Both the position numbers and the translations under genes were made by a program. Below the pieces are notes generated by a model. It had not been told where the DNA came from and made no database searches. It worked only from the letters and a program-made list of their open reading frames with translations. A DNA stretch of 64,000 nt from Chlorobiota bacterium (lineage in GTDB: Bacteria > Bacteroidota > Ignavibacteria > OLB7), in the NCBI GenBank assembly GCA_028287785.1, contig JAQBOZ010000001.1, forward strand, positions 62,001 through 126,000, given 5' to 3'. How positions within the stretch are numbered: position 1 is the first letter of the stretch; each line of letters opens with the position of its first letter. Below are positions 1 through 64,000 of this stretch, piece after piece.

Positions 1-809
1 GTCGATACGGTGGAGAAGGCGAGCTTCGTCCCATCCGGCGACCACGCGGGTTGGAGATCGCCCGGCGCGTCGTTGGTGATATTCTTCCGGTTGGAGCCAT
101 CGGCGTTGACCACAAAGATATCCCCGTCGCTGTTCGTGGCGGTGCCGGTATATGCCAGCTTCGTCCCATCCGGCGACCAGGCCATCCTGGAATCTCCCTG
201 CCCGAAATCCTGCGCGTTACTGGCAATCGAGTGGAGATTGCCGCCGTCGGCATTCACCACATAGAGATCGGTTCCCCCATCGCCATGATAGAACGCGATC
301 TGCCCGCCGTTCGGCGAGAATTCCGGGATCGTCTCATAGGTTGCGTTCGTGCTGATCACCTTCGCCTCGCCGGTGCCGTCGGAGTTCTGGATCAACAGGC
401 GGCCATCCTTGGTGGAGTAGACGACGCTTTTCCCATCGGGAGAAAGCGCCGGGTAGGATACGGCTGTTTCAAACGTGCTGCTGCTGGCGATCACCTTGTT
501 GCCGGAGCCGTCGATGTTGGCGACGGAGATCTGGAAGACCGATCCGCTGGTGCTCTCGATCAGGTAGGCGATCTTCCCGCCACGCGGCGAGGTAACCAGT
601 CGCGCGTCGTCGATAAGCAGCTTCGGGTTATCCCCGGCCGGGTTGGTCACCGGATCGTACGTCACGATCTGATGATGCAGCGTGCTATCCTCGGTGGAAT
701 AGACAACCATCTCCTTGCCGACGTAGCCCGATCCGGGGGACGTCGTATCATCCTTGCAGCCGAACAGCGTCAGAACGCCGAGCCCGGCCAGTAGTACGTA
801 TGCTTTCAC
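1..809 (-). CDS. PD40/TolB-like beta-propeller lipoprotein (3' end outside window)
   Basis: The gene starts at a GTG at 809 with an AGGAGA Shine-Dalgarno and reads leftward off the window edge, so only about 269 N-terminal residues are visible. The N-terminus is a short hydrophobic stretch ending in a lipobox (LTLFGC, Cys about residue 18), followed by an Asp/Ser-rich linker, which indicates an envelope lipoprotein. The rest consists of WD40-like PD40 repeats with the recurring motif WSPDGTKLAF/Y and partner strands such as DIFVVNADGSN; at least four repeats are present. PD40 propellers (TolB type) usually mediate protein-protein contacts at the envelope. It is the last gene of a leftward run of surface genes and lies 68 bp downstream of the OmpA-like gene, so co-transcription is plausible. 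The function is not established; a periplasmic or surface scaffold is the best guess. Confidence 0.85.
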   Translation of the reverse strand, partial: MKAYVLLAGLGVLTLFGCKDDTTSPGSGYVGKEMVVYSTEDSTLHHQIVTYDPVTNPAGDNPKLLIDDARLVTSPRGGKIAYLIESTSGSVFQISVANIDGSGNKVIASSSTFETAVSYPALSPDGKSVVYSTKDGRLLIQNSDGTGEAKVISTNATYETIPEFSPNGGQIAFYHGDGGTDLYVVNADGGNLHSIASNAQDFGQGDSRMAWSPDGTKLAYTGTATNSDGDIFVVNADGSNRKNITNDAPGDLQPAWSPDGTKLAFSTVS

Positions 810-877
810 GCCTGTTCTCCTTGCTTGTTGTAGTTACGACGACCCCGCTTCGTTGGTGATCGTTTTCCGCGAGCCGG

Positions 878-2911
878 TTATTCCACCACCGGCGTTTCCA
901 CCACGATGGAAACCGTGCGGCAGTAGAAGCGGCCCTCCGGCAGATCGTTGTCGTACAGGCTCGATTCGCCGATGCCGCGAACCGTCCCGCCGGTAACCCC
1001 GAGCGCGCGCGCCGTTGAACGGGCACGCTCCTCGGAGAGTCGCTTGTTGTACTCCGCCTCGCCGATACGGTCGGTGCTTCCCTCGATCGTCACCGCGGCT
1101 GTCGGGCGGATTCTCGCCTTGATAAACTGGGCGATCTTCCGGTTCGTTTCGTTCAGATCCCCCTTGTCGAAATCGAAAATGATCAGGCTGTAGCGATCGA
1201 TCTGCTTGTCGGCGATCCGCTCCACCCGTTTTTTCCGGACCGTCACCTGCTCCACCGGCAGGGTGCCGGTTGTGGTGAATGTCTGCCCGGCTCCATCGCG
1301 CACTTCAAGCGCGTAGTCCAGCGGCACCGGAGCGCGCGGCATATGCTCCTTCTCCAGATCGATCTTCCACTCCACGCTGGAGGGGACATCCCCCTCGCCG
1401 GTGAAGCGCCGCAACTCGGTCCCCTCCTGTCCCATCGAAAGGGTCCATCCGGTCACTCCCGCCTCCGATCTGGTCGTCGGGTTGAACCGGACAACCGGCG
1501 GGTTCGCGGTGCGGATGGTGTCATTGGTCACCACCGGCTCCACGATCGCCCAGGAATCCGAATAGATCTCCACGCGCCGGTTCTCGGCAACGCCGTCGGG
1601 GTCGGTAACGCTGGAGGGATTTTCCGGCAGATCGCGCGCCGTCACCTTCACCCGTCCCTCGGCCACCCCCCAGACATCCCTCAGGTAATCACGAATCGCG
1701 ATGGCGCGCTGCCGCGAGAGGCCGGTGTTCCCCTTCTCCCCACCGGCGCCGGAGTTGCAGCCGATCAGGGTGATCGCCGCTCCGGGGTTATCGCTCATCC
1801 GTTTGCCGAGGATGTTCAGCAGGTTGTAGTAGGTCGGCAGCGTCGGCACATCGTGCAGGCTCGCGAGCTGGAAACCGGCGGCATCGGCGGGGCTCATCCT
1901 GGTGTAGCGCGATGGGATGGCCGAGGAGCTGTCGTCGAAGAAGACGTAGTTGAGCAGAGGGCGCATCGAGACGGAGATAAACTCCTCCACCCGCAACTGG
2001 AAATTGTTCAGCGTTGTCCCGTTGGAATCCACGCCCACGGCGGTGACCGCGGCGGCCAGCAGCGGCTTGTGAGCCGGCATCGTATCCTTCGGAACCTCCA
2101 CGATGATCTCCGGCGGCTTGACGGGGGCCTTGAGCGATCCGTACTTCAGCGACACGCCCAGATGAAATCCCCCCGTATGCCACGATGAATCGGTCCGCAC
2201 GCTGGTAATGCCGTAGTTGTAGAAAAGCTCCGGCGCCAGCAGCAGCGACCGATCGCGGTTCAGCGGCAACTCCGTTCCAACGCCGACAAGGGCCGAGATC
2301 ATGGTGGTGGCCGCGTCGGGGATATCCCCCGTATAAATATTTCTGACCCGCTGGAAGTTTTCGAACGTCCCCACATCGGGCTTCGCCAGCGTCTCCTTCT
2401 GTTCGAATGACTTCGTCAGCAGATACGCCACGCGCCCCCCGCCGTAGATGATCAGCCAGTCGGTCGGGCGATATCCCACCATCGGCTCCAGCCCTATGGT
2501 GGCGATATTCGCGGCGATGGTGTGATCGAACTCCCCTTCCGTGGTGGCGTTGCCGACGATCACTGTCGTCTTCTCGATCGTCGTCAGCGTGGCCCCTTCC
2601 TGCACATAGCCTCCGCGGAGGCCCAGGAGGAACTGGTCGGAGACGGGAAGCTCGAAGAGAAGGCCGAACGCATACCCCAGCCCCGTTCCACTGGTAAAGC
2701 GTTGCGCGCAGCTCGGGCAATCGCGCAGCTCCTTGAAATCGGCGTTGTGAATGTTGTAGCCGATATCGCCATAGATCCCGTAGCGGGTCAGCGGGTCCTG
2801 CTTCAGAACGCTGGTATCCTGCTGCGCGTGGGCCATCCCATATCCGGCGAGAGCTATCAGAAGGGCGGCGATGAAAGATCTGATCATATGGAGATCGATA
2901 GGGTCGAACAT
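878..2911 (-). CDS. Outer-membrane barrel protein with two OmpA-like domains
   Basis: 677 residues. A signal peptide ends near residue 31 (AGYGMAHAQ). Residues about 40-280 are rich in alternating Gly/aromatic strands (YGIYGDIGYNI, GLRGGYVQEG, IYGGGRVAYLL) and resemble an outer-membrane barrel. An OmpA-like domain follows at about 310-460 (FFDDSSSAI ... LSRQRAIAIRDYL ... ENRRVEIY). A beta-rich linker leads to a second, C-terminal OmpA-like domain at about 565-677 (IIFDFDKGDL ... IEGSTDRIGEAEYNKRLSEERA). The second domain keeps the Asp of the TD motif and the Arg of the LSxxRA motif that bind peptidoglycan in OmpA proteins. The first has lost the Asp (GCNSGAGGEKGN), so only the terminal copy is likely to grip the wall. 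An AGGA about nine bases upstream favours the ATG at 2911; an ATG at 2887 would give a cleaner signal peptide. A paralog with the same architecture lies at 28096-30150. Confidence 0.85.
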   Translation of the reverse strand: MFDPIDLHMIRSFIAALLIALAGYGMAHAQQDTSVLKQDPLTRYGIYGDIGYNIHNADFKELRDCPSCAQRFTSGTGLGYAFGLLFELPVSDQFLLGLRGGYVQEGATLTTIEKTTVIVGNATTEGEFDHTIAANIATIGLEPMVGYRPTDWLIIYGGGRVAYLLTKSFEQKETLAKPDVGTFENFQRVRNIYTGDIPDAATTMISALVGVGTELPLNRDRSLLLAPELFYNYGITSVRTDSSWHTGGFHLGVSLKYGSLKAPVKPPEIIVEVPKDTMPAHKPLLAAAVTAVGVDSNGTTLNNFQLRVEEFISVSMRPLLNYVFFDDSSSAIPSRYTRMSPADAAGFQLASLHDVPTLPTYYNLLNILGKRMSDNPGAAITLIGCNSGAGGEKGNTGLSRQRAIAIRDYLRDVWGVAEGRVKVTARDLPENPSSVTDPDGVAENRRVEIYSDSWAIVEPVVTNDTIRTANPPVVRFNPTTRSEAGVTGWTLSMGQEGTELRRFTGEGDVPSSVEWKIDLEKEHMPRAPVPLDYALEVRDGAGQTFTTTGTLPVEQVTVRKKRVERIADKQIDRYSLIIFDFDKGDLNETNRKIAQFIKARIRPTAAVTIEGSTDRIGEAEYNKRLSEERARSTARALGVTGGTVRGIGESSLYDNDLPEGRFYCRTVSIVVETPVVE

Positions 2912-3092
2912 GCTGTTGAATCCTGGTCCGGCGTATCTCCCCGCCCGCGACTGAACAAACCGGGCGGGGGGTCCAATCCGGGGAGAATTCCCCGGAAGGA
3001 TGTTCCGCCGGGCGCGGCGGAGACGGATATCGCGGAAGATAGCAGGATGAACGATGTGAACCTCTCCAATCGATCATCTCCCCGACTTTTTT

Positions 3093-3112
3093 ACGGCATG
3101 GCGGGATGCCGT
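3093..3112. other. Small hairpin in the gap between the 844-aa and OmpA-like genes
   Basis: ACGGCAT and ATGCCGT with a 6-base loop, next to a T6 run on the plus strand. The T run is on the wrong side for a leftward terminator, so the role is unclear. The rest of the 271-bp gap (2912-3182) shows nothing else. Confidence 0.35.
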
Positions 3113-3182
3113 TCGAAGGCGCGGGATTGGAAGCCCCGTCGCAGGCCGGACGGCCACCGGAAAGGCGAAGCCATGAAATTCA

Positions 3183-5717
3183 TCAGCGAACCAGGATGAG
3201 CGATTCGCTTGCACTCCGCTCGCCCGCGCGGAGCGTATAGTAGTAGATGCCGGATGGAAGCGCCGATGCATCCCAGAGCAGCCTGTGGGTTCCCCTGAGG
3301 AGATCGGCATCGAGCAGGCGGGCAACGATCTCACCCCGTCCATCATAGAGGAGGAGCGATGCGTGCGCGGGATCGGCGATCGAGAAATCGATATTCAGCA
3401 CCGACGCGGAAACAGGGTTGGGCCGCGGAGCGTTCAGCTTCAGGAAGACTCCCGGAGGCGGGTCGCCGCTCACCCTGACGGCAACTCCCCGGCAGACCGT
3501 GCCATCGGAAACGCCGAAGCGGATTCCCTGGGCCGCCACCGGAATCCGGCGCGGGCAGTCCGCGGGGAGCGTCAGCGTATCAAACTGCCGCTCATCGGCC
3601 GAGGGGCTGTAGCAGATCGTCAGCCTGGCGTTTCCTCCCGGCGGGATGGTGATCGGAAGCTGGCTTGGAGGGATCGAGAACTCGAGGTTCCGTTCGAGCG
3701 ACGGAGAGGCCAGCACGATCGGCACCTCGCCGAGGTTCTGCATCACCACTTCGCGACAGGTTGTATGAGTCAGCTTCGTGGTATCGACCACGAACGTCCC
3801 GGAATCGAGGGCAAGCACCTGAAGCGTCACCGGCTTCACCGTCACCGTCACCGAGTCCTCGCTCCGGCAGCCGTTGGCATTGAGCACCACGACATGATAG
3901 GTGGTGGTCTGCACGGGCCCGGCAACCGGGTTGGGGCAGTCGGTGCAGCTAAGCCCGTCCGGCGGAGTCCATCGGTACGATGTTCCCCCGGAGGCGCCCA
4001 GCACCGTGCTGGTTCCATCGCAGATGGTGACGGGCGGCCCCGCGCTCGCCACCGGCAACGGCACCACCGTGACTTTCACCGAATCGATGACATGGCAGCC
4101 GTTGGCGCCGGTCACATTCACCCGGTAGGTGGTGGTCGTGGTGGGATGCACCATCGGCGCGGCACAGCTATCGCAGGTGATATCGGGAGATGGCTCCCAT
4201 CGATAGGCGATCCCCCCCGATACTGAAAGCCGGGCGCTGTCGCCGATGCAGAGCGTTCTGTCGGGACCGATGGTGGCATCCACCCGGTTCACCGTCACGG
4301 TGACGCTCCCCTTGCCGGTGCAGGTATTTCCGCTCATCACCAGCACGGTATAGGTGGTGGTAACGCGGGGGGAGGCAACAGGGTTGGCGCAGTTGACGCA
4401 GCTCAGCCCGTCGGAGGGACTCCAGAGATAGCTCTCCCCACCGGTGGCCGCCAGCGGCGTGGAATCGCCGGCGCAGATCGTTGTCTGGCCCGATGTGGTG
4501 ATCTTCGGCGGCGGCAGCACCGTTACCCTGATGGTGTCGGTCCCCTGGCATCCGGGACGGCCGGAGAGCGATACGCGATAGGTGGTTGTCTTGGTCGGGG
4601 AGGCGACGGGATCGGGGCAATCCGTGCAGCTCAATCCCTCCGCGGGGCTCCAGGTATAGTCCCCCTGCCCGCTGGCCTGAAGGTGCGTGGTCTCCCCGGT
4701 GCAGATCGTGACGCTGGGGCTGACCGCGAGCACGGAATTGGTGAACTGGTAGATGCCGTCGCCAACGGCCCATCCGTGCGTGGCATCGGAGAACCAGATG
4801 TCATCGAGCCGCGCGCTGGGGTCGATCCCGCAATCGAACTCCTTCCAGCTCAACCCGTTGTCGGTCGTCTTGTAGGTCCGACCGCCGTTGCCGCAGACCC
4901 ATCCCTGGGTCGGGCTGTACATCGTTACCCCCCACATCACCGTTGGAAAGAAGCTGCTGGGGCCGTTCGACCAGGTCTGTCCGGCATCCGAGGAGCGCAT
5001 GATCCGGCCGTTGCTCAGAGCGTCGCAACTGCCACCGGACGCGGATGCGGTAAAGAGGATGCCGTTGGCGCTGATCAGATCCTCCTGCCATCCGTTGGAG
5101 CCGCTGTTGGTGAGGGTCCAGTTGGCCCCGTTATCCACCGATTTCCAGATCTTTCCAAACCCGCCGGCGGCGTAGAAGATCCCGTTCATGTAGGTGATTC
5201 CCCCCACGGCCACATCGAGCGATTCGGTGTAGCTCACCAGCCGCCAGGTCTGCCCGCCATCGGTGGTCCGGCAGAAGGTCACGTCGTTGCCGTTGCACGG
5301 CCCGAAGCCGCAGACGCCGACATTCGCGTTGATAAACCAGATCGCCCCAAGCGTTCCCGATGACGCGATCGACGGGGTGATGTTCGTCCAGGTCACGCCG
5401 CCATCAAACGTTTTCCAGATCCCATCCTCCCCCGCGACAAAGCCAAGCTGCGCGCTGAGAAAGCAGATATCCCGGTTGAACGACTGGCTTGCGCCCGGCA
5501 GGAAGCTGGTCTGCCAGTTGGCGCCCGCGTCCACTGTCCGCAACACAAGGCCATCCTGGCCGGTGATCCAGCCGTGATCGTTATCGACGAAAAAGACTTC
5601 GTTGAAAAATTTACTGGAGAAGATGCCGAGCTTCTGCCATTGCCCGTACGATGCCGAAAAGGGGATCGCGAGCGCGATAAAGGCCAGCAGCAGGGTAAAC
5701 CGAAGAGATCTGTTCAT
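3183..5717 (-). CDS. T9SS cargo: YCF48-like propeller plus four CxxC Ig-like repeats
   Basis: 844 residues, with a signal peptide ending near residue 26 (FSASYGQ). Residues about 27-330 form a YCF48/BNR-type propeller, with repeats such as DHGWITGQDGLVLRTVDAG, GGQTWRLVSY and GWVCGNGGRTYKTTDNG. Four Ig-like repeats of about 76 residues follow (about 335-640). Each has the pattern xICxGxS...YxWSPxxGLSCxxC...TTTYxVxV...GC...VTVTV with four Cys. A 'choice-of-anchor' ASH-like module (about 640-745, LEFSIPPSQLPITIPPGG) and a T9SS sorting domain (about 760-844: LNAPRPNPVSASV ... LYDGRGEIVARLL ... SGIYYYTLRAG) complete it. It is probably exported and anchored on the cell surface. The N-terminal propeller probably acts as the binding head and the Ig repeats as a stalk. 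It is the only propeller protein carrying the CxxC repeat family of the glycine-rich neighbours, which suggests module exchange within the locus. Confidence 0.87.
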   Translation of the reverse strand: MNRSLRFTLLLAFIALAIPFSASYGQWQKLGIFSSKFFNEVFFVDNDHGWITGQDGLVLRTVDAGANWQTSFLPGASQSFNRDICFLSAQLGFVAGEDGIWKTFDGGVTWTNITPSIASSGTLGAIWFINANVGVCGFGPCNGNDVTFCRTTDGGQTWRLVSYTESLDVAVGGITYMNGIFYAAGGFGKIWKSVDNGANWTLTNSGSNGWQEDLISANGILFTASASGGSCDALSNGRIMRSSDAGQTWSNGPSSFFPTVMWGVTMYSPTQGWVCGNGGRTYKTTDNGLSWKEFDCGIDPSARLDDIWFSDATHGWAVGDGIYQFTNSVLAVSPSVTICTGETTHLQASGQGDYTWSPAEGLSCTDCPDPVASPTKTTTYRVSLSGRPGCQGTDTIRVTVLPPPKITTSGQTTICAGDSTPLAATGGESYLWSPSDGLSCVNCANPVASPRVTTTYTVLVMSGNTCTGKGSVTVTVNRVDATIGPDRTLCIGDSARLSVSGGIAYRWEPSPDITCDSCAAPMVHPTTTTTYRVNVTGANGCHVIDSVKVTVVPLPVASAGPPVTICDGTSTVLGASGGTSYRWTPPDGLSCTDCPNPVAGPVQTTTYHVVVLNANGCRSEDSVTVTVKPVTLQVLALDSGTFVVDTTKLTHTTCREVVMQNLGEVPIVLASPSLERNLEFSIPPSQLPITIPPGGNARLTICYSPSADERQFDTLTLPADCPRRIPVAAQGIRFGVSDGTVCRGVAVRVSGDPPPGVFLKLNAPRPNPVSASVLNIDFSIADPAHASLLLYDGRGEIVARLLDADLLRGTHRLLWDASALPSGIYYYTLRAGERSASESLILVR

Positions 5718-5822
5718 AGTAGAGCAATGCCATGTTCAACGCACATAGATTCCCATCGAACCGGGAGCTCCGATGGAATCCATAAACTACAAGATTGCGA
5801 CCGGGAATCCCTCACCCAAGGG

Positions 5823-5900
5823 GCTGTTGAACAACCAGGAATGGTTTCAAGCCCCAACGAGGCGCACTCCCTGCTGCGCCGGGGCGATGCCGCTCCGCTC
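5823..5900 (+). repeat. Dispersed GC-rich repeat family 2, copy 1 (degraded)
   Basis: It shares GCTGTTGAACAAC, TTTCAAGCCCC, GAGGCGCA and TGCGCCGGGGCGATGCCG with copies 2 and 3, but with more mismatches. It is located in the 235-bp gap between the 736-aa and 844-aa surface genes. Confidence 0.6.
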
Positions 5901-5952
5901 CATCATGACACGCTTCCAGCCACGAGCGTGACGAAGAGCGGCGGCGCACAGC

Positions 5953-8163
5953 CTACTTAACCAGCATCAGCGAATTGGTTACACCCTCCCCCCCCGCCGT
6001 CAGCGTGCAGGAATAGATGCCGGAGGAAAGCCCCCTCCCGTCCCACTCGACATCATGAACGCCCGCGGACAGCGAGGCGTCCACCAGCATCGCTGCAACC
6101 CTGCCGAGCCCGTCGTGGATCACCAGCCTGACCCGCGCATCCCCGGCAAGGGAGAACCTGAACGTAACGGGGGATGTAACGATCGCGTTGCTGCCGGGAG
6201 CCAGCAGCCTCAACCCCGGACGGCCGCCGGGCGATCCGAGACGAACGCTCGTATTGCACACCAGACCATCCATCGAGCCGAATCCAACACCATAGCTGAC
6301 CATGGGAACCCGCATCGGACATCCCCCATCCTGAGCCACCAGCGTATCCCGCATCTCCCCCTCCGCCGTCGGCGCGAAGCAGACCTTCAGCGTCACGTCA
6401 CTGTGCGGGGGAATGCTCAGGGGGAGCTGTGATGGGGGGATCGAGAAGTCGACATTATGGAGAAAATGGATTTTGGTAAGATCAACCCTCACATCCCCCC
6501 GGTTCCGCAGGGTGATCAGGCGACATGTGGCCGAGGCAAGCTTCGTGGAATCGATCAGGCAGATGCCGGCAAAGAGCCCAGACACGTCAACCGGCTGGGA
6601 TATGACATCGAGCGTCGTGGTGAAGACATCCTGACATCCGCTCGCATATCTGACCACCACGGTATAGGTTATGTCCCTGGATGGCGTGGCAACCGGCTCG
6701 CGACAATCGGTGCAGCTTAGACCTTCGGCCGGGGACCATGCGTATGACACGCCGGGCGCCGTCGTCAACTGGATGGAATCGCCGGAGCATAGTGCGGTCA
6801 GGCGTGATCTGGAACCATCGTCTTCCAGCAATTCCAGGTCTGTTCGAACCGTCCCGCGTACACCCGCGCCGGCTCCATACGATGTGCCATGACAGGGGGA
6901 CTGGGTGTTGACCTCGCTCCCCGCCGCGCCGCCATTCACGAGAGCCTGACCAATCCCTCCAGACAGGCCGGGAGCGCTCAGCCAGATGATGCCCCCACCA
7001 CCGCCGCCACCCGTGCCATGGCATGATGAGAGCCTGCCGTTGTTCACGCTTCCGCCCGCACCGCCTCCCACGTCGATCGAGCGGAGATGCACGCTCCTGG
7101 CCTGGATCAGCACGGCACCGCCGCCGCCGCCGCCCCCCGCGCCATCGAAACCCGATTCCCCGGCATCGCTTCCACGCGCGCTGATATCCGCCTGACTTCC
7201 CTCGATCATATCGGCCCGGATGATCACGATACCGCCGCCGGTGCCCCCCGGCGTTCCAACAAGCTCGTTCTGGTGTCCGCCGCCGCCGCCCCCCCCCATC
7301 CAGGCCCTGAAGGATGTGTCAGGGTATGGCATCGAGCGTCCACCAGCCCCGCCAAGCGGATCCTGCCCGAACCCGCTGTACTGTTTCCCGCCGATGCCTC
7401 CGGCCCCGCAGCTTCCACCGCCGCCGCCCCCCGCGTTATGGTTGTTCCCTCCACCGCCGCCATTGGCGGGGGCTCCCCGACCGCAGGCATGAGCGTTGTC
7501 GATCGCGGCAGCTCCCTCCCCCTTGTAGCCGCCATCGCCGCTTCCGCCCGCGTAGAAGAAATCCGTCCGGGTGCGGGCAGTGACCACCTCGGAAACCTTC
7601 CCCCCCGAGAAACCAAGCCCCGAGGCGGAAATGCCGCCGGTGGACGATGCAGGCAGGTAGAGCGTTCCAAGACAATCGATTGCGACAACGCCGCCGGTGC
7701 GACCGTTCCACGGCGTGGCAGAAAGCCTGTCGCGAGCGTATGCATTCTGATAGTGGGGAATGCCGACCAGTTGCACCAATCCGGATATGTCATAAAGCTT
7801 TTGCAACTGACTCTGCAACGCGATCTGATTTCCGATAATCAACGCAATAGTTCCGAACTCGAAATTCCCGGAGCTTCCATAGGATGTTATCGCCCCGAAA
7901 TTCGCGGAATTATCGAGCCCGATCGTGAGGCCTTTCATCTGAATAATCAGCACGCGATCGTTGACGGAAAATTGTGTGGGATTATCCACAAAAATGGTGG
8001 AGCAGTCGCTGATTTCCGTGACAGCCGCATATCGATTGACGACATGCTCGATGGTGTCGGTTCGGGACTGCGCGTGGGCGCGGGCAGCGGGAGCAAGGCA
8101 TCCCAGCAGCGCAAGGAGGATTGGCAGGATACATTGCCATCGAGCATTCATCGATCCGCTCAT
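5953..8163 (-). CDS. T9SS cargo: glycine-rich surface protein with one CxxC Ig-like repeat
   Basis: 736 residues. The signal peptide ends near residue 32 (APAARAHAQ); an internal Met at residue 5 is an alternative start. The N-terminal module (about 33-150), with VLIIQMKG and FEFGTIALI, is shared with the next two upstream genes. A polyglycine block follows (about 190-430), with runs of six to eight Gly separated by strands such as GGIVIIRADMI and GAVLIQARSVHL; runs of this kind are compatible with a beta-solenoid or polyglycine-II bundle. There is one CxxC Ig-like repeat (about 440-520, ALCSGDS ... GLSCTDC ... SGC), an ASH-like module (about 525-640, VDFSIPPSQLPLSIPPHS) and a T9SS sorting domain ending in SLMLVK. 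It is the smallest of the three tandem paralogs. The family has no assigned function that I recognise; an adhesin or matrix protein is an inference from its composition and secretion signal. Confidence 0.85.
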   Translation of the reverse strand: MSGSMNARWQCILPILLALLGCLAPAARAHAQSRTDTIEHVVNRYAAVTEISDCSTIFVDNPTQFSVNDRVLIIQMKGLTIGLDNSANFGAITSYGSSGNFEFGTIALIIGNQIALQSQLQKLYDISGLVQLVGIPHYQNAYARDRLSATPWNGRTGGVVAIDCLGTLYLPASSTGGISASGLGFSGGKVSEVVTARTRTDFFYAGGSGDGGYKGEGAAAIDNAHACGRGAPANGGGGGNNHNAGGGGGGSCGAGGIGGKQYSGFGQDPLGGAGGRSMPYPDTSFRAWMGGGGGGGHQNELVGTPGGTGGGIVIIRADMIEGSQADISARGSDAGESGFDGAGGGGGGGAVLIQARSVHLRSIDVGGGAGGSVNNGRLSSCHGTGGGGGGGIIWLSAPGLSGGIGQALVNGGAAGSEVNTQSPCHGTSYGAGAGVRGTVRTDLELLEDDGSRSRLTALCSGDSIQLTTAPGVSYAWSPAEGLSCTDCREPVATPSRDITYTVVVRYASGCQDVFTTTLDVISQPVDVSGLFAGICLIDSTKLASATCRLITLRNRGDVRVDLTKIHFLHNVDFSIPPSQLPLSIPPHSDVTLKVCFAPTAEGEMRDTLVAQDGGCPMRVPMVSYGVGFGSMDGLVCNTSVRLGSPGGRPGLRLLAPGSNAIVTSPVTFRFSLAGDARVRLVIHDGLGRVAAMLVDASLSAGVHDVEWDGRGLSSGIYSCTLTAGGEGVTNSLMLVK

Positions 8164-8191
8164 TGTTTTATACTATTTGATGACCTGATGA

Positions 8192-11100
8192 TTATTTAAC
8201 AAGCATCATCGTCGTTGTCGCGCTCCAGTCACCGGAAATAATTCGGCAATAATATAATCCCGATGAAAAACCCGTCGCGTCCCAGGTTGATTCATACATG
8301 CCGGCGCGCATGATTCCTCCGGCAAGCGTGGCAACGCGACGACCATATATATCGAGAATCGAAAGCTCCGTCGGGCCGTCCAGCCCCAGCGAAAAGGCGA
8401 TCACCGTGGAGGGGTTGAACGGGTTGGGGAAATTCTGTCGCAGGGAATAGCGGAACAGGCCACCCTCGATCAGCCGGAAGCTGAGCCCGCAGATGGAATC
8501 GAGCCGCACCAGCCCGGGATCGGCGGTGAACCGGATGCAGCGTTCCCCGGCGCCGGCGATATCGAATGGAAGCAGGGAGCTGTCGGATGATCCGAGAAAT
8601 GCCGTGAAGCCAAGCCGTATCAGCGTCCCCGGCCCGGCCAGGAACGCTCCCGGCGGCGCGGAGAGATGAAGGCTGATCGATCCCGCAATCCGATCGACCA
8701 GCAGCCCTGTCACGTTCCAGCCATCGGTCAGTGCCCCGGCCGCATCGGCCCCATCGAAGCGGAGCATCGCCGGCTGATACCGGAGGGAGAGATCAAGCCG
8801 GGAAACACCGGCACCGTCGGCGGGGGAATCGAGAAGGATGGGGATGCTGATCGGGCTGCCGGGAAACACCTTCAGATCGCTCGCGATGCGGGCATGGAGA
8901 AGGCGCGCATCGCCATCGACGAAGACCGTGACGGTGTCACTGCCCGGACATCCGATCGCGTCGGTCGAGCTGACGATATATGTGGTGGTCCGGGAGGGAT
9001 GCGCCATCGGGCTGGCGCAGTCGGCGCAGCCAAGGCCATCCGCCGGACTCCACGCATAACCCGCCGCTCCCGACGCCGGGAGCCGGACGCTGTCGGAGCC
9101 GCAGATCGAGCGATCGGGACCGGCGCTGATCGGCCGCCGCTCATTGACGAATACGGTGACGGTGTCGCTCGCGACGCATCCGGCCGCGTTGGTGGCGGTC
9201 ACGACGTAGCTGGTTGTTGTTGATGGATCGGCGATCGGCGCGGGGCAATCGGCACAACTCAAACCCGCCGACGGCGACCAGGCATAGACATCGCCCCCGC
9301 GCGCGGCCAGCCCCGCCGCATCGCCGGCACAGATCGTGACATCGGGGCCGGCGTCCACCGTCGGCGCCGGCAGGACAGTCACCGTCACCGAATCGCGGCC
9401 GGGACATTGGCCGGACTTCAGGCCGATCAGATGGAAGATGGTGGTGGTTGCCGGCGATGCAACCGGGGACGCACAATCGGCGCAGCTCAAGGCTCCGGCC
9501 GGCTCCCATCGATAGAGATCGCCCCCGGAGGCCGCTAGAACCACGCTTCCGCCGGCGCAGATCGCGACATCCTTCCCGGCATCCACGATGATGGGGTCGC
9601 GCACCGTAACCGTCACGGAATCGATCGATGAACATCCCCCCGTCACGGCCATGACGACGAAGTAGGTAGTGGTCCGGGCGGGATGCGCCGCCGGGGCGGG
9701 ACAGTTGACGCAGCTCAACCCATCGGCCGGGCTCCAGGCATATGAATCACCCCCCGTTGCCGTGAGGATCGTACCCTCACCCGCGCAGATTGTGGCGTCG
9801 GGACCGGCGTCGACGCCCGGAGAGGAGTTGACGGTGATGGTGAGGTTTGCCGTTGAAGAGCAGCCGGCGGGGTTCGTGACCGTGACGGTATAGGTGGTGG
9901 TCACAAGCGGGGTGGCCGTCGGATCGGCGCAATCGGCACAGCTCAGCGTGGCGGCCGGCTCCCATCGATAGGCGCCATCTCCATGAGCGGAGAGCTGCGC
10001 GGAGCTTCCGGCGCAGATGGCCGTCGCGCCATCTGCCGTGACCACCGGACGTGGTGTCACGATGATGGTGACGGTATCGGCACCGGGGCAGGCATCGAGC
10101 GCCTGTGCGGTGACGATATAGGTTGTGGTGCCGGCCGGACGCGCAACCGGCGAGGCGCAATCGCTACAGCTCAGGCCATCCCCCGGCGACCAGTGATAGC
10201 GCGCCTGCCGGTCCGCGATATCGAACAGCACGCTATCCCCCGCGCAGATCGTTCTATCAGGCCCGGCATTCACCGGAAAAGGGGGACGGATAATGACGAC
10301 TGCCGAATCGACGGCAAGGCATCCGGCGGCGCCGTAACCGATAAGATGATATACCGTCGTGATGGCGGGATGAGCCATCGTCCGCGGGCAGGTGGGGCAG
10401 CTCAGGCCATCGGAGGGGAACCATCGCCATGAGAGCACTCCGCTTCCACTCCCGGCAAGAAGAACGCTGTCGCCGGGGCAGATCGATGAACCGCTTCCCG
10501 CATCGACCGTCACCAGCGCCGAGGGGACGATCGCCGGCCTGATGACGAGATCCGGGATGATGACCCCGGCCAAGCCATCGGCAGCTCCGTAGTTCATACC
10601 AAAGCATGGAGATACGGCGTTGAGATGTCCGCCTGGATTCCCCCCGCGATTATCGACGGTGACATCGGAGGGAACGGCCGGGCCACGCACGCGGAATGCG
10701 CCACCGCCACCACCGCCGCCGGTGCCATAACACGCGGAGAGGCCGACGCTGTTGTTATCCCCGCCATTCCCGCCATGCAGCTCCACCCTGACCGATGACA
10801 CGGTTCCGGCATCGAGAAGGATTGCCCCGCCGCCACCGCCGCCGCCGGCTCCATCGTTGCCGGCCACCGCCGCGTCCTGGCCGTTGGCGCGAATCGCGTG
10901 GGCGTTGCCGAGGATCTTCGTGGAACGGATGATCACGATCCCGCCGCCGTATCCGCCGGGGGTTCCGGCGTCGTTATCCTGCTGGCCGCCGCCACCGCCG
11001 CCACCGAGAAATATCTTGTCGACCTGGTTGGACCAGAGAAGCGACTTCCCCTCGCGACCGCCCGTCGCCATCGATGTGCCCAGGCTCGATTCATTCCCTC

Positions 11101-11830
11101 CGGTTCCGCCACCGCCGCCGTTGCCGCCACCGCCGCCCCCCGCGTTCAGGCTGTTCCCGCCGCCGCCGCCGTTGGCGGGAGCACCCCGGCCGGCATCGCG
11201 CGGGCCATCGTACATCGAGATGTTCTCCCCCTTCTCACCACCGTTCGGCGAGCCATCCGGGTAGAAGTAATCGGTGAGCGATGGCGTGTGACCGACGCGG
11301 GAAACCTTCCCGCCGGCAAACCCGATGCGGCTTACATCGATATCGGCGTTCAACCTCACGCTCCCCGATGACTCCAGGACCAGCACCCCGCCAACCCTGC
11401 CATCCCACGGGCGGGCGGTCAGAAGGCCGTCAACATCCACTTCGCAGTAATGCGGCACCCGGACAAGCTGGACGATATATTCGGGATCGTACCTGCGGAC
11501 GATCGTATCGCGCAGCGTTATCCTGAGCCCGAGCACCGAATCGATGATCCCGAACTCGTAGTTGCCGGCGTTGTTGTAGGAGAGGATGGTGCCGTAGCCG
11601 GCGGTGTTGGGCTTGTGGATGAACGCCCCTTTCATCTGGATGATCACGACGGTATCGCCGGGGCCGAAACCACCGGCATCGGTGACATCCACCCCGCGAG
11701 CCATCACCCTCGTCACCGATGTATAGATGTTGATGATGCCGGAGATCGATGCCGGCTGCGCGGAGGCGCTCACCGCCATAAGCCCGGCGAAGAGGATTGC
11801 GAACAGCAGGTGGAGAAGCACTCTGATCAT
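8192..11830 (-). CDS. T9SS cargo: glycine-rich surface protein with seven CxxC Ig-like repeats
   Basis: 1212 residues from the ATG at 11830, which has an AGGGGA Shine-Dalgarno and opens a good signal peptide (MIRVLLHLLFAILFAGL..SASAQ). The longer reading frame to 11878 lacks a ribosome-binding site. Domains in order are the shared N-terminal module with VVIIQMKG (about 26-150), a polyglycine block (about 190-430) and seven Ig-like repeats (about 440-985), each with ICAGDS, YxWSPxxGLSCxDC, TTTYxV and GC. A cohesin-like module follows (about 990-1125, RIASDLKVFPGSPISIPILLD). The canonical T9SS sorting domain contains NFPNPFNPST, LSILDIYGRRVATL and SGLYYCRI and ends MMLVK. It is probably a long surface fibre with a glycine-rich head and an Ig stalk. 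It is the longest of the three tandem paralogs and differs from them chiefly in repeat number. Confidence 0.88.
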   Translation of the reverse strand: MIRVLLHLLFAILFAGLMAVSASAQPASISGIINIYTSVTRVMARGVDVTDAGGFGPGDTVVIIQMKGAFIHKPNTAGYGTILSYNNAGNYEFGIIDSVLGLRITLRDTIVRRYDPEYIVQLVRVPHYCEVDVDGLLTARPWDGRVGGVLVLESSGSVRLNADIDVSRIGFAGGKVSRVGHTPSLTDYFYPDGSPNGGEKGENISMYDGPRDAGRGAPANGGGGGNSLNAGGGGGGNGGGGGTGGNESSLGTSMATGGREGKSLLWSNQVDKIFLGGGGGGGQQDNDAGTPGGYGGGIVIIRSTKILGNAHAIRANGQDAAVAGNDGAGGGGGGGAILLDAGTVSSVRVELHGGNGGDNNSVGLSACYGTGGGGGGGAFRVRGPAVPSDVTVDNRGGNPGGHLNAVSPCFGMNYGAADGLAGVIIPDLVIRPAIVPSALVTVDAGSGSSICPGDSVLLAGSGSGVLSWRWFPSDGLSCPTCPRTMAHPAITTVYHLIGYGAAGCLAVDSAVVIIRPPFPVNAGPDRTICAGDSVLFDIADRQARYHWSPGDGLSCSDCASPVARPAGTTTYIVTAQALDACPGADTVTIIVTPRPVVTADGATAICAGSSAQLSAHGDGAYRWEPAATLSCADCADPTATPLVTTTYTVTVTNPAGCSSTANLTITVNSSPGVDAGPDATICAGEGTILTATGGDSYAWSPADGLSCVNCPAPAAHPARTTTYFVVMAVTGGCSSIDSVTVTVRDPIIVDAGKDVAICAGGSVVLAASGGDLYRWEPAGALSCADCASPVASPATTTIFHLIGLKSGQCPGRDSVTVTVLPAPTVDAGPDVTICAGDAAGLAARGGDVYAWSPSAGLSCADCPAPIADPSTTTSYVVTATNAAGCVASDTVTVFVNERRPISAGPDRSICGSDSVRLPASGAAGYAWSPADGLGCADCASPMAHPSRTTTYIVSSTDAIGCPGSDTVTVFVDGDARLLHARIASDLKVFPGSPISIPILLDSPADGAGVSRLDLSLRYQPAMLRFDGADAAGALTDGWNVTGLLVDRIAGSISLHLSAPPGAFLAGPGTLIRLGFTAFLGSSDSSLLPFDIAGAGERCIRFTADPGLVRLDSICGLSFRLIEGGLFRYSLRQNFPNPFNPSTVIAFSLGLDGPTELSILDIYGRRVATLAGGIMRAGMYESTWDATGFSSGLYYCRIISGDWSATTTMMLVK

Positions 11831-11979
11831 GGTTCCCCTGATCGATGAAATCGGTGACGGGCGGAAACGGTTCTCCATCCCGCGCCACCGGCGCGGAGGT
11901 CTGGTAATAAGGGGAGGATTGGGAGAATATAGTCAGCACGCGGCTGGCGTCGAAGCCAATAACGCCGCGCCGCCGATGG

Positions 11980-14928
11980 TTATCGCGAAAGGATCATCGT
12001 CCCGGATCGCGCCCAGTCCCCCGACACCAGCCGGTAGTAATAGACGCCCGCCGGAAGCCCCGCCGCATCCCACGAAACAGCATAATCACCCGGCCCCATG
12101 GAGCTGTCGACGGGTCGCGACACCTCCTTCCCCGCCGCATCGTAGATCGTGAGCGATGTCATCCCATCCAGCCCCAGCGAGAACCGGATCTTCGTGTCGG
12201 GATAGAACGGGTTGGGCTGATTTCCACCGAGCGCGTAGCGGAACGGGGCAACAAGCTCGATAAGACGATGACTGAGGCCGCAGATGGAGTCGAGCCGCAC
12301 AAGCCCGTTCCCCTCCGATGGATCGGCGCAGCGATAGGTGTACGGCGTTATCGAGAAGGGAATCTCCGACGAATCGGCGTCGCCGACGAAGCCGCGGAAG
12401 TTCAGCAGCAGCAGGACGCGACCATTTCCCGGCCGGCTCCCCGAGGGCGCGATAAACCTGTCGGTCAGGCTTCCGGCAAACCTGTCGATCGCTCCCCCCG
12501 ACCTCCGCCAGCCCTGCGTCACGGTTCCGGTCGTGGTGATGCTGTCGAGAAGGAGAACCCGCGGATTGTAGCGGACCACGAGATCGAAGCTGTCGAGCGA
12601 TGGGAGATCGATCGCGCTCTCCATAACGATCGGAACCCGTATGCCGCTGCCGGGGAACACCGTCAGATTGCGATCGATCCGGGCCGCGATATGCCCGCGC
12701 GGCAACACCGTCACGGCCACCGAATCGCTTCCGCTACAGCCGTCGGCGTTCGTGCCGGTGACGGTGTAGGTGGTGGTGGTGACGGGCCGCGCGACTGGAT
12801 CGGGGCAATCGGTACAGCTCAGCCCCTCGGCGGGCGACCACTGATAGCGCGCGGCCCCCGAAGCGGAGAGCCGCGTCTCCCCGGTAAGACAGATGGCGGT
12901 ATCACCGGACCCCTTCACCACCGGCAGCGGCGCCACCACGAGCCTCACCGAATCGATGGCGATGCAGCCCGACGCGCCGGTTACGACGACGGTATAGGTG
13001 GTTGTGGAATCAGGCCGGGCAATCGGATCGGAGCAGTCGAGGCAGCTCAGGCCGGGATCGGCGAACCATCGGTAGCCCACCCCGCCCGAGGCCACGAGAT
13101 GGGCGCTCTCCCCCGCGCAGATCGTCCCGCCGCCGGAGATGGCGGGAACCGGGAGCGGCTTTACGATGACCGTCATCGAATCCACGACAACGCAGCCGAA
13201 ACGGTTTGCCACCATGACATGATAGATGGTCGTGGAATCGGGGCGGGCAACCGGATCGGGGCAATCGGCGCAGCTCAGGCCGGAGGCGGGGCTCCAGAGA
13301 TAGCGCTCCCCCCCTTCGATGGAAAGCTGCGCGCTATCGCCGGGGCAGATGGCGACATCGGGACCATGCACCACGATCGGGGCCGCCAGCACCGTCACAT
13401 CGACCGAATCGAAGGCCACGCATCCGTTCGGGTAGGTCAGCTTCACGAAATATCTGGTGGATGAATCGGGCGTTGCGGTCGGCCCCGCGCAGTCCGTGCA
13501 GCTCAGGCCCCTGGCCGGAGTCCATCGATATTCCAACGCTCCCGACGCCGTCAGCACGGTGCTTCCGCCGCCGCAGATCGATGTATCGGATGAGACGATC
13601 GGCGCAAGCGGAGGGAATATCGTGGACCCCATCGGGATATGCAGGCCGGCGACGATGGCGCCGCCGCGACCGGAATCGGCGCCATAGCTGGTCTGGTAGC
13701 ATCTCGAGTTCGGGTTGATCTCCAGCCCGGCTCCGCCCCCCGCGAGGCCGGCGGAAATGCCCGCCGGAACATTGGCCCCCGATATCCGCAGCACCCCGCC
13801 GCCACCGCCGCCGCCGGTGCCGTGGCAATCGCCCCCGCCGTTGTTGTTGCAGTTCCCACCGGCTCCGCCGCGAGCCAGCACGCGGACGCCGGCGATGGCG
13901 CCCGATTCGATCAGCACCGATCCGCCGGCCCCGCCGCCTCCCGCGCCGTCATTCCCCGATACCAATGCCCCCAACCCGTCGGTGATGATCGGCCGGTTGT
14001 TTCCAAGGATGCGTCCCGCGCGCACCAGCACGATGCCGCCGCCATTACCGCCGGACGTTCCCCTGTTATCATTCTGATGCCCGCCACCGCCGCCGCCGCC
14101 AAGAAAAACCCTGTTGGCGACGCTGTCATACCCCAGAGCGTTCCCGCCGACCCCGCCAAGCGGCAGAGATCCGGCGCCGTTCCACTGATTTCCTCCAACG
14201 CCGCCCGCGCCTGAATTCCCGCCGCCGCCACCGCCGCCATTGTGGCTGTCCCCACCGCCGCCGCCGCTTGCCAGCGCCCCACGGCCCGCCTCATACGCAG
14301 CCTCGTACTCGACGATGCTCTCCCCTTTCCGCCCGGCAAGGCCGGAGGCCATCGTATAGAAGAAATCCGTGCTGTTCATGGCGGGGTTGATCAGGGAGGT
14401 GGCACCACCGCGGAAGCCGAGGCCGGAGACATCGATCGTGTCGGTGATGGTGAGATCCCCCGCGACATCGAGGGCAAGGACGCCGCCGGTCAGGCCGTTC
14501 CAGGGCTTCGCGGTCAGGCGACCTGTGACATTGGCGCTGGCGTAATGCGGAACGCGCACAAGCTGCACCTGCCCGACGATCGAATAGCTGCGCATCAGCA
14601 GATCGCGGAGCGTTATCGTGGTTGCCTCTATCCTGGCGATGATGCCGAATTCATAATTGCCGGCATCCCGATAATCGGTCACGCCGCCGAACGCCGCGGT
14701 GTTCGTGTGATCGACGGCCGCCCCCTTCATCTGAATGATCAGCACCGTATCCCCCACCGAATACCCATCGCGATCCTGAACGATAACACCATTGCACCCA
14801 TCGAACCCGACCACAGGAGTGTAGAGATTGATGATGCCGGATATCGAAGCGGTCTGCGCGATACCGAATGCGTGAACAAACAGAAACAGGATTGCCGGAA
14901 TGATGCGGCGCGCGAGGGAATCATTCAT
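11980..14928 (-). CDS. T9SS cargo: glycine-rich surface protein with four CxxC Ig-like repeats
   Basis: 982 residues from the ATG at 14928. The start is fixed by a strong AGGAGG Shine-Dalgarno six bases upstream and by the signal peptide MNDSLARRIIPAILFLFVHA..AQ. The open frame extends to 14982, but that extension is not credible. The layout matches its two downstream neighbours: a module with VLIIQMKG (about 25-140), a polyglycine region (about 150-440), four CxxC Ig-like repeats (about 450-755), a cohesin-like module starting near ARIDRNLTVFPGSGIRVPI (about 760-890) and a T9SS sorting domain (GGNQPNPFYPDTKI, LTIYDAAGKEV, AGVYYYRLVSGDW, MILSR). The arrangement suggests tandem duplication followed by change in repeat number. 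A short dispersed repeat (14961-15055) lies just upstream. The function is unknown beyond surface display. Confidence 0.88.
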   Translation of the reverse strand: MNDSLARRIIPAILFLFVHAFGIAQTASISGIINLYTPVVGFDGCNGVIVQDRDGYSVGDTVLIIQMKGAAVDHTNTAAFGGVTDYRDAGNYEFGIIARIEATTITLRDLLMRSYSIVGQVQLVRVPHYASANVTGRLTAKPWNGLTGGVLALDVAGDLTITDTIDVSGLGFRGGATSLINPAMNSTDFFYTMASGLAGRKGESIVEYEAAYEAGRGALASGGGGGDSHNGGGGGGGNSGAGGVGGNQWNGAGSLPLGGVGGNALGYDSVANRVFLGGGGGGGHQNDNRGTSGGNGGGIVLVRAGRILGNNRPIITDGLGALVSGNDGAGGGGAGGSVLIESGAIAGVRVLARGGAGGNCNNNGGGDCHGTGGGGGGGVLRISGANVPAGISAGLAGGGAGLEINPNSRCYQTSYGADSGRGGAIVAGLHIPMGSTIFPPLAPIVSSDTSICGGGSTVLTASGALEYRWTPARGLSCTDCAGPTATPDSSTRYFVKLTYPNGCVAFDSVDVTVLAAPIVVHGPDVAICPGDSAQLSIEGGERYLWSPASGLSCADCPDPVARPDSTTIYHVMVANRFGCVVVDSMTVIVKPLPVPAISGGGTICAGESAHLVASGGVGYRWFADPGLSCLDCSDPIARPDSTTTYTVVVTGASGCIAIDSVRLVVAPLPVVKGSGDTAICLTGETRLSASGAARYQWSPAEGLSCTDCPDPVARPVTTTTYTVTGTNADGCSGSDSVAVTVLPRGHIAARIDRNLTVFPGSGIRVPIVMESAIDLPSLDSFDLVVRYNPRVLLLDSITTTGTVTQGWRRSGGAIDRFAGSLTDRFIAPSGSRPGNGRVLLLLNFRGFVGDADSSEIPFSITPYTYRCADPSEGNGLVRLDSICGLSHRLIELVAPFRYALGGNQPNPFYPDTKIRFSLGLDGMTSLTIYDAAGKEVSRPVDSSMGPGDYAVSWDAAGLPAGVYYYRLVSGDWARSGTMILSR

Positions 14929-14960
14929 GATCGCCTCCTGAAAGGAGTGGGGAAAGGGTG

Positions 14961-15055
14961 TGCTGGGCGCTGCCCAGCGCACCAGGCATTGCGCCCCTCC
15001 GGGGCTTGGGAAGATGCTTCCGCCAGCGGCGGATGTCGTTGTTCAATAGTCTGCC
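14961..15055 (-). repeat. Dispersed GC-rich repeat family 2, copy 2
   Basis: Read on the minus strand it gives GCAGACTATTGAACAAC, CATCCGCCG, CAAGCCCCGGAGGGGCGCAA, CCTGGTGCGC and a GC-rich hairpin (CTGGGCAGCGCCCAG), the same block order as at 28005-28094. It lies between two same-strand surface-protein genes. Confidence 0.75.
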
Positions 15056-15129
15056 GGGAAAAGCCACCGCTTACGGCAGATATATTCCCCGATAATCGCG
15101 ATGTGTTCCCGGCTCGGGATCATCATTCA

Positions 15130-18100
15130 TCAATGGGTGATTCTGAACGCCACGCACAACCGCGCCGTCCGCGTCCGCAGCGTCGCGAAATAGAGCCCCG
15201 ATGACAACCCCGCCGTGCTGAACGGTACACTGTACGCGCCCGGCGAAATATCCCCATCCACCAGCACCGCAACACGACGACCCAGAGCATCGATCAGATT
15301 CACCTCCGTCCGTCCGTCCTCCACGATCTCATACTCCACCTCCCCCATACCGCTCACCGGGTTCGGACGTACCCCCTTCAGACCAACCGACCCATTGACC
15401 GTGATCAACCGGTTTCCGCCCGCAGGGCACACTCCCAGCAGATGGAACTCCCCATTGATCATAACCGCCGTCACCACGCTGTCGCCTCCACCAATCACAA
15501 ACCCCTCCAATCGAACCACCGTCGCCACCGTATCCCCGAGGGCCGCCATGAACTCCACATCCGCCAGCTTCCCGCTCGTCACGCCACCGGGGATGACCCC
15601 ATCGATCGTCACCAGGCGATCCTCCCCGTCGATCACGCCCATCGGCGTCGATCCGACTGGAAGAAGCAGGCTCCGATTGAACCGCAGACGCGCCTGATAC
15701 CCCCGCATCGCCGGGCTCTGTGGCAGGTTGTCCGATGAGACCACCGTCATCGGCAGCAGCACCCGCTGGCCCGGCATCGCCTCCACCGATCCCAGTGCCA
15801 CAACCACCTGACCGCGATACCCCGTTCGTGGCGCGATCACCACGTCGACCGCCGCGGAGCCGCGGCAGCCGCCGCTGTCGACAACCGATACGGCATACCT
15901 CCCACTGGCACGGACGATGAGGTGACGCGCAACGCGGCCACCACCCCAGTCGTAGGCGATATAGCCAGCGCCGGCATCCAGATCCACGCTGTCACCATCG
16001 GTGAGCTGGATCGGGCCGGCAGGCGCGATCGTGACCGGTGACGGCACGCGGCGTTCAACACGCAGATCCGACGATGAGCCCGAACAGCCGCCCGCGTCGC
16101 TCACCCTCACTCGGTAGATCCCGCTGTCGGCCACCCGGATCACCCGCGTCTGCTCCCCGCTCAACCATTGGTAGCTCGCATAGCCCGCACCGGCATCCAG
16201 CTCGATCGTGTCGCCGGGACAGAGCACCAGCGATCCCGACGGCGTGATCACCGGCTCCAGCGCCGTCCCGATCCCCACCGACCGATCCGGCGCCACACCC
16301 GCGCACCCGCCCGCCGACGAGCGCTCGACCAGACCGATGGTCCCCGATGAACCCGCACCCCAGCGGATATCCACCTGATGCGTCCCGGCGCCGCTGGTGA
16401 TCGCGCCGCCGCTCACGCTCCATGTGTAGTCATCTCCCGCGATCTCGTCCGTCGCATAGGTCGCCGTTGAGTTGATGCAGACCTTCGCCGGGCCGCTGAT
16501 CACCGGGGAGCGCGGCGCGGTCGTGGTGACATCGATCGTATCGGATGATCCGCTGCATCCGCCGATATCGCGGACCATCACGCCGTAGCGACCGGCCTTG
16601 AAGACGCGGATTGTCTGCGTCTGCTCGCCGCCGATCCAGAGGTAGCTCTGATAGCCGGCGCCGGCATCCAGCTCGATCGTATCCCCCGCGCAGAACGTCC
16701 GCGGGCCGCCGATCTCCGGCTTCAACGTGGTGCCGACATTGATATTCGTCGTCTGTGATGCGGAGCAGCCTGATACCGTATCGACGACGCTGACCTGGAG
16801 AGAACCCTGTCCGGTGTTGCCCCAGGCGACCGTGACGCCGCTGCTGTCATTGGCGCCGGAGATGGTGCCGTTGCCAAGGCAGGTCCAGTGATACCGAAGG
16901 CTGTCGTGATGCGGGACCGTGTAATGCGCCACCACGCCGGTGCAGACGAAGAACGGCCCGGTGATCGTCGCGACCGGGACGGGATGCACCGTCACCGTCA
17001 CCGTATCGGTCATCCCGATGCAGCCGTTTGCGTCGGTCACCGTCACGAAATAGCGGCCGGGCTCCCGAACGGCGATGCTCGGCGTGGTCCGCGTGTCGGA
17101 CCACTGATAGCCCGCGAAGGAGCCACCGCCGACATCGAGCAGGACGCTATCGCCGGCGCAGAATGAGAACGGCCCGTGCACCTGAAGCAGCGGATTGACC
17201 GGCGGATAATGCGCCACCGCGACGCTGCGGCTGACGGAGCAGCCGAAGACATTGGAGACCGTGACCGAGTAGGTCCCCGACTGCTTCACGCGGATCAACC
17301 GGGTGCTGTCGATCAGGTGGCCGGTGCTGTCGAACCATCGATAGTTCCTGTAGCCGGTGCCGGTTCCAATATCGAGCACGGCGCTGCTGTCGGTGCAGAC
17401 CCAGAGGGTATCGCCGAAGGAGAAGACGGGAACCGGCGGAGCGGGGTTGACCTGAACGTGGACCGGGCCGAAGTCCCAGAAGCAGCCGTTGACATCCTTG
17501 ACGGTGACGGAATAATCGCCGGTGGCCTTGACCCAGACGCGGGAGGTGGTATCGGCCAGCGGCGCGGACCAGCGATAGGAGACGAGCCCCGCGCCGGCGA
17601 TGGAGAGAAGGACGCTGTCCCCCACGCAGAAGTTGAGCGGCCCGGTGTTGGCGATCTTCAACGCCGGCCTTGCATTGACCTTCACGGTAACGGCGTTGGA
17701 GATGCCGGGACAGCCATCATTATCCTTCACGACCAGCGAATAGATCCCGGCCTTCTTTACGACAAGGTTCTGCGTGGTCTCGCCACCGGGGGACCACTTG
17801 TAGCTGAAGTATCCCGCGGGAGCCGAGAGGGTGATGCTCCCCCCCTCGCAGATCGCCAGAGGGCCGACCGGGGTGATCGGCACATCGATGCCGACATAGA
17901 ACCTGGCGAGAAATCCATCCGAATAGCCACCAAGGTAGTTCGGCTTGAGGGCACCGGGCGTCGTGGGGAAGCGTCGGCTGAAGGTTATGCCGGCAATGGC
18001 TACCCCCTCCGCGGAATCGAGCGCGACCGCATGGGAACGATCGGACGATTCGCCGCCGAGATAGGTGGACCAGACCAGCTGCCCGCGTGGGTTGAACTTT

Positions 18101-20061
18101 ACCAGGACCGCGTCCTCGTCGCCACCGGACGCGCGCTGATAGGCATCGGTCGTGACCGGAAAATCGGAACAGTTGGTGTAGCCGGTCACGAAGACATCGC
18201 CGCAGGGGGAAAGGCGAATCCCCTCACCGGAGTTGCTGATGGACGTTGGTGAAAGATCGATGGAGCCGCCGAAGTATGTGGACCAGATAAGCCGCCCGCC
18301 GTTGCTCAACTTGGCGACGAACATATCGAAGAAGCCACGTTTCCGCGGTTGCGCCGCTCCCGGCGTGACGGGAAAATCCGCGCTTTCCGTATATCCGGTG
18401 ATGACGATATCGCCGTTGTTCTGATCGGCATCGATGCCATTTCCCACATCGTTAAGAACTCCGCCGAAATAGGTTCCCCAGATCGGCGTTCCGAGCGGAT
18501 CGAGCTTCAGCACAAAGACATCGCTTACCCCGGCACTCCCGGCAAAGCCCGGCTGCAGTGCCCCCGCCGTGATGATCGATGACCCGGCATGACCTATCAG
18601 GCCGGTCAGAATGATATTCCCGGCCGCATCGGTCGTCACATCCATTCCTGCGTCCGCGTCATAGGCATATGCCCACAGGCGCGAGCCCACCGCATCGAAC
18701 TTCACAACAAAAACCGAACGCGGGCTGGGGCCGGGCGTTGTCAGCGGGAAATCGTTGCTGACCGTCTCTCCCAGGAGAATAACATTTCCCCGCCCATCGA
18801 TCCTGACACTGCCCGCGAGATCACTACTGCTCCCGCCATAGTAGGTCGACCATTTCAGCAGTCCTCCCGGCGTCATCGTCGCGATATACATATCCCCCTG
18901 TACACCGGGCGCCGGTTGCGATTGAAACGTGTTGCCGGCCAGCGGAAAATCGTGGCTGTATGTTGTTCCGGCCAGGGCCAGGTTGCCGGCCACGTCGGAG
19001 GATATCGCGCTGATAAATTCACCATCCGATCCGCCGAGATACGTTCCCCAGATCTCCGTTCCGCCAGGGGAGAACTTGACCACAAACTCATCGGATGCCC
19101 CTCGCATGGTGGCCTGCATGCCGTTCAGCACCGGAAAATCCGTGCTGGCGGTAACCCCCATCATGTAGATATTCTTCTGCCCGTCCACCGCGATCCGGCA
19201 ACTCCAGTAGCTGCTGCTGGGGATATCCTCACCGCTCCCTCCGATATAGGTCGCCCACTGAAGCGTCGGGTCGATCACCAGCGCCCGTGTAGTATCGTAT
19301 CGCTCCACGGCGAACCTGATATCGCTCCCCTCCAGCCCCATCCGGCAGCCAACGCCCTCTCGATGCTCAATCCCATCTCCCTGATACGCCACCGGCACTC
19401 CCTCCTCCACGGTGCCCAGCGGGGTCGTCACCACAATCTTCTCCCCCACCTTCTTCATCCCCCCGGCGCCATCGTACCGTACATGAATCATCGATGGATC
19501 GCCGCCCGGACGGACGATGAAATCGTACTTCAGAGCGCCATCGCGCGTGTAGAACGCCAGGTCGATGTTCGGATAGATGTCGTGGTAGATGAGGCGACGA
19601 AAATTTCCGACGCCGGTGATCCCCTGGGGACAATGCGGCAGGTAATAGTTGTTGGTCAGTTCCGACGGATCGCCGCTCTCGATCCTCGCCTGCGGGTTGG
19701 CGCCGACGAGCGTCATATCCATCCGGTAGCTCTCGACGGTATCCTCGATTGCCGGCGAGCGAGCGAGCGATGGCCGCAAAGGCTCGCGATGCGCGCGCGC
19801 GGAGTCGATATGATGGACGTTGAAGACGTAGCTGACGCCATCGCGCCGGAAATAGAGTCGCACATTGCCGAGGCCGGCGGTGTAGAGGAGATCGGGACGA
19901 GGTGATCCCTTCGTATCGATGATCTGTCCCCGGTTCTCCGTAAAGCTCAGCCCGGCCGTGTACGATCTGCCAAGCGAATCGCTGCTCTCCTGGCCGCGGG
20001 CGGAGCCCAGGATAAGGAGAAAGCTCAGAACGAGAAGCAGACCTGTACGCAGTGAAGGCAT
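15130..20061 (-). CDS. T9SS cargo: FxENRGQ/SBBP propeller protein with Ig-like repeats and cohesin-like domain
   Basis: 1643 residues from the ATG at 20061, where the signal peptide MPSLRTGLLLVLSFLLILGSARGQ begins; the open frame continues upstream to 20289 without support. Residues about 35-270 form the FTENRGQ domain common at the N-terminus of SBBP proteins. Residues about 275-770 are SBBP propeller repeats (W.TYxGGS.xD....I..D..GN....G.T.S.DFP). They are followed by about seven Ig-like repeats of a second kind (LCPGDTIELDAGAGYxSYxW ... GxYxVxVxDxxGC) interleaved with PKD-like repeats. A cohesin-like module lies at about 1400-1540 and a T9SS sorting domain ends the protein (GVRPNPVSGMGEVEYEI, VNLIDALGRRVAVLVDG, SGLYFATL). 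It is the first gene of the leftward surface locus, divergent from fni. A close relative is at 30241-35772. Confidence 0.88.
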   Translation of the reverse strand: MPSLRTGLLLVLSFLLILGSARGQESSDSLGRSYTAGLSFTENRGQIIDTKGSPRPDLLYTAGLGNVRLYFRRDGVSYVFNVHHIDSARAHREPLRPSLARSPAIEDTVESYRMDMTLVGANPQARIESGDPSELTNNYYLPHCPQGITGVGNFRRLIYHDIYPNIDLAFYTRDGALKYDFIVRPGGDPSMIHVRYDGAGGMKKVGEKIVVTTPLGTVEEGVPVAYQGDGIEHREGVGCRMGLEGSDIRFAVERYDTTRALVIDPTLQWATYIGGSGEDIPSSSYWSCRIAVDGQKNIYMMGVTASTDFPVLNGMQATMRGASDEFVVKFSPGGTEIWGTYLGGSDGEFISAISSDVAGNLALAGTTYSHDFPLAGNTFQSQPAPGVQGDMYIATMTPGGLLKWSTYYGGSSSDLAGSVRIDGRGNVILLGETVSNDFPLTTPGPSPRSVFVVKFDAVGSRLWAYAYDADAGMDVTTDAAGNIILTGLIGHAGSSIITAGALQPGFAGSAGVSDVFVLKLDPLGTPIWGTYFGGVLNDVGNGIDADQNNGDIVITGYTESADFPVTPGAAQPRKRGFFDMFVAKLSNGGRLIWSTYFGGSIDLSPTSISNSGEGIRLSPCGDVFVTGYTNCSDFPVTTDAYQRASGGDEDAVLVKFNPRGQLVWSTYLGGESSDRSHAVALDSAEGVAIAGITFSRRFPTTPGALKPNYLGGYSDGFLARFYVGIDVPITPVGPLAICEGGSITLSAPAGYFSYKWSPGGETTQNLVVKKAGIYSLVVKDNDGCPGISNAVTVKVNARPALKIANTGPLNFCVGDSVLLSIAGAGLVSYRWSAPLADTTSRVWVKATGDYSVTVKDVNGCFWDFGPVHVQVNPAPPVPVFSFGDTLWVCTDSSAVLDIGTGTGYRNYRWFDSTGHLIDSTRLIRVKQSGTYSVTVSNVFGCSVSRSVAVAHYPPVNPLLQVHGPFSFCAGDSVLLDVGGGSFAGYQWSDTRTTPSIAVREPGRYFVTVTDANGCIGMTDTVTVTVHPVPVATITGPFFVCTGVVAHYTVPHHDSLRYHWTCLGNGTISGANDSSGVTVAWGNTGQGSLQVSVVDTVSGCSASQTTNINVGTTLKPEIGGPRTFCAGDTIELDAGAGYQSYLWIGGEQTQTIRVFKAGRYGVMVRDIGGCSGSSDTIDVTTTAPRSPVISGPAKVCINSTATYATDEIAGDDYTWSVSGGAITSGAGTHQVDIRWGAGSSGTIGLVERSSAGGCAGVAPDRSVGIGTALEPVITPSGSLVLCPGDTIELDAGAGYASYQWLSGEQTRVIRVADSGIYRVRVSDAGGCSGSSSDLRVERRVPSPVTIAPAGPIQLTDGDSVDLDAGAGYIAYDWGGGRVARHLIVRASGRYAVSVVDSGGCRGSAAVDVVIAPRTGYRGQVVVALGSVEAMPGQRVLLPMTVVSSDNLPQSPAMRGYQARLRFNRSLLLPVGSTPMGVIDGEDRLVTIDGVIPGGVTSGKLADVEFMAALGDTVATVVRLEGFVIGGGDSVVTAVMINGEFHLLGVCPAGGNRLITVNGSVGLKGVRPNPVSGMGEVEYEIVEDGRTEVNLIDALGRRVAVLVDGDISPGAYSVPFSTAGLSSGLYFATLRTRTARLCVAFRITH

Positions 20062-20223
20062 AATGACTCTCGCGAGGAATGAAATGAAGCAGTGTAAGCG
20101 GCTGAAAGATACGGATATGTCGTGCATCCCGAACCTCTGCACCTGGGAGACGCATGGCACGGACGAATGATCACCGTGGATATTCGGCCGGAGAATGTAT
20201 CTTTTCCGCTTCACACGGGGATC

Positions 20224-21309
20224 ATGATGATAAACGACTCGCACGATGAAGCGGAGGGACGGCGAACCTCCAGCAGGAAGAAGGATCATGTGGATTTATG
20301 CGTCGGAAGCGATGTGACATTCCGAACGAAGCGGACCGGGCTGGAACGCTTCGAGCTGGTACATAACGCGCTCCCGGAGCTCGATTTCGATGAGGTCGAT
20401 CCCAGCATTCAGTTCCTTGGAAAGCACTGCTCCATGCCGCTGCTGGTCAGCTCGATGACCGGCGGGTACGAGGAAGCGGAGCGGATCAACCGCGAGCTTG
20501 GCGAGGTATGCGAGAGCCTCGGCATGCCGATGGGCGTCGGCTCGCAGCGCCAGGCGATGGAGGATACGCGATATCTCGAAAGCTTTCGCGCGGCCCGTCG
20601 CGCCGCCCCGTCGATTCCGATCTTCGGGAACATCGGCGGCGCGGAGGTGGCGCGGCATCCCGATATCGGCGCCATCCGGCGGCTGGGAGATATGATCGAG
20701 GCCGATGCCTTTGCCATCCATCTCAACCCTCTTCAGGAGCTTATGCAGCCCGAGGGAAACCCGAGCTTCCGGGGCGTGCTGGCCGGCATCGAGCGGCTGG
20801 TCCGGGAGCTGGAGATCCCGCTGATCGTCAAGGAGGTCGGCGCCGGACTCTCCGCCGATGTGGTGCGGCGCCTTCTCGATGCCGGCATCCGCTACATCGA
20901 CGTGGCCGGCGCGGGGGGCACAAGCTGGTCCGGTGTCGAGCTGCTCCGTCGCGGCCCGAATGCCGACGACGAGATGTTCTGGGACTGGGGAATCCCCACG
21001 GCCGACGCGATTATCGGTGCCGCGCCGCTCTGCGGGGACGCCGGGGCAACGCTTATCGCCTCGGGCGGGATCGGCGGCCCGCGCGATATCGCGATCTCGA
21101 TCGCCCTCGGGGCGCATCTGGCCGGCTCCGCCCGCATCCTCCTCCGCACTCTTCTGGACGAGGGGCAGACCGCGCTCTCGGATCTTCTGACCGGATGGCG
21201 GCGGCAGCTTCGCGGAATGATGTTCCTCTGCGGCGCGCGCGTGGTGGAGGATCTCCGGCACGCGAAACTTCATCTCCGGGAAGTACATGAAACCCGTGGG
21301 GCCGAATAG
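20224..21309 (+). CDS. fni: Type 2 isopentenyl-diphosphate delta-isomerase (FMN-dependent)
   Basis: 361 residues from the ATG at 20224 (GGGG about five bases upstream). This start places the diagnostic RKKDHVDLC motif near residue 17, as in the family; in-frame codons back to 20122 give an implausible extension. The enzyme interconverts IPP and DMAPP using reduced FMN in the cytosol. Recognisable elements are SSMTGG, GVGSQR, GNIGG, the catalytic LNPLQE segment (here HLNPLQE), VKEVGAG, AGAGGTSW and the C-terminal phosphate-binding SGGIGGPRDI. The length is normal for the family. The neighbour downstream is a polyprenyl diphosphate synthase, giving a short isoprenoid gene pair about 107 bp apart. 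The 162-bp gap to the divergent surface-protein gene must hold promoters in both directions; I could not assign them with confidence. Confidence 0.97.
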   Translation: MMINDSHDEAEGRRTSSRKKDHVDLCVGSDVTFRTKRTGLERFELVHNALPELDFDEVDPSIQFLGKHCSMPLLVSSMTGGYEEAERINRELGEVCESLGMPMGVGSQRQAMEDTRYLESFRAARRAAPSIPIFGNIGGAEVARHPDIGAIRRLGDMIEADAFAIHLNPLQELMQPEGNPSFRGVLAGIERLVRELEIPLIVKEVGAGLSADVVRRLLDAGIRYIDVAGAGGTSWSGVELLRRGPNADDEMFWDWGIPTADAIIGAAPLCGDAGATLIASGGIGGPRDIAISIALGAHLAGSARILLRTLLDEGQTALSDLLTGWRRQLRGMMFLCGARVVEDLRHAKLHLREVHETRGAE

Positions 21310-21416
21310 GCCGGGGAACGCGAATCGGTGAACGGCCGGCATCCCATCCGAAGCCGGCAACGGGACCGGCAACCGCGTGGCAATCACAGCCCGCGCGGCA
21401 TTTTGATATACGATCT

Positions 21417-22397
21417 ATGGATTTCAAACAGCATTATCTCTCCTGTAAATCCCTCGTCGATGAACGGCTGCGCGCGGTCGTTGGCCCGCGGGAACCATCA
21501 TCCCTCTACGAGCCGACGCAATATATTCTGAGCGGTGGCGGCAAGCGGATCAGGGCGGTTCTGGTCATGCTGGCGGCCGAGGCGGTTGGAGGAACCGGTA
21601 TCGGGGCGCTCGCCGCCGGCGTCGGCATCGAGATGCTCCACAACTTCACGCTGGTGCATGACGATATCATGGATCGCGCCGCCACCCGTCGCGGCCGGCA
21701 GACCGTCCACACCCGATGGGATGAGGGAACGGCGATCCTGGTGGGGGATGTGATGATCGGGCTGGCGCAATCGACGCTGCTGGAGAACCCGCCGAAGCGA
21801 TGCGTGGAGGTGGTCCGCGCCTTTACGCACGGCATCATCGATGTCTGCGAGGGGCAGGCGCTGGACCGCGAGTTCGAGACCAGGAACGATGTGACGATCG
21901 ATGATTATCTTCACATGATCGCGATGAAGACCGGGCGGCTGGTGGAAACCGCGGCCGAGGTTGGAGGGCTTGTGGGGGATGGCACGCCGGAGCAGATCGA
22001 TGGGCTTCGCGCGTATGCCCGGCATATCGGACAGGCGTTTCAGATTCAGGACGATCTGCTGGATATCACGGCCGACGAGGCGGAGCTGGGGAAGCGGATC
22101 GGCGGCGATATCATCGAGGGAAAGAAAACCTATCTGCTGGTCCGCGCGCTGGAACAGACCACCGACGGCGATGACCGGAGGATGCTGGACCAGATGCTGG
22201 CAAAGAAGGGGCTCGCCGAGGAGATGATCCCGGTGATGCGTGATTTTTATGATCGTCGCGGCATCCTCGACAGCGCGCGACGGGATGTCCGGCTCTATAT
22301 CGAACGCGCGGAAGCGGACCTCCAGGTTCTCCCGGAGACGAAGGCCAGAGAGATGCTGATCTGGTTCGCCCAGATGATCATGAGCAGAAAGGGATAA
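21417..22397 (+). CDS. Polyprenyl (trans-isoprenyl) diphosphate synthase
   Basis: 326 residues. It condenses IPP with allylic diphosphates to make linear prenyl diphosphates for quinones, carotenoids or undecaprenyl precursors. The first Asp-rich motif is LVHDDIMD (about 80-87) and the second is QDDLLD (about 210-215). GGGKRIRAVLVML near residue 40 supplies the IPP-binding Lys/Arg, and GDVMIG and AMKTGRLVE are typical of the family. After the first DD the spacing is DDIMD with no insertion, as in medium- or long-chain enzymes; the chain length cannot be decided from the sequence. It lies downstream of fni on the same strand. Only a weak ribosome-binding site is visible at the ATG. Confidence 0.95.
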   Translation: MDFKQHYLSCKSLVDERLRAVVGPREPSSLYEPTQYILSGGGKRIRAVLVMLAAEAVGGTGIGALAAGVGIEMLHNFTLVHDDIMDRAATRRGRQTVHTRWDEGTAILVGDVMIGLAQSTLLENPPKRCVEVVRAFTHGIIDVCEGQALDREFETRNDVTIDDYLHMIAMKTGRLVETAAEVGGLVGDGTPEQIDGLRAYARHIGQAFQIQDDLLDITADEAELGKRIGGDIIEGKKTYLLVRALEQTTDGDDRRMLDQMLAKKGLAEEMIPVMRDFYDRRGILDSARRDVRLYIERAEADLQVLPETKAREMLIWFAQMIMSRKG

Positions 22398-22468
22398 ACG
22401 GCCCAGCACACGCGCGCCAACTGCATCGGGAAGATGTCGGGAAACTTCAGAACCCCTGATTGGATGTC

Positions 22469-22738
22469 ATGATCGTAACCACGGTAAGGATTCGGAATCG
22501 CGCGGGGCTTCATACCCGTCCCGCCGCGACCATCGTCAAGAAGGCATCGAAGTACAAGAGCGATTTCGCGATCGTCAAGGATGGCTTTCGGATCAACGGC
22601 AAAAGCATCATCGGCGTGATGACGCTGGCGGCGGAGCAGGGCTCCGAGCTTACGCTTGAGTTCAACGGCACCGATGAGGCGGACGCCGCGGCGGACATCG
22701 GGGAGTATTTCGAGCGGGGATTCGACGAGGAGTTCTGA
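22469..22738 (+). CDS. ptsH: Phosphocarrier protein HPr
   Basis: 89 residues from the ATG at 22469; a TTG three codons earlier (22460) is the only in-frame alternative. HPr relays phosphate from enzyme I to PTS permeases or, in organisms with HprK, serves as a regulatory phosphoprotein. The active-site His lies in AGLHTRPA (about residue 15). The regulatory-site Ser is present in NGKSIIGVMTLA, and the rest of the fold (GSELTLEFNGTDEADA) is intact. No PTS permease or enzyme I gene is nearby, which fits the regulatory PTS style common outside enteric bacteria, though that is inference. The gene is followed by a terminator-like hairpin (22754-22796). Confidence 0.94.
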   Translation: MIVTTVRIRNRAGLHTRPAATIVKKASKYKSDFAIVKDGFRINGKSIIGVMTLAAEQGSELTLEFNGTDEADAAADIGEYFERGFDEEF

Positions 22739-22753
22739 GCTGAATGAGAAGAG

Positions 22754-22796
22754 AACGGCGGACGCGATCCGGTATCATCGGAGGGCGCCCGCCGTT
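22754..22796 (+). terminator. Terminator-like hairpin after ptsH
   Basis: The inverted repeat AACGGCGGACGC / GCGCCCGCCGTT has 11 of 12 pairs and a 19-base loop, and is followed by TTCATT. It lies between convergent genes and could serve both. Confidence 0.6.
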
Positions 22797-22825
22797 TCAT
22801 TATCAGCATGGAACGACCGGGGAGA

Positions 22826-23086
22826 TCACATCCCCATTTTCACGGCCACCGTGCAGTCGCCGGTATCGATGTTGATCGTCCGCGACGCGCGGTCCACCTC
22901 CATCGACTTCACCGTTGCCGGGATGATATCCTTTGTCTCGGGATTCTCCGTGAAATCCATCAGCACCAGCCAGTCCTGCTCGGTAAGCACAACCTCCGCG
23001 ACGTTCCCCTCCCGCATGATCGGATAAAACTGCAGGACGCGCTCCAGGAGCCCGAGCCCCTGCTTCATATGTAATGTCGGTTCCAT
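22826..23086 (-). CDS. Small conserved-looking hypothetical protein
   Basis: 86 residues from the ATG at 23086. The frame stays open up to 23233, but the additional residues overlap repeat DNA at 23188. I do not recognise the family. The sequence begins MEPTLHMKQGLGLLERV, contains a run of acidic and hydrophobic residues (VVLTEQDWLVLMDFTENP) and ends in beta-like alternation (RTINIDTGDCTVAVKMGM). There is no signal peptide or membrane segment, so it is probably cytosolic. It is convergent with ptsH and shares the intergenic hairpin. The balanced composition and absence of low complexity argue for a real gene, but the start is uncertain because no clear Shine-Dalgarno is visible. Confidence 0.6.
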   Translation of the reverse strand: MEPTLHMKQGLGLLERVLQFYPIMREGNVAEVVLTEQDWLVLMDFTENPETKDIIPATVKSMEVDRASRTINIDTGDCTVAVKMGM

Positions 23087-23187
23087 AGCGATGATTCGGA
23101 TGATTCGATGTGAAGCGCCCTCTGGCGCATGACGCAATCCCGAAGTTACGGCGACGGGGACGATCGGCCCAATCATCGGGATGTCTG

Positions 23188-23449
23188 GTAGTGACTCAGT
23201 TTGAATCCACTCTTCCGTCTGCTGAACAATCATCGATTGGCGATCCCCTCTTCTCTCTTCAAGCTCCGTCAGGAGCGCGCCGGTTGTAGCAATAATGCTC
23301 CCATCTCCCGCTCAAGCTCCATCGGAGCGAACCATCCCCGTATCCGTGCCGAATGGTACGCTCCGATGGAGCTTGGAATCATGGGGGCATGGCGATGCTA
23401 CAACCGGTACGCCCCGATGGGGCTGGAAGGACAGATGTCGAATGCCCTC
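23188..23449 (-). repeat. Dispersed hairpin repeat family 1, copy A (one end lost)
   Basis: The copy starts with GTAGTGACTCAG at 23188 and is homologous, in inverted orientation, to copies at 26738-27026 and 61701-61999. Nested inverted repeats would fold it into a long hairpin. CCGGTTGTAGCA (23280-23291) pairs with TGCTACAACCGG (23396-23407), and a 22-bp inner arm (23314-23335) pairs with 23353-23374 at 21 of 22 positions. Similarity to the other copies stops at about 23449, after GAATGCCCTC, where a remnant coding sequence begins, so the second terminal inverted repeat is missing. Confidence 0.85.
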
Positions 23450-23713
23450 GTCACCATCTCCATCAAGGGGACGACATTTACCGCCGTGACTGCCGCTGAC
23501 GGAACCTGGAAAATCACCGGGCTGCCGCAGGGAACATATACGCTGACCGCCACCAGGACGGGCTATTTCACCTATACCGATCGCGCGTTCCGGTTCGTGG
23601 GCCACGGCGATGATCACTACCCCACCGACAAGTCATATATCTTTTTCAAGTATCGCGCAGTTCGGACCCGCCCCGTCGGAATGGATCATATCCGCCGCCG
23701 GGCGGCTTCGTGA
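23450..23713 (+). pseudogene. Remnant of a carboxypeptidase-like regulatory (Ig-like) domain
   Basis: This stretch encodes an intact slice of a CarboxypepD_reg-like beta-sandwich (VTISIKGTTFTAVTAADG, TWKITGLPQGTYTLTATR, GYFTYTDRAFRF) but has no start of its own. Its frame runs back into the dispersed repeat to 23201. Such domains normally occur as repeats in large secreted Bacteroidota proteins, so this is most likely the 3' remnant of a longer gene whose 5' part was lost when the repeat arrived or recombined. Translation through the repeat would give a chimeric 170-residue product, which I regard as unlikely to be functional. Confidence 0.55.
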
Positions 23714-24404
23714 GGCAGGGTAAATACTATCGATTCCTGCGAATTCTTTTTTTCGCTCTCATTGCCGCGACATTCAAACCACTATCCGGTCTTAACCACA
23801 CGCCGATCGAAGAGATATTCCGCTGTTCGAAATAATCCGGGCGATCCCGGCGGCCCTGGAAAGGACTTCCGGCAGCAACACGAATGCAATCGAATGAACG
23901 CGATGATAATTCCATACGATGGTCGCGGACACGATAACGATATTGTGCCGTAACGAGAGTGAACAAAAGGCACCGTAATCTGCCCCGCGAGGAATTCTGC
24001 TGCCTCGCGGGGTGGTTGCGTTTATCGATATGGCATTTTTTTCATGGCGCGACAGTCGCGGGCATTATCCGTGATGTCGAGCCGGATTTTCCCATTTCCC
24101 CCGGCACCATGTCATCCATCACGATTTATTTATTCAACCGATAATTCACGGGAACGTTCCCGCGGCGGCCTGATGTTAATTATCCTGATAATCCGAACCA
24201 GCGGTTGCTCATGGCTTCGTGCCGTAACGAGAGTGAACCTACGGCACCGATTGCGCCCCGTGTTGATCGCCAGTGGCAACCAGCATGGGGTTGCGTCGTT
24301 GCGGTGTTCGGAACGTTGCCATGCCGGACCGCAGCCGGAACCCCACCGTGTCGTATCTTCGCCCTTTCTTCAAACGAACGAACATCAACTTCAGCACTCG
24401 TATC
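23714..24404. other. Non-coding stretch with a small repeated hairpin
   Basis: I see no credible gene in these 691 bp. A 20-bp sequence, GTGCCGTAACGAGAGTGAAC, occurs twice in direct orientation (23945-23964 and 24219-24238). Each copy starts a small hairpin; the second is GTGCCGTA, a 13-base loop, then TACGGCAC. Base composition is locally more AT-rich than the genes around it. The promoter of the carboxyltransferase gene presumably lies at its right end. Confidence 0.55.
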
Positions 24405-26063
24405 ATGCGCATCGGATCAGAGATTCAGGGCACACCGGCCTATCAGAAGAACTACGACGCCAACATCGCGCTGCTCGGCTCAATCGAGGAGGTTTCGGCC
24501 GGGACACGTGCCGGCGGCGGCGCGAAGGCCACCGAGCGGCTTCACGCAAAGGGGAAGCTGACCGCCCGCGAGCGGATCGATCTGCTGATCGATCCGGGAA
24601 CGTACTTCCTGGAAATCGGGCTGCTGACGGCGCACGGTTTCTACAGGGATCAGGGGGGCGCTCCCTCGGCCGGCGTGGTGGCGGGGGTGGGAATCGTGGA
24701 GGGGCGCGAGTGCATGATCGTCGCCAACGATGCCACGGTAAAGGCCGGAGCATGGTTTCCGCTCACCGCGAAGAAGAACATGCGCGCGCAGGAGATCGCC
24801 ATCGAGAACCGGCTGCCGACGATCTACCTGGTGGATTCCGCCGGTGTCTTCCTGCCGATGCAGGATGAGATCTTTCCGGACAAGGAGCATTTCGGCCGGC
24901 AGTTCCGCAACAACGCCATCATGAGCAGCATGGGCATCCCGCAGATCGCGTGCATCATGGGCCCGTGCGTCGCCGGCGGGGCATATCTGCCGATCATGTC
25001 GGACGAGGCGTTGATCGTGGAGGGGAACGGCTCCCTCTTTCTGGCCGGGCCGGCTCTGGTGGAGGCTGCGATCGGCGAACGGGCCGATATCGAGGCTCTC
25101 GGCGGCGCCAGCATGCACTGCTCGATCAGCGGCGTCACCGACTACCGGCCCAAGGACGACCGGGAGGCAATCGGGATGATCCGCTCGCTCGTCTCGAAGT
25201 TCGGCCCGGAGCTTGGGCAGCGGAAGCTCTTCGACCGGATCGAACCGCGTCCGCCGGCGTTCCCCGGGGATGAACTCTTCGGCACCATCGCGCACGATCG
25301 CGCGCGCCCCTACGATTCATACCAGACCATCGCCCGCCTTATCGACGGCTCCGAGCTTGACGAGTACAAGGCCGATTATGGCAGGACGATCATCTGCGGC
25401 TATGCCCGCGTCGATGGCTGGTCGGTCGGGATCGTGGCGAACAACCGCAACATCGTCCGCACGGCGCGCGGGGAGATGCAGGTCGGCGGCGTGATCTACT
25501 CGGAATCCGCCGACAAGGCCGCCCGCTTCATCATGAACTGCAACCAGCGCCATATCCCCCTCATCTTCCTCCAGGATGTCACCGGCTTCATGGTGGGAAC
25601 GCGCGCGGAGCAGGGGGGCATCATCAAGGATGGCGCCAAGATGGTCAACGCCGTCAGCAACTCGACAGTGCCGAAGTTCACCTTCATCATCGGCAACAGC
25701 TACGGCGCCGGCAACTACGCGATGTGCGGCAAGGCGTACGATCCCCGGCTGATCTATGCGTGGCCGAGCGCCAACATCGCCGTGATGGGAGGAGCGCAGG
25801 CGTCGAAAACGCTCCTGACCATCAAGCTGGCGCAGCTTGAGAAGACCGGGCAGACGATCGGCGAGGAGGAGCAGAAGGCGATGCTGAAGGAGATTCAGGA
25901 CCGCTACGACGAGCAGACGAACCCGCTCTACGCCGCCGCGCGGCTCTGGGTGGACGGCATTATCGATCCCCGCGAGACCAGGAATATCATATCGCGCGGG
26001 CTGGCGATGGCAAGCCATAACCACGAGATCCCGAAGTTCAACCCCGGGATTCTTCAGGTGTGA
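24405..26063 (+). CDS. Acyl-CoA carboxylase, carboxyltransferase (beta) subunit
   Basis: 552 residues from the ATG at 24405; the frame is open back to 24273 without support. The subunit transfers a carboxyl group from carboxybiotin to an acyl-CoA. Both crotonase-like halves are present. The N-half has KATERLHAKGKLTARERIDLL, DPGTYFLEIG, GPCVAGGAYLPIMSDEA and the acyl-CoA-site segment SLFLAGPALVEAAIGE. The C-half has LQDVTGFMVGTRAEQGGIIKDGAKM, IGNSYGAGNYAMCGKAYDPR and VMGGAQAS. The pattern is closest to methylcrotonyl-CoA and related branched acyl-CoA carboxylases rather than to acetyl-CoA carboxylase AccD, but the substrate cannot be fixed by eye. No biotin carboxylase or biotin carrier gene is adjacent, so the partner subunit must be encoded elsewhere. 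Confidence 0.93.
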   Translation: MRIGSEIQGTPAYQKNYDANIALLGSIEEVSAGTRAGGGAKATERLHAKGKLTARERIDLLIDPGTYFLEIGLLTAHGFYRDQGGAPSAGVVAGVGIVEGRECMIVANDATVKAGAWFPLTAKKNMRAQEIAIENRLPTIYLVDSAGVFLPMQDEIFPDKEHFGRQFRNNAIMSSMGIPQIACIMGPCVAGGAYLPIMSDEALIVEGNGSLFLAGPALVEAAIGERADIEALGGASMHCSISGVTDYRPKDDREAIGMIRSLVSKFGPELGQRKLFDRIEPRPPAFPGDELFGTIAHDRARPYDSYQTIARLIDGSELDEYKADYGRTIICGYARVDGWSVGIVANNRNIVRTARGEMQVGGVIYSESADKAARFIMNCNQRHIPLIFLQDVTGFMVGTRAEQGGIIKDGAKMVNAVSNSTVPKFTFIIGNSYGAGNYAMCGKAYDPRLIYAWPSANIAVMGGAQASKTLLTIKLAQLEKTGQTIGEEEQKAMLKEIQDRYDEQTNPLYAAARLWVDGIIDPRETRNIISRGLAMASHNHEIPKFNPGILQV

Positions 26064-26152
26064 CAGGCGATTGATCATGACCCGCCTGAAATCTCCTCCT
26101 CCGGGAACTTCAGGCGGGAGATCACCACCACTGGAAATGTTGCCGAGCGAAT

Positions 26153-26189
26153 ACTTGACACGTCAACTGTTGATGCGTAGTTTTGTGCC
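26153..26189 (+). promoter_or_regulatory. Promoter with overlapping operator for the marR-type gene
   Basis: TTGACA (26155-26160) and TAGTTTTG (26178-26185), separated by 17 bp, match the -33 TTG and the -7 TAnnTTTG of Bacteroidota promoters. Two overlapping palindromes cover the -33 element: ACTTGAC-AC-GTCAACT (26153-26168, one mismatch) and TCAAC-T-GTTGA. Their half-site (GT/AC)TGA resembles that of the perfect palindrome downstream of the gene (26680-26699), which suggests autoregulation by the MarR protein. The predicted start of transcription falls at or next to the ATG (26190), so the mRNA may be leaderless. Confidence 0.7.
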
Positions 26190-26666
26190 ATGAAAGAACG
26201 GATAAGCCTTCTGCAGCGCGAGCTGAACCAGCCGAAGCCATTCGTCTCCCCCGCGCAGGAAGGGGTTGTGGCCCTCCTCTTCACGGCCGATCTTCTCCGG
26301 CGACGTCTGATCGCGATCGTCGAGCCGCACGGCATCACCTTGCAGCAGTACAATGTCCTCCGCATCCTCCGTGGCGCCGATGAGGGATTGCCCACCATGA
26401 CGATCGGCGAGCGGATGATCGAGCGGACGCCGGGCCTTACGCGTCTGCTGGATCGTCTGGAGGCCAAGGGTCTCGTCAACCGCGTCCGCGGCGGCGTTGA
26501 TCGTCGTCAGGTCCGCTGTACAATCTCCACGGCCGGCCTTGCGCTCCTCAAGAAGCTCGATCCCGTGATTGACGCGGCCAACGAGAATCTCCTGGGCTCC
26601 CTTGGCGATAAGGAACGGCGGAAGCTGGTGGAGATGCTCGAAATCATCCGTTCAGGGATCTCATAA
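26190..26666 (+). CDS. MarR-family transcriptional regulator
   Basis: 158 residues. It is a winged-helix dimeric repressor with an N-terminal dimerisation helix (VVALLFTADLLRRRLIAIVEPHGIT), the recognition region TIGERMIERTPGLTRLLDRLEAKGLVNR, the wing Asp-Arg pair in GGVDRRQVRCTIS and the C-terminal dimerisation helices. The length is typical. The gene has its own Bacteroidota-type promoter covered by palindromes, and a perfect palindrome sits 14 bp after its stop. It therefore probably represses itself and perhaps the gene to its right. The ligand is unknown. No Shine-Dalgarno is visible before the ATG, consistent with a leaderless transcript. Confidence 0.93.
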   Translation: MKERISLLQRELNQPKPFVSPAQEGVVALLFTADLLRRRLIAIVEPHGITLQQYNVLRILRGADEGLPTMTIGERMIERTPGLTRLLDRLEAKGLVNRVRGGVDRRQVRCTISTAGLALLKKLDPVIDAANENLLGSLGDKERRKLVEMLEIIRSGIS

Positions 26667-26679
26667 AAAATTCAAGAAG

Positions 26680-26699
26680 ATAGTTGATCGATCAACTAT
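26680..26699. promoter_or_regulatory. Perfect 20-bp palindrome, candidate MarR operator
   Basis: ATAGTTGATC followed by its exact reverse complement GATCAACTAT. Its AGTTGA half-sites match those upstream of the MarR gene (TTGAC/GTCAA, GTTGA). It lies between the MarR stop and a dispersed repeat, upstream of the GNAT gene, so it may extend control to that gene; it is too short on its own to be a convincing terminator. Confidence 0.55.
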
Positions 26700-26737
26700 C
26701 AACCGTTCAGGCTTCATCTCCCTGATACAGCGAGCGG

Positions 26738-27026
26738 GTAGTGACTCAGTCTGGGATGACATTCATGATGGCTGGAATTCCGGGCAGCATCCGGCATCGG
26801 TCGTTCCAGCCCCATCGGGGCGAACCGGTTGTAGCAATGATACACCTTCCATGATTTCAGGCTCCAGAGGAGCGTACCGTTCCTCATGGGTGTGGGGATG
26901 GTTCGCTCCTCTGGAGCTTGTGCGGGAAAGGGGAGCATCGTTGCTACAACCGGCGCGCTCCGATGGAGCTTGAAGAGCGAAGAAGGGATCGATGATCGTC
27001 AGCAGATTCAAATTGAGTCACTACCC
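26738..27026 (+). repeat. Dispersed hairpin repeat family 1, copy B (complete, with flanking direct repeat)
   Basis: Complete ~289-bp element. GTAGTGACTCAG at the left end mirrors TGAGTCACTAC (27014-27024) at the right; counting flanking G/C bases, the terminal repeat reaches 13 bp (GGGTAGTGACTCA). The 10-mer CAGCGAGCGG occurs immediately outside both ends (26728-26737 and 27027-27036), as expected of a target-site duplication. Internal inverted repeats (CCGGTTGTAGCAATGAT / TTGCTACAACCGG and GGCTCCAGAGGAGCG / CGCTCCTCTGGAGC) give a cruciform-like structure. It has no coding capacity of its own, so it is a MITE-like element. Confidence 0.85.
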
Positions 27027-27134
27027 CAGCGAGCGGAATTGCTGGCTTCGCATGCCTCGATTCCGTATCTACCGGAAATGGCGCCGGCACGATCCACCCC
27101 CGATAACCGACCGCCCATCTCCCAATGTCCGTTC

Positions 27135-28016
27135 ATGATCATGAAGCTGCTACGCTATTCAAACGCCGGTGATTTTATCGCCCGGACAGGCCGGTTTCTC
27201 GAATCCCGCGAGGCCGAGAACAACCTTATCCTCGGCATTGCCGGCCGGCTTCCAGCGCTCTTCGAAACGTCGGGCCCGAGCCCCTACCTCGCGACCATTG
27301 AACATGATGAACGTGGGGATATCGCGGGAGCATGTATCCGCACGGCATTGAACAGGGCGGTGCTGACACGCATGCCGGAGCGGGGAATCGAAATGATCGT
27401 GGATGATCTGGCGGACATCGGCGTGGAATATCCCGGCTTCGTGGGACCGGCGCGGGAAGCGAAGCTGGCGGCCGGACTATGGCGCGAGCGAACCGGCGGA
27501 ACGTTCAGGTTGACGATGGAGATGAGGATCTATGAGCTGGACCGGGTGATCCCCCCCGCCCGAATGGATGGTGCGTTGCGGGCGGCCACTGATGATGATA
27601 TCGATATCGCCGTGACATTCGCCACCGCGTTCGTGGCGGAGGTCGGACTTGTATCGCCCGTGATGACGATAGAGGAGATCGTAAAGGGGTACATCAGGGA
27701 GCGACGGCTCTATCTCTGGGATCTGAACGGGAAGCCCGTTTCAATGGCGGGATGTATCGGGCCAACGCCCAACGGCATCAGAATCAACTATGTGTATACG
27801 CCGCCGGAACTTCGCGGGAACGGCTACGCCAGCCAGTGCGTGGCGGCGCTCAGCCAGCATCTTCTCGATTCCGGACGGCGCTTCTGCTTTCTCTTCACCG
27901 ATCTGGCAAACCCCGTTAGCAACTCGATCTATCAGCGGATGGGCTATCGCCCGGTCGCGGATTTCAGTGAGTATGAGCTGGCGTGGCCGGTTCCCGGCGT
28001 CCCGGCAGACTGTTGA
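27135..28016 (+). CDS. GNAT-family N-acetyltransferase
   Basis: 293 residues from the ATG at 27135 (a second ATG two codons later is possible); the frame is open back into the repeat but without support. The N-terminal half (about 1-145) is a divergent GNAT-like or regulatory domain. The C-terminal half holds the acetyl-CoA-binding signature IRINYVYTPPELRGNGYASQCVAALSQ (Q/RxxGxG/A form, about 215-240), followed by FTDLANPVSNSIYQRMGYRPV, which is typical of the last strands. The substrate is unknown. The stop codon lies inside a short dispersed repeat (28005-28094), so the last residues (ADC) are contributed by repeat DNA. It sits downstream of the MarR gene and a MITE-like element. Confidence 0.85.
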   Translation: MIMKLLRYSNAGDFIARTGRFLESREAENNLILGIAGRLPALFETSGPSPYLATIEHDERGDIAGACIRTALNRAVLTRMPERGIEMIVDDLADIGVEYPGFVGPAREAKLAAGLWRERTGGTFRLTMEMRIYELDRVIPPARMDGALRAATDDDIDIAVTFATAFVAEVGLVSPVMTIEEIVKGYIRERRLYLWDLNGKPVSMAGCIGPTPNGIRINYVYTPPELRGNGYASQCVAALSQHLLDSGRRFCFLFTDLANPVSNSIYQRMGYRPVADFSEYELAWPVPGVPADC

Positions 28017-28094
28017 ACAACATCATCCGCCGTGCTATCCTCTCAAGCCCCGGAGGGGCGCAACACCTGGTGCGCGGGGCGATGCCCCGCGCAC
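28005..28094 (+). repeat. Dispersed GC-rich repeat family 2, copy 3
   Basis: It begins GCAGACTGTTGAACAAC, then CATCCGCCG, CAAGCCCCGGAGGGGCGCAA, CCTGGTGCGC and a GC hairpin (GCGGGGCGATGCCCCGC). The same ordered blocks occur at 14961-15055 (reverse strand) and, degraded, at 5823-5900. This copy fills the gap between two convergent genes and supplies the stop codon of the GNAT gene. Confidence 0.75.
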
Positions 28095-28095
28095 A

Positions 28096-30150
28096 TTACC
28101 GACGCCCCGCCGCCCCCGTGCTCTGCTCGACCACAATGCCGACGCCACGGGAAAGGGCGCGTCCCTCCTGCAGATCGTTCTCGAACCGCTCCATGTCCCG
28201 GCCGCGACCGGCCGCCTCTATCTGCACGCCCCGCAGCCCACGCTGCTCAAGCAGCAACTGGAGAGCATCGGACGCGCGATCGGCCCGCTGCGTGGAGAGC
28301 TGCACGTTGCGTTCCTCCTCGCCGATTCTGTCGGTGTAACCTATGATCGTCACGCTTGCGCTATCGCGGATCGACCCGGCAATATCCCTGATGGTTGCCT
28401 CGTTCTGTTTTCCCAGCTCCGAGGAATTATAGCCGAAGCCGACAAGCATGTACGAGAGCTGCTCGCGATCACCATTGCGCGCCACCCTGCCATCCACAAC
28501 CTGCAATCGCTTCTCCAGCGTCATCGCAACCTGCGTTCTGGCCGATACCGTGGCACCGGTCGAATCCTCCACCACAAGCTCGGCCTCCAGCGGCGCCAGA
28601 TTGGAATCGATCTGGTCGGGAGCCAGCCGCCAGGCAAGCTCGGGCTGCATTCTCCGGGCCGCATCGCGATCGGTGTAACGGGCGATGGTATCGCCATTCT
28701 GCATGACGGTGATGGTCCACCGTTTCATCCCCGCCGCCGCGTCGTAGGTGGGGCTCATCCTGATGATCGGAGGGTCGAAATCGCGAACGATCTGCTCGGT
28801 GATCACCGGCGCCATCACCCATTCCGGCGCCGTGACAAGCTCCGCGCGACGATTGTCCGCACGGCCATCCTCCACCGATTCGTTCGACCTGTGCATCGGG
28901 CCAAACCCGTCCTTCATCGTGATCCGCGACCGGCTGATCCCCCACGTTTGTTCCAGATAGTCACGCACCGTCTCGGCGCGCGCGCGCGGCACTTCCGGCC
29001 GCTCATCGCGGGAGGCGGAGCCGAACAGGGTAAGGCGGGATGATGGATTTGCCTTGAGGCGCGAGCCGATAACGTCCAGCGCGTGATGCTGGATATCGAG
29101 CACATCGAGCCCCGCCAGACCATCCACATAGAAGGAGTCGGTCTCCTGACGCCGGAGGGTGGCGTAGCGTGATGGAAACGTCGCGGAATCGCGGTCGAAG
29201 AAGATGGCGGGAATCAGCGGCGCGTGCTGCCGCAGGAGAACCTCGTTGACGTGAATCTTCGTCACCGAAAGCGGCCGGTTCAACTCATCCACGCTGTAGA
29301 GCGAGATGGCCGCCGAAAGATGGGGACGCGCCGGAGGATCGACGCGCGCCGGCACGGAATCGATCGCAACGACGGGAGGATCGATTGGTGAAACCGGGGA
29401 GACATCGAAAAGCAGCGCAAGCCGTCCGCCAATCGAATATCTCCGCCACACCGCCTCCCGGACCGGCGATGTAAGATCGGCCGTTACGGCTATCTCCGGG
29501 GCCAGCAGCCTTCCCCCGCCGATCGGGAAACCATACGACAGGTGCATTGTCGGCCCAACGACGGCCCGGCTGGTGGTCAGTCGCGATCCGTTTGTCACCT
29601 CATGCACCCTCAGCCCGTCGCGAAAGCTGTAATCGCCGGGGCCGAGCACATTATCGGTTTCGCGATAGCTCCCCCGCAACTGGAACCGTACCGCGCCACC
29701 GGCAGCGATCATAAGGCGATCGGCCACGCCATAGCTGAGGAGGAGATCGAAATCGGTTCGCCAGTAGCTGGGATTGAAGATGAAGATTCGATTGAGCTCG
29801 ATGAGGGCGGAGTTCTCGTTATCGAAAATGCGAATGGGATCGACGGGATCGGCGGAGAACGTGCTGGAGGAGAATGAGAGCGATCCGGTAGCCATGATGC
29901 CGAGGCGCGGAAGAAGCGCCGACGGGAACATCAGGCGGAGCCCGGCCGACGGGGAGATCGATGTTCCCCTGGTGAAGACGCCGCAATCGATGGAGAGCGC
30001 CAGCACCGGAATCTCCCCCCGATCGAAACCGAAATCACCGCCGATGATCGGGCCGAGAAAAGCCCTCCCCGTGTGCCCCTCCTGAGCCTCGGCCAGGGCC
30101 GCGACAACAAGGAGCAAAAGTACGATGGAACTTGCCTTCCGCAGGATCAT
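28096..30150 (-). CDS. Barrel protein with two OmpA-like domains (paralog of 878-2911)
   Basis: 684 residues from the ATG at 30150; the GTG one codon earlier (30153) is an alternative. The signal peptide is MILRKASSIVLLLLVVAALAEAQ. A barrel-like region (about 30-270; SYGFPIGGGRLLAPEIAV, RYSIGGRLALLFDV) precedes a degenerate OmpA-like domain (about 315-450; FFDRDSATFPSRY ... LFGSASRDERPEV ... NRRAELV). A second OmpA-like domain is C-terminal (about 570-684; GFGYNSSELGKQN ... IGYTDRIGEEERNVQLSTQRA). Only the second keeps the Asp and Arg that contact peptidoglycan in OmpA proteins. The gene follows the 1843-aa SBBP gene by 90 bp on the same strand, repeating the SBBP/OmpA pairing of the first locus. 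It probably links the outer membrane to the wall; a role in presenting the SBBP partner is inference. Confidence 0.85.
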   Translation of the reverse strand: MILRKASSIVLLLLVVAALAEAQEGHTGRAFLGPIIGGDFGFDRGEIPVLALSIDCGVFTRGTSISPSAGLRLMFPSALLPRLGIMATGSLSFSSSTFSADPVDPIRIFDNENSALIELNRIFIFNPSYWRTDFDLLLSYGVADRLMIAAGGAVRFQLRGSYRETDNVLGPGDYSFRDGLRVHEVTNGSRLTTSRAVVGPTMHLSYGFPIGGGRLLAPEIAVTADLTSPVREAVWRRYSIGGRLALLFDVSPVSPIDPPVVAIDSVPARVDPPARPHLSAAISLYSVDELNRPLSVTKIHVNEVLLRQHAPLIPAIFFDRDSATFPSRYATLRRQETDSFYVDGLAGLDVLDIQHHALDVIGSRLKANPSSRLTLFGSASRDERPEVPRARAETVRDYLEQTWGISRSRITMKDGFGPMHRSNESVEDGRADNRRAELVTAPEWVMAPVITEQIVRDFDPPIIRMSPTYDAAAGMKRWTITVMQNGDTIARYTDRDAARRMQPELAWRLAPDQIDSNLAPLEAELVVEDSTGATVSARTQVAMTLEKRLQVVDGRVARNGDREQLSYMLVGFGYNSSELGKQNEATIRDIAGSIRDSASVTIIGYTDRIGEEERNVQLSTQRADRASDALQLLLEQRGLRGVQIEAAGRGRDMERFENDLQEGRALSRGVGIVVEQSTGAAGRR

Positions 30151-30240
30151 CACATTAACCCGGCACTATTTAACACTCCCAACGGGATGGGCCGCTGGCC
30201 CGTTGAAGAAGGCCCTTGCAGGGCATATTGGTAAGCACGT

Positions 30241-33200
30241 TTACTTACTGATCACGATCGGCAGCAGATCCCGCTCGGCCCCGTTTCTGAGCTCGAGCAT
30301 ATAGACGCCTGAGCTCTCCTCGCCGATCTTCACCCGCGCCTCCTGCGTCCCTCCCGTGCCGGCCGGAAGCCTGGTCAGCGATGCCTCGCGCCCGGTAAGA
30401 TCGACCACCCGGAGTTCCGGGAAGGTGCCCAGGGGCGCGTGATAGACGATCACCGCCTCGCTCGCCACCGGGTTCGGGCGGATCGATTCGATGCGCGCCA
30501 GCTTTCCCGCCCCGAAGCCGGTTCCAATATCGCATCCAGAAAGGATCACAAGGCCATTCCCCGCAATCGCAGGGCTCTGCGTGCCGAACAACTGGAATGA
30601 ATCGAGCAGCACCACCGTGAGCGGATGGGCCGTTGCCAGCCCCTCGAACTCCAGCTTCAACAACTCCCCGCCGGACAGAATGCCGCTGCGGCCCGGCCTG
30701 TCGATCGCGATCGTGCCGTTGGCGATGGTTGTCCTTCCGGCCGGATCGCCGGTAAGGGTGCGGTCCGGAGAGATGATATCGTGCAGAAAGAGGCTGTTGG
30801 GATCGAACTTGATGACAGCATGATAGCCGCTGATGGAATCGCGCAATGTCAGCGGCGATATTATCCTGAGCGTTACCCAGAGCCGCTGGCCGACCCTGGC
30901 GGATGTGGTATCGAGCCATACCACTCGCGGCCCACCCGATGGAATGGACTGAACGCGGAAGGGATCGGAGATGGCCCGGCAGCCGAACTCTCCCACGATC
31001 GTCACGGCGTAGAGCCCCGGCCCGTCGGCATGCAGCCGCTGGTCGGTGGCGCCGGCGATCGGCTCGCCATCGCGTGCCCACTGATAGGCAAGGCCGGGGG
31101 TGGAGATCAGGGTATCGTCCTCCGAGACGATCGATGGCCGTGCCGGAGAGGGGAGCACCGTGACGGCAACATCCCCGGAAACGCCGTCGCACCCATTCGC
31201 GTCGGTCACGCGCACCGAATATGATCCGCCGGACTTCACCACGATCGACCGCGCCGAGGCGCCATTGGACCAGGAGTAGCCGGCATATCCGATCCCGGCA
31301 TCCAGCACGACACTATCCCCCTGGCAGAGCTCAAGCGCCCCGCTGGGGACGATCGCCGGCGATGGAACCGGGTTGACACTGATGATTGCCGGCGACGAAA
31401 CTCCCAGGCAGCCGTTCGCATCGAGCACCGTCACCGAATAGCTGCCGGTATCGCCGACCTGGATGGTCCGCGTGGTGGCGCCATTGCTCCAGAGGTAGCT
31501 CAGGTAGCCATCCCCCGCGTCCAGCGTAACGCTGCTTCCGCGACAGATGGTGAGATCGCCCGACGCGGCGACGACAGGCTCCAGCTTGTCGCCGATCGCC
31601 ACCTGGTATGGTCGCGCGCTATCGATGCACCCGATGGCGTTGGCCTCCAACAGATCGATCGCCGCGTTGCCATCGCTTCCCCACATGATGCTCACCGCGC
31701 TGGTCCCCTGCCCTGATACAATCGTACCGCCATCAACCCTCCAGGTATAGCTATGCCCGGTCTGCGTCGGGACCGTATAGGCGATGGTGGAATTGCGGCA
31801 CACCACGGAAGGCCCGTGAATGGCCGGATTCGGCTTCTCCGAAAGCGTGACCGGAACATCGGGCGAGAGGCCGCTGCAACCGTTGCTGTCGGTGACGAGC
31901 ACCGTATAGACCCCCTGCTGCCCCACGCTGAGCCTCCTCGTGGTTGCCCCGGTGTTCCAGAGATACGCACTGTAGCCATCTCCGGCATCCAGCACGATAT
32001 TCTCTCCGCGACAGACAACCGTCCCCACCGGAGCGGTAACCAACGGCTTCGGCGGCTCGACGCTTCTGGATACGATAAACGGGGCGGACTCGCCGGCGCA
32101 GCCACCGGCATCGACCACTGTGCAGGAATAGCCGCCGGCCTGCCAGACGGTGATATGCCGGGTATGGGCGCCGTTCGACCAGAGGTAGCTGGAATAATCC
32201 CCGGCATCCAGGATCACGCTGTCGCCGCCGCAAAGCCGGGGGGAACGGCTGGGCACGATCACCGGCGTCAGGGAATTGCCGACCTGCACCGTAAACGCTG
32301 CATCGGCGATGCAGCCGGTGGAATCATTGAGTATCGTCACCCTGATCTTTCCCGCCCCGGAAGATCCCCATTGTACGGAAATCCGGTTCGTGCCGATGCC
32401 GGAGACGATCGCGCCATTGCCATCGATGGTCCAGTCATAGGCGCAGCCGTGAATGGCGGGAACGGAATAGCTGGATGTGGAGTTGCGGCATACCGCCACC
32501 GGCCCGCTGACCTGTGCCTGCGGCCGGGTGAACACCGCGACGTTCACCACATCGGACATCCCCTGGCAGCCCCGGTCATTTGCAACGGTGACTCTGTACT
32601 CGCCCGGCTCGCGCACGGTGATGCTTGGCGTGGTCTGTCCCGTCGACCACAGATAGGAGCTGTAGCCGCCCCCCGCGTCGAGCATCAGGCTGTCGCCCCG
32701 GCAGAAGCGGGTGGGGCCGTAGGCGGCGATGATCGGGACAGGCTTTGCGCTGGCGCGGATGATGACCTCGGCGGTGGAACTGCACCCGTTGGAATCGGTG
32801 ACGGCCAGCACATAGGTCCCGGACTTCTTGACGGTGATCGTTCGGGCATTCTCGCCGGTGGACCAGTGATATGCGGCATAGGCGCCGGCGCAGGTGACGA
32901 TGGAACTGTCCCCCTCACAGAATGTGGTGGGGAGAAGCCATGCGATTTTCGGCTTCGGCGCCTGATATACCTTCACCGGGATGCTCTGCGTGACACCGGA
33001 ACAACCGGCCGCGTTGAACACGCGCACGCTGTAGTTGCCCGATTTCCGCACGACGATCCGCTGGGCCGTCTCTCCGTTGGACCAGAAGTAGTTAGCGTAG
33101 CCGGCACCCGCATCGAGCACCAGGCTATCCCCCTCGCAGAATGTCCGCTCACCGGTCATCGCGATCGATGGCGTGGGACGGGGGCTGAGCGTGACGACCA

Positions 33201-35772
33201 CGGTATCGGAACGATTGCTGCACCCGTTGCTGTCGGTAAAGGCGACATTGTAGATGCCGGGCTGACGGACCGTGATGCTCGGCGACAGCTCGCCGTTCGA
33301 CCATCGATAGGCGGCCATGCCGGCGTTTGCGTAGAGGATGACGCTATCCCCCTGACAGAGCGAGGCGGAGCCGATCACGCCGATAATCTGATGCGGAAGC
33401 TGATTGACGATCACCGAAACCGTATCGGTGATCCCCATGCAGGCACCGGAGCCCACCGAGGCCCAGTATCTGCCGGTCTGGCTGACGGTGATTTTTCTGG
33501 TTGTGGCGCCCGTGTTCCACACATACGAGTCGAACCCGACCGGCGCCGTAAGAACCGTGGAATCGCCGGCGCAGAATCGCGTTGGACGAAGCGGGGTAAT
33601 GGTGGCCGAGACGTTGCAGAACTGCGTGATGAACATATCGTACTGCCCACCGCTGTTCCGCTGGAACGCCCCCGGCGTGACCGGAAGATCGACACTGAAG
33701 GTGTTCCCGGAAACGATGACGCCGAACTTGCTCAGGCTGATCCCGCTGGCGTATTCGACATTCGTGCCGCCGAAATATGTTGACCAGAGCCTCCCTCCCC
33801 CCGGATCGAGCTCCACGATCGTGGCATCGCCCGAGCCCTTCAGCGTTAACTGATAGGCATCCGAAGTCAACGGGAAGTTGGGGCTGTAGCTGCTTCCGAC
33901 CATCCAGATATTGTCGTGCGAATCGGTGGCAATGCCGCCGCCATAATCCCAGTCCTGGCCGCCGTAGAAGGTGCTCCAGAGCCGCTTTCCACTGGGATCG
34001 AACTTTGCCGCGAACGCATCGCCGTTGCCGCCGTAGGAGCCTTGAACCGGCGCCTTTATCGGGAAATCGGAGCTGTAGGTATATCCGGTCACGATCACGT
34101 TGTTCTTCCGATCGGTCGTGATCGCGTCGCCGAACTCCGTCTGGCTTCCCCCCATGTAGGTCGACCAGATCTGGCCGCCGTTGCTGTCCAGCTTGCAGAC
34201 GAAAGCGTCGTTGGAGCCGAAGAGCGATAGCTGCGGGGCCTGGCTCGTTACCGGAAAATCCGAGCTGAACGTGCTTCCGGTGGCGACCACATTCCGGTTG
34301 CCGTCGATTGCGACGCCGTAGATGTAATCATTCAGATGACCGCCGTAGTACGTGGCCCACCGGAGCGCGCCTCCACCGCTGAACTTGGCGATAAAACCAT
34401 CCGACAGCGCGCTGTTGGCAGTGGCCTGGAATGCTCCCGCCGTGGTGGTCATCCCTCCCAGCGCGTAACCGCCCACCACGAAGTTGCCGGCGGGATCGCT
34501 CGCGACCGAATAGCAGTAGCCGCCATGATAGAACGTGGCCCAGAGCCGGACGCCGTTGCTGTCCAGCTTGACCAGGAACCCGGTGGTTCCCGGCGTGTAC
34601 GATGTCTGAAACGCGCCGGGAGTTATCGGAAAATCGGAGCTGACGGTATAGCCGGTAAAGGCCACGCTTCCGTCGTCGTCGAATGTGATGCCGTAGCTGT
34701 AATCGGTCTGCGCGCCGCCGTAGTACGTGGCCCAGAGCCGCGAGCCGGAGGGGGAGAATTTGGCGACGAACGCATCGTACATATTCCCCGATGTCAGGGT
34801 TGTCTGATATGCCCCCGGCGTCACGGGAAAATTGATGCTGGTGGTGGAGCCGGTAACCACAACGTTGCCATTGGCATCCGCGGCGGACGCGCCGCCATAG
34901 GTCCAGAGCATGGAGATGTCGCTGCCGGTGCCGCCGCAGTATGTGGACCAGATCAACGTGGGATCGATGACCAGAGGCTGGCTGCGATCGTACTTGCGGA
35001 CATCGAAGCCGATCGATTCCCCACGCACCGAATAGTTGCTGCCGATCAGGTTGACCGGGCGATTATCCCCCGCTCCGTCACGATGATATCCCTGATACGT
35101 ATACGGCTTCCCCTCCTCCACCTGGCCGAGCGGAGAGGAGATGACCACGCGCCCGTCCAGGGCAAGCCTGGTGCTGTCGGCGCCGATGTAATGAATGCGT
35201 ATATCCTCGACACGCCCGCCGGGACGCACGATGAAATCGTACTTGAGCCCCTTGCCGGTGCTGTAGAAAACGATGTCGATGTTCGGGAAGATCTCGTGGT
35301 AGGTCAGCTTGTGGAAGCTCCGCACCCCGCTGATGCCGCCGGGATTCCGTCCGGTGTAGAAGCTCAGGCCCTCTGACGCTTCGTCATCCGGCGTCACAAT
35401 CACATCGGGGTTGGCCCCCTGCAACTCCATATCGACCCGGCAGATCGTCACCGCCGAAGCGGTATCCGGGGAGGTGGGGAGGCGGCGACCGGATTGATCG
35501 ACGGGCCGCGGTTGTCCATTGAAACGGACGAACACATAGCTGATGCCGGACTTCCTGAAGAACAGTTTCGCTCCCCCCGCCTCCGTGGTATAGAGGATAT
35601 CGGGACGGGGCTCTCCCGCCGCATCGATAACCTGTCCGCGATTTTCAACGAAACGAACATCCCCCACCCCAACCGCGCGCGCAATATCAACAGGCTGCGA
35701 CCGTGCGACCATCGTCAGCACGGCGCTCATCAGAAGATACATGCCCGGCAATAGGGTAAGGCGTAGCTTCAT
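30241..35772 (-). CDS. T9SS cargo: FxENRGQ/SBBP propeller protein with about twelve Ig/PKD-like repeats
   Basis: 1843 residues from the ATG at 35772, which has a GAGGGG Shine-Dalgarno and the signal peptide MKLRLTLLPGMYLLMSAVL; the extension to 35847 is unsupported. Order of domains: FVENRGQ domain (about 40-270), SBBP propeller (about 280-750; WSTYxGGS, GNVVVTGSTxSxxFPVTPGAxQ), and about twelve Ig-like or PKD-like repeats (about 755-1590). Most of these read FCxGDSxxLDAGxGYxxYxWSNGxTTRxIxVxxxGxYxVxVTDxNGC; two are PKD-like with a CRNST start. A cohesin-like module (about 1610-1730, VWLDTTSARVGQRLWVTL) and a T9SS sorting domain (SIRPNPVASEAVIVY, VVDLTGREASL, SGVYMLEL) complete it. At about 1.8k residues it is the largest product in the window. 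Divergent from an ECF sigma gene across 447 bp. Confidence 0.9.
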   Translation of the reverse strand: MKLRLTLLPGMYLLMSAVLTMVARSQPVDIARAVGVGDVRFVENRGQVIDAAGEPRPDILYTTEAGGAKLFFRKSGISYVFVRFNGQPRPVDQSGRRLPTSPDTASAVTICRVDMELQGANPDVIVTPDDEASEGLSFYTGRNPGGISGVRSFHKLTYHEIFPNIDIVFYSTGKGLKYDFIVRPGGRVEDIRIHYIGADSTRLALDGRVVISSPLGQVEEGKPYTYQGYHRDGAGDNRPVNLIGSNYSVRGESIGFDVRKYDRSQPLVIDPTLIWSTYCGGTGSDISMLWTYGGASAADANGNVVVTGSTTSINFPVTPGAYQTTLTSGNMYDAFVAKFSPSGSRLWATYYGGAQTDYSYGITFDDDGSVAFTGYTVSSDFPITPGAFQTSYTPGTTGFLVKLDSNGVRLWATFYHGGYCYSVASDPAGNFVVGGYALGGMTTTAGAFQATANSALSDGFIAKFSGGGALRWATYYGGHLNDYIYGVAIDGNRNVVATGSTFSSDFPVTSQAPQLSLFGSNDAFVCKLDSNGGQIWSTYMGGSQTEFGDAITTDRKNNVIVTGYTYSSDFPIKAPVQGSYGGNGDAFAAKFDPSGKRLWSTFYGGQDWDYGGGIATDSHDNIWMVGSSYSPNFPLTSDAYQLTLKGSGDATIVELDPGGGRLWSTYFGGTNVEYASGISLSKFGVIVSGNTFSVDLPVTPGAFQRNSGGQYDMFITQFCNVSATITPLRPTRFCAGDSTVLTAPVGFDSYVWNTGATTRKITVSQTGRYWASVGSGACMGITDTVSVIVNQLPHQIIGVIGSASLCQGDSVILYANAGMAAYRWSNGELSPSITVRQPGIYNVAFTDSNGCSNRSDTVVVTLSPRPTPSIAMTGERTFCEGDSLVLDAGAGYANYFWSNGETAQRIVVRKSGNYSVRVFNAAGCSGVTQSIPVKVYQAPKPKIAWLLPTTFCEGDSSIVTCAGAYAAYHWSTGENARTITVKKSGTYVLAVTDSNGCSSTAEVIIRASAKPVPIIAAYGPTRFCRGDSLMLDAGGGYSSYLWSTGQTTPSITVREPGEYRVTVANDRGCQGMSDVVNVAVFTRPQAQVSGPVAVCRNSTSSYSVPAIHGCAYDWTIDGNGAIVSGIGTNRISVQWGSSGAGKIRVTILNDSTGCIADAAFTVQVGNSLTPVIVPSRSPRLCGGDSVILDAGDYSSYLWSNGAHTRHITVWQAGGYSCTVVDAGGCAGESAPFIVSRSVEPPKPLVTAPVGTVVCRGENIVLDAGDGYSAYLWNTGATTRRLSVGQQGVYTVLVTDSNGCSGLSPDVPVTLSEKPNPAIHGPSVVCRNSTIAYTVPTQTGHSYTWRVDGGTIVSGQGTSAVSIMWGSDGNAAIDLLEANAIGCIDSARPYQVAIGDKLEPVVAASGDLTICRGSSVTLDAGDGYLSYLWSNGATTRTIQVGDTGSYSVTVLDANGCLGVSSPAIISVNPVPSPAIVPSGALELCQGDSVVLDAGIGYAGYSWSNGASARSIVVKSGGSYSVRVTDANGCDGVSGDVAVTVLPSPARPSIVSEDDTLISTPGLAYQWARDGEPIAGATDQRLHADGPGLYAVTIVGEFGCRAISDPFRVQSIPSGGPRVVWLDTTSARVGQRLWVTLRIISPLTLRDSISGYHAVIKFDPNSLFLHDIISPDRTLTGDPAGRTTIANGTIAIDRPGRSGILSGGELLKLEFEGLATAHPLTVVLLDSFQLFGTQSPAIAGNGLVILSGCDIGTGFGAGKLARIESIRPNPVASEAVIVYHAPLGTFPELRVVDLTGREASLTRLPAGTGGTQEARVKIGEESSGVYMLELRNGAERDLLPIVISK

Positions 35773-36219
35773 CAAAAACCCCTCAACTAAGTGAGAACCA
35801 AACGAGCGAAAAGGGAACGTTCCGATACGATAACCACACGGCGGCACGGCCGAACGGCAAGTGGGGTGAGTGAGGAAGCTGATGCCGCCGATGCAATCTA
35901 CTATTACCCGAACGTAAAATAGATAACTATCCCGTAAGACGATGCCTGACAGTCATGGGATTCGGAAGCAGGCGACGGGGATGTCGCGCGCGGGGCACGT
36001 TCCTGATCCGGCTGTCCGCCGGCGGATCAGGGCCCTTCCGGAGCGAAATATCAACGGCACCCGGGAGGAATTCACCGGCAGAGGATATACCAACCTATCA
36101 TGCCGTATTATATAGAACGCATGGCGGAGACGAAACATCACAACGAAAAAAAAGATCACCCCGTGTGATGTTTCATCGAGCTGCCCCGTTATTGATGTAC
36201 ACTCGATGTAACGATTACC
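35773..36219. other. Divergent intergenic region between SBBP gene and ECF sigma gene
   Basis: 447 bp with no credible gene. It must carry promoters for both directions, but I could not identify a convincing TAnnTTTG element. It contains a hairpin with 9-bp arms, CCTGATCCG (36002-36010) and CGGATCAGG (36023-36031). The ECF sigma/anti-sigma pair to the right could recognise a site here. Confidence 0.5.
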
Positions 36220-36873
36220 ATGAACTGGTACAGTACTATAATCGCATCTCCTCCGGCCGTGAAGAACGACAAGGACCGCACACGTCCGAAGCCGACGAGC
36301 AATGATATCGAAATCTTCGCTCGGTTTCTAGGAGGAGATGATTCCGCTCTGGTGGAATTGTTCGACCGGCATAATCACCGGTTGTACATGTACTGTCTTC
36401 AGTTCGTCAATGACCCGCAGCAGGCCGAAGATATCACCCAGGAGGTCTGGGAACGGGTCATCCGACTTCGGTCGGATCAAAGCACGAGCGTTCACAATCC
36501 GGTTGGTCTGCTTATGACCATCTCCCGGAATCTCTGCATCGACAACATCCGGAAGAACCGGCACCATACGGGGCTGGACGATCTTCCGGAAAACAGTCAT
36601 CCGGTGGCAAACATCCCGGAACTCTCGCACCTGGAGGAACTTGTCATTCTCGCGCTTCCGCACCTCCCTGCGGCCCAGCGCGAGGTGCTTGCCCTCCATG
36701 CGTACTCCGGCTACCGTTTCGACGAGATCGCGGAAATTCTTGGAGAACCTGTTGGCGCAATCCGTACTCGAGCCTGGCGGGCACGGGCGCACCTCGGCAG
36801 AATCATCTCCGTGATGATCGGGCTGGAGGATGACAAGACCGGCGGCAATGATATTCCAGGGGAAGGACGATGA
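36220..36873 (+). CDS. ECF-type RNA polymerase sigma factor
   Basis: 217 residues. Region 2 is seen in LVELFDRHNHRLYMYCLQFVNDPQQAEDITQEVWERV (about 45-80), with the DITQEVW core that binds RNA polymerase and the -10 element. Region 4 is LPAAQREVLALHAYSGYRFDEIAEILGEPVGAIRTRAWRARAHL (about 150-195), a canonical helix-turn-helix. The length and two-region layout fit group 4 sigma factors. Its stop overlaps the start of the next gene (ATGA), so the two are translationally coupled as a sigma/anti-sigma pair. It is divergent from the large SBBP surface gene, which makes that locus a candidate target. Confidence 0.95.
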   Translation: MNWYSTIIASPPAVKNDKDRTRPKPTSNDIEIFARFLGGDDSALVELFDRHNHRLYMYCLQFVNDPQQAEDITQEVWERVIRLRSDQSTSVHNPVGLLMTISRNLCIDNIRKNRHHTGLDDLPENSHPVANIPELSHLEELVILALPHLPAAQREVLALHAYSGYRFDEIAEILGEPVGAIRTRAWRARAHLGRIISVMIGLEDDKTGGNDIPGEGR

Positions 36874-37664
36874 CTCGCTCCGAACAGGAAAAGTTGGTTG
36901 AACGCTACCTCGGTGGCGATATGAACTCTTCGCAGGAAGAGGAATTCTTCATCCAGGTGGCGGTCAACAACGATCTGCGCCAGACGTTGAAGGCCTATCG
37001 CGTGGTTGAGAGCGCCATCCGGAAGCATCGCGACACGGTGCCGCCGCATCATGCGGAATCCCGTGCCCGCGTCATAGCCCTGCTGAGCGCCGGAGCCGCG
37101 GCACAGCCGCATGCCGGCTCAAACGCAACGGGCGTGACACGGCCGATGCTGGGCCACCTGACGATGAGCGCGTCCGCGCTGCGATGGATCATCGGCTCGG
37201 TTGCCGCCGTCGGCCTTACGGTCGGCGTGCTGGTGGTTGCCCCGATGATGGAAAAGAAGACGACTGTCCCCCCGGCTGCAACTGCGCCGGCGCGGAAGGC
37301 GGAGGTTCCGAAATTCGTCGAGCCTCCGGCGAGCACCCCCGAGATCGTGACCGGTACCACCCCGCCGGTCGCGCTCTCGGAGGACTCGTTATCCCCGGAT
37401 CGCGGCGTGACCCCGCCGGCCCGTTCCCTGCGCGATCACGCAAGGCCCCGGCTGGAATCGCAGGCGATCGCCGCGCGATCCCATGTCAGGAGGACCGGCC
37501 TGACGACGGGGGCCGAGAGCTCATCAGTGACGGAAACCCCGGACCTCAGGAATATCGACCGGAGACGGAATCAGCACCCACCAATCACCGATAAAGCGGT
37601 AAAGCTCCGCCTGGAGATCGACTCCAGCGGCAGAAAGCCGTCATCGGTTGACGGGAAGCCGTAG
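36870..37664 (+). CDS. Single-pass membrane anti-sigma factor (putative)
   Basis: 264 residues; it overlaps the sigma gene by four bases and has an AGGGGAAGGA Shine-Dalgarno. The cytosolic N-terminus (about 1-100) has the helical pattern LVERYLGGDMNSSQEEEFF..VAVNNDLRQTLKAYRVVESAI. This resembles the N-terminus of the second anti-sigma in this window (59838-61109). One membrane segment lies at about 107-128 (WIIGSVAAVGLTVGVLVVAP), followed by a Pro/Thr/Ala-rich and Arg-rich periplasmic tail of about 135 residues with no recognisable fold. No zinc-finger HxxxCxxC is visible. The function as an anti-sigma is inferred from position, topology and translational coupling. Confidence 0.8.
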   Translation: MTRSEQEKLVERYLGGDMNSSQEEEFFIQVAVNNDLRQTLKAYRVVESAIRKHRDTVPPHHAESRARVIALLSAGAAAQPHAGSNATGVTRPMLGHLTMSASALRWIIGSVAAVGLTVGVLVVAPMMEKKTTVPPAATAPARKAEVPKFVEPPASTPEIVTGTTPPVALSEDSLSPDRGVTPPARSLRDHARPRLESQAIAARSHVRRTGLTTGAESSSVTETPDLRNIDRRRNQHPPITDKAVKLRLEIDSSGRKPSSVDGKP

Positions 37665-37869
37665 AAGCCGTCATCCGGCCGCAGAAGATCGAAGATCGCA
37701 TCGCCCGCATCACCATGCGCAACCGGAGGACTTTCGGGGAATCACCCTATCCCCAGAGTCCTCCGGGAGCCCCCCTGCCCCCACGCACCCCAACCCCACA
37801 ATCGCCGCGTCGCTCAAATACGGTACATTGCCGGCGGATTTTTCCAGTTGACTCACGGAGCCAGGCGCA

Positions 37870-39126
37870 ATGACCGACGAGGAGATCAGCAGACTGCATC
37901 ATGAGCTTATCGACCGGCTGAAGGAGGAGGGCGCCATCCGCTCCCCCCGTGTCGAGGCCGCGTTCCGGGCCATTCCACGGCATCTCTTCCTCCCCGATGT
38001 TCCCATCGAAAAAGTATATCAGGACCAGGCGATCGTGACGAAGTGGGATGGCCGGATGCCGCTCAGCTCATCGTCGCAGCCGTCGTTGATGGCGATGATG
38101 ATCGAACAACTGGACCTGCGGCCGGGGCAGACCGTGCTGGAGATCGGCACGGCCACCGGCTATAACGCCGCCCTCCTGGCCCATATCGTTGGCGATGCCG
38201 GGGCGGTCCACACGATCGATATCGATGAGGATCTTGTCGAGGCGGCACGGCGCCATCTGGAGCTGGCCGGCGTTCCGGGAGTCCATGTCATCCTGGGAGA
38301 TGGGGGATTCGGCCATGAGGAGGCGGCACCGTACGATCGGATCATCCTCACGGTCGGCTCGTGGGATATCGCGCCGGCCTGGTACCGGCAGCTCCGCGAG
38401 GGAGGACGTCTTGTGCTTCCACTGGCCCTCGTCGGCATGCATCAGAAATCGATTGCGTTCGAGCTGGCCGGGGATCACCTTGAGAGCATCTCCCACACGA
38501 GCTGCGGATTTATCAGGCTGCGCGGCGCGTTCTCGGAGCCGGAAGGAGGGAAAATCGCGCTCGGCCCCGAGCCCAACGTGGAGCTGCAGCTACCGTACGG
38601 CGATGATCGCGCCATCGATCCGGACGCCGTCTACGGAATGCTGACCGGCCCGAGCAAAGTATATCCCATCGGCATCCGCGTCTCCGAACGGGAGATGCAC
38701 ATGCGCCTGCTTCAACGGCTCTGGCTCCGTCTGCGCGGGATTGTCGCCCTGGTCGCCACCGGCCCCCTGGCGGACAAGGGGGTGATCCCCTATCTTTCCG
38801 GCGTCTCCGAAAAATTCTGCTTCTCAACCGGCCTGCTGAACGATCGGGGCATGGCGCTCATCGTCCGCTCTCCCGGCTCCTCCCTGCCGGCCGAAACAGC
38901 GGATGAGGGGAACACGATCGATCTCTTCATCCGCTGCTTCGGCGCGGGGGAGGAACTGGCCGATCAACTGATCGCGGAGATCACCGCATGGGATGCGTCG
39001 GGACGGTCGGCGGAGGATGCCGGGCTACGGATCAGAGCGTATCCGATGGAGAACCCGTATCCGCCGGACGCGAATGAGCTGGTGATAGAGAAGCAGCATG
39101 TGCGCCTGCTGCTGGACTGGCGATAA
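37870..39126 (+). CDS. Protein-L-isoaspartate O-methyltransferase-like protein with C-terminal extension
   Basis: 418 residues, about twice a classical PCMT. Residues about 1-210 are the PCMT-type SAM methyltransferase: VEAAFRAIPRHLFLPD, the active-site-region SSSSQPSLMAMMIEQL, the SAM motif VLEIGTATGYNAALLA, and GDGGFGHEEAAPYDRIILTVGSWDI. Residues about 215-418 form an extra domain without motifs I recognise, with Glu/Asp-rich helices near the end. The classical function is repair of isoaspartyl residues; long versions exist in other bacteria and some act on peptides, so the substrate is uncertain. It lies 205 bp after the anti-sigma gene on the same strand, and that gap shows nothing notable. 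Confidence 0.85.
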   Translation: MTDEEISRLHHELIDRLKEEGAIRSPRVEAAFRAIPRHLFLPDVPIEKVYQDQAIVTKWDGRMPLSSSSQPSLMAMMIEQLDLRPGQTVLEIGTATGYNAALLAHIVGDAGAVHTIDIDEDLVEAARRHLELAGVPGVHVILGDGGFGHEEAAPYDRIILTVGSWDIAPAWYRQLREGGRLVLPLALVGMHQKSIAFELAGDHLESISHTSCGFIRLRGAFSEPEGGKIALGPEPNVELQLPYGDDRAIDPDAVYGMLTGPSKVYPIGIRVSEREMHMRLLQRLWLRLRGIVALVATGPLADKGVIPYLSGVSEKFCFSTGLLNDRGMALIVRSPGSSLPAETADEGNTIDLFIRCFGAGEELADQLIAEITAWDASGRSAEDAGLRIRAYPMENPYPPDANELVIEKQHVRLLLDWR

Positions 39127-39241
39127 GGTTCCCGCCCCGACGCCAATCGTCGATTGCCTTCGCGGGCCGCCATGAACGATGGTTGCATCGCCGCCGGAGC
39201 GCGCAGCACGCCCCGCCAGCCGGAATATCAATCCATACACT

Positions 39242-39919
39242 ATGCCGATAACCAGGTTTCCAGATCCGCGCAGGGGAAGCTACGATGGGATTATCGCCGT
39301 CGGGGGCGATCTCCACCCGGAGAGCCTTCTGCTTGCCTACAGAAGCGGGATCTTCCCCTGGCCGATGGACGGGCTGCCCCTCCCCTGGGCGTGCCCGGAT
39401 GAGCGGGCAATCCTCCGCTTCGGCGATCTCCATATCCCCCGCAGCCTTGCCCAGTCCCGCCGCCGCTCCACGCTTCACTTTTCGATCGACAGGGCGTTTC
39501 CCGACGTGATCAACGCCTGCGCGGCCGCGAAGCGACCGGACCAGCCGGGAACATGGATCACGCGGGAGATGGTCAATGCCTATATCGCCTTCCATCGCCT
39601 CGGTTACGCGCACAGCGTGGAGGCCTGGGACGGCAAGGAGCTGGTCGGAGGTCTGTACGGGGTGTCGGTTGATGGCGTCTTCGCCGGCGAGAGCATGTTT
39701 CATCGCCAGCCGAACGCATCGAAGCTGGCGCTGCTTCATCTGATCGATCACCTGCGGGATCGGGGCGTGGAGTGGATCGATACGCAGACGATGACGCCGC
39801 ACTTCGAGGCGCTCGGGGCAGTGCTGATATCGCGTGACCAGTTTCTTGATCTGCTGGCGGCAACGCGCGCCAGGGGGCTTGATCCCTTCGGCGGGGCGAT
39901 CGGGATTCCGGGAGCATAG
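39242..39919 (+). CDS. aat: Leucyl/phenylalanyl-tRNA-protein transferase
   Basis: 225 residues from the ATG at 39242, which leads into the family's usual MPITRFPDP start. The enzyme adds Leu or Phe from aminoacyl-tRNA to N-terminal Arg/Lys (and Met in some organisms) of proteins, marking them for ClpAP degradation in the N-degron pathway. Characteristic pieces are [21 protein letters not shown] (about 22-42), the mid-protein [25 protein letters not shown], and the core [29 protein letters not shown], ending with [15 protein letters not shown]. The length is normal. No clpS or clpA is in the window. Confidence 0.96.
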
Positions 39920-40031
39920 CTCCATCATCAACAACCGTTGCGCGAGCCTCGATGAGAGGATGGCAATCGGCACCGCCGGCAATCATCGCGGCTCCGGCAA
40001 CTCAAGGCGTGGAGACAGGAGAATGGAACGA

Positions 40032-40421
40032 ATGAACATCTCATCGGGCGCTCCGTGGGAGCCCATCGTCGGCTACTCGCGCGCGGTGCGGATAGGGCCG
40101 TTTATCGCGGTGGCGGGGACCACGGCGACGGGAACCGACGGCGAAATCGTGGGGGTGGGCGATCCATACGCGCAGACGATACAGACGCTCCGGAATATCG
40201 AGCGTGCGCTGGAGGGCTGCGGAGCGCGGCTGGAGGATGTGATACGGACGCGGATGTTCGTGGTGAATATCGCTGACTGGGAGGCGATCGGCCGGGCGCA
40301 CGGGGAGTTCTTCAGGGATATCAGACCGGCGGCGACGATGGTGGAGGTACGGGGATTGATTGACCCGCTGATGCTTGTGGAGATCGAGGCGGATGCGATC
40401 GTCATCGCCCCGGCGGGCTGA
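40032..40421 (+). CDS. RidA/YjgF-family enamine/imine deaminase
   Basis: 129 residues from the ATG at 40032. An AGGAGA lies about ten bases upstream of this ATG but only one base before the ATG at 40023, so the second start is preferred. RidA proteins hydrolyse reactive enamines/imines from PLP enzymes. Motifs: [59 protein letters not shown] and [19 protein letters not shown], which includes the substrate-carboxylate Arg and the terminal Glu of catalytic family members. It falls in the broader YjgF family rather than clearly in archetypal RidA. Confidence 0.9.
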
Positions 40422-40672
40422 GGGTTCACGACATCACCGATTGCCGGGCTGCGATCGGGGAGGTTTCCAGGGCGCGGAACATCTCTGTGAACCTTTTTCG
40501 CCTTGCTGATGTTTTTTCGCAACATGGCATATAGTGAAGGAATGTAATCGTAAATTATCTTTCGCCGATCGTCCCCATCGAGTCGGCCAGTTCGCAAACC
40601 GTGTGTGTGCTGGAAGATCCGCACTCTTCCATCCGACGGCATCATCAACCAGCCCAATAAGCCACGCGGACC

Positions 40673-41617
40673 ATGTTACTGCAAAACTTTCCAGACTATA
40701 CCAGAACAGACTTCAATCTGGACGCGCCATGCCCTGACTCCGGCTGGCCGAACATGATCATTCACGCAAGGGGGGCTTCGGTACTCTACCCCGAGCACTT
40801 CGGCCCGCTCTCGATCAAATGCGCCTTCGGCGGCGAGGAATCCTATAAGGTCAATCGCCGGGAGTTCTCGGTGGACGACAGCGGCTACCTTATCGTCAAC
40901 GAGGGGAGCCGCTACTCCAGCACGATCACCGCCGAACGCGCGGTGGAGACATTCTGCATCTTCTTCAATTACCCGTTCGTGGAACGGGTGCTCACCTCGA
41001 TCGTCGTGCCATCGGACAAGCTGATGGACAACCACGATCTGATGCACGGCGGCATCCCGAAGTTCATGGAGAAGCCGTACCGGCACGACCGGGTCATCAC
41101 CCCGCTTCTTCAGGAGATGCGCTCCCACACGCGCCAGATCAGGGTGACCGATGAATGGATCGAGGATCGATTCAACGATCTCCTGATCCAGATGATGCGG
41201 ATGCATCGCGATGTCTGCCGGACCATCCAGCGCCTCCCCTCGGTCCGCACCACGACGAGGATCGAGATCTACCGTCGCCTGGAGATCTCGCGGGAGTTCA
41301 TCGACGACAATCTTGCCGAGCAGATATCGCTGGCCGACATGGCGAGAACCGCCTGCCTTTCCCCGCATCACTTCCTGAGACTCTTCAAGCATGCGTTCCA
41401 GGAGACGCCGCACCAGTATCTGACCAGAAAACGGCTGGAGTGGGCGCAGGATCTCCTGACCAGCACCGAACGCTCCATCACCGATATCTGCGTTTCGATC
41501 GGCTTTGAAAGCCTTGGCTCCTTCAGCTGGCTCTTCCGCCGCAGATTCGGCGCCTCACCTGATCTTTTCCGCCGGCGAGCCATCACCGGATCGCTCGGCA
41601 GCGCTGTCTACGGATAA
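40673..41617 (+). CDS. AraC-family transcriptional regulator
   Basis: 314 residues. The N-terminal ligand-binding cupin-like part (about 1-190) has the motif NRREFSVDDSGYLIVNEGSRY. The C-terminal double helix-turn-helix (about 205-305) reads FIDDNLAEQISLADMARTACLSPHHFLRLFKHAFQETPHQYLTRKRLEWAQDLL and SITDICVSIGFESLGSFSWLFRRRFGASPDLFRRR. It is followed by a terminator-like hairpin and then by a same-strand cluster of VOC, DUF899, SRPBCC and GyrI-like genes. AraC regulators often control such clusters, but the terminator shows it is at least a separate transcript. The 250-bp gap before it holds nothing I can assign. Confidence 0.94.
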   Translation: MLLQNFPDYTRTDFNLDAPCPDSGWPNMIIHARGASVLYPEHFGPLSIKCAFGGEESYKVNRREFSVDDSGYLIVNEGSRYSSTITAERAVETFCIFFNYPFVERVLTSIVVPSDKLMDNHDLMHGGIPKFMEKPYRHDRVITPLLQEMRSHTRQIRVTDEWIEDRFNDLLIQMMRMHRDVCRTIQRLPSVRTTTRIEIYRRLEISREFIDDNLAEQISLADMARTACLSPHHFLRLFKHAFQETPHQYLTRKRLEWAQDLLTSTERSITDICVSIGFESLGSFSWLFRRRFGASPDLFRRRAITGSLGSAVYG

Positions 41618-41633
41618 CCCCCCCGACCCTTCC

Positions 41634-41660
41634 GGGGCCATCCATCTCACGGATGGCCCC
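41634..41660 (+). terminator. Terminator-like hairpin after the AraC gene
   Basis: GGGGCCATCC and GGATGGCCCC form a perfect 10-bp stem with a 7-base loop, 17 bp after the AraC stop. The downstream tract (ACAATCT) is only weakly T-rich. Confidence 0.65.
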
Positions 41661-41979
41661 ACAATCTCCCCGATTGCCGGACGATGCCCGCAATTCCGCG
41701 CGGGCACTCCCGGAACCATCAGCCCGCCACGCCCCCGGCTTTATGTCGGCAGGCGAGATCGGCAACGGCAGAAGACATTTCATAAAGAGCTTTTAGCAAG
41801 ATTCGAGAACTGGTGCATCCGGCAAACTCCTTATGTTCGCGGGCGCCGGATGGTAATCATCTGAACACTCCCGCGCTTTTCCGATGGCGGAACGTACCAT
41901 CCGGCATCTCCGGCCCCGGCCATTGCCCCAAACACGGGGCCGATGGCATGCACACCAAATGACTATCCCGGATATCATC
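41661..41979. other. Non-coding gap before the VOC cluster
   Basis: About 320 bp after the AraC terminator. I see no gene, repeat or clear promoter; the frame of the next gene stays open leftward to 41884, but those residues are Arg/Pro-rich and unlike VOC N-termini. Confidence 0.45.
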
Positions 41980-42333
41980 ATGAAGCTCGGCCACATTGAA
42001 CTGTTCGCGCACGATACGGCGGCGGCCGGCAGGTTCTACCTGGATGTCCTTGGCTTCGAGCTGGTGGCCGCACAGGATGGTGGATTCATCTGGCTGAAAC
42101 TGGGCGATTGCGAGATCCTTCTCCGCCCCGGCGCTCCCCCCGCCAGCGCATCCAGCTACCGGACGACGGCGGCCGGAATGGTCCTCTACACCGATGACCT
42201 GCCGGGAACGACCGAACGGCTCCGCGAGCGGGGTCTGGAATTCAGAGGGACGGATGGATCGGAGGACTGCCTGACCTTCACCGATCCGGATGGCAACTGG
42301 TTCCAGCTTGTGGACCCCGCAATGCACCACTGA
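41980..42333 (+). CDS. VOC-superfamily (glyoxalase/bleomycin-resistance-like) protein 1
   Basis: 117 residues from the ATG at 41980 (an ATG at 41959 is possible). Starting at 41980 gives the typical VOC opening MKLGHIELFAHDTAAAGRFYLDVLGFELV. The second half closes with LTFTDPDGNWFQLVDP. Metal-ligand positions His (GHIE) and the terminal acidic residue region are visible, so metal-dependent chemistry is possible. The substrate is unknown. It is the first of three intact VOC genes in a 5-kb same-strand group. Confidence 0.88.
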   Translation: MKLGHIELFAHDTAAAGRFYLDVLGFELVAAQDGGFIWLKLGDCEILLRPGAPPASASSYRTTAAGMVLYTDDLPGTTERLRERGLEFRGTDGSEDCLTFTDPDGNWFQLVDPAMHH

Positions 42334-42402
42334 TAAAAAGGCCCCCTCCCTGTCGAGAGAAATTCAGCACCGGATGGAATAACCAACGATTCAGGAGAAC
42401 TC

Positions 42403-42999
42403 ATGGAAGCAGCAGCAATGACGGAAGAGGAAATCGACCAGCAGATTCGGGAGCTGGATAAGGAGGTCACGGCGAAGCGGGAGGAACTGGTGGCGCTGAA
42501 GAGGAAATACGCGCGCGATGTTCCCGATTACGCGCTGAAAGGGCCGGACAACGCCGACGTGCATCTCTCCGATCTCTTCGGCGACAAGGATGAGCTGATG
42601 GTTGTTCACAACATGGGAGCCTGCTGCTCCTACTGCACGCTCTGGGCCGATGGCTTCAACGGCATCTATCCGCATCTCGCGGACCGCGCGGGGTTTGTCG
42701 TTGTTTCGCCCGATGCCCCCGAAAAGCAGAAGGCGTTTGCCGAGGGACGCGGATGGAAGTTCCCGATGCTCAGCGATGCCGATGGCACCTTCAGTCGCGA
42801 GCTTGGCTTTCTGATCCAGCATGAGGGAAAGCCATACCACATGCCCGGCTTTACCACCTTCCGCAAAAACGCCGGGGGAAACATCACCCGCGCGGCAAAG
42901 GATTATTTCGGCCCGGGCGATACCTATTGCAGTCTCTGGAATATGTTCGATCTCCTCCCGGAAGGCCCCGGCAACTGGCAGCCGTCGATGAGCTATTGA
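42403..42999 (+). CDS. DUF899-family thioredoxin-fold protein
   Basis: 198 residues with an AGGAGA Shine-Dalgarno seven bases before the ATG. The N-terminus is a charged helix (EEEIDQQIRELDKEVTAKREELV). The body shows the DUF899 pattern: YALKGPDNADVHLSDLFGDKDELMVVHNMGACCSYCTLWADGFNG, with a Cys-rich CCSYC site at the thioredoxin active-site position, followed by FPMLSDADGTFSRELGF and YCSLWNMFDLLPEGPGNWQP. The function of the family is not settled; a thiol-redox or peroxidase-like role is usually inferred. It sits in the VOC cluster. Confidence 0.9.
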   Translation: MEAAAMTEEEIDQQIRELDKEVTAKREELVALKRKYARDVPDYALKGPDNADVHLSDLFGDKDELMVVHNMGACCSYCTLWADGFNGIYPHLADRAGFVVVSPDAPEKQKAFAEGRGWKFPMLSDADGTFSRELGFLIQHEGKPYHMPGFTTFRKNAGGNITRAAKDYFGPGDTYCSLWNMFDLLPEGPGNWQPSMSY

Positions 43000-43080
43000 T
43001 GCTGGTGAATATCCGTTTTCCCTCACATATTCACCCGCGGAACTCTCCTTTCTGCAATTAATTATCGGGCATCGGATATC

Positions 43081-43467
43081 ATGGCAGTCAACATCGGAAT
43101 CGTCCAGATCAATGTGACTGATCTGGACCGGGCGAAACGATTTTATGGCGATATCCTCGGCTATGAAATCACCGGCGGAACATCCGGCGTCGCAACAATC
43201 GAGAGCAATGGCGGCCCCGCGCTTCTCCTCTATCCGGTGAAGAACGCCGCTCCTGTCGATTATCCGAATCAGACCGGCACGACCATCGTGTTGTATGTGG
43301 ATGATATTGAAAAGACCGTCGCCGAATGGCGCGGCAGGGGCGTGGAGTTTATCCCCATCGCGTGGTCCACGGATGCCAGCGGCATAGCCGATTGTCCATT
43401 CGGCAGATTCATCGCGTTTCGCGATCCGTTCGGCAATGTGCATGAGATCCTCCAGCCCGGCGGATAA
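43081..43467 (+). CDS. VOC-superfamily protein 2
   Basis: 128 residues: NIGIVQINVTDLDRAKRFYGDILGYEI at the start, TTIVLYVDDIEKTVAEWRGRGVEFI in the middle and IAFRDPFGNVHEILQPGG at the end, the standard paired beta-alpha-beta-beta-beta modules. Gln (VQINV) replaces His at the first metal-ligand position, while the terminal Glu (HEIL) is kept, as in many non-glyoxalase VOC proteins. The substrate is unknown. It is followed after 45 bp by the SRPBCC gene. Confidence 0.88.
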   Translation: MAVNIGIVQINVTDLDRAKRFYGDILGYEITGGTSGVATIESNGGPALLLYPVKNAAPVDYPNQTGTTIVLYVDDIEKTVAEWRGRGVEFIPIAWSTDASGIADCPFGRFIAFRDPFGNVHEILQPGG

Positions 43468-43512
43468 CCGCGCGATGTTCCGACAACCGCATTCACGAAT
43501 CGAGAGCATCCC

Positions 43513-43992
43513 ATGAGCGATGATTTTCCGATCTCGAAACCATCATCTCCCCCGGCTCCCCGGTCGGCCGGCACGCACGTGCTCTCGCAGTTGATGATCC
43601 GGTCATCGGCATCCAGCGCATACGCCGCCTGCGCCGATCCCGATCTGCTCTCGCAATGGTTTACAACCGGCGCCAGGCAGGATGTCCATGTCGGAGGTCG
43701 CTACAGCAATAATGATGGCGACAGCGGAGAATTTCTGGAGGTGGTGCCGAATCAGCGATTGAAATTCACATGGGAGCAACCAAGACAGGCGCCCGGAAGC
43801 CGCGTCACCATTGAATTTATTCCGCAGGGATCGAACGATGTGAATGTGCGGCTGACCCACTCGAATATCGAGACGGAGGAGGATCTGGCCGGGCTCGAGG
43901 ATGGGTGGCGATGGGCGCTCGATTCGCTCAAGTCATTTCTCGAACGGGGGATCGGAATACGTTACGCGGAGTGGACGAGCAGACGGCGATAA
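43513..43992 (+). CDS. SRPBCC / AHSA1-like domain protein
   Basis: 159 residues. It matches the Activator-of-Hsp90-ATPase-homolog branch of SRPBCC: RSSASSAYAACADPDLLSQWFTTGARQD, then YSNNDGDSGEFLEVVPNQRLKFTWEQ, VTIEFIPQGSNDVNVRLTHSNI and GLEDGWRWALDSLKSFLERG. These single-domain proteins are thought to bind small hydrophobic ligands in the helix-grip pocket. It is often encoded beside VOC and ArsR/AraC genes, as here. The first 30 residues are Ser/Pro-rich and probably disordered. Confidence 0.88.
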   Translation: MSDDFPISKPSSPPAPRSAGTHVLSQLMIRSSASSAYAACADPDLLSQWFTTGARQDVHVGGRYSNNDGDSGEFLEVVPNQRLKFTWEQPRQAPGSRVTIEFIPQGSNDVNVRLTHSNIETEEDLAGLEDGWRWALDSLKSFLERGIGIRYAEWTSRRR

Positions 43993-44132
43993 TTCGATCG
44001 ATAATTCCACACCCATAAACGCTGCTGTTTTCTTTTTTTATCGCGGCGCTTCTCCTTCCGCCGGCTCATCATGCCGATGATACTGGGAAATGTCCGCGCT
44101 CAACTTCATCTAGAACTGGAAAAGGTTATCGG

Positions 44133-44579
44133 ATGGAAATCAAAACCATCGATGGGCAGAAAACCCTCTGCATCCGGCAGACGGTGAAACCTGATGAAAT
44201 AGGACCGACGCTCGATCGGATATTCCCCGAGATCTGGCAGTACGCAAGCTCGCAGAATCTCCAGATCACCGGCCCGCCATACGCCAGAACATACAGCATT
44301 ACCGATACCAGCGTGGACCTTGAGGGGGGAATGCCGGTTACCGATCCGGGGGCCGGAAATGGGCGTATTGTCCCCGCTGAGCTTCCCGGTGGAAAAGCCG
44401 TGAGCGCAATTCATATGGGTTCATACGACAAGCTGTGCAATGCCTACGAGGCGGCAACCGCATGGATCGCGGAGCGGAAACTGGAAAAGAGCGGAGCGCC
44501 GTGGGAAACGTACCTGAACGACCCGCGCGAGACGCCCGAGGCGGAATGGAAGACCCAACTGCTGTTTCCCGTTCAATAA
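44133..44579 (+). CDS. GyrI-like (AraC effector-binding-like) small-molecule-binding protein
   Basis: 148 residues. The fold is recognisable from the duplicated SHS2-like halves: KTLCIRQTVKPDEIGPTLDRIFPEIWQYASSQNLQITGPPYARTY, GRIVPAELPGGKAVSAIHMGSYDKLCNAYEAATAWIAERKLEKSGAPWETYLNDP and a final TQLLFPV. These stand-alone domains bind amphipathic or toxic small molecules, and some hydrolyse cyclopropanoid genotoxins through a conserved Glu. Which activity applies is unknown. It belongs to the VOC cluster. Confidence 0.87.
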   Translation: MEIKTIDGQKTLCIRQTVKPDEIGPTLDRIFPEIWQYASSQNLQITGPPYARTYSITDTSVDLEGGMPVTDPGAGNGRIVPAELPGGKAVSAIHMGSYDKLCNAYEAATAWIAERKLEKSGAPWETYLNDPRETPEAEWKTQLLFPVQ

Positions 44580-44723
44580 TATCAGGGGGCATTGACGGAA
44601 AAATCCCGGTCAGTGCCGTAAGCGGGACTGGCAACAACCATGTCCGCAAATATCTTTTTACCGGCGTCCGCTGCGTAAAGAGCGCCATATATCAAATCAC
44701 AGCAACTGTACAGGGAGGTTTTC

Positions 44724-45089
44724 ATGGAACGCGTTGTCCATTTTGAGATGTTCGCGGATCAACCCGATCGCGCGGCGAAATTCTACAGCGATATTTTCGG
44801 GTGGAAATTTCAGAAATGGGACGGAAATCAGGATTACTGGCTGATCACCACAGGCGAGGAAGGGATGGGAATCAACGGCGGCATGGCAAACAGGATGAGC
44901 CCGGAAATACAGACCATCAACACCATCGGCGTGGCATCGGTTGATGAATGCGTCGGCAAAGTCACCGAGGCCGGAGGAAGCATCATGATGCCGAAGACGA
45001 CGATCCCGGGCATCGGCTATCTGGCCTATTGCAGGGATACCGAGGGAAATGCCTTCGGCATCATGCAGCCCGATATGTCCGCGCAGTAA
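44724..45089 (+). CDS. VOC-superfamily protein 3
   Basis: 121 residues with a strong AGGGAGG Shine-Dalgarno seven bases upstream. The pattern is RVVHFEMFADQPDRAAKFYSDIFGWKFQKW and IPGIGYLAYCRDTEGNAFGIMQPD, of the sub-family often annotated 'VOC family protein' with the FEMFADQPDRAAKFY opening. His (VVHFE) is kept at the first metal position. The substrate is unknown. It is the last intact gene of the cluster; a hairpin repeat follows 50 bp downstream. Confidence 0.88.
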   Translation: MERVVHFEMFADQPDRAAKFYSDIFGWKFQKWDGNQDYWLITTGEEGMGINGGMANRMSPEIQTINTIGVASVDECVGKVTEAGGSIMMPKTTIPGIGYLAYCRDTEGNAFGIMQPDMSAQ

Positions 45090-45139
45090 TTCCGCAACCC
45101 TCACGGCCATCGGAATTAATTATTCCCATGGCTCAATTG

Positions 45140-45221
45140 GGCAATAATTGACTTAACGCACCTGTCGGGGAAGGACAACCCCGTTCTCTTCCTCGGCAGG
45201 TGTCTCAAGCCAATTATCGCC
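45140..45221. repeat. Hairpin repeat family 3, copy 1
   Basis: 82-bp imperfect palindrome. GGCAATAATTGACTT at the left pairs with a reverse-complement tract (AAGCCAATTATCGCC) at the right, and an inner arm CACCTGTCGGGGAAG pairs with CTTCCTCGGCAGGTG. It sits between convergent genes and could also terminate transcription. The left-end sequence TTGGGCAATAATTGACTT recurs exactly at 46688-46704. Confidence 0.75.
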
Positions 45222-45364
45222 TTCGCAAGGAACCGGGAGGTGGTATACGAAAATTTCCGTTCGGATGCGTCAAGTATATTAGCGCTTAATAACATGGGCG
45301 GGCACGATAATGCCCGCCCATGATTATGATACGTTGACCGTGGCTGCGAGACGGTGCCCGGGCA

Positions 45365-45814
45365 TCAGTTGCACGGCTGGCCGAGGCAGAGCGCAACCGG
45401 CGTTATCTCGATGCGCGGGCATCGTTCGTCGGGCGACTGCACCCGGCATGCACGCACGCAACAGACCGGCCCCACCTGCAATGACGGCGTACACTTGCTG
45501 TCAGCCGCGGCATTGAACAGCGGGTAGCATTTGCCGCCGCAAAGCTGAATGCATGCGTCCTGCCAGTCGCCGCATGGGATCTCGAGCGAGCGCCCCGGCG
45601 ATACCGCCACGCATGTAGTGAACCCCGACGGCGAGATGCGATAGCAGATCGTCACGGGGCAGGCGACGTTAGGAGCGACATCGATTCTGACTGTCGAGCA
45701 GACGCAGGGGAGACCCTGCGCTACGGTGGCGCTGGAGGCCGTAAGCAGCAATGCGGCGGCCATCAGGATGATCACAAACGCTGCGCGAATGTGACGCGGA
45801 TAATGAAGTGCCAT
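45365..45814 (-). CDS. Secreted cysteine-rich protein A (unknown family)
   Basis: 149 residues with a GGAGGG Shine-Dalgarno. The signal peptide ends near residue 33 (LLLTASSATVAQ). The mature part of about 116 residues has 16 cysteines, an even number, arranged as PCVC ... ACPVTIC ... TC ... IPC ... AC..LCGGKC ... KC ... VCCVRAC ... RC ... LC..PC. It aligns by eye with the gene to its right (45971-46387): PCxC, VxxxxC, ICxxxxSxxxxCV, PG, a CCVxxC block and a closing TPxxxCxxxxC. No T9SS sorting domain is visible, so it may be periplasmic or released. I do not recognise the family. Confidence 0.75.
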   Translation of the reverse strand: MALHYPRHIRAAFVIILMAAALLLTASSATVAQGLPCVCSTVRIDVAPNVACPVTICYRISPSGFTTCVAVSPGRSLEIPCGDWQDACIQLCGGKCYPLFNAAADSKCTPSLQVGPVCCVRACRVQSPDERCPRIEITPVALCLGQPCN

Positions 45815-45970
45815 GAAACCCTCCGTGGAATTTGATATGTCCGTATTCCATCGCGACGCATAACGCGCGTGTATACGGTGAATGTAGGGGGCTATGATTG
45901 CGCCCGGGCGCCTTGCATGGAAGCGTAGCCGAACGACCGATCCGTAATGCCACAGTCCTTCAACATGCCC

Positions 45971-46387
45971 TCAACAGCCGACGCAGATTGATGGCGTCAC
46001 GCGCAGGATCAGGCATTCCGCCATCGACGACTCCATGCAGATATCCACACAGCAGCCCGTGCGGGCACAGACGCACCTGATACACTTGCCGAGCTCCGGC
46101 AGACACAGCAGATTGCCATGACAGTCACGCAACCTGAACCGGTTAAGCCGGGCGCAATCGACGATGTGAGTGCCCGGGCCGAAGGTGACACAGCTGACGG
46201 AGTTGGATTCGCAGAGCTCGATCCCGCACAGATTCTGGTCTACCGAAATGGTGGCGTTGCCGCATGCGCATGGCGAGGTCGGGCATGCGGGCGTTTGCGC
46301 CACCGCCGTTGTGACGCCGGCTGATGATAGAATCACAATGGCAGCGGCAAGAGCGCTGAGCCATATTCGAATTGTACGAATGTTCAT
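45971..46387 (-). CDS. Secreted cysteine-rich protein B (paralog of A)
   Basis: 138 residues from the ATG at 46387, fixed by a strong AGGGAGGAC Shine-Dalgarno and the signal peptide MNIRTIRIWLSALAAAIVILSSAG..AQ; an open frame to 46516 is unsupported. The mature part has 18 cysteines in about 107 residues, including PCACG, LCGIELCE, RLRDCHGNLLCLP, KCIRCVC and TGCCVDICM, and ends SICVGC. The order of Cys blocks parallels protein A. Both proteins are exported and both have an even Cys count, which suggests fully disulfide-bonded mini-domains. The pair is transcribed against the surrounding VOC cluster and is bracketed by hairpin repeats, which suggests acquisition as a unit. Function unknown. 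Confidence 0.75.
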   Translation of the reverse strand: MNIRTIRIWLSALAAAIVILSSAGVTTAVAQTPACPTSPCACGNATISVDQNLCGIELCESNSVSCVTFGPGTHIVDCARLNRFRLRDCHGNLLCLPELGKCIRCVCARTGCCVDICMESSMAECLILRVTPSICVGC

Positions 46388-46689
46388 GATTGTCCTCCCT
46401 GTGGATAGTAGCATGTACCCGCGCTCCCTGTTTATCGAAGGCAGACGCAATGCGTGCCTGGCACGGGAATAAAATTCCGGTTCAAGTACATCAGTGGTAA
46501 CGTGCTGTATTACCACCTGTACGTTCGCGACACCACGGAACTGAACATCGCTCTACAACTTCGCAATTGCGATGATGCGCGGGGAGTACATCAACGTGTA
46601 CCCCCCTTTCTCCCACATCCCATAACCCCGCACTCCGGAGCTGACATCCACTGTGAGAGATTGCGTCGCGGTTTGATCGGACTACATTG
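46388..46689. other. Upstream region of the Cys-rich pair
   Basis: About 300 bp. Apart from the Shine-Dalgarno of the leftward gene I see no gene or recognisable promoter. Short overlapping frames here show no protein-like pattern. Confidence 0.4.
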
Positions 46690-46857
46690 GGCAATAATTG
46701 ACTTGCAACACCTGACGAGCGTTTGTGAGAGTAGGCCCGTATTGTCATCCTGAGCGCCAGCGAGATGCGCTGCGCAGGCCGGTGGCTCTTCGCCTACGGC
46801 TCAGGATGACAGACCGCCTCGAACATTTCGTGGGTGAACCAGGTCAATTATTACCCC
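46690..46857. repeat. Hairpin repeat family 3, copy 2, with a nested family-4 palindrome
   Basis: The left end GGCAATAATTGACTT (46690-46704) mirrors GTCAATTATTACCCC (46843-46857) at the right end. Inner CACCTG is retained on the left and CAGGT on the right, as in copy 1. Inside lies a second palindrome with perfect 12-bp ends, GTCATCCTGAGC (46744-46755) and GCTCAGGATGAC (46799-46810), a motif that is common as an interspersed repeat in many bacterial genomes. Confidence 0.75.
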
Positions 46858-46934
46858 CTGAATGACGGCATGATTATCAGGCATATCGATCAGCGTTCAT
46901 TATTTATCCAACATTATTCCGGAGCGCTATTGTC

Positions 46935-47365
46935 ATGAGCGATACTATCCGGATCATCGGCCCAACCGCGATTACCGGCGTGGCGCTTGTCACGATATAT
47001 GCGGATGATTTCGCGAAGGCAATATTCCTTTTACAGGGATATTCTCGGTCTTGAACAAGGATTCGAGATGGGGCAGCCTATTATTTCAACATCGGCGAGA
47101 GTGTGGGGCTGTATCTGGAGGGAGAGCCCGGACGGAGGTCGACGAAAAAACTGTCCGGTCCTCCTTTGCGCTCCATGCTGAATCGGTACGCGCGATGTTC
47201 GAGAAGCTGGCGGAGGCACGCATCCGATCGGTGCAGAAAAACCCGACACATATGGGGGGAGATAATTTCTGGTTCCAGTTCCACGATCCGTGCGGAAATA
47301 TTCTTGAGATCGTAGGCGGGAAACAGCCCCCTGGAGGCCCCTCACATTCCATCGCAACCACGTAA
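46935..47365 (+). pseudogene. Frameshifted VOC-superfamily (glyoxalase-like) gene
   Basis: A VOC protein can be rebuilt only by switching frames. The ATG at 46935 gives ITGVALVTIYADDFAKA. The next frame gives FYRDILGLEQGFEMGQP, and the third gives YFNIGESVGLYLEGEPG. The final part is FALHAESVRAMFEKLAEARIRS ... NFWFQFHDPCGNILEIVGGK. At least three small indels are required. The order of pieces is that of an intact VOC domain, so this is a decayed gene rather than a chance match. It lies beside a repeat-rich island and extends the VOC cluster, suggesting that it was once a fourth member. Confidence 0.75.
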
Positions 47366-47499
47366 TATTTGTCAGGCGAACCGCGAGAGGAGATCGTCAG
47401 TCCGGGCGGGTTATATTCGCTCCGCGTCCCCATCGGAATCATGAATTTCCGGCGTTCCCGGAACCGGCGGCGACGTATCAGCATCGGAACAACCCGTCA

Positions 47500-47907
47500 A
47501 TGTTCAACGAACGCACGCTTCGTCTGGTCTTCCGCGCCGCGGCGGTCTACAATATCATCTGGGGAATCGTGGTGATCATCTTCCCTCAATTCCTCTTCGA
47601 TCTGGGGGGATTGCCGCGCATCAACTACCCGTTTCTGATGAGCGGCATCGGGATGTTCGTCGGCGTGTACGGTTACGGCTACTGGGTGGTGGCGAACGAG
47701 CCGCGGCGCTATCCGCAGCTTGTGATCATCGGCCTGCTCGGCAAGACTCTCGGGCCGATCGGCTGGGTCTATCACGTCTTCAACGGCGATGTCCCGGCCA
47801 GAACGCTCTGGGTCAATGTCTTCAACGATCTGATCTGGCTCCCCTTCTTCGTGGGATATCTCTGGTGGTATTATCGGGGAGCCGGAAGGGATACGGCCGC
47901 CACGTAG
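47500..47907 (+). CDS. Small four-helix membrane protein
   Basis: 135 residues with four predicted membrane helices (about 14-32 NIIWGIVVIIFPQFLF, 42-62 PFLMSGIGMFVGVYGYGYW, 73-92 LVIIGLLGKTLGPIGWVYHV and 108-126 LIWLPFFVGYLWWYY). Charged residues at loop positions are consistent with inner-membrane topology. The protein resembles small DoxX/DUF4345-like uncharacterised membrane proteins, but I cannot name a family. It ends three bases before the stop of the convergent gene. Confidence 0.75.
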   Translation: MFNERTLRLVFRAAAVYNIIWGIVVIIFPQFLFDLGGLPRINYPFLMSGIGMFVGVYGYGYWVVANEPRRYPQLVIIGLLGKTLGPIGWVYHVFNGDVPARTLWVNVFNDLIWLPFFVGYLWWYYRGAGRDTAAT

Positions 47908-47910
47908 CCG

Positions 47911-48420
47911 CTACATCGGCGTTGTCTGATCGGTCGGCACCAGCGATGAATCGGATTTTACCCTGTTCCAGTCGATCCTGTCGTAGATCCCGAGCCGGCG
48001 AAGCACCGGCTCCGCGTCGAACTGCCCCACCACCGACCAGCCGGGGCCGTTCCGTCGCCGGAGGGAGATCAGCGGCTTGAAATTCTCCGAGCGCCGGGCG
48101 ATGAAGACGAGAAACCAGACGTCGTTTTTCGGACGAATCCTGAGCCGCCCGAAGTAGTGCCAGGGATCTTTGGGATCGTCGGTAAACTCATCGGCTGTCG
48201 GCTGCATCGTCGCCATGGACCGCATCAGCGCGCAGGTTTCATCGCGGTCCATCAGAATCGGCCTTCCCTGCAGCTCGAACGAGGTCGCCAGCAGCGATTT
48301 GCATTCCACTCCCGCAAGATCGGCCTGCGTCCCCTGCTCGTTGATGTAGAAATGAAGATAGAGCAGTACCGCCAGCGCCGAGCCGACGATGGCGAAGACG
48401 GTGAGAGTCCCCTTGTTCAT
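47911..48420 (-). CDS. Hypothetical protein with one N-terminal membrane segment
   Basis: 169 residues from the ATG at 48420, which opens MNKGTLTVFAIVGSALAVLLYLHFYI, a single membrane anchor or uncleaved signal. The longer frame to 48549 would overlap the upstream vWA gene and is not preferred. The soluble part includes LLATSFELQGRPILMDRDETCALMRSM and HYFGRLRIRPKNDVWFLVFIARRSE. I do not recognise a family. It starts 42 bp downstream of the vWA gene on the same strand, so the two probably form an operon. Confidence 0.75.
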   Translation of the reverse strand: MNKGTLTVFAIVGSALAVLLYLHFYINEQGTQADLAGVECKSLLATSFELQGRPILMDRDETCALMRSMATMQPTADEFTDDPKDPWHYFGRLRIRPKNDVWFLVFIARRSENFKPLISLRRRNGPGWSVVGQFDAEPVLRRLGIYDRIDWNRVKSDSSLVPTDQTTPM

Positions 48421-48461
48421 ACGCAATGCATTGAATGTGTGAACGATGCTCCGCCGACCCG

Positions 48462-50555
48462 TTACGCCGCCACGGTATCCTGGGTCGCGCGACCCACAAC
48501 CATCTCGGCAAACGCGCAGAGGAGCGCCAGCACGAGCATATATTTCCATAGCTCCAGGCCGAACCTGGATTCCACGATCGACTTCCCGAAATCACCGCCG
48601 CTCGATTGCAGCACCGTCAGATTCTTCGGCGCGGTCATCCGCGCGGCGATGATCGAGCGGAGACGGTCGCCGGTCATCTGTGTCAGATCGCTCTCGCCGC
48701 TCCCCATGTCCGCCGTGAAGAGCGCGATGGAATCATTCCCCGACATCACCTTGTATGTCCCCGGCTCATCGGTGCGATCGTAGGTGATGGAGACGCCCCC
48801 CGGAAGACGCCGTACCGGCACGAACTGATCCCGTCCCGACGGCGCGATCACCTTCACCTGATCCGGGATCGTGGCGAGCGATGGAAGGTTCACCGTCACA
48901 TTCTCGCCGACGGTGGTTCGCGGGAACGCATCGCGGTGGGAGCCAACATAGAGGGCGCTCCGCGTCGCGATCGGAACGAAGATCCCCTTCAGGGGAAGAT
49001 CGCTCCAGGCGCCGGTCGGGGGGGCCGCGATATAGATCACGCGCCCCTTCCCATGACGGAACTCGCTCATGAACGGCTGGCCGTTGGAAAGCCTGATGAT
49101 GGTCTCCCCCCCCGCCGCGGGCATCATCTGATAGATGGCCGGTGACTCCACGAGGTTGCCGGGGTTGGCCGGATCGAACACGCCGTTGAAGATGGGATGT
49201 TCGCGATCGACGGAGGCGAAGCTGAAGCTTTTGCTTTTATCGGCGGCGTTCCCCGCGCCGGCGCCAAGCCCTATCCCCAGCGCCGCGCCAAGCCCGCCGT
49301 TGAAGGCATTCCGATCCATCCCGGGGCCGCCGTAGATCACCATCCCTCCCCCGTTCGCCACGAAATCCCCCAGCCGCGCAGCATCGGCGCCCGCCGCGTC
49401 GGCAAGAACAACGGCGGAAACCCTGGAAAGATCGACAGCGCCGAGCCCTCCGGGGGATGTGCGCTCCACGTTGATGGCGCCGCCGGCAAGCGGAAGGGCC
49501 AGCCCCAGATAGTTGAGGCTCTCCGGCGATCCCGCCACCGCGATGGTGATCCTGTCACCCACCGGAAAGGCGAAGTACCGCCGGTTATCGGCATCCAGTG
49601 CATCCCCCTCGATCTCCACGCGACCGCTCAGCAGCCCCGGATGCTTCGGTGGCCCGGACAGCTCCACCGCCTCGGTCTTCCCTGCCGCCACCGTGACGCT
49701 GGACTGCCCGGCACGTTCGCCGTTCAGATAGATCGACACCGGCACATTCTGAACATCGGACTCGCCATAGTTATGCACCCACGCCCGCATCTCCACCGGC
49801 TTGTTGATCTCGAACACGGAGGAGAGGACGCGGATGGAATCGAGGCCGAGATTGGCGCTTCCGAGCGCGCTCCCGTTCCCGATCGGAAGCAGATAGATCC
49901 GCGTGGCATCGCCGAAGATATGGAGGGAATCGACGGCACCGGAGGCATTGCTCCGCTGCGCGTCGGTGATGATGTACAGCTCCTTGTTCAGGTTCTCCGA
50001 TTTATCGAGAAGCGACGCGGCCACCCGAAGCCCGTCATCCAGATCGGCGCGACGGTAGCCGAGCTTCATCGAGGAGATGGCGTTGCGGAGGCCGTCGCGA
50101 CTGCGGGTCGGCTCGGCATCGTTGGCTCCCTTCAGATCGGTCATCGGAATCAGGTAGGCATCATCGTTCTCCTGAAGGAGATCGACCAGATCGAGCGCCG
50201 CCTGCTGTGCCTGCCTGAACCGGGAGCCGCGCTCATCGCGGACATCCATCGAAAAGGAGTTGTCGATCAGGATCACGGCGGTTGTGGCGGCGCGCGCGCC
50301 GGGAAGCCCGGCGGAGCCACGGAGGGCCGGACGCGCAAATGCAAGCACGGCGAAGATCACAAGGGCCGTGCGGAGAATCAGCAGAAGGATCTGCTTCAGC
50401 TTCAACTTCCGGATGCGGGTCTTCTGCAACTCCTTCAGGAAACGGAGCGAGGAGAATTCCACGGTCCGCAGCTTCCTGAGATTGAGCAGATGGAGCAGAA
50501 GCGGGACTGCCGCCGCCGCCATCGCGACCAGAAGAAAGGGGTTCAGAAATGTCAT
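48462..50555 (-). CDS. BatA-like membrane protein with von Willebrand A domain
   Basis: 697 residues. The N-terminus is the BatA-type membrane domain: FLNPFLLVAMAAAAVPLLLHLLNLRK, FSSLRFLKELQKTRIRKLKLKQILLLILRTAL and VLAFARPAL. The vWA domain follows (about 88-260), with MIDAS motif DNSFSM, a downstream Thr in the metal site (PMTDLKG) and the strand ELYIITDAQRS. A CARDB/Ig-like region (about 270-345) and a glutamine-amidotransferase-like Rossmann region (about 350-520; NGGGMVIYGGPG) lead to a C-terminal membrane helix (about 672-690). This layout is common in Bacteroidota as 'BatA domain-containing protein'. The role is unclear; bat genes were linked to aerotolerance. It is divergent from polA, with 243 bp between the starts. 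Confidence 0.88.
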   Translation of the reverse strand: MTFLNPFLLVAMAAAAVPLLLHLLNLRKLRTVEFSSLRFLKELQKTRIRKLKLKQILLLILRTALVIFAVLAFARPALRGSAGLPGARAATTAVILIDNSFSMDVRDERGSRFRQAQQAALDLVDLLQENDDAYLIPMTDLKGANDAEPTRSRDGLRNAISSMKLGYRRADLDDGLRVAASLLDKSENLNKELYIITDAQRSNASGAVDSLHIFGDATRIYLLPIGNGSALGSANLGLDSIRVLSSVFEINKPVEMRAWVHNYGESDVQNVPVSIYLNGERAGQSSVTVAAGKTEAVELSGPPKHPGLLSGRVEIEGDALDADNRRYFAFPVGDRITIAVAGSPESLNYLGLALPLAGGAINVERTSPGGLGAVDLSRVSAVVLADAAGADAARLGDFVANGGGMVIYGGPGMDRNAFNGGLGAALGIGLGAGAGNAADKSKSFSFASVDREHPIFNGVFDPANPGNLVESPAIYQMMPAAGGETIIRLSNGQPFMSEFRHGKGRVIYIAAPPTGAWSDLPLKGIFVPIATRSALYVGSHRDAFPRTTVGENVTVNLPSLATIPDQVKVIAPSGRDQFVPVRRLPGGVSITYDRTDEPGTYKVMSGNDSIALFTADMGSGESDLTQMTGDRLRSIIAARMTAPKNLTVLQSSGGDFGKSIVESRFGLELWKYMLVLALLCAFAEMVVGRATQDTVAA

Positions 50556-50798
50556 AAACGGTCAATATTACGAACCGGCTCTGCCGGTCACAAGGTGCCG
50601 CTTCGTATTTTCACGCTATCGGGAAGATTTCTCCGGCCCGCCTGCCTCACCATGCCGGCGCGGCCGGTTGCCATGATGACGTGCGAACATAGCGAAGAAG
50701 TTGCAGCATCCGGTATGAATATCGCCGCCGAAGCGGAACCAGGGCATCATTGCCCGCGGGAGCTCATCGAGACACAGGAATTTCAGAGACAGACATCC

Positions 50799-53714
50799 AT
50801 GGCAAAAGCAAAACGCCTCTATCTTATCGACGGCATGGCGATCCTCTTCCGGGGATACTTCGCCCTCCTCTCCACCCCCCTCACCTCCAGGAACGGCGAG
50901 CCGACCGGGGGAACCTACGCCTTCTGCACCGCGCTGGTTCGCCTGCTGGAACAGCACAGGCCGGACCTGATCGCGGTAGCGTGGGACAGCCGCGAGCCGA
51001 CCTTCCGGCACGTACAGTTCTCCGACTACAAGGCCAACCGCGCGGCGTTCCCGGAGGAGCTTGCGCCGCAGCTCGAACGGGTGAAGCAGATCGTCGGGCT
51101 GTACCATATCCCCTGCCTGGAGGCGCCGGGCTACGAGGCCGATGATATCATCGGCACGCTGGCGCGGCGGGCGGAACAGGAGGGCTACGAGGTCTTCTGC
51201 GTCACACCGGACAAGGATTTCTTCCAGCTTGTCAGCGAGAAGATCTTCATCTATCGCCCCTCCAAGCCGGGCATACCGGAGGAGATCATCGATTTCGCCG
51301 GCGTGGAGAAGAAGTTCGGCGTGCTGCCGGAGCAGGTGATCGATGTGCTTGCGCTGATCGGCGATGCCTCGGATAACGTGCCGGGGGTAAAGGGGATCGG
51401 CGAGAAGACGGCCATCCCGCTGATCCAGGAGTTCGGATCGCTGGAGCAGTTGTACGAGCGGATCGAGGAGGTGCCGAAGGCCGGCGTCAGGAAGAAGCTG
51501 CTGGAAAGCCGCGATATCGCCTTCCTCTCCAAACAACTGGTCACGATCGATACCAACTCGCCGGTCGATGTCACCTTCGATCAACTCCATCTCGATCCGC
51601 CCGATGCCGCGGCGCTCGCGCGGATCTACGAGGAGCTGGGCTTCAGAACGCTGATGACCCGGTATCTGAATGTCGAGACGGCATCGGCGGCCGCGATCGC
51701 CCCGTCGACAGAGCCCGGAACGCGGCAGCCGGTTGAGGATTCACCGGTCGAGATGACCGACGACGACGAGCGGACCGCGTTCGATCCGATGCCGGGCGGC
51801 GACGATGCGCTCTCGTTCAACTTCGGCCTGCAGGAGACGAAAACGCTGGCCGATGTGGAGCATCGCTATGTGATCGTCCGCACCGAGGAGCAGCTCCGCG
51901 AGCTTGTGAAACACCTTGCGTCGGGATCGATCCTCTCGTTCGATCTTGAGACCGACGGGCTGGACTGGTGGTCGTCGAACATCATCGGCTTCTCCTTTTC
52001 GATCACCCCCGGCGAGGCATTCTACGTCCCGGTCCGCCACGATGAGACCCGGACGGTGGAGGAAAACGGGACGCTGTTCGACGAGGAGAAGATCAGGAAG
52101 GCCACCGAGGGATTTCCGCTCGACGTGGCGCTCCGCCATCTGAAGCCGGTGCTGGAAAGCCCCGACCTCCCGAAGACCGGCCAGAACGCGAAGTTCGATA
52201 TGCTGATGCTCCGCCAGCACGATGTAAAGGCGGGGCCGATCGCGTTCGACTCGATGCTGGCGAGCTATGTGATCGATTCCACCCGCGAGCACAACATGGA
52301 CGATCTTTCGACACGCTACCTCTCCTACAAGCCGGTCTCCATCACGGAGCTGATCGGCCCGCGCGGCAAGGGGCAGCTCAACATGCGCGATATCGATCTT
52401 GACGTGGTGGGCGAATACGCCGCCGAGGACGCCGATATCACCCTTCAGCTCCACGACAGGCTGAAGAAGGAGCTGGAACGGCTGGGGCTGGAGAGCGTGG
52501 CGAACACGATCGAGTTTCCGCTGGTGGAGGTGCTGACGGAGATGGAATACTGCGGCATCCGCATCGATGTCGACTCGCTCAAGGATATCTCAAAAAGCCT
52601 GGAGGAGATCGCGCTCCGTCTGGAGGGGGAGATCTACGTGCTTGCCGATCAGCCGTTCAATATCGGTTCGACCAAGCAGCTTGCCGAGATCCTTTTCGAG
52701 AAGCTGAAGCTGCCGACGAAGAAAAAGACCAAGACCGGCTACAGCACCGATCAGTTTGTGATGGAGGAGCTGGCGGCGCTCCATCCGCTTCCGGAGAAGA
52801 TCCTGGAATACCGCCAGGCGATGAAGCTGAAGGCAACCTACGTCGATGCGCTGCCGCAGTTGATCAACCCCGCCACCGGAAGGGTCCACACCAGCTACAA
52901 CCAGGCGGTGGCATCAACAGGTCGGCTCAGCTCCAACAACCCGAACCTTCAGAACATCCCGATTCGAAGCGAGATCGGGCGCGAGATACGGAAGGCATTT
53001 ATCGCCGGAATTCCGGACGGGCTTATTCTCTCGGCGGATTATTCGCAGGTCGAGCTTCGGATCATGGCCCACGTCTGCGGCGATGAGACGCTGATGAATG
53101 CGTTTCTCGAGAATTTCGACATCCACACCGCCACCGCGATGAATGTCTTCAACGTCACAAAGGAGGAGGTGACGCCGAACATGCGCCGCAAGGCAAAGGA
53201 GGTGAATTTCGGGATCATGTACGGCATCGGCCCGTTCGGCCTGGCGCGACGGCTGAAGATATCGCAGAAGGAGGCGAAGGATCTGATCGCAACATATTTC
53301 CAGAAATATCCGGGCGTGAACGAATATATCAGCCGCACCCTGGAAATGGCCCGCAGCAAGGGCTACGTGGAAACGCTGAGCGGACGGCGGAGATATTATC
53401 CGAATATCGCGGCGGGAAATCAGGCGGCGCGGTCAGCCGAGGAGCGCGCGGCGATCAACATGCCGATCCAGGGAACCGCGAGCGATATCATCAAGCTGGC
53501 GATGATCGATATTCACCGGGAGCTTCCGGGGAAATTCCCGAGGGCGAGCATGCTTCTCCAGGTCCACGATGAACTTGTCTTCGAGGCACCGGCGGATTGC
53601 GTCGAGGAGCTTGCGGTGTTTGTGAAGGAAAAGATGGAGAGCGCATTCTCCCTTGGAAGAATCCCGCTGATCACCGAGACGGGAATTGGAAAGAACTGGT
53701 ACGAGGCGCATTGA
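50799..53714 (+). CDS. polA: DNA polymerase I
   Basis: 971 residues from the ATG at 50799; the frame is open another 534 codons upstream, but that part is antisense to the vWA gene. The 5'-3' exonuclease (about 1-300) has LYLIDGMAILFRGY, YEADDIIGTLAR, VTPDKDFFQLV and DASDNVPGVKGIGEKTA. The 3'-5' exonuclease (about 355-540) keeps its catalytic acids in FDLETDGLD, TGQNAKFDMLML and YAAEDADITLQL, so proofreading should be active. The polymerase domain (about 560-971) has motif A LSADYSQVELRIMAHV, motif B MRRKAKEVNFGIMYG (Phe, as in E. coli) and motif C LQVHDELVFE. Between the first two domains is an acidic linker of about 60 residues. A strong hairpin terminator follows. Confidence 0.98.
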   Translation: MAKAKRLYLIDGMAILFRGYFALLSTPLTSRNGEPTGGTYAFCTALVRLLEQHRPDLIAVAWDSREPTFRHVQFSDYKANRAAFPEELAPQLERVKQIVGLYHIPCLEAPGYEADDIIGTLARRAEQEGYEVFCVTPDKDFFQLVSEKIFIYRPSKPGIPEEIIDFAGVEKKFGVLPEQVIDVLALIGDASDNVPGVKGIGEKTAIPLIQEFGSLEQLYERIEEVPKAGVRKKLLESRDIAFLSKQLVTIDTNSPVDVTFDQLHLDPPDAAALARIYEELGFRTLMTRYLNVETASAAAIAPSTEPGTRQPVEDSPVEMTDDDERTAFDPMPGGDDALSFNFGLQETKTLADVEHRYVIVRTEEQLRELVKHLASGSILSFDLETDGLDWWSSNIIGFSFSITPGEAFYVPVRHDETRTVEENGTLFDEEKIRKATEGFPLDVALRHLKPVLESPDLPKTGQNAKFDMLMLRQHDVKAGPIAFDSMLASYVIDSTREHNMDDLSTRYLSYKPVSITELIGPRGKGQLNMRDIDLDVVGEYAAEDADITLQLHDRLKKELERLGLESVANTIEFPLVEVLTEMEYCGIRIDVDSLKDISKSLEEIALRLEGEIYVLADQPFNIGSTKQLAEILFEKLKLPTKKKTKTGYSTDQFVMEELAALHPLPEKILEYRQAMKLKATYVDALPQLINPATGRVHTSYNQAVASTGRLSSNNPNLQNIPIRSEIGREIRKAFIAGIPDGLILSADYSQVELRIMAHVCGDETLMNAFLENFDIHTATAMNVFNVTKEEVTPNMRRKAKEVNFGIMYGIGPFGLARRLKISQKEAKDLIATYFQKYPGVNEYISRTLEMARSKGYVETLSGRRRYYPNIAAGNQAARSAEERAAINMPIQGTASDIIKLAMIDIHRELPGKFPRASMLLQVHDELVFEAPADCVEELAVFVKEKMESAFSLGRIPLITETGIGKNWYEAH

Positions 53715-53720
53715 TACTGT

Positions 53721-53759
53721 AATCGAAGGCGGGCCGATTTATCCGGCCCGCCTTCGATT
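53721..53759 (+). terminator. Rho-independent-like terminator after polA
   Basis: AATCGAAGGCGGGCCG and CGGCCCGCCTTCGATT form a perfect 16-bp stem with a 7-base loop, seven bases after the polA stop. A short T run follows inside and after the right arm. Confidence 0.8.
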
Positions 53760-54087
53760 TGAGCCATTATCGAGCCGTAATTCGCGAGATTTCCCGCACA
53801 GGCAAGCCACCCACCCCTCTGCTCTCTGCTGTATCGAGACGCGCACAGTTTCATTTTCTCTTCACCATCGCCTGAATAAACAACATCACCGGTTTTCGCT
53901 AACATTTTTCCGGTTTATGGTTTAGGCGTATGAGTGCGCGCTCGCCATGAGAGTTTTTTTACAGATCTATCCGGAAGCATGATATCCCTGCGATATACCG
54001 CGCGGGGTCAACGACAATGGAGATTTCCACTCTCCTCATCGATCCATGCGGCTGCCTGAGATCATCATCACATTTCAACACCATACC
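53760..54087. other. Non-coding region between polA and the next gene
   Basis: About 330 bp. It is more AT-rich on the right, and presumably includes the promoter of the rightward T9SS cargo gene, but no convincing TAnnTTTG element was found. No gene or repeat seen. Confidence 0.4.
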
Positions 54088-56274
54088 ATGAGACCACTAC
54101 ATTTACTTCCGGCTCTGATGACGTTCCTGCTTGTCGCGCACCATGGCAATTTGCTCGGCCAGCAGTTATCCTGGGAGAAATTACCCTTCCCTTATGGGGG
54201 CCGCATCCAGGCATATGCCATCGATTCAAGCGGAGCACTGGTTGTGGGGGATTACTATGGAGGGATATTCACCTCCGGCGATGGAACCAACTGGAGAACC
54301 CTGTCATCATATGGCTCAAGCTTCCAGCCATATGACCCTCGCGCCATCGTTGTCGATTCGCGAAAGAACATATTCGCGACGCGATCGAGAGAGGGAAACA
54401 ACCGGATCGGCCGATTTACCGACAACAACGATGTGAGGGAGAGCTGGCAAACCGCCACGGCAACCGATGCGACGTTCACCGCCATTACAGTCGATACCGC
54501 CGGGCACGTCTATGCCGCGCTGCACAGACCTGATAATCTCAGTTACGCTTTCTACTGGGACAATAATAACGGCCCGTATCCTCCCATGGACAGCACCCTG
54601 CTGAGCGAAAACATTGTCGACCTCGGGGTGGTATATGGTCGCACTGTGATAGCAGCTATGAGCCATTCCATCGCCCGATCATTCGATTACGGCCACACGT
54701 GGGATTCGGCCGTGGCTGGATTGCCATCACCGATCGACATCCGTTTTCTGCGGGTCGGTCCGGATCAGAGCGTGTTTCTGGCGACGAGCGCCGGGATAAT
54801 TCAATCGAGCGATGGCGGCGGGATATGGAAATCGCTGAAAACACCATTTCCTTCAAGTGACATTATCGATATCGCAATTTCCCGGCCCAGGGAATTATTT
54901 ATTGTGACCGGACATGGGGATTTTTATCGCAGGTCGGCGGAGGGAACATGGAGTTCGATTCCGACTGATTGGAGTTCGGAGCCACTGGAAAAGGTTGCCG
55001 CAACGCCAAACGGCAATTTATTTGCCCTCACATCCGACAGCATATTCGTGTCATCGGATCATGGCAATACATGGACTGCATGTGCATTCCCTTCCTCCCA
55101 CCCAACAATCGAATCGTTCGCCGCGGATGCCAGCGGGACATTATATGGGTTCACGGAGTACGCAGAATTGTATACCTTAAAGGAAGGCGGGCAATCCTGG
55201 ACCCAGGTTCACCGGAATGCTGTATATACTCCACACTCCAGGTATCAATCCATCTGGACTCCCCGCACGTTAATGATTGCCAACAATTCCATCTTTCTGA
55301 CGATAAACGGCTCGATCGAGCGTTCCACCGACGGTGGAACCAACTGGTCGGGGTTCGCACCCGATGGAAGTCTTGTCTGCTCCCTGATAACCGCCCCCGA
55401 TCATGTTCTCTATTCGGGCGCTGACAGCGGAAGAATATTCCGGTCATCCGACAACGGCAGCACATGGACGCTGGTGATGAGGACCGACAGCCACCCGATC
55501 GTACGCATTTTCAGCAGTTCGCATGGAACGCTCTTCGCCACCGACGATCATTTGGAGAAATGCTTCAGATCTCAGGATAACGGATTAACCTGGGATTCAG
55601 TCGATATCAGCACAATTAACTCCTCCCCCACCCGAGGCCTGTATTTTATCCAGGTGTCGGACACAGGCATTATGGGCACGGCCTTTCGCGACAGCACTTT
55701 TCTCTCAACCGATATGGGGTTGCACTGGCACACGGCGAACGTGGACACAGCGTTCACAAACCATATCACTTGTGCGGATTACATCCGAAGACCGGCCAGC
55801 CAGGCTTTCTGCGGCACTACTGGCGGGATCTATTATTCGCGGGATAATGGCATTCACTGGAATGCGGTGGATAAGAATTTCGATGCAAGAATCTCTGCCC
55901 TTGCGATCGATTCATCATCCCGGATTATCGCGGGAACATCCACGGGGACATCGATCGGTTATTTCCGGTCCAGCCGAACGAGCGGTGCCCCGACACTCCC
56001 TTCAGCTACTGGAAACACGTCGCTGAATCAGAATATTCCCAACCCGTCATCGGATCAGACACGGATTCGATTTACGCTACCGAAGGCCGGCATGGTGACG
56101 CTGCAGGTGTTCGATGTTCAGGGTCGCGCCATTGCTACACTGGTCGCCGGACGGATGGAATCCGGCACATATGAATCGGCGTTCGAGACGGCGAATATTC
56201 CCGAAGGAATCTACCTGTACCGCCTGAATACGCCGGACGTTGCCGAGACGAACATCATGACCGTGATACGATAG
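54088..56274 (+). CDS. T9SS cargo: sortilin/YCF48-like propeller protein
   Basis: 728 residues from the ATG at 54088, the start of the signal peptide MRPLHLLPALMTFLLVAHHG..GQQ; the 14-residue upstream extension is unlikely. Residues about 25-620 are BNR/YCF48-like propeller repeats with Asp-box-type strands: GGIFTSGDGTNWRTL, SFDYGHTWDSAV, IQSSDGGGIWKSL, RSTDGGTNWSGF and FRSSDNGSTWTLV. The T9SS sorting domain occupies about 640-728 (QNIPNPSSDQTRIRFTL, LQVFDVQGRAIATLVAG, EGIYLYRLNT). It carries no Ig repeats, unlike the 844-aa propeller protein. Third-position GC looks lower than in its neighbours and AT-rich codons are more frequent, which may signal a different origin. Convergent with the next gene across a long hairpin. 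Confidence 0.87.
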   Translation: MRPLHLLPALMTFLLVAHHGNLLGQQLSWEKLPFPYGGRIQAYAIDSSGALVVGDYYGGIFTSGDGTNWRTLSSYGSSFQPYDPRAIVVDSRKNIFATRSREGNNRIGRFTDNNDVRESWQTATATDATFTAITVDTAGHVYAALHRPDNLSYAFYWDNNNGPYPPMDSTLLSENIVDLGVVYGRTVIAAMSHSIARSFDYGHTWDSAVAGLPSPIDIRFLRVGPDQSVFLATSAGIIQSSDGGGIWKSLKTPFPSSDIIDIAISRPRELFIVTGHGDFYRRSAEGTWSSIPTDWSSEPLEKVAATPNGNLFALTSDSIFVSSDHGNTWTACAFPSSHPTIESFAADASGTLYGFTEYAELYTLKEGGQSWTQVHRNAVYTPHSRYQSIWTPRTLMIANNSIFLTINGSIERSTDGGTNWSGFAPDGSLVCSLITAPDHVLYSGADSGRIFRSSDNGSTWTLVMRTDSHPIVRIFSSSHGTLFATDDHLEKCFRSQDNGLTWDSVDISTINSSPTRGLYFIQVSDTGIMGTAFRDSTFLSTDMGLHWHTANVDTAFTNHITCADYIRRPASQAFCGTTGGIYYSRDNGIHWNAVDKNFDARISALAIDSSSRIIAGTSTGTSIGYFRSSRTSGAPTLPSATGNTSLNQNIPNPSSDQTRIRFTLPKAGMVTLQVFDVQGRAIATLVAGRMESGTYESAFETANIPEGIYLYRLNTPDVAETNIMTVIR

Positions 56275-56317
56275 AAGAACCAGGCACACTGTTTCCTCCC
56301 CGCATCCCGTAAACAGT

Positions 56318-56381
56318 CGCGGGGGATAATCCCGATTCGGCGGCCCACGAAGCCGTTCCGATCCGATGATCATCCCCCGCG
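56318..56381. terminator. Bidirectional terminator-like hairpin
   Basis: CGCGGGGGAT (56318-56327) and ATCCCCCGCG (56372-56381) form a perfect 10-bp stem, with a smaller inner stem CGGC/GCCG. It lies between two convergent genes. Confidence 0.55.
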
Positions 56382-56397
56382 CTGCTCCCATCAGCCC

Positions 56398-58929
56398 CTA
56401 CTTCACCAGCGTTATCCTCCCCGTTCCCCTCCCCTGTGACAGCTCCGCGGTGATCGTATACGCCCCGGCCGCAAGCCCCTCCAGATCGATCCGCATGTCA
56501 CCATCGCCGTTGTATCGCAGCGAGCGGACGATCGCCCCCGCCGCGTTCGCGATCTCCACCGTCCCTCCCTTCCGCATCTCCCCGCGCAGATGGACAACGC
56601 CACGGGCCGGGTTCGGGTAGAGAATCAGCGCGCTTGCGGCAGCCGGCTCATCGACTCCCGAGAGCACTGTAAGCGTTGAGAGAACCGTGTTGGTCAGCAC
56701 CGGCGTGTTGTAGTCGAAGTAGATGCCCGCGCGGTTCTCGATCCGCGTGTTGGCCGGAAGGCCGCGCCGCAGCCGGACCGAGTACTTCAGATATCCCTGG
56801 CTGCGAAGATTTTCATGCGCGCTGTCGGGAAGGTTGATGTTCTGGAAATCCCAGATCAACTCCCCGCGATCGCCGATATGAAGCGTGAACGGGTGGCTTG
56901 TGGCGCCGAGCGTAAAGGAGGTCAGATCCAGATTCCTGCTGAGCGTGTCGATCACCACCACCCGCTGCGCGGTATCGTTGCCGTTGTTCTGAAAGCGGAT
57001 AGTGTAGGTAAGCACCGAATCGCGAGGGGTGATATTCCCCGCCTCGCCGGTGCCGACGGGGGCCACCGCGATATCGTTCGGATCGTGGCTGGCGATCACC
57101 GGAATGCATTCGGTCTGCCGGTTGTCGGCGGGGTTTACATCCCCGTCAACATCGGCCGAGGCCGAGGCGCAGACAGTCATGCCGAGGAGAAGATCCCTGG
57201 AGACGGTCCCCCAGACCTGGATACCGACCGACTCGCCAACCCCGATATCATCCGCCTCCCAGACCAGCTTCCCGGCCACGCGATCGGCTTTCGGCTGGCT
57301 GCCATCGTACGTCAGCCAGGAATCGGGATCGAAGTGGATCGTGCATTTCTCGATCGGGACGGTTCCGTGGTTTGTGCAGGTGATCGTGTAGGAGATCGCC
57401 TGACCGGGGCGCGCGATTCCGCCGGTGACGCTGATGCCGATATCGCGGATGCCGGGCATCGGCTCCGCCGCGAAATTGTTCCCCTTCGATGGATCGCCGG
57501 GCGTCATCAGCACCGCCGATCGATCCCCCTGAACATCCGGGCACGTCTGGTTCCAGTACGGCTTTGGAACGAGATGAATACCGTAGGTTCCCGGCTCGGC
57601 ATAGCGCCGGTAGCCGCCGTCGGATTCGGTGATCGCGTAATGCGGGCCCGGCGTTATCTCGATGATCCTCCCCTCCAGCCCCGGCTTTCCGGGATCGGCC
57701 GCGCAATCGTCGGAGGTGCTCTCCATCACCCGCCCGGACATGCCGATGCAGTCAGCATCGGAACAGAGCTTCGCGACATAATTCAGATTCTCGTTGCACG
57801 AGCCTGTGAACTCGCCGCCGGCATAGAGACCTCCCTTGTACTCGATCAGGAAGTGGGCCAGGGAATCTGGCCGCGCCAGGTTCCTGACGCCGGAACCGCC
57901 ATCCCACACCAGCGCCGCGGGGATGGTGTGCATCCCGTTGCTGAAGTAATCCCGTGCGCCGATCAGATAGACCTTGTCATCATACACCGCCGCGCCCAGA
58001 GCACGGAAGTCGCCGTTGACAAGTTTGGATGTCCCGGCCATCGGCCTCCACTCGGCGCCATCCCATCGCTGGATGGTCGCGTCCTTGGCGGGGTTGAACC
58101 CTATCTCTGTCCCGCAGAGCAGATGGAGCTGGTCGTGATAGATGAAGATGTTCGCGACGGGAACCATATTACGACCCCCGACAGTCCCCCATGCCGTGCC
58201 GTCCCACTTCGCGATGCCATGCGCCCCCACCCCACCGATACGGCTGAAGTATCCGCCGACGTAGAGATCGCCATGCCATTCGGCGAACGCGGTGACGTAA
58301 AGGCTGTCATTCGAATCATTTGCCTGGGCGATGGTCCGCCATGCCGACCCGTTCCAGGCCACCACTGCCTCCTGGGGATTTCCCCCCTTGTCGATCGTTC
58401 CGGCCACGATCAGTTCCCCCTTGTAGGAAGTCATCTTGAATGACTCCGTCTGATAGGAGTCGAGTATCCATGTCAGCCCATTACGCAGGGGATTTCCCGG
58501 CACCCCCTTCCAGTTCACCCCGTCCCAGACGGCCAGCCCTGAGGTCTCCGGAAGACCATCGACGGCATCGAAGATGCCGGTGACGTAGAGCAGCCCACCA
58601 TGAACCACAAGGTCGGAGATGACCACCCTGTAGCCTCTGGCCTTCGAACGGCTCAGATGCATCGTCGTGATATCGATCCATGCCGCGCCGTCCCATTTCG
58701 AGAGCGTGACGGTGGTATCGTAGCGATTGTGGAGCGCATAAAGCTCGCCGTTCCAGACCACGGCGTGCACGGCGCCATCCGCAAGCCCGGCGCCGACCGG
58801 CGTCCACGCCTCGGAGTTCGAGCATTCATCGAAGGGAAACTGCGCGCTGGCCGTGCGGGGCAGGCAAAGCAGGAGGAGCGATCCCAGCAGCGTGAGAAGA
58901 ATCGTAGATCTGTTGAAGCGTATGTTCAT
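56398..58929 (-). CDS. T9SS cargo: kelch-like propeller plus DUF11-type domains
   Basis: 843 residues from the ATG at 58929, which opens the signal peptide MNIRFNRSTILLTLLGSLLLLCLP..SAQ; the frame to 59112 is unsupported and overlaps the next gene's upstream region. Residues about 35-410 form a propeller with 'KWDG' repeats (LSKWDGAAWIDI, LAVWDGVNWKGV, IAKWDGTAWGTV, IQRWDGAEWRPM). The middle has a short SD-repeat/collagen-B-like segment (LEGRIIEITPGPHYAITESDGGY). Two DUF11-like beta-sandwich units follow (about 520-760; ISYTITCTNHGTVPIEKC, LTYTIRFQNNGNDTAQRVVVIDTL, IYFDYNTPVLTNTV). The T9SS sorting domain is about 765-843 (LILYPNPARGVVHL, GRITLVK). Probably a surface-exposed binding protein. 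Confidence 0.88.
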   Translation of the reverse strand: MNIRFNRSTILLTLLGSLLLLCLPRTASAQFPFDECSNSEAWTPVGAGLADGAVHAVVWNGELYALHNRYDTTVTLSKWDGAAWIDITTMHLSRSKARGYRVVISDLVVHGGLLYVTGIFDAVDGLPETSGLAVWDGVNWKGVPGNPLRNGLTWILDSYQTESFKMTSYKGELIVAGTIDKGGNPQEAVVAWNGSAWRTIAQANDSNDSLYVTAFAEWHGDLYVGGYFSRIGGVGAHGIAKWDGTAWGTVGGRNMVPVANIFIYHDQLHLLCGTEIGFNPAKDATIQRWDGAEWRPMAGTSKLVNGDFRALGAAVYDDKVYLIGARDYFSNGMHTIPAALVWDGGSGVRNLARPDSLAHFLIEYKGGLYAGGEFTGSCNENLNYVAKLCSDADCIGMSGRVMESTSDDCAADPGKPGLEGRIIEITPGPHYAITESDGGYRRYAEPGTYGIHLVPKPYWNQTCPDVQGDRSAVLMTPGDPSKGNNFAAEPMPGIRDIGISVTGGIARPGQAISYTITCTNHGTVPIEKCTIHFDPDSWLTYDGSQPKADRVAGKLVWEADDIGVGESVGIQVWGTVSRDLLLGMTVCASASADVDGDVNPADNRQTECIPVIASHDPNDIAVAPVGTGEAGNITPRDSVLTYTIRFQNNGNDTAQRVVVIDTLSRNLDLTSFTLGATSHPFTLHIGDRGELIWDFQNINLPDSAHENLRSQGYLKYSVRLRRGLPANTRIENRAGIYFDYNTPVLTNTVLSTLTVLSGVDEPAAASALILYPNPARGVVHLRGEMRKGGTVEIANAAGAIVRSLRYNGDGDMRIDLEGLAAGAYTITAELSQGRGTGRITLVK

Positions 58930-59231
58930 GACGAAATCCCCGTATGATCGGTCGTGGAGCGGAAACGCCGCCGTGGGGCCCATGATCGGGCGGCCGGTCC
59001 CATATTGAAGCGGATGTGAATGGATCGCTCGCACGGCCTCCGGTTGATCCACGTCGCCGGCGAGCTTCTCAATCTGATCAACACGAAATCGCGCTTCGCG
59101 TTGCAGCTTCATCGCCGCGATCTTCCCGCTCCCCGTTTCCGGAAATTCACTGCATCGCTTTTACGATTTTCGTGTTATTCCGGTATGAGGGGTTTCCTCC
59201 CCCGCCGTTACTCACAAACGCAGCAGTACCG

Positions 59232-59807
59232 ATGCGCTTCCGTCTCTCCTCACCCAACCTCACGGGCCGCCCCGATGCCGAGCTGTATGGCATGCTCCGC
59301 GGCGGCCGGAGCGATTCGGAGCGGGCGTTCAAGGAGCTTTATCGCCGGTATGCCTCGCGCATCCACGCCTACTGCTATAAGATCCTCGATAACAGGGAGG
59401 ACGCGGAGGATGTCTTTCAGGAGACATTCGTCAGGCTCTATCTGGGGGCGCGGGAACATCGGGAGATGACCAACCTGACCGGCTATATCTTCAGAATCGC
59501 CAGAAACCTGTCGCTGAATCGCATCCGCGATCACGACGATCTGGAATCGCTGGAGGGAGTGGAGATCCCGATCCACGCCGATCGCTCGCTGGAGGATGGC
59601 GAACTGCTGGATCTGATAGCCGGCGCGGTGGAACTGCTCGATCTGGAGTTCCGCGAGGCGTTCGTCCTTCGCGAGTACGAGAATATGTCGTACGAACAGA
59701 TCGCCGAGGTGGTGGGCTCATCCGTCGCCAACGCGAAGTCGCGCGTCTTCCGCGCCCGGCGGAAGATCAGAAAGCTGCTGGAACCGAACATCAAGGAACT
59801 CGACTGA
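59232..59807 (+). CDS. ECF-type RNA polymerase sigma factor
   Basis: 191 residues from the ATG at 59232; upstream in-frame residues to 59016 do not resemble sigma factors. Region 2 is AFKELYRRYASRIHAYCYKILDNREDAEDVFQETFVRLY (about 33-72) with the DVFQETF core. Region 4 is LLDLEFREAFVLREYENMSYEQIAEVVGSSVANAKSRVFRARRKIRKLL (about 135-183). It begins a three-gene unit with the anti-sigma/barrel protein (30-bp gap) and a lipoprotein (4-bp gap). Divergent from the DUF11 cargo gene; the roughly 300-bp region between the two starts must contain promoters but shows no clear consensus to me. Confidence 0.95.
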   Translation: MRFRLSSPNLTGRPDAELYGMLRGGRSDSERAFKELYRRYASRIHAYCYKILDNREDAEDVFQETFVRLYLGAREHREMTNLTGYIFRIARNLSLNRIRDHDDLESLEGVEIPIHADRSLEDGELLDLIAGAVELLDLEFREAFVLREYENMSYEQIAEVVGSSVANAKSRVFRARRKIRKLLEPNIKELD

Positions 59808-59837
59808 TTCCGATTGTCATCGTTATCTGGAACCGGT

Positions 59838-61109
59838 ATGACCTACGAACATCTGCTTCACGATTTCATCGACGGCACGCTCGACTATCAGGGGGAGATC
59901 GCTCTCTTCTCGGAGTTGCGCGCCAATGACAACCTCCGCCGCGAGCTGAAGCTGCTGATGCTCATGCAGAAATCGGCGGCGCACGATGTGGGCGCCTACA
60001 TGCCGGCCGCCGATTCGCAGGAGGCGATCTTCCGCAGGCTTGGCTTCTCCGCCGGGCCGGCAACCCCGCCGGCCACGGGATATGGATGGCGGAACATGTT
60101 CATCGGCAGATATATGGATGGTTTGGTCGGCGCTCTGGTCGGAACGCTTGTCACGCTGCTGGTCATGTTCGGCACCGGTCATCCGGCCGCGAACGATGGC
60201 GGCAACGAAATCGCGTCGGCATCCCACGCGATCATCCCGGCATCCCCGGTTCATCATGACACCCTCTTCCTCCACGATGTCACGGCGCAGGGGAATGGAA
60301 ATGCGATGGGGAACGGAGCCGCCGCAATGGTGGCCGGGCGGAATCAGGCTCCGACGGCTCCCGGACTCCATCGCCCGGAGCAGCGGATGATGCACGGCAA
60401 TGGAATGGGCGACGGGGAGATGCCCCGGAGAACGGTCTCCGATCGTACAGGCACCAGCCATGAGATCGGCACGCAGGCGCCAGCCGGCGCGATGATCTCG
60501 TATACGGCACCGCGCCACGTGGCAATATCCCCCGCCGCCGGCACGATCAGCGAAGCCATTTCCACTGCCGAACCGATGCCGGCGATCTCCCTCCCCCGTT
60601 CGGAGGAAACCGCCGATGACCTTCTCCCATTCTCGACGGAGTACCACGCGGTCGCCAGCAGGAATTTCATCACGCCGCCGGCTGGCCTCGAGGTCGGCTC
60701 CAGCGGCCTCCTCCGCGACCGGGAGCTGGCGGGATTCTATCATCTGGGGAACGGAGGGCGGATCGGCATCGCAACAGGCGAGGAGACGTTCTACCAGCGA
60801 TTCAACGAGCTGCTGCCGACGGGCGATATCGTCCGGCACGAGCAGAGCCCCGCGCTCCTCTGGGGGGGCGTGGCCTTCCGGCAGTCGATCGGCACGATAT
60901 CGGCGCTGGAACCGTTTGTGGGGGGCGTCATCGGCGCCACGCGTCTCGGGCCGATGGGTCGGATCTCCCTTGGCGCGGCGTACGGCATCACCACCGATAT
61001 CAGCCTCACGGCCGGTGGAGAGATGAGCGCCCTTGCCTACCGGTTCGGCGGGAGCTGGTATCTCTCACCGAAATACGGCTTCACCTATGGTCTTTCACTC
61101 AGGTTCTGA
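59838..61109 (+). CDS. Anti-sigma factor fused to a putative outer-membrane beta-barrel
   Basis: 423 residues from the ATG at 59838. Residues 1-90 form a helical cytosolic segment (YEHLLHDFIDGTLDYQGEIALFSELRANDNLRRELKLL) resembling the N-terminus of the other anti-sigma in this window. A membrane helix follows at about 94-113 (DGLVGALVGTLVTLLVMFGTG). Residues about 115-270 are a low-complexity periplasmic linker rich in Gly, Ala, Pro and Met. Residues about 275-423 have alternating strands with Gly/aromatic girdles (LWGGVAFRQSIG, LEPFVGGVIGATRLG, RISLGAAYGITTDISLTAGGEM, FTYGLSLRF) and end in Phe, the classical C-terminal signature of outer-membrane barrels. One chain could thus touch cytoplasm, periplasm and outer membrane. 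Comparable domain combinations occur in Bacteroidota annotations, but the mechanism is unproven. An alternative is a soluble periplasmic beta-domain. Confidence 0.75.
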   Translation: MTYEHLLHDFIDGTLDYQGEIALFSELRANDNLRRELKLLMLMQKSAAHDVGAYMPAADSQEAIFRRLGFSAGPATPPATGYGWRNMFIGRYMDGLVGALVGTLVTLLVMFGTGHPAANDGGNEIASASHAIIPASPVHHDTLFLHDVTAQGNGNAMGNGAAAMVAGRNQAPTAPGLHRPEQRMMHGNGMGDGEMPRRTVSDRTGTSHEIGTQAPAGAMISYTAPRHVAISPAAGTISEAISTAEPMPAISLPRSEETADDLLPFSTEYHAVASRNFITPPAGLEVGSSGLLRDRELAGFYHLGNGGRIGIATGEETFYQRFNELLPTGDIVRHEQSPALLWGGVAFRQSIGTISALEPFVGGVIGATRLGPMGRISLGAAYGITTDISLTAGGEMSALAYRFGGSWYLSPKYGFTYGLSLRF

Positions 61110-61113
61110 CCCG

Positions 61114-61683
61114 ATGCGCGCTCACATTATCATGATCATGGCGGCCGGCATCCTGGCCGCGCTCGCCTCGTGCGGATCACCTCTCGACGTTACCACGCCG
61201 AGGATCGACACGCGCCTGACCAACGCCATCAAGCTGCGGGAAGTATCGGTGAACGCGAGGATCGTGGGGACTGATGATTCCGTGACGATCGACTCCTGGC
61301 CGTACGATGTAACCGGGTCGAGCCTCTCCGCCGATACCAACGCGGAGCCGCCACCGGTATCGCTCGACCGGAGCATGACATCCCGCGCCGCCGATACCAT
61401 CCGCGCCGTCTGGCTCCAGGAGCTTCGCATCCGCATCGACACGGCCAGCTCCAACGGGATCATCACGCTGAACGGCAATGCCGCATCAGGCTCCGGGGCA
61501 TCCGCCCGGATCGTGATCGATGGCGTGGAGCATCTGATCGCCACCGGCTACAATGCCAGCGCGGTCCTGCATTACAGCCGCGACAATCGGCGGACCATCC
61601 ACGGGACGATTCTCATCGGCGCGGAACGTCCCTCCGCCTTCATCCTCCTGATCGCCATCAACTTCACCGCCAGCCAGGACTGA
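61114..61683 (+). CDS. Small lipoprotein of the sigma/anti-sigma operon
   Basis: 189 residues. The signal is MRAHIIMIMAAGILAALASCGSP with a lipobox (ALASC, Cys about residue 20). The mature region is beta-rich with Thr/Ser/Asp-rich loops (RLTNAIKLREVSVNARIVG, LQELRIRIDTASSNGIITLNG, ARIVIDGVEHLIATGYNAS) and ends in a hydrophobic strand (AFILLIAINFTASQD). I do not recognise a family. Its start lies four bases after the anti-sigma/barrel stop, so translation is probably coupled. Its likely role is as a periplasmic or outer-membrane partner of that protein, by position only. Confidence 0.8.
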   Translation: MRAHIIMIMAAGILAALASCGSPLDVTTPRIDTRLTNAIKLREVSVNARIVGTDDSVTIDSWPYDVTGSSLSADTNAEPPPVSLDRSMTSRAADTIRAVWLQELRIRIDTASSNGIITLNGNAASGSGASARIVIDGVEHLIATGYNASAVLHYSRDNRRTIHGTILIGAERPSAFILLIAINFTASQD

Positions 61684-61700
61684 TCGTCGTGCCCGCGCCG

Positions 61701-61999
61701 GTAGTGACTCAGATTGGGATAGGGTTCATGCTGTTTGGGCTCATGGAGGGCATTCGGCATCTCTCCGTATCTGTCCTTCCAGCCCCATCGGGGCGCGCCG
61801 GTTGTAGCGATGCCACGTCTTGCATGAACTCGAGCTCCATCGGAGCGTACCATTCGGCACGGATGCGGGGATGGTACGCTCCTGAGCGGGAACGGGGGCC
61901 TCGTTGCTACAACCGGCGCGCTCCGTTGGAGCTTGAAGAGTGATAACGTGATCGATGATCGTTCAGGGGACCGGGGGAGGGATTCAACATCAGTGACTT
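61701..61999 (+). repeat. Dispersed hairpin repeat family 1, copy C
   Basis: It starts GTAGTGACTCAG at 61701, 17 bp after the lipoprotein stop, in the same orientation as copy B. It contains CCAGCCCCATCGGGGCG, CCGGTTGTAGC, GCTCCATCGGAGCGTACCATT, TTGCTACAACCGGCGCGCTCCG and GGAGCTTGAAGAG, in the same order as the other copies. The right terminal repeat is degraded (CAGTGACTT at about 61991-61999). The interval 62000-62119 up to the next gene is non-coding with no feature recognised. Confidence 0.85.
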
Positions 62000-62119
62000 C
62001 CCCCGCGCCATCCAGGTTGTTCCCCACGCTCCACTTTCCGATCTTGCCATCCGTCGCCAGGGCGTATCAGCCATTGAACGGCGGCATTCATCGGGCGGAC
62101 TATCACTGGAAACGGCAGC

Positions 62120-63103
62120 ATGAAACGTCGCAGCTTTCTTCAGGCGTCGGGATTTACCCTGACGGCTTTTTTCGTATCACGCACGATCGTCGCGCGCGAG
62201 CTTCTGCATGGCTTCTGGCTGAAGATCGCCAACCCATCGGTCGTGAAGGACGCGCGGCCCATTCCGGCATTCACCCCCTTCACCCCGCCGCGCTCGGAGG
62301 GGATGCGGTTTCTGATCCTGGGCGACTGGGGAACCGGGGGACGCGAGCAGGCCGATGTTGCCAGGGCGATGGCCCGCACCGCCACGCAGAGCGGCTGCGA
62401 CTACGTCATCTCCGTCGGCGACAACATCTATCCCTCCGGCGTCTCCTCGGCGGCCGATGAGCAGTGGAAACGGAAGTTCGTCGATGTCTACTACGGCCAG
62501 GGGCTGCGCCAGCCCTTCTTCCCCACGCTCGGCAACCACGATTACAAGCTGGAGCCGGACGCGCAGATCGCCTACAGCAGGGTCAACGAGCAGTGGCGGT
62601 TTCCGGCGCGCTACTACACCCAGAAGCTGACCGCGAAGGATGGAACCACGGTGCAGATCTTCTCGCTCGATACACAGCTCGTGGACAGGAGCGTGGCGGG
62701 AGCGGCCGCGGAACAGCGGGCATGGCTGGATAGCGAGCTGGGGAAATCGACTGCGCGGTGGAAGATCGTCTTCGGCCATCACATGCTCTACTCCAACGGC
62801 GTCTACGGCAACCTGAAGCCGCTCCGCGCCGCATTCGAGGATATCCTCGTAAAGCACAAGGTCCCGCTCTACATGTGCGGCCATGACCACGACATCCAGC
62901 TTCTGAAGCCGGTGAACGGCGTCAGCTACCTGATCTCCGGCGGCGGCGGCGGCCACCGCGACACATCATGGCGCGACAACACGATCTACGCGGCCACGAA
63001 CATGGGATATGTCTGGATGGTGGTGACGAGGGATGGCATCCATGTACACTTTCACGATGCTGACGGGGCCTTGAAGTACGCGCACAAGGTGATTTCCGCC
63101 TAG
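62120..63103 (+). CDS. Tartrate-resistant acid phosphatase-like metallophosphoesterase (Tat-type signal)
   Basis: 327 residues. The N-terminus MKRRSFLQASGFTLTAFF has the twin-arginine motif RRSFLQ, so export folded through Tat is likely. Metallophosphoesterase motifs are complete: FLILGDWG (first Asp), VGDNIYPSG (GDN), TLGNHDYK (GNHD), FGHHMLYS and CGHDHDIQLL (GHxH). The order and spacing, including YPSG after GDN and a DVYYGQG segment, resemble purple/tartrate-resistant acid phosphatases that hydrolyse phosphomonoesters with a binuclear metal centre. No phosphate-regulation element is visible. It is convergent with the FAH-family gene across a terminator hairpin. Confidence 0.92.
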   Translation: MKRRSFLQASGFTLTAFFVSRTIVARELLHGFWLKIANPSVVKDARPIPAFTPFTPPRSEGMRFLILGDWGTGGREQADVARAMARTATQSGCDYVISVGDNIYPSGVSSAADEQWKRKFVDVYYGQGLRQPFFPTLGNHDYKLEPDAQIAYSRVNEQWRFPARYYTQKLTAKDGTTVQIFSLDTQLVDRSVAGAAAEQRAWLDSELGKSTARWKIVFGHHMLYSNGVYGNLKPLRAAFEDILVKHKVPLYMCGHDHDIQLLKPVNGVSYLISGGGGGHRDTSWRDNTIYAATNMGYVWMVVTRDGIHVHFHDADGALKYAHKVISA

Positions 63104-63117
63104 AGCGCGCCGTCAGA

Positions 63118-63144
63118 TCGGGGGACGTTTGAAATGTCCCCCGA
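63118..63144. terminator. Bidirectional terminator-like hairpin
   Basis: TCGGGGGAC and GTCCCCCGA make a perfect 9-bp stem with a 9-base loop between two convergent genes. It lacks a strong T tract on either side. Confidence 0.6.
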
Positions 63145-63155
63145 CAGAGAGTCCG

Positions 63156-63818
63156 TTAGCGCTGGCCCACCGTAACCTCCACTGCCACCAGCCCCTCCAG
63201 CTCCGCGGCAAGCCTGTCTCCCGCCACCACCTGCCCGACTCCCTCCGGCGTGCCGGTGAAGATGCAGTCGCCACGCTCCAGCGTGAAGATGCGGGAGAGA
63301 TAGCTGATGATCGCGGGGATCTTCAGGATCATGTCGCCGGTCGATCCGTGCTGGCGCGTCTCGCCGTTCACCTTCAGGTTCAGCGTCAGCGCGTGGGGAT
63401 CGGCCACATGATCGCGCGGGAGCACCTCGCTGATCGGCGCGGACGTATCGAAGCCCTTTGCCACCGCCCACGGCTCTCCACGCTTTTTCGCGGATGACTG
63501 GAGATCGCGCAGCGTCATGTCCAGGCCGACGGCATAGCCCAGGACATAGCTCATCGCCTCATCCTCGGGGATATCCTTTCCCGCGCGATCGATCACCACA
63601 ACCAGCTCCACCTCATGATGAAGTTCGTGGGAAACGGTCGGGATCATCACCATGCCTCCGCCTCGCAGCAGCGCCGTGGCAGGCTTCATGAAGATCACCG
63701 GATCGGCGGGGACATCGCCCCCCATCTCCCTTGCGTGCTTCTCGTAGTTCTTTCCCAGGCAGAGCATCTTGCCGACCGCCAGGGTGGTATGAGTTGCCTT
63801 CAGTATAAGATTGTGCAT
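63156..63818 (-). CDS. Fumarylacetoacetate hydrolase (FAH)-family protein
   Basis: 220 residues from the ATG at 63818 (AAGG just upstream); the longer frame to 63938 is Arg-rich and unlikely. It matches the FahA/YcgM branch, such as fumarylpyruvate or acylpyruvate hydrolases and oxaloacetate tautomerase/decarboxylases. Motifs are LCLGKNYEKHAREMG, PVIFMKPATALL, the metal-site Glu pair in HHEVELVVVI, GLDMTLRDLQ, the Lys/Asp of KGFDTSAPISEVL, and GDCIFTGTPEGVG. The length fits single-domain members. The exact substrate is not decidable from sequence. No aromatic-catabolism genes are nearby. Confidence 0.92.
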   Translation of the reverse strand: MHNLILKATHTTLAVGKMLCLGKNYEKHAREMGGDVPADPVIFMKPATALLRGGGMVMIPTVSHELHHEVELVVVIDRAGKDIPEDEAMSYVLGYAVGLDMTLRDLQSSAKKRGEPWAVAKGFDTSAPISEVLPRDHVADPHALTLNLKVNGETRQHGSTGDMILKIPAIISYLSRIFTLERGDCIFTGTPEGVGQVVAGDRLAAELEGLVAVEVTVGQR

Positions 63819-63911
63819 CCTTGGCGTCCTTGAATTATCGTTGAGACCGGAGAGGGAACATCGCGGCACCGGCCGGGCATCGCGGAGTGCGATGCGGCGG
63901 TTTGAAACCGC

Positions 63912-63945
63912 GAGCGCGGGGGCCACTCTCCAGGCCACCGCGCTC
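63912..63945 (-). terminator. Hairpin, candidate terminator of the gene entering from the right
   Basis: GAGCGCGGGGGCC pairs with GGCCACCGCGCTC (12 of 13 positions) around an 8-base loop. It lies 28 bp downstream of the stop codon of the truncated leftward frame at the window edge. Confidence 0.45.
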
Positions 63946-63973
63946 GATGAAATCGGAACCCGTTATCGGAAGA

Positions 63974-64000
63974 TTATTTCCCCGCGGGGGCCTTCCCCGG
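63974..64000 (-). CDS. Possible 3' end of a leftward gene cut by the window edge
   Basis: On the minus strand the last bases read PGKAPAGK followed by a TAA stop at 63974-63976. A Lys/Ala/Pro-rich tail and the hairpin that follows are consistent with a real C-terminus. Only eight codons are visible, so no identity can be given. Confidence 0.3.
   Translation of the reverse strand, partial: PGKAPAGK

Follow-up and report, generated by a model that had tools for sequence, protein, structure and literature searches.

A short repeat separates a MarR-family gene (26190-26666) from a GNAT gene within a window of 64,000 nucleotides, which is the whole stretch of DNA that was analysed (C34:62001-126000). 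The host genome comprises 4.75 Mb in 37 contigs, and its assembly is 95% complete. The locus raises the question of whether this repeat is a transposed element or an inherited structure and, if it was transposed, which enzyme moved it. The answer proposed here is that the repeat belongs to a transposed MITE family that duplicates 8 bp of its target and shares its exact ends with IS1-like transposons found elsewhere. Very probably, it is a non-autonomous element, about 309 bp long when young and intact, whose ends would be recognised in trans by a single-frame IS1-family transposase producing the 8-bp duplication.

Copies in the window and their boundaries

The first-pass annotation described the central repeat, referred to here as copy B, as a MITE-like element with terminal inverted repeats, and this description was borne out. 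Copy B is 289 bp long and contains no gene. Its termini are formed by GGTAGTGACTCA in inverted orientation and are enclosed by the direct repeat AGCGAGCG. As the left end reads GGTAGTGACTCAG and the right end, when reversed, reads GGTAGTGACTCAA, 12 bp are perfectly inverted. The features of the three copies are as follows.

26737..27025, + strand: MITE copy B, 289 bp, an old copy with 77% identity to its nearest relative
26737..26749, + strand: left terminal inverted repeat of copy B, GGTAGTGACTCAG
27013..27025, - strand: right terminal inverted repeat of copy B, TTGAGTCACTACC
26729..26736, no strand: left target duplication of copy B, AGCGAGCG
27028..27035, no strand: right target duplication of copy B, AGCGAGCG, preceded by two extra C (27026-27027)
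23187..~23449, - strand: MITE copy A, inverted and truncated, with the terminal repeat at 23187 kept and the other absent
61700..62001, + strand: MITE copy C, complete, with a degenerate right end
61692..61699, no strand: left target duplication of copy C, CCCGCGCC
62002..62009, no strand: right target duplication of copy C, CCCGCGCC

The flanks of copy B can also be parsed as a 9-bp repeat, CAGCGAGCG, with one extra C. A flanking repeat displaced by 1-2 bases is found in a few elements (copy B, L090, and L012:1818), as if an indel had occurred at the terminus. Copy B is considered old since its nearest relative is 77% identical. The GNAT gene probably starts at ATG 27135 or 27141; its longest ORF reading (26886-28016, + strand) begins within copy B. 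On one side of copy C an ORF ends at 61683, and on the other lies a calcineurin-like phosphoesterase gene (62120-63103); the 8-bp duplication of this copy is perfect. No target duplication was found at copy A, and there the intergenic region could not be aligned with that of the sister species, so a clean between-species empty site was not found at this locus. The window also encodes SBBP-repeat proteins of very large size that carry a type IX secretion sorting domain (15130-20289 and 30241-35847, both on the - strand), which points to a host related to the Bacteroidota.

A dispersed family with 8-bp target duplications

When copy B was used as a query against the host genome, many long matches were obtained, spread over most contigs and for the most part 76-85% identical. 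The genome-wide search for the ends that the annotation had suggested revealed 117 exact sites of the 11-mer GTAGTGACTCA (59 forward and 58 reverse), distributed over most contigs, while the same letters read backwards were absent in both orientations. The repeat family is thus real and dispersed, with conserved internal blocks as the annotation had stated; however, it consists of about 100 copies rather than the three noted in the window.

Paired ends were collected from 60 fetched loci and another 40 stretches of host sequence. The 64 rows obtained, in which one element appears twice, correspond to 63 distinct elements, 228-485 bp long. An 8-bp repeat with at most one mismatch directly abuts the ends in 40 of the 63, where approximately 0.02 would be expected by chance; the flanking 8-mers are identical in 21 elements and differ at one position in 19. 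The target duplication is therefore 8 bp long. The annotation was right to read the flanking repeat as a target-site duplication but gave its length as 10 bp, and the tenth base of that repeat is the first G of copy B itself. It had also named copies lacking duplications and always occupying conserved positions as the mark of vertical inheritance; duplications proved to be common. Any target-site preference amounts to at most 0.13 bits per position. The family thus shows defining features of MITEs: short length, absence of a transposase gene, terminal inverted repeats, a duplication of fixed length, and dispersal in many copies.

The copies date from several waves of different age. A young subfamily comprises 16 copies of about 309 bp, the intact young form, which are mostly 93-97% identical to the nearest copy, indicating fairly recent activity; most copies outside it are 75-89% alike. 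One element is nested within another at about C2:305,6xx. Removal of the inner element together with one 8-bp flank restores a full-length element of 304 bp, which aligns over its whole length with another copy (87% identity, one gap), and whose own flanks differ at 2 of 8 positions. In four dimers (L008, L012, L026, and L081), two elements lie exactly 8 bp apart, which could reflect either successive insertions into one site or tandem duplication.

Several young, intact copies have no duplication, and their flanks recur on the opposite side of a different copy (L015 right and L020 left; L020 right and L055 left; L021 left and L066 right; L063 left and L092 right). The same pattern is seen in three pairs of contig ends (L014/L082, L024/L078, and L028/L089), while about 0.02 exact random matches are expected among 57 flanks. 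Such swapped flanks reflect either recombination between copies or joins made during assembly. That the copies are in part an artefact of short-read contigs joined at a repeat is the least probable of the explanations considered: many contigs break off within a copy, and the flanks of several intact young copies match other copies or contig ends, but this would account for the swapped flanks and not for 40 elements that each carry their own duplication.

Identical ends on IS1-like transposons and the search for a transposase

The 18-bp end GGTAGTGACTCAGTTTGA occurs in at least 97 stretches of a species-genome collection, where 7 or 8 were estimated by chance. Many of these are MITEs with 8-bp duplications, found in Acidobacteria, FCPU426, Chitinophaga, and others; in other phyla, the same ends surround unrelated foldbacks. 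The annotation had also proposed looking for a transposase with the same ends, and this search led, outside the host, to two complete transposons, L199 and L278, which carry exact GGTAGTGACTCAGTTTGA inverted at both ends and perfect 8-bp duplications. Three further transposons have ends of the GGTAGTG type.

L199, 962-3497: transposon of 2536 bp from a Verrucomicrobia MAG, encoding a 274-aa IS1-like transposase
L278, 1656-5041: transposon of 3386 bp from a viral-contig collection, encoding a 314-aa IS1-like transposase
L294, 296-3665: transposon with an IS1-like transposase, GGTAGTG-type ends, and an 8-bp duplication
L295, 767-3400: transposon with an IS1-like transposase, GGTAGTG-type ends, and an 8-bp duplication
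L296, 55-4278: transposon with an IS1-like transposase, GGTAGTG-type ends, and an 8-bp duplication

The duplication length in all five is that of the MITE family. The transposases of L199 and L278 exceed the cut-off of Pfam IS1. Scores of the related single-frame transposases are 29.5-31.9 bits against Pfam PF03400 (cut-off 24.1), but 57 and 64 bits against the NCBI IS1 equivalog (NCBIfam), below its cut-off of 100. Relatives on plasmids that are annotated as IS1 family are bounded by GGTAGTGGGTCAGTTTGA or GGTAGTGTCTCAGTTTGA and flanked by 8-bp duplications; the ends of these plasmid elements, of the GGTAGTG[GGG/TCT]TCAGTTTGA type, are near-identical to GGTAGTGACTCAGTTTGA. L278 carries P63C-domain and ABC substrate-binding genes, and RmrA/RmrT-like, PD-Lambda-2_B-like, and RES-domain genes were seen among the extra genes of the five transposons, which may be cargo transposons for defence or toxin-antitoxin modules. 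Separately, a 1495-bp element at L214:1017-2511, in a partly masked record, has near-identical ends, a duplication with one mismatch, and a nucleotidyltransferase-like ORF.

Single-ORF members of the IS1 family, which we take to be the ISMhu11 group of ISfinder, resemble the MITE in ends that begin with GGTAGTG or GGTAATG and in an 8-bp duplication, and in L199 and L278 the identity of the ends extends over 18 bp. In contrast to these members, the MITE has no transposase gene, and hairpin DNA makes up its roughly 309 bp. The terminus of E. coli IS1A reads GGTAATGACTCCAACTTA; its end GGTAATGACTC matches the MITE end at 10 of the first 11 bases and at 12 of 18 overall, but IS1A is 768 bp long with insA and insB, and the homology is confined to the end. 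The end of ISDge2, also of the IS1 family, was reported as GGTAGTGGCTGC (PMC7674623). MITEAba12 and similar bacterial MITEs are likewise non-coding, bear terminal inverted repeats and duplications, and are presumed to be mobilised in trans by a parent IS (PMC6382973). MITEAba12 shares these properties with the host MITE but has 9-bp duplications and other ends (PMC6382973), in contrast to 8 bp and IS1-type ends here, and the host family is much larger in copy number and divergence. The literature that was searched contained no description of an IS1-type MITE with these ends. We consider this a new IS1-type MITE family, although the kind of element is already familiar.

The annotation saw no transposase in the window and expected mobilisation in trans. 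This agrees with the whole host genome, where Pfam IS1 (PF03400) has no match, no intact transposase bounded by such ends turned up in the 95% complete assembly, and the only trace found is a decayed IS1-like transposase fragment with two stops (G000:C35:28159-28347). Within the class, relatives encode single-frame proteins of roughly 290 aa with weak IS1 scores and GGTAGTG-type ends close by. In the sister species an IS1-like gene is intact, but the end found beside it reads GGTACTGGGTCAATTTGA. This species (G001) also has a family of its own, 266-271 bp long, with the same ends and 8-bp duplications; its best copies contain three or four mini-palindromes of similar form, and it does not align with the host MITE family. 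Two candidate sources were set aside: classical IS1 matches in the class (L129-L144) are without such ends, and a long-range end pair in L123 (6088/8774) has no transposase among the listed ORFs of at least 100 aa.

In the mechanism proposed, a single-reading-frame IS1-family transposase would recognise the GGTAGTGACTCAG...CTGAGTCACTACC ends in trans and insert the element at a staggered cut, so that 8 bp of target would be duplicated, while the MITE would contribute the ends alone, its interior being a long imperfect hairpin without a gene. As nothing beyond a decayed remnant of such an enzyme was found in the host assembly, we infer the trans mobilisation: most likely, an IS1-like transposase moved the host copies and has since been lost or was left unassembled. 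Weighing against this reading are the absence of an intact matching transposase from the host assembly, the end beside the sister-species gene, and the scores below the NCBI equivalog cut-off. Duplications of 8 bp fit IS1595 as well, and the host has three IS1595 genes, so that an enzyme of another family, most plausibly of this type, could have moved the element. We consider this unlikely, since none of the three genes has matching ends or an 8-bp-flanked end pair nearby, while the exact 18-bp ends sit on IS1-like transposons.

Less probable still is a vertically inherited structured element, either a conserved RNA or a REP/BIME-type palindrome array, with incidental direct repeats. The interior does have features that invite this reading. 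Copy B forms a single long hairpin whichever strand is folded, and so does the tested strand of a young copy; the folding is very strong, and the + strand fold is more stable in 50 of 61 copies. Each intact copy contains two mini-palindromes in either orientation, four in all, with the form AGCYCC-nnn-GGRGCG; these resemble REP/BIME in being short, GC-rich, and alternating in orientation, and relatives of Y1 transposases occur in the host genome. However, the 8-bp duplications, the sharp ends, and the nested insertion contradict this reading as a full explanation, and the host MITE differs from REP/BIME in being bounded by transposon ends and target duplications. A REP/Y1-transposase origin of the interior was also rejected, as the flanks of Y1 genes hold at most one similar motif and no linkage was found; the inspected motif sites without a nearby exact end are located in decayed copies. 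An Rfam search gave no match, and the covariation term of the consensus is near zero. Among substitutions in the young subfamily, G-U and A-C pairs stand at 13 to 7 for private and 32 to 49 for shared changes, without a consistent preference for G-U, and stem positions are substituted about as frequently as the rest. A conserved RNA function was rejected on these grounds, with no sign of selection for RNA pairing; a function gained after insertion is possible. Elsewhere in the window, an inverted repeat pair of 58 bp with 83% identity (14958-15015 and 28037-28094) has a AGCCCCGGAGGGGCG palindrome in a style like that of the internal palindromes, without MITE ends.

Significance for the host and for the wider system

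With a transposed MITE moved by an IS1-like transposase as the preferred reading, a formerly anonymous repeat becomes a placed and roughly dated mobile family whose likely transposase can be named. Because many contigs terminate within a copy, the family limits the host assembly. Its copies mark the assembly breaks, and because pairs of contig ends share exact 8-bp duplications on opposite sides of the element, these could serve as scaffolding information and help to rejoin contigs.

Beyond this host, the evidence is about evenly poised on a broader proposal, in which the GGTAGTGACTCAGTTTGA end would mark a transposition system spanning several phyla. In such a system, an IS1-like single-frame transposase would move both gene-carrying transposons and many hairpin MITEs of independent origin, and hosts could keep large MITE families after the transposase has been lost. 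The cargo of the GGTAGTGACTCAGTTTGA-ended system would include toxin-antitoxin-like and defence-like genes. The same ends lead, outside this host, to gene-carrying IS1-type transposons that deserve cataloguing.

Follow-up and report, generated by a model that had tools for sequence, protein, structure and literature searches.

The three-gene operon at positions 59232-61683 of the window (the whole stretch of 64,000 nt that was analysed) probably encodes a self-regulating, Dma-type device for signalling across the envelope. In this device one predicted polypeptide would reach from the cytosol to the outer membrane, and a lipoprotein would be docked to it as a partner. The genes lie in the order ECF sigma factor, 423-amino-acid fusion protein and lipoprotein, with spacers of 30 and 4 bases. 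The features of the locus are listed below.

59151-59178, plus strand: putative cognate-ECF promoter, TGCATCGC-N12-CGTGTTAT (-35/-10), 53 nt 5′ of the sigma ATG.
59232-59807, plus strand: ECF sigma factor, 191 amino acids (Pfam Sigma70_r2, E 5e-16; Sigma70_r4_2, E 4e-13).
59838-61109, plus strand: whole fusion gene, 423 amino acids, predicted Dma-like trans-envelope anti-sigma factor, ending in YGLSLRF.
59847-60062, plus strand: cytosolic anti-sigma domain, fusion residues ∼4-75 (weak Pfam matches in paralogues; PDB match to RseA).
60120-60176, plus strand: inner-membrane helix, fusion residues 95-113 (hydropathy maximum ∼2.0; position kept in relatives).
60180-60629, plus strand: disordered periplasmic tether of ∼150 residues (152 in the window), with no predicted domain.
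60630-61106, plus strand: predicted eight-strand outer-membrane beta-barrel, fusion residues 265-422/423, with terminal Phe (AlphaFold2, Foldseek).
61114-61683, plus strand: lipoprotein gene, 189 amino acids (signal peptide, lipobox LASC, Cys20; residues 20-38 disordered, 39-188 all-beta).
61171-61203, plus strand: lipid-proximal motif CGSPLDVTTPR (family form CxSPLDxDTPR), putative docking segment, conserved and predicted to be unstructured.

Only the sigma gene matched Pfam; neither the fusion nor the lipoprotein did. The top NCBIfam model for the sigma factor was TIGR02985 (Sig70_bacteroi1), with a score under the curated cut-off. A genome of the same genus retains all three genes in the same order, with a fusion protein 40% identical across 423 residues, and we therefore take the three genes to be real. 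This trio, with a lipoprotein gene immediately past the fusion stop, had been read from the letters in an earlier note, and it is confirmed by coordinates, Pfam and the lipobox.

Relatives of the fusion protein were searched for in 61 genomes (the window's own and 60 relatives); matches were found in 20 of them, and 54 family loci, L007 included, were fetched. In 53 of the 54, the gene immediately 5′ of the fusion gene, in the same orientation, encodes an ECF sigma factor, and the remaining locus ends at a contig edge. The same was seen for all 39 barrel fusions at held-out loci, nearly all of them from previously unused genomes, so the sigma-fusion order that the earlier note had proposed to look for in homologs is conserved. 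A lipoprotein gene comes next after the fusion at 46 of 51 barrel-bearing loci and at about 31 of 39 held-out ones (counted by eye, with lipoboxes PSC, NSC and HAC taken as real), which bears out the sigma/fusion/lipoprotein unit. The window's own genome holds three more full-length relatives (27-35% identity) and more distant ones, with at least four full barrel fusions. The locus is thus as first described, and it belongs to a multicopy family.

Some members depart from this layout. At L081:5372-6364 and L088:5741-6814 a Ycf48/BNR repeat domain replaces the barrel and no lipoprotein lies downstream. L211:2634-4529, in the window's own genome, encodes a 632-amino-acid protein with a related anti-sigma domain; its tether is far longer, and its barrel-like C-terminus is of another kind. 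No sigma gene was found immediately 5′ of it in the scan.

The N-terminal domain of the window fusion contains no cysteines and hence no zinc site. Pfam matches in relatives were all weak (RseA_N in 4 of 47, zf-HC2 in 3 of 47), and the window fusion itself did not match Pfam RseA_N (PF03872). The top PDB match of the family profile was the cytoplasmic domain of RseA (1or7_C, query 9-57, E 0.043). These matches, weak as they are, argue with moderate strength for an RseA-like anti-sigma domain. The resemblance to E. coli RseA and sigma-E includes the single inner-membrane helix and the ECF partner; RseA is without an outer-membrane tether or a barrel of its own, is cut by DegS/RseP and senses misfolding of outer-membrane proteins. 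In the FecI-FecR-FecA system an outer-membrane barrel likewise signals to an ECF sigma factor, but the TonB-dependent barrel and FecR are separate there, whereas the window fusion is one chain. No Pfam FecR match was obtained with the window fusion, and its operon neighbours include no TonB-dependent transducer.

The membrane helix is presumably oriented N-in, C-out; the positive-inside bias across the family is weak, with 20 members for it and 11 against. In the family the tether measures 98-259 residues (median 148), is rich in P/S/T/A and is free of Cys. At a contour of ∼0.35 nm per residue, 98 residues span ∼34 nm, which exceeds the usual periplasm, so even the shortest tether has ample contour for the crossing.

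With a 51-sequence alignment, AlphaFold2 modelled residues 255-423 as eight long strands with a mean pLDDT of 93 and a pTM of 0.84. All ten listed Foldseek matches in PDB at E≤0.001 are outer-membrane proteins, among them FadL, NspA (TM 0.60/0.65), OmpA, OprF and a Legionella Dot/Icm machine porin. TM-scores against eight-strand barrels are moderate (0.5-0.65), and the barrel profile retrieved nothing from PDB sequences at E≤1. OMP_b-brl matches were found in three paralogues, and the C-terminal ends are of the Phe/Trp type. The barrel that had been read by eye is therefore upheld by the model and its outer-membrane fold matches. The linker and barrel put at about 150 residues each are both present, at revised sizes of ∼152 residues for the linker and ∼158 for the barrel (265-422). 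The proposed topology from cytosol to outer membrane is likewise supported, as a prediction, by the structure model and by conservation over ∼90 loci.

Dma1, the reference point for such a design, was reportedly first described in a founding PNAS paper. Dma stands for dual membrane-spanning anti-sigma; the proteins of this Bacteroides family have the same architecture as the window fusion, and Dma1 and Dma2 were shown genetically to restrain their sigma factors (PMC13088901). In B. thetaiotaomicron the effect of deleting dma2 depends on das2, and bt_1555-1557, including the third gene of the operon, are among the genes most raised in the deletion (PMC13088901). That one chain can carry a signal from the outer membrane as far as RNA polymerase was described in Bacteroides a short time ago; the design is reported from Bacteroidota alone, with its signals given as unknown (PMC13088901). 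The statement in the earlier note that no such mechanism had been described is accordingly outdated.

The window fusion shares with Dma the anti-sigma domain, the one helix, the disordered tether, the C-terminal barrel and the adjacent sigma gene, and with Dma2 also the three-gene operon. Four Bacteroidales proteins, reached via their ECF sigma genes, were taken as Dma1/Dma2 orthologues from gene order and not by name. Two Bacteroidales genomes yielded both Dma1-like loci (L152 and L153, beside a divergent NigD gene) and Dma2-like ones. The Dma2-like loci L172 and L181 consist of a sigma gene, a fusion gene and a DUF4943 lipoprotein gene, so that the third gene encodes a lipoprotein there too. 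NigD as the third gene was rejected, as it is absent from the window's own genome and occurs in only two Bacteroidales genomes of 247. Comparison with the four proteins by hhalign gave probabilities of 3.4% for the barrel and 0.3% for the N-terminal domain, that is, no detectable homology. The Bacteroidales profile matched in none of 80 genomes of the window's class, while the positive control recovered itself, and searches with window-family sequences returned nothing full-length outside the class.

Further differences are that the Bacteroidales N-terminal domain has ∼45-60 residues against ∼80 in the window family, that the Bacteroidales barrels are OMP_b-brl(_2), and that the third genes of the two groups are unrelated. 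The host of the window family is Ignavibacteria-like, not Bacteroidales, and carries many more paralogues. The Dma sigma factors belong to the ECF21 group, and those of the window's class group together (98/99), separately from the Das1/Das2-like sequences; a common clade of the two was not rejected (AU p 0.27), and an independent origin of the two architectures is not established on the sigma tree. The window system may well work like Dma, its architecture being one already known; homology is detectable at neither end.

The sequence AAC-N15-GTGT occurs 5′ of 24 of 53 sigma genes, and A[AT]C-N15-GTGT 5′ of 26, where shuffled sequences gave about 1. This enrichment peaks sharply at spacing 15, the spacing of the window promoter, and is missing from the reverse strand. 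Allowing ≤3 mismatches, the 28-mer pattern of the window matched once in each of the two genomes of the genus, both times at the operon. A regulon search with the window promoter returned the operon's own site alone at the same threshold; matches of a relaxed promoter were scattered and were read as chance. The pattern was present at 5 of 39 held-out loci and is thus valid for part of the family. Such an upstream motif usually marks an ECF operon that regulates itself, and autoregulation is therefore implied by the shared promoter.

AlphaFold2 modelled the window lipoprotein as an all-beta domain preceded by a signal helix and a disordered segment (pLDDT 78.6). No Pfam or NCBIfam match and no PDB fold match at E≤0.001 was obtained for it, and we regard the domain as a novel beta domain of no known family. 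Third-gene domains differ by subfamily: VWA in six, serpin in four, META in two and Ig/ASH-like in some. Clades of the sigma tree match lipoprotein type almost perfectly (8 changes, against 24 in shuffles), in part because orthologues are near copies.

In front of these domains a lipid-proximal motif recurs, with Pro at +4 in 40 of 67 third genes, Asp/Glu at +6 in 38 of 67 and Arg at +11 in 32 of 67. A strict pattern picked out 35 of the 67 third genes and 4 of 33 other lipoproteins, from a control set of ∼30 lipoproteins of the fetched loci; these four appear to be third genes mis-assigned through start choice, and three of them are traceable. CxSPLDxDTPR is present in the VWA group and absent in the serpin, META and some other lipoproteins. 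Close to the lipid, the Bacteroidales DUF4943 lipoproteins (L172:4462-4986 and L181) have the residues D-x-N-N-P (CNGEEMDQNNPD, CNEEAVDYNNPD), which are faintly like this motif and possibly a shared docking feature. A serpin-domain third gene is apparent at L049, L064, L070 and L086, the four loci being assigned through shared sequence (best Pfam Serpin E 8.5e-115), which suggests a surface role in protease sensing or protection.

The lipoprotein might be a mere output of the sigma factor, for instance a protective or vesicle-related surface protein, with the barrel alone receiving the signal. We consider this unlikely, though deserving of weight. For Das1 in Bacteroides, nigD1 is an output gene, and dma2 deletion raises bt_1555-1557 (PMC13088901); the serpin and META lipoproteins are effector-like and are without the motif, and an autoregulated operon is compatible with an output gene. 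However, an output protein needs no common lipid-proximal motif before unrelated domains, and lipoproteins are seen with barrel-type anti-sigmas only. Four short anti-sigmas of the family that stop after the tether, with no barrel, are not followed by a lipoprotein gene, and three of the four stand ahead of OmpA-family genes (Fisher p 0.0004 for lipoprotein with barrel); we therefore read the lipoprotein as belonging with the barrel. The short barrel-less members L208, L210 and L213 (genome G022 and the window's own; 205-222 amino acids) are followed by an OmpA-family protein of ∼700 amino acids, a possible split version with barrel and anti-sigma factor as separate genes. As an analogy to the proposed lipoprotein docking, a lipoprotein and a small barrel act as envelope sensor in RcsF-OmpA and RcsF-BamA, with no homology claimed; the output there differs, being the Rcs phosphorelay.

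It is improbable that the fusion is an ordinary regulated-proteolysis anti-sigma factor whose barrel is only an anchor and whose tether is cut by periplasmic proteases on signals unrelated to the barrel. The RseA-like N-terminal domain and the long, protease-accessible tether would suit such a protein, but the barrel is retained and conserved to the C-terminus in 51 of 54 members (one further member is cut). Barrel and sigma factor also covary (Mantel r 0.71), although operon inheritance alone could give the same result.

Still less probable is the idea of the earlier note that the device reports general outer-membrane/BAM assembly failure or the distance between inner and outer membranes. Either could be reported, given that the barrel needs assembly and the tether spans the periplasm, but a genome carries several paralogues whose lipoproteins differ, and a 2.6-fold variation in tether length (98-259 residues) fits a slack tether better than a ruler. 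Assembly or distance sensing is thus not supported; the pairing of each paralogue with a distinct kind of lipoprotein favours a set of specific sensors over a general gauge. That the barrel never reaches the outer membrane, the C-terminal domain being a periplasmic beta domain, is highly improbable: the window fusion has no Pfam match from sequence alone, but the confident barrel model, the outer-membrane barrel matches, OMP_b-brl in three paralogues and the Phe/Trp-type ends all speak against it.

We thus favour a one-chain unit of the Dma type with a docked lipoprotein. As long as the barrel sits in the outer membrane, the anti-sigma domain would keep the sigma factor at the inner membrane; the conserved lipid-proximal segment of the lipoprotein would dock on the barrel. 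The trigger would be a change at the barrel or in its partner lipoprotein (a ligand, its absence or damage to it); relayed along the tether, either as a pull or as exposure of the tether to a protease, this change would free the sigma factor. The freed sigma factor would then transcribe its own operon from AAC-N15-GTGT, and more inhibitor and lipoprotein would close the loop. On the most likely reading the barrel gates sigma release, and the lipoprotein probably shares in the gating. The variable lipoprotein domain would set what each paralogue senses or protects, and the lipoproteins may be what each copy senses. More tentatively, and less probably than not, the barrel could be a socket for CxSPLDxDTPR on which heads (VWA, serpin, META, beta) have been exchanged in evolution, giving each sigma factor its own input, in a trans-envelope design possibly independent of Dma.

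The model draws on the barrel folds, the RseA-like N-terminal domain, the sigma gene order, the tether length, the promoter, the lipoprotein linkage, the lipid-proximal motif recurring before unrelated domains and the agreement of sigma clades with lipoprotein type, and also on the B. thetaiotaomicron dma2 deletion, whose effect needs das2 and which raises bt_1555-1557 (PMC13088901), in keeping with the proposed loop. Counted against it are the weak N-terminal domain matches, the promoter at 5 of 39 held-out loci, the weak positive-inside signal, the motif missing in serpin and META lipoproteins, and a few barrel fusions without an adjacent lipoprotein.

New here are the shared promoter AAC-N15-GTGT and the unrelated lipoprotein domains, often behind CxSPLDxDTPR. 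The design extends to a lineage near Ignavibacteriota (NCBI, nearest named relative), in several copies per genome, whose parts have no detectable sequence relation to Bacteroides Dma. Its third-gene lipoproteins offer a testable lead on what Dma-type systems sense, and natural variation in tethers (98-259 residues), lipoprotein heads and barrel-less members provides ready comparisons for mechanism.

The flanking genes were read by eye. The minus-strand neighbour at 56398-59112 encodes a protein whose C-terminal domain resembles T9SS type A (..LYPNPARGVVHL..KGGTVEIANAAG..), preceded by beta-propeller-like and DUF11-like stretches. Past the lipoprotein gene, the product of 62120-63103 is metallophosphatase-like, with a possible twin-arginine start (MKRRSFLQASGFTL).
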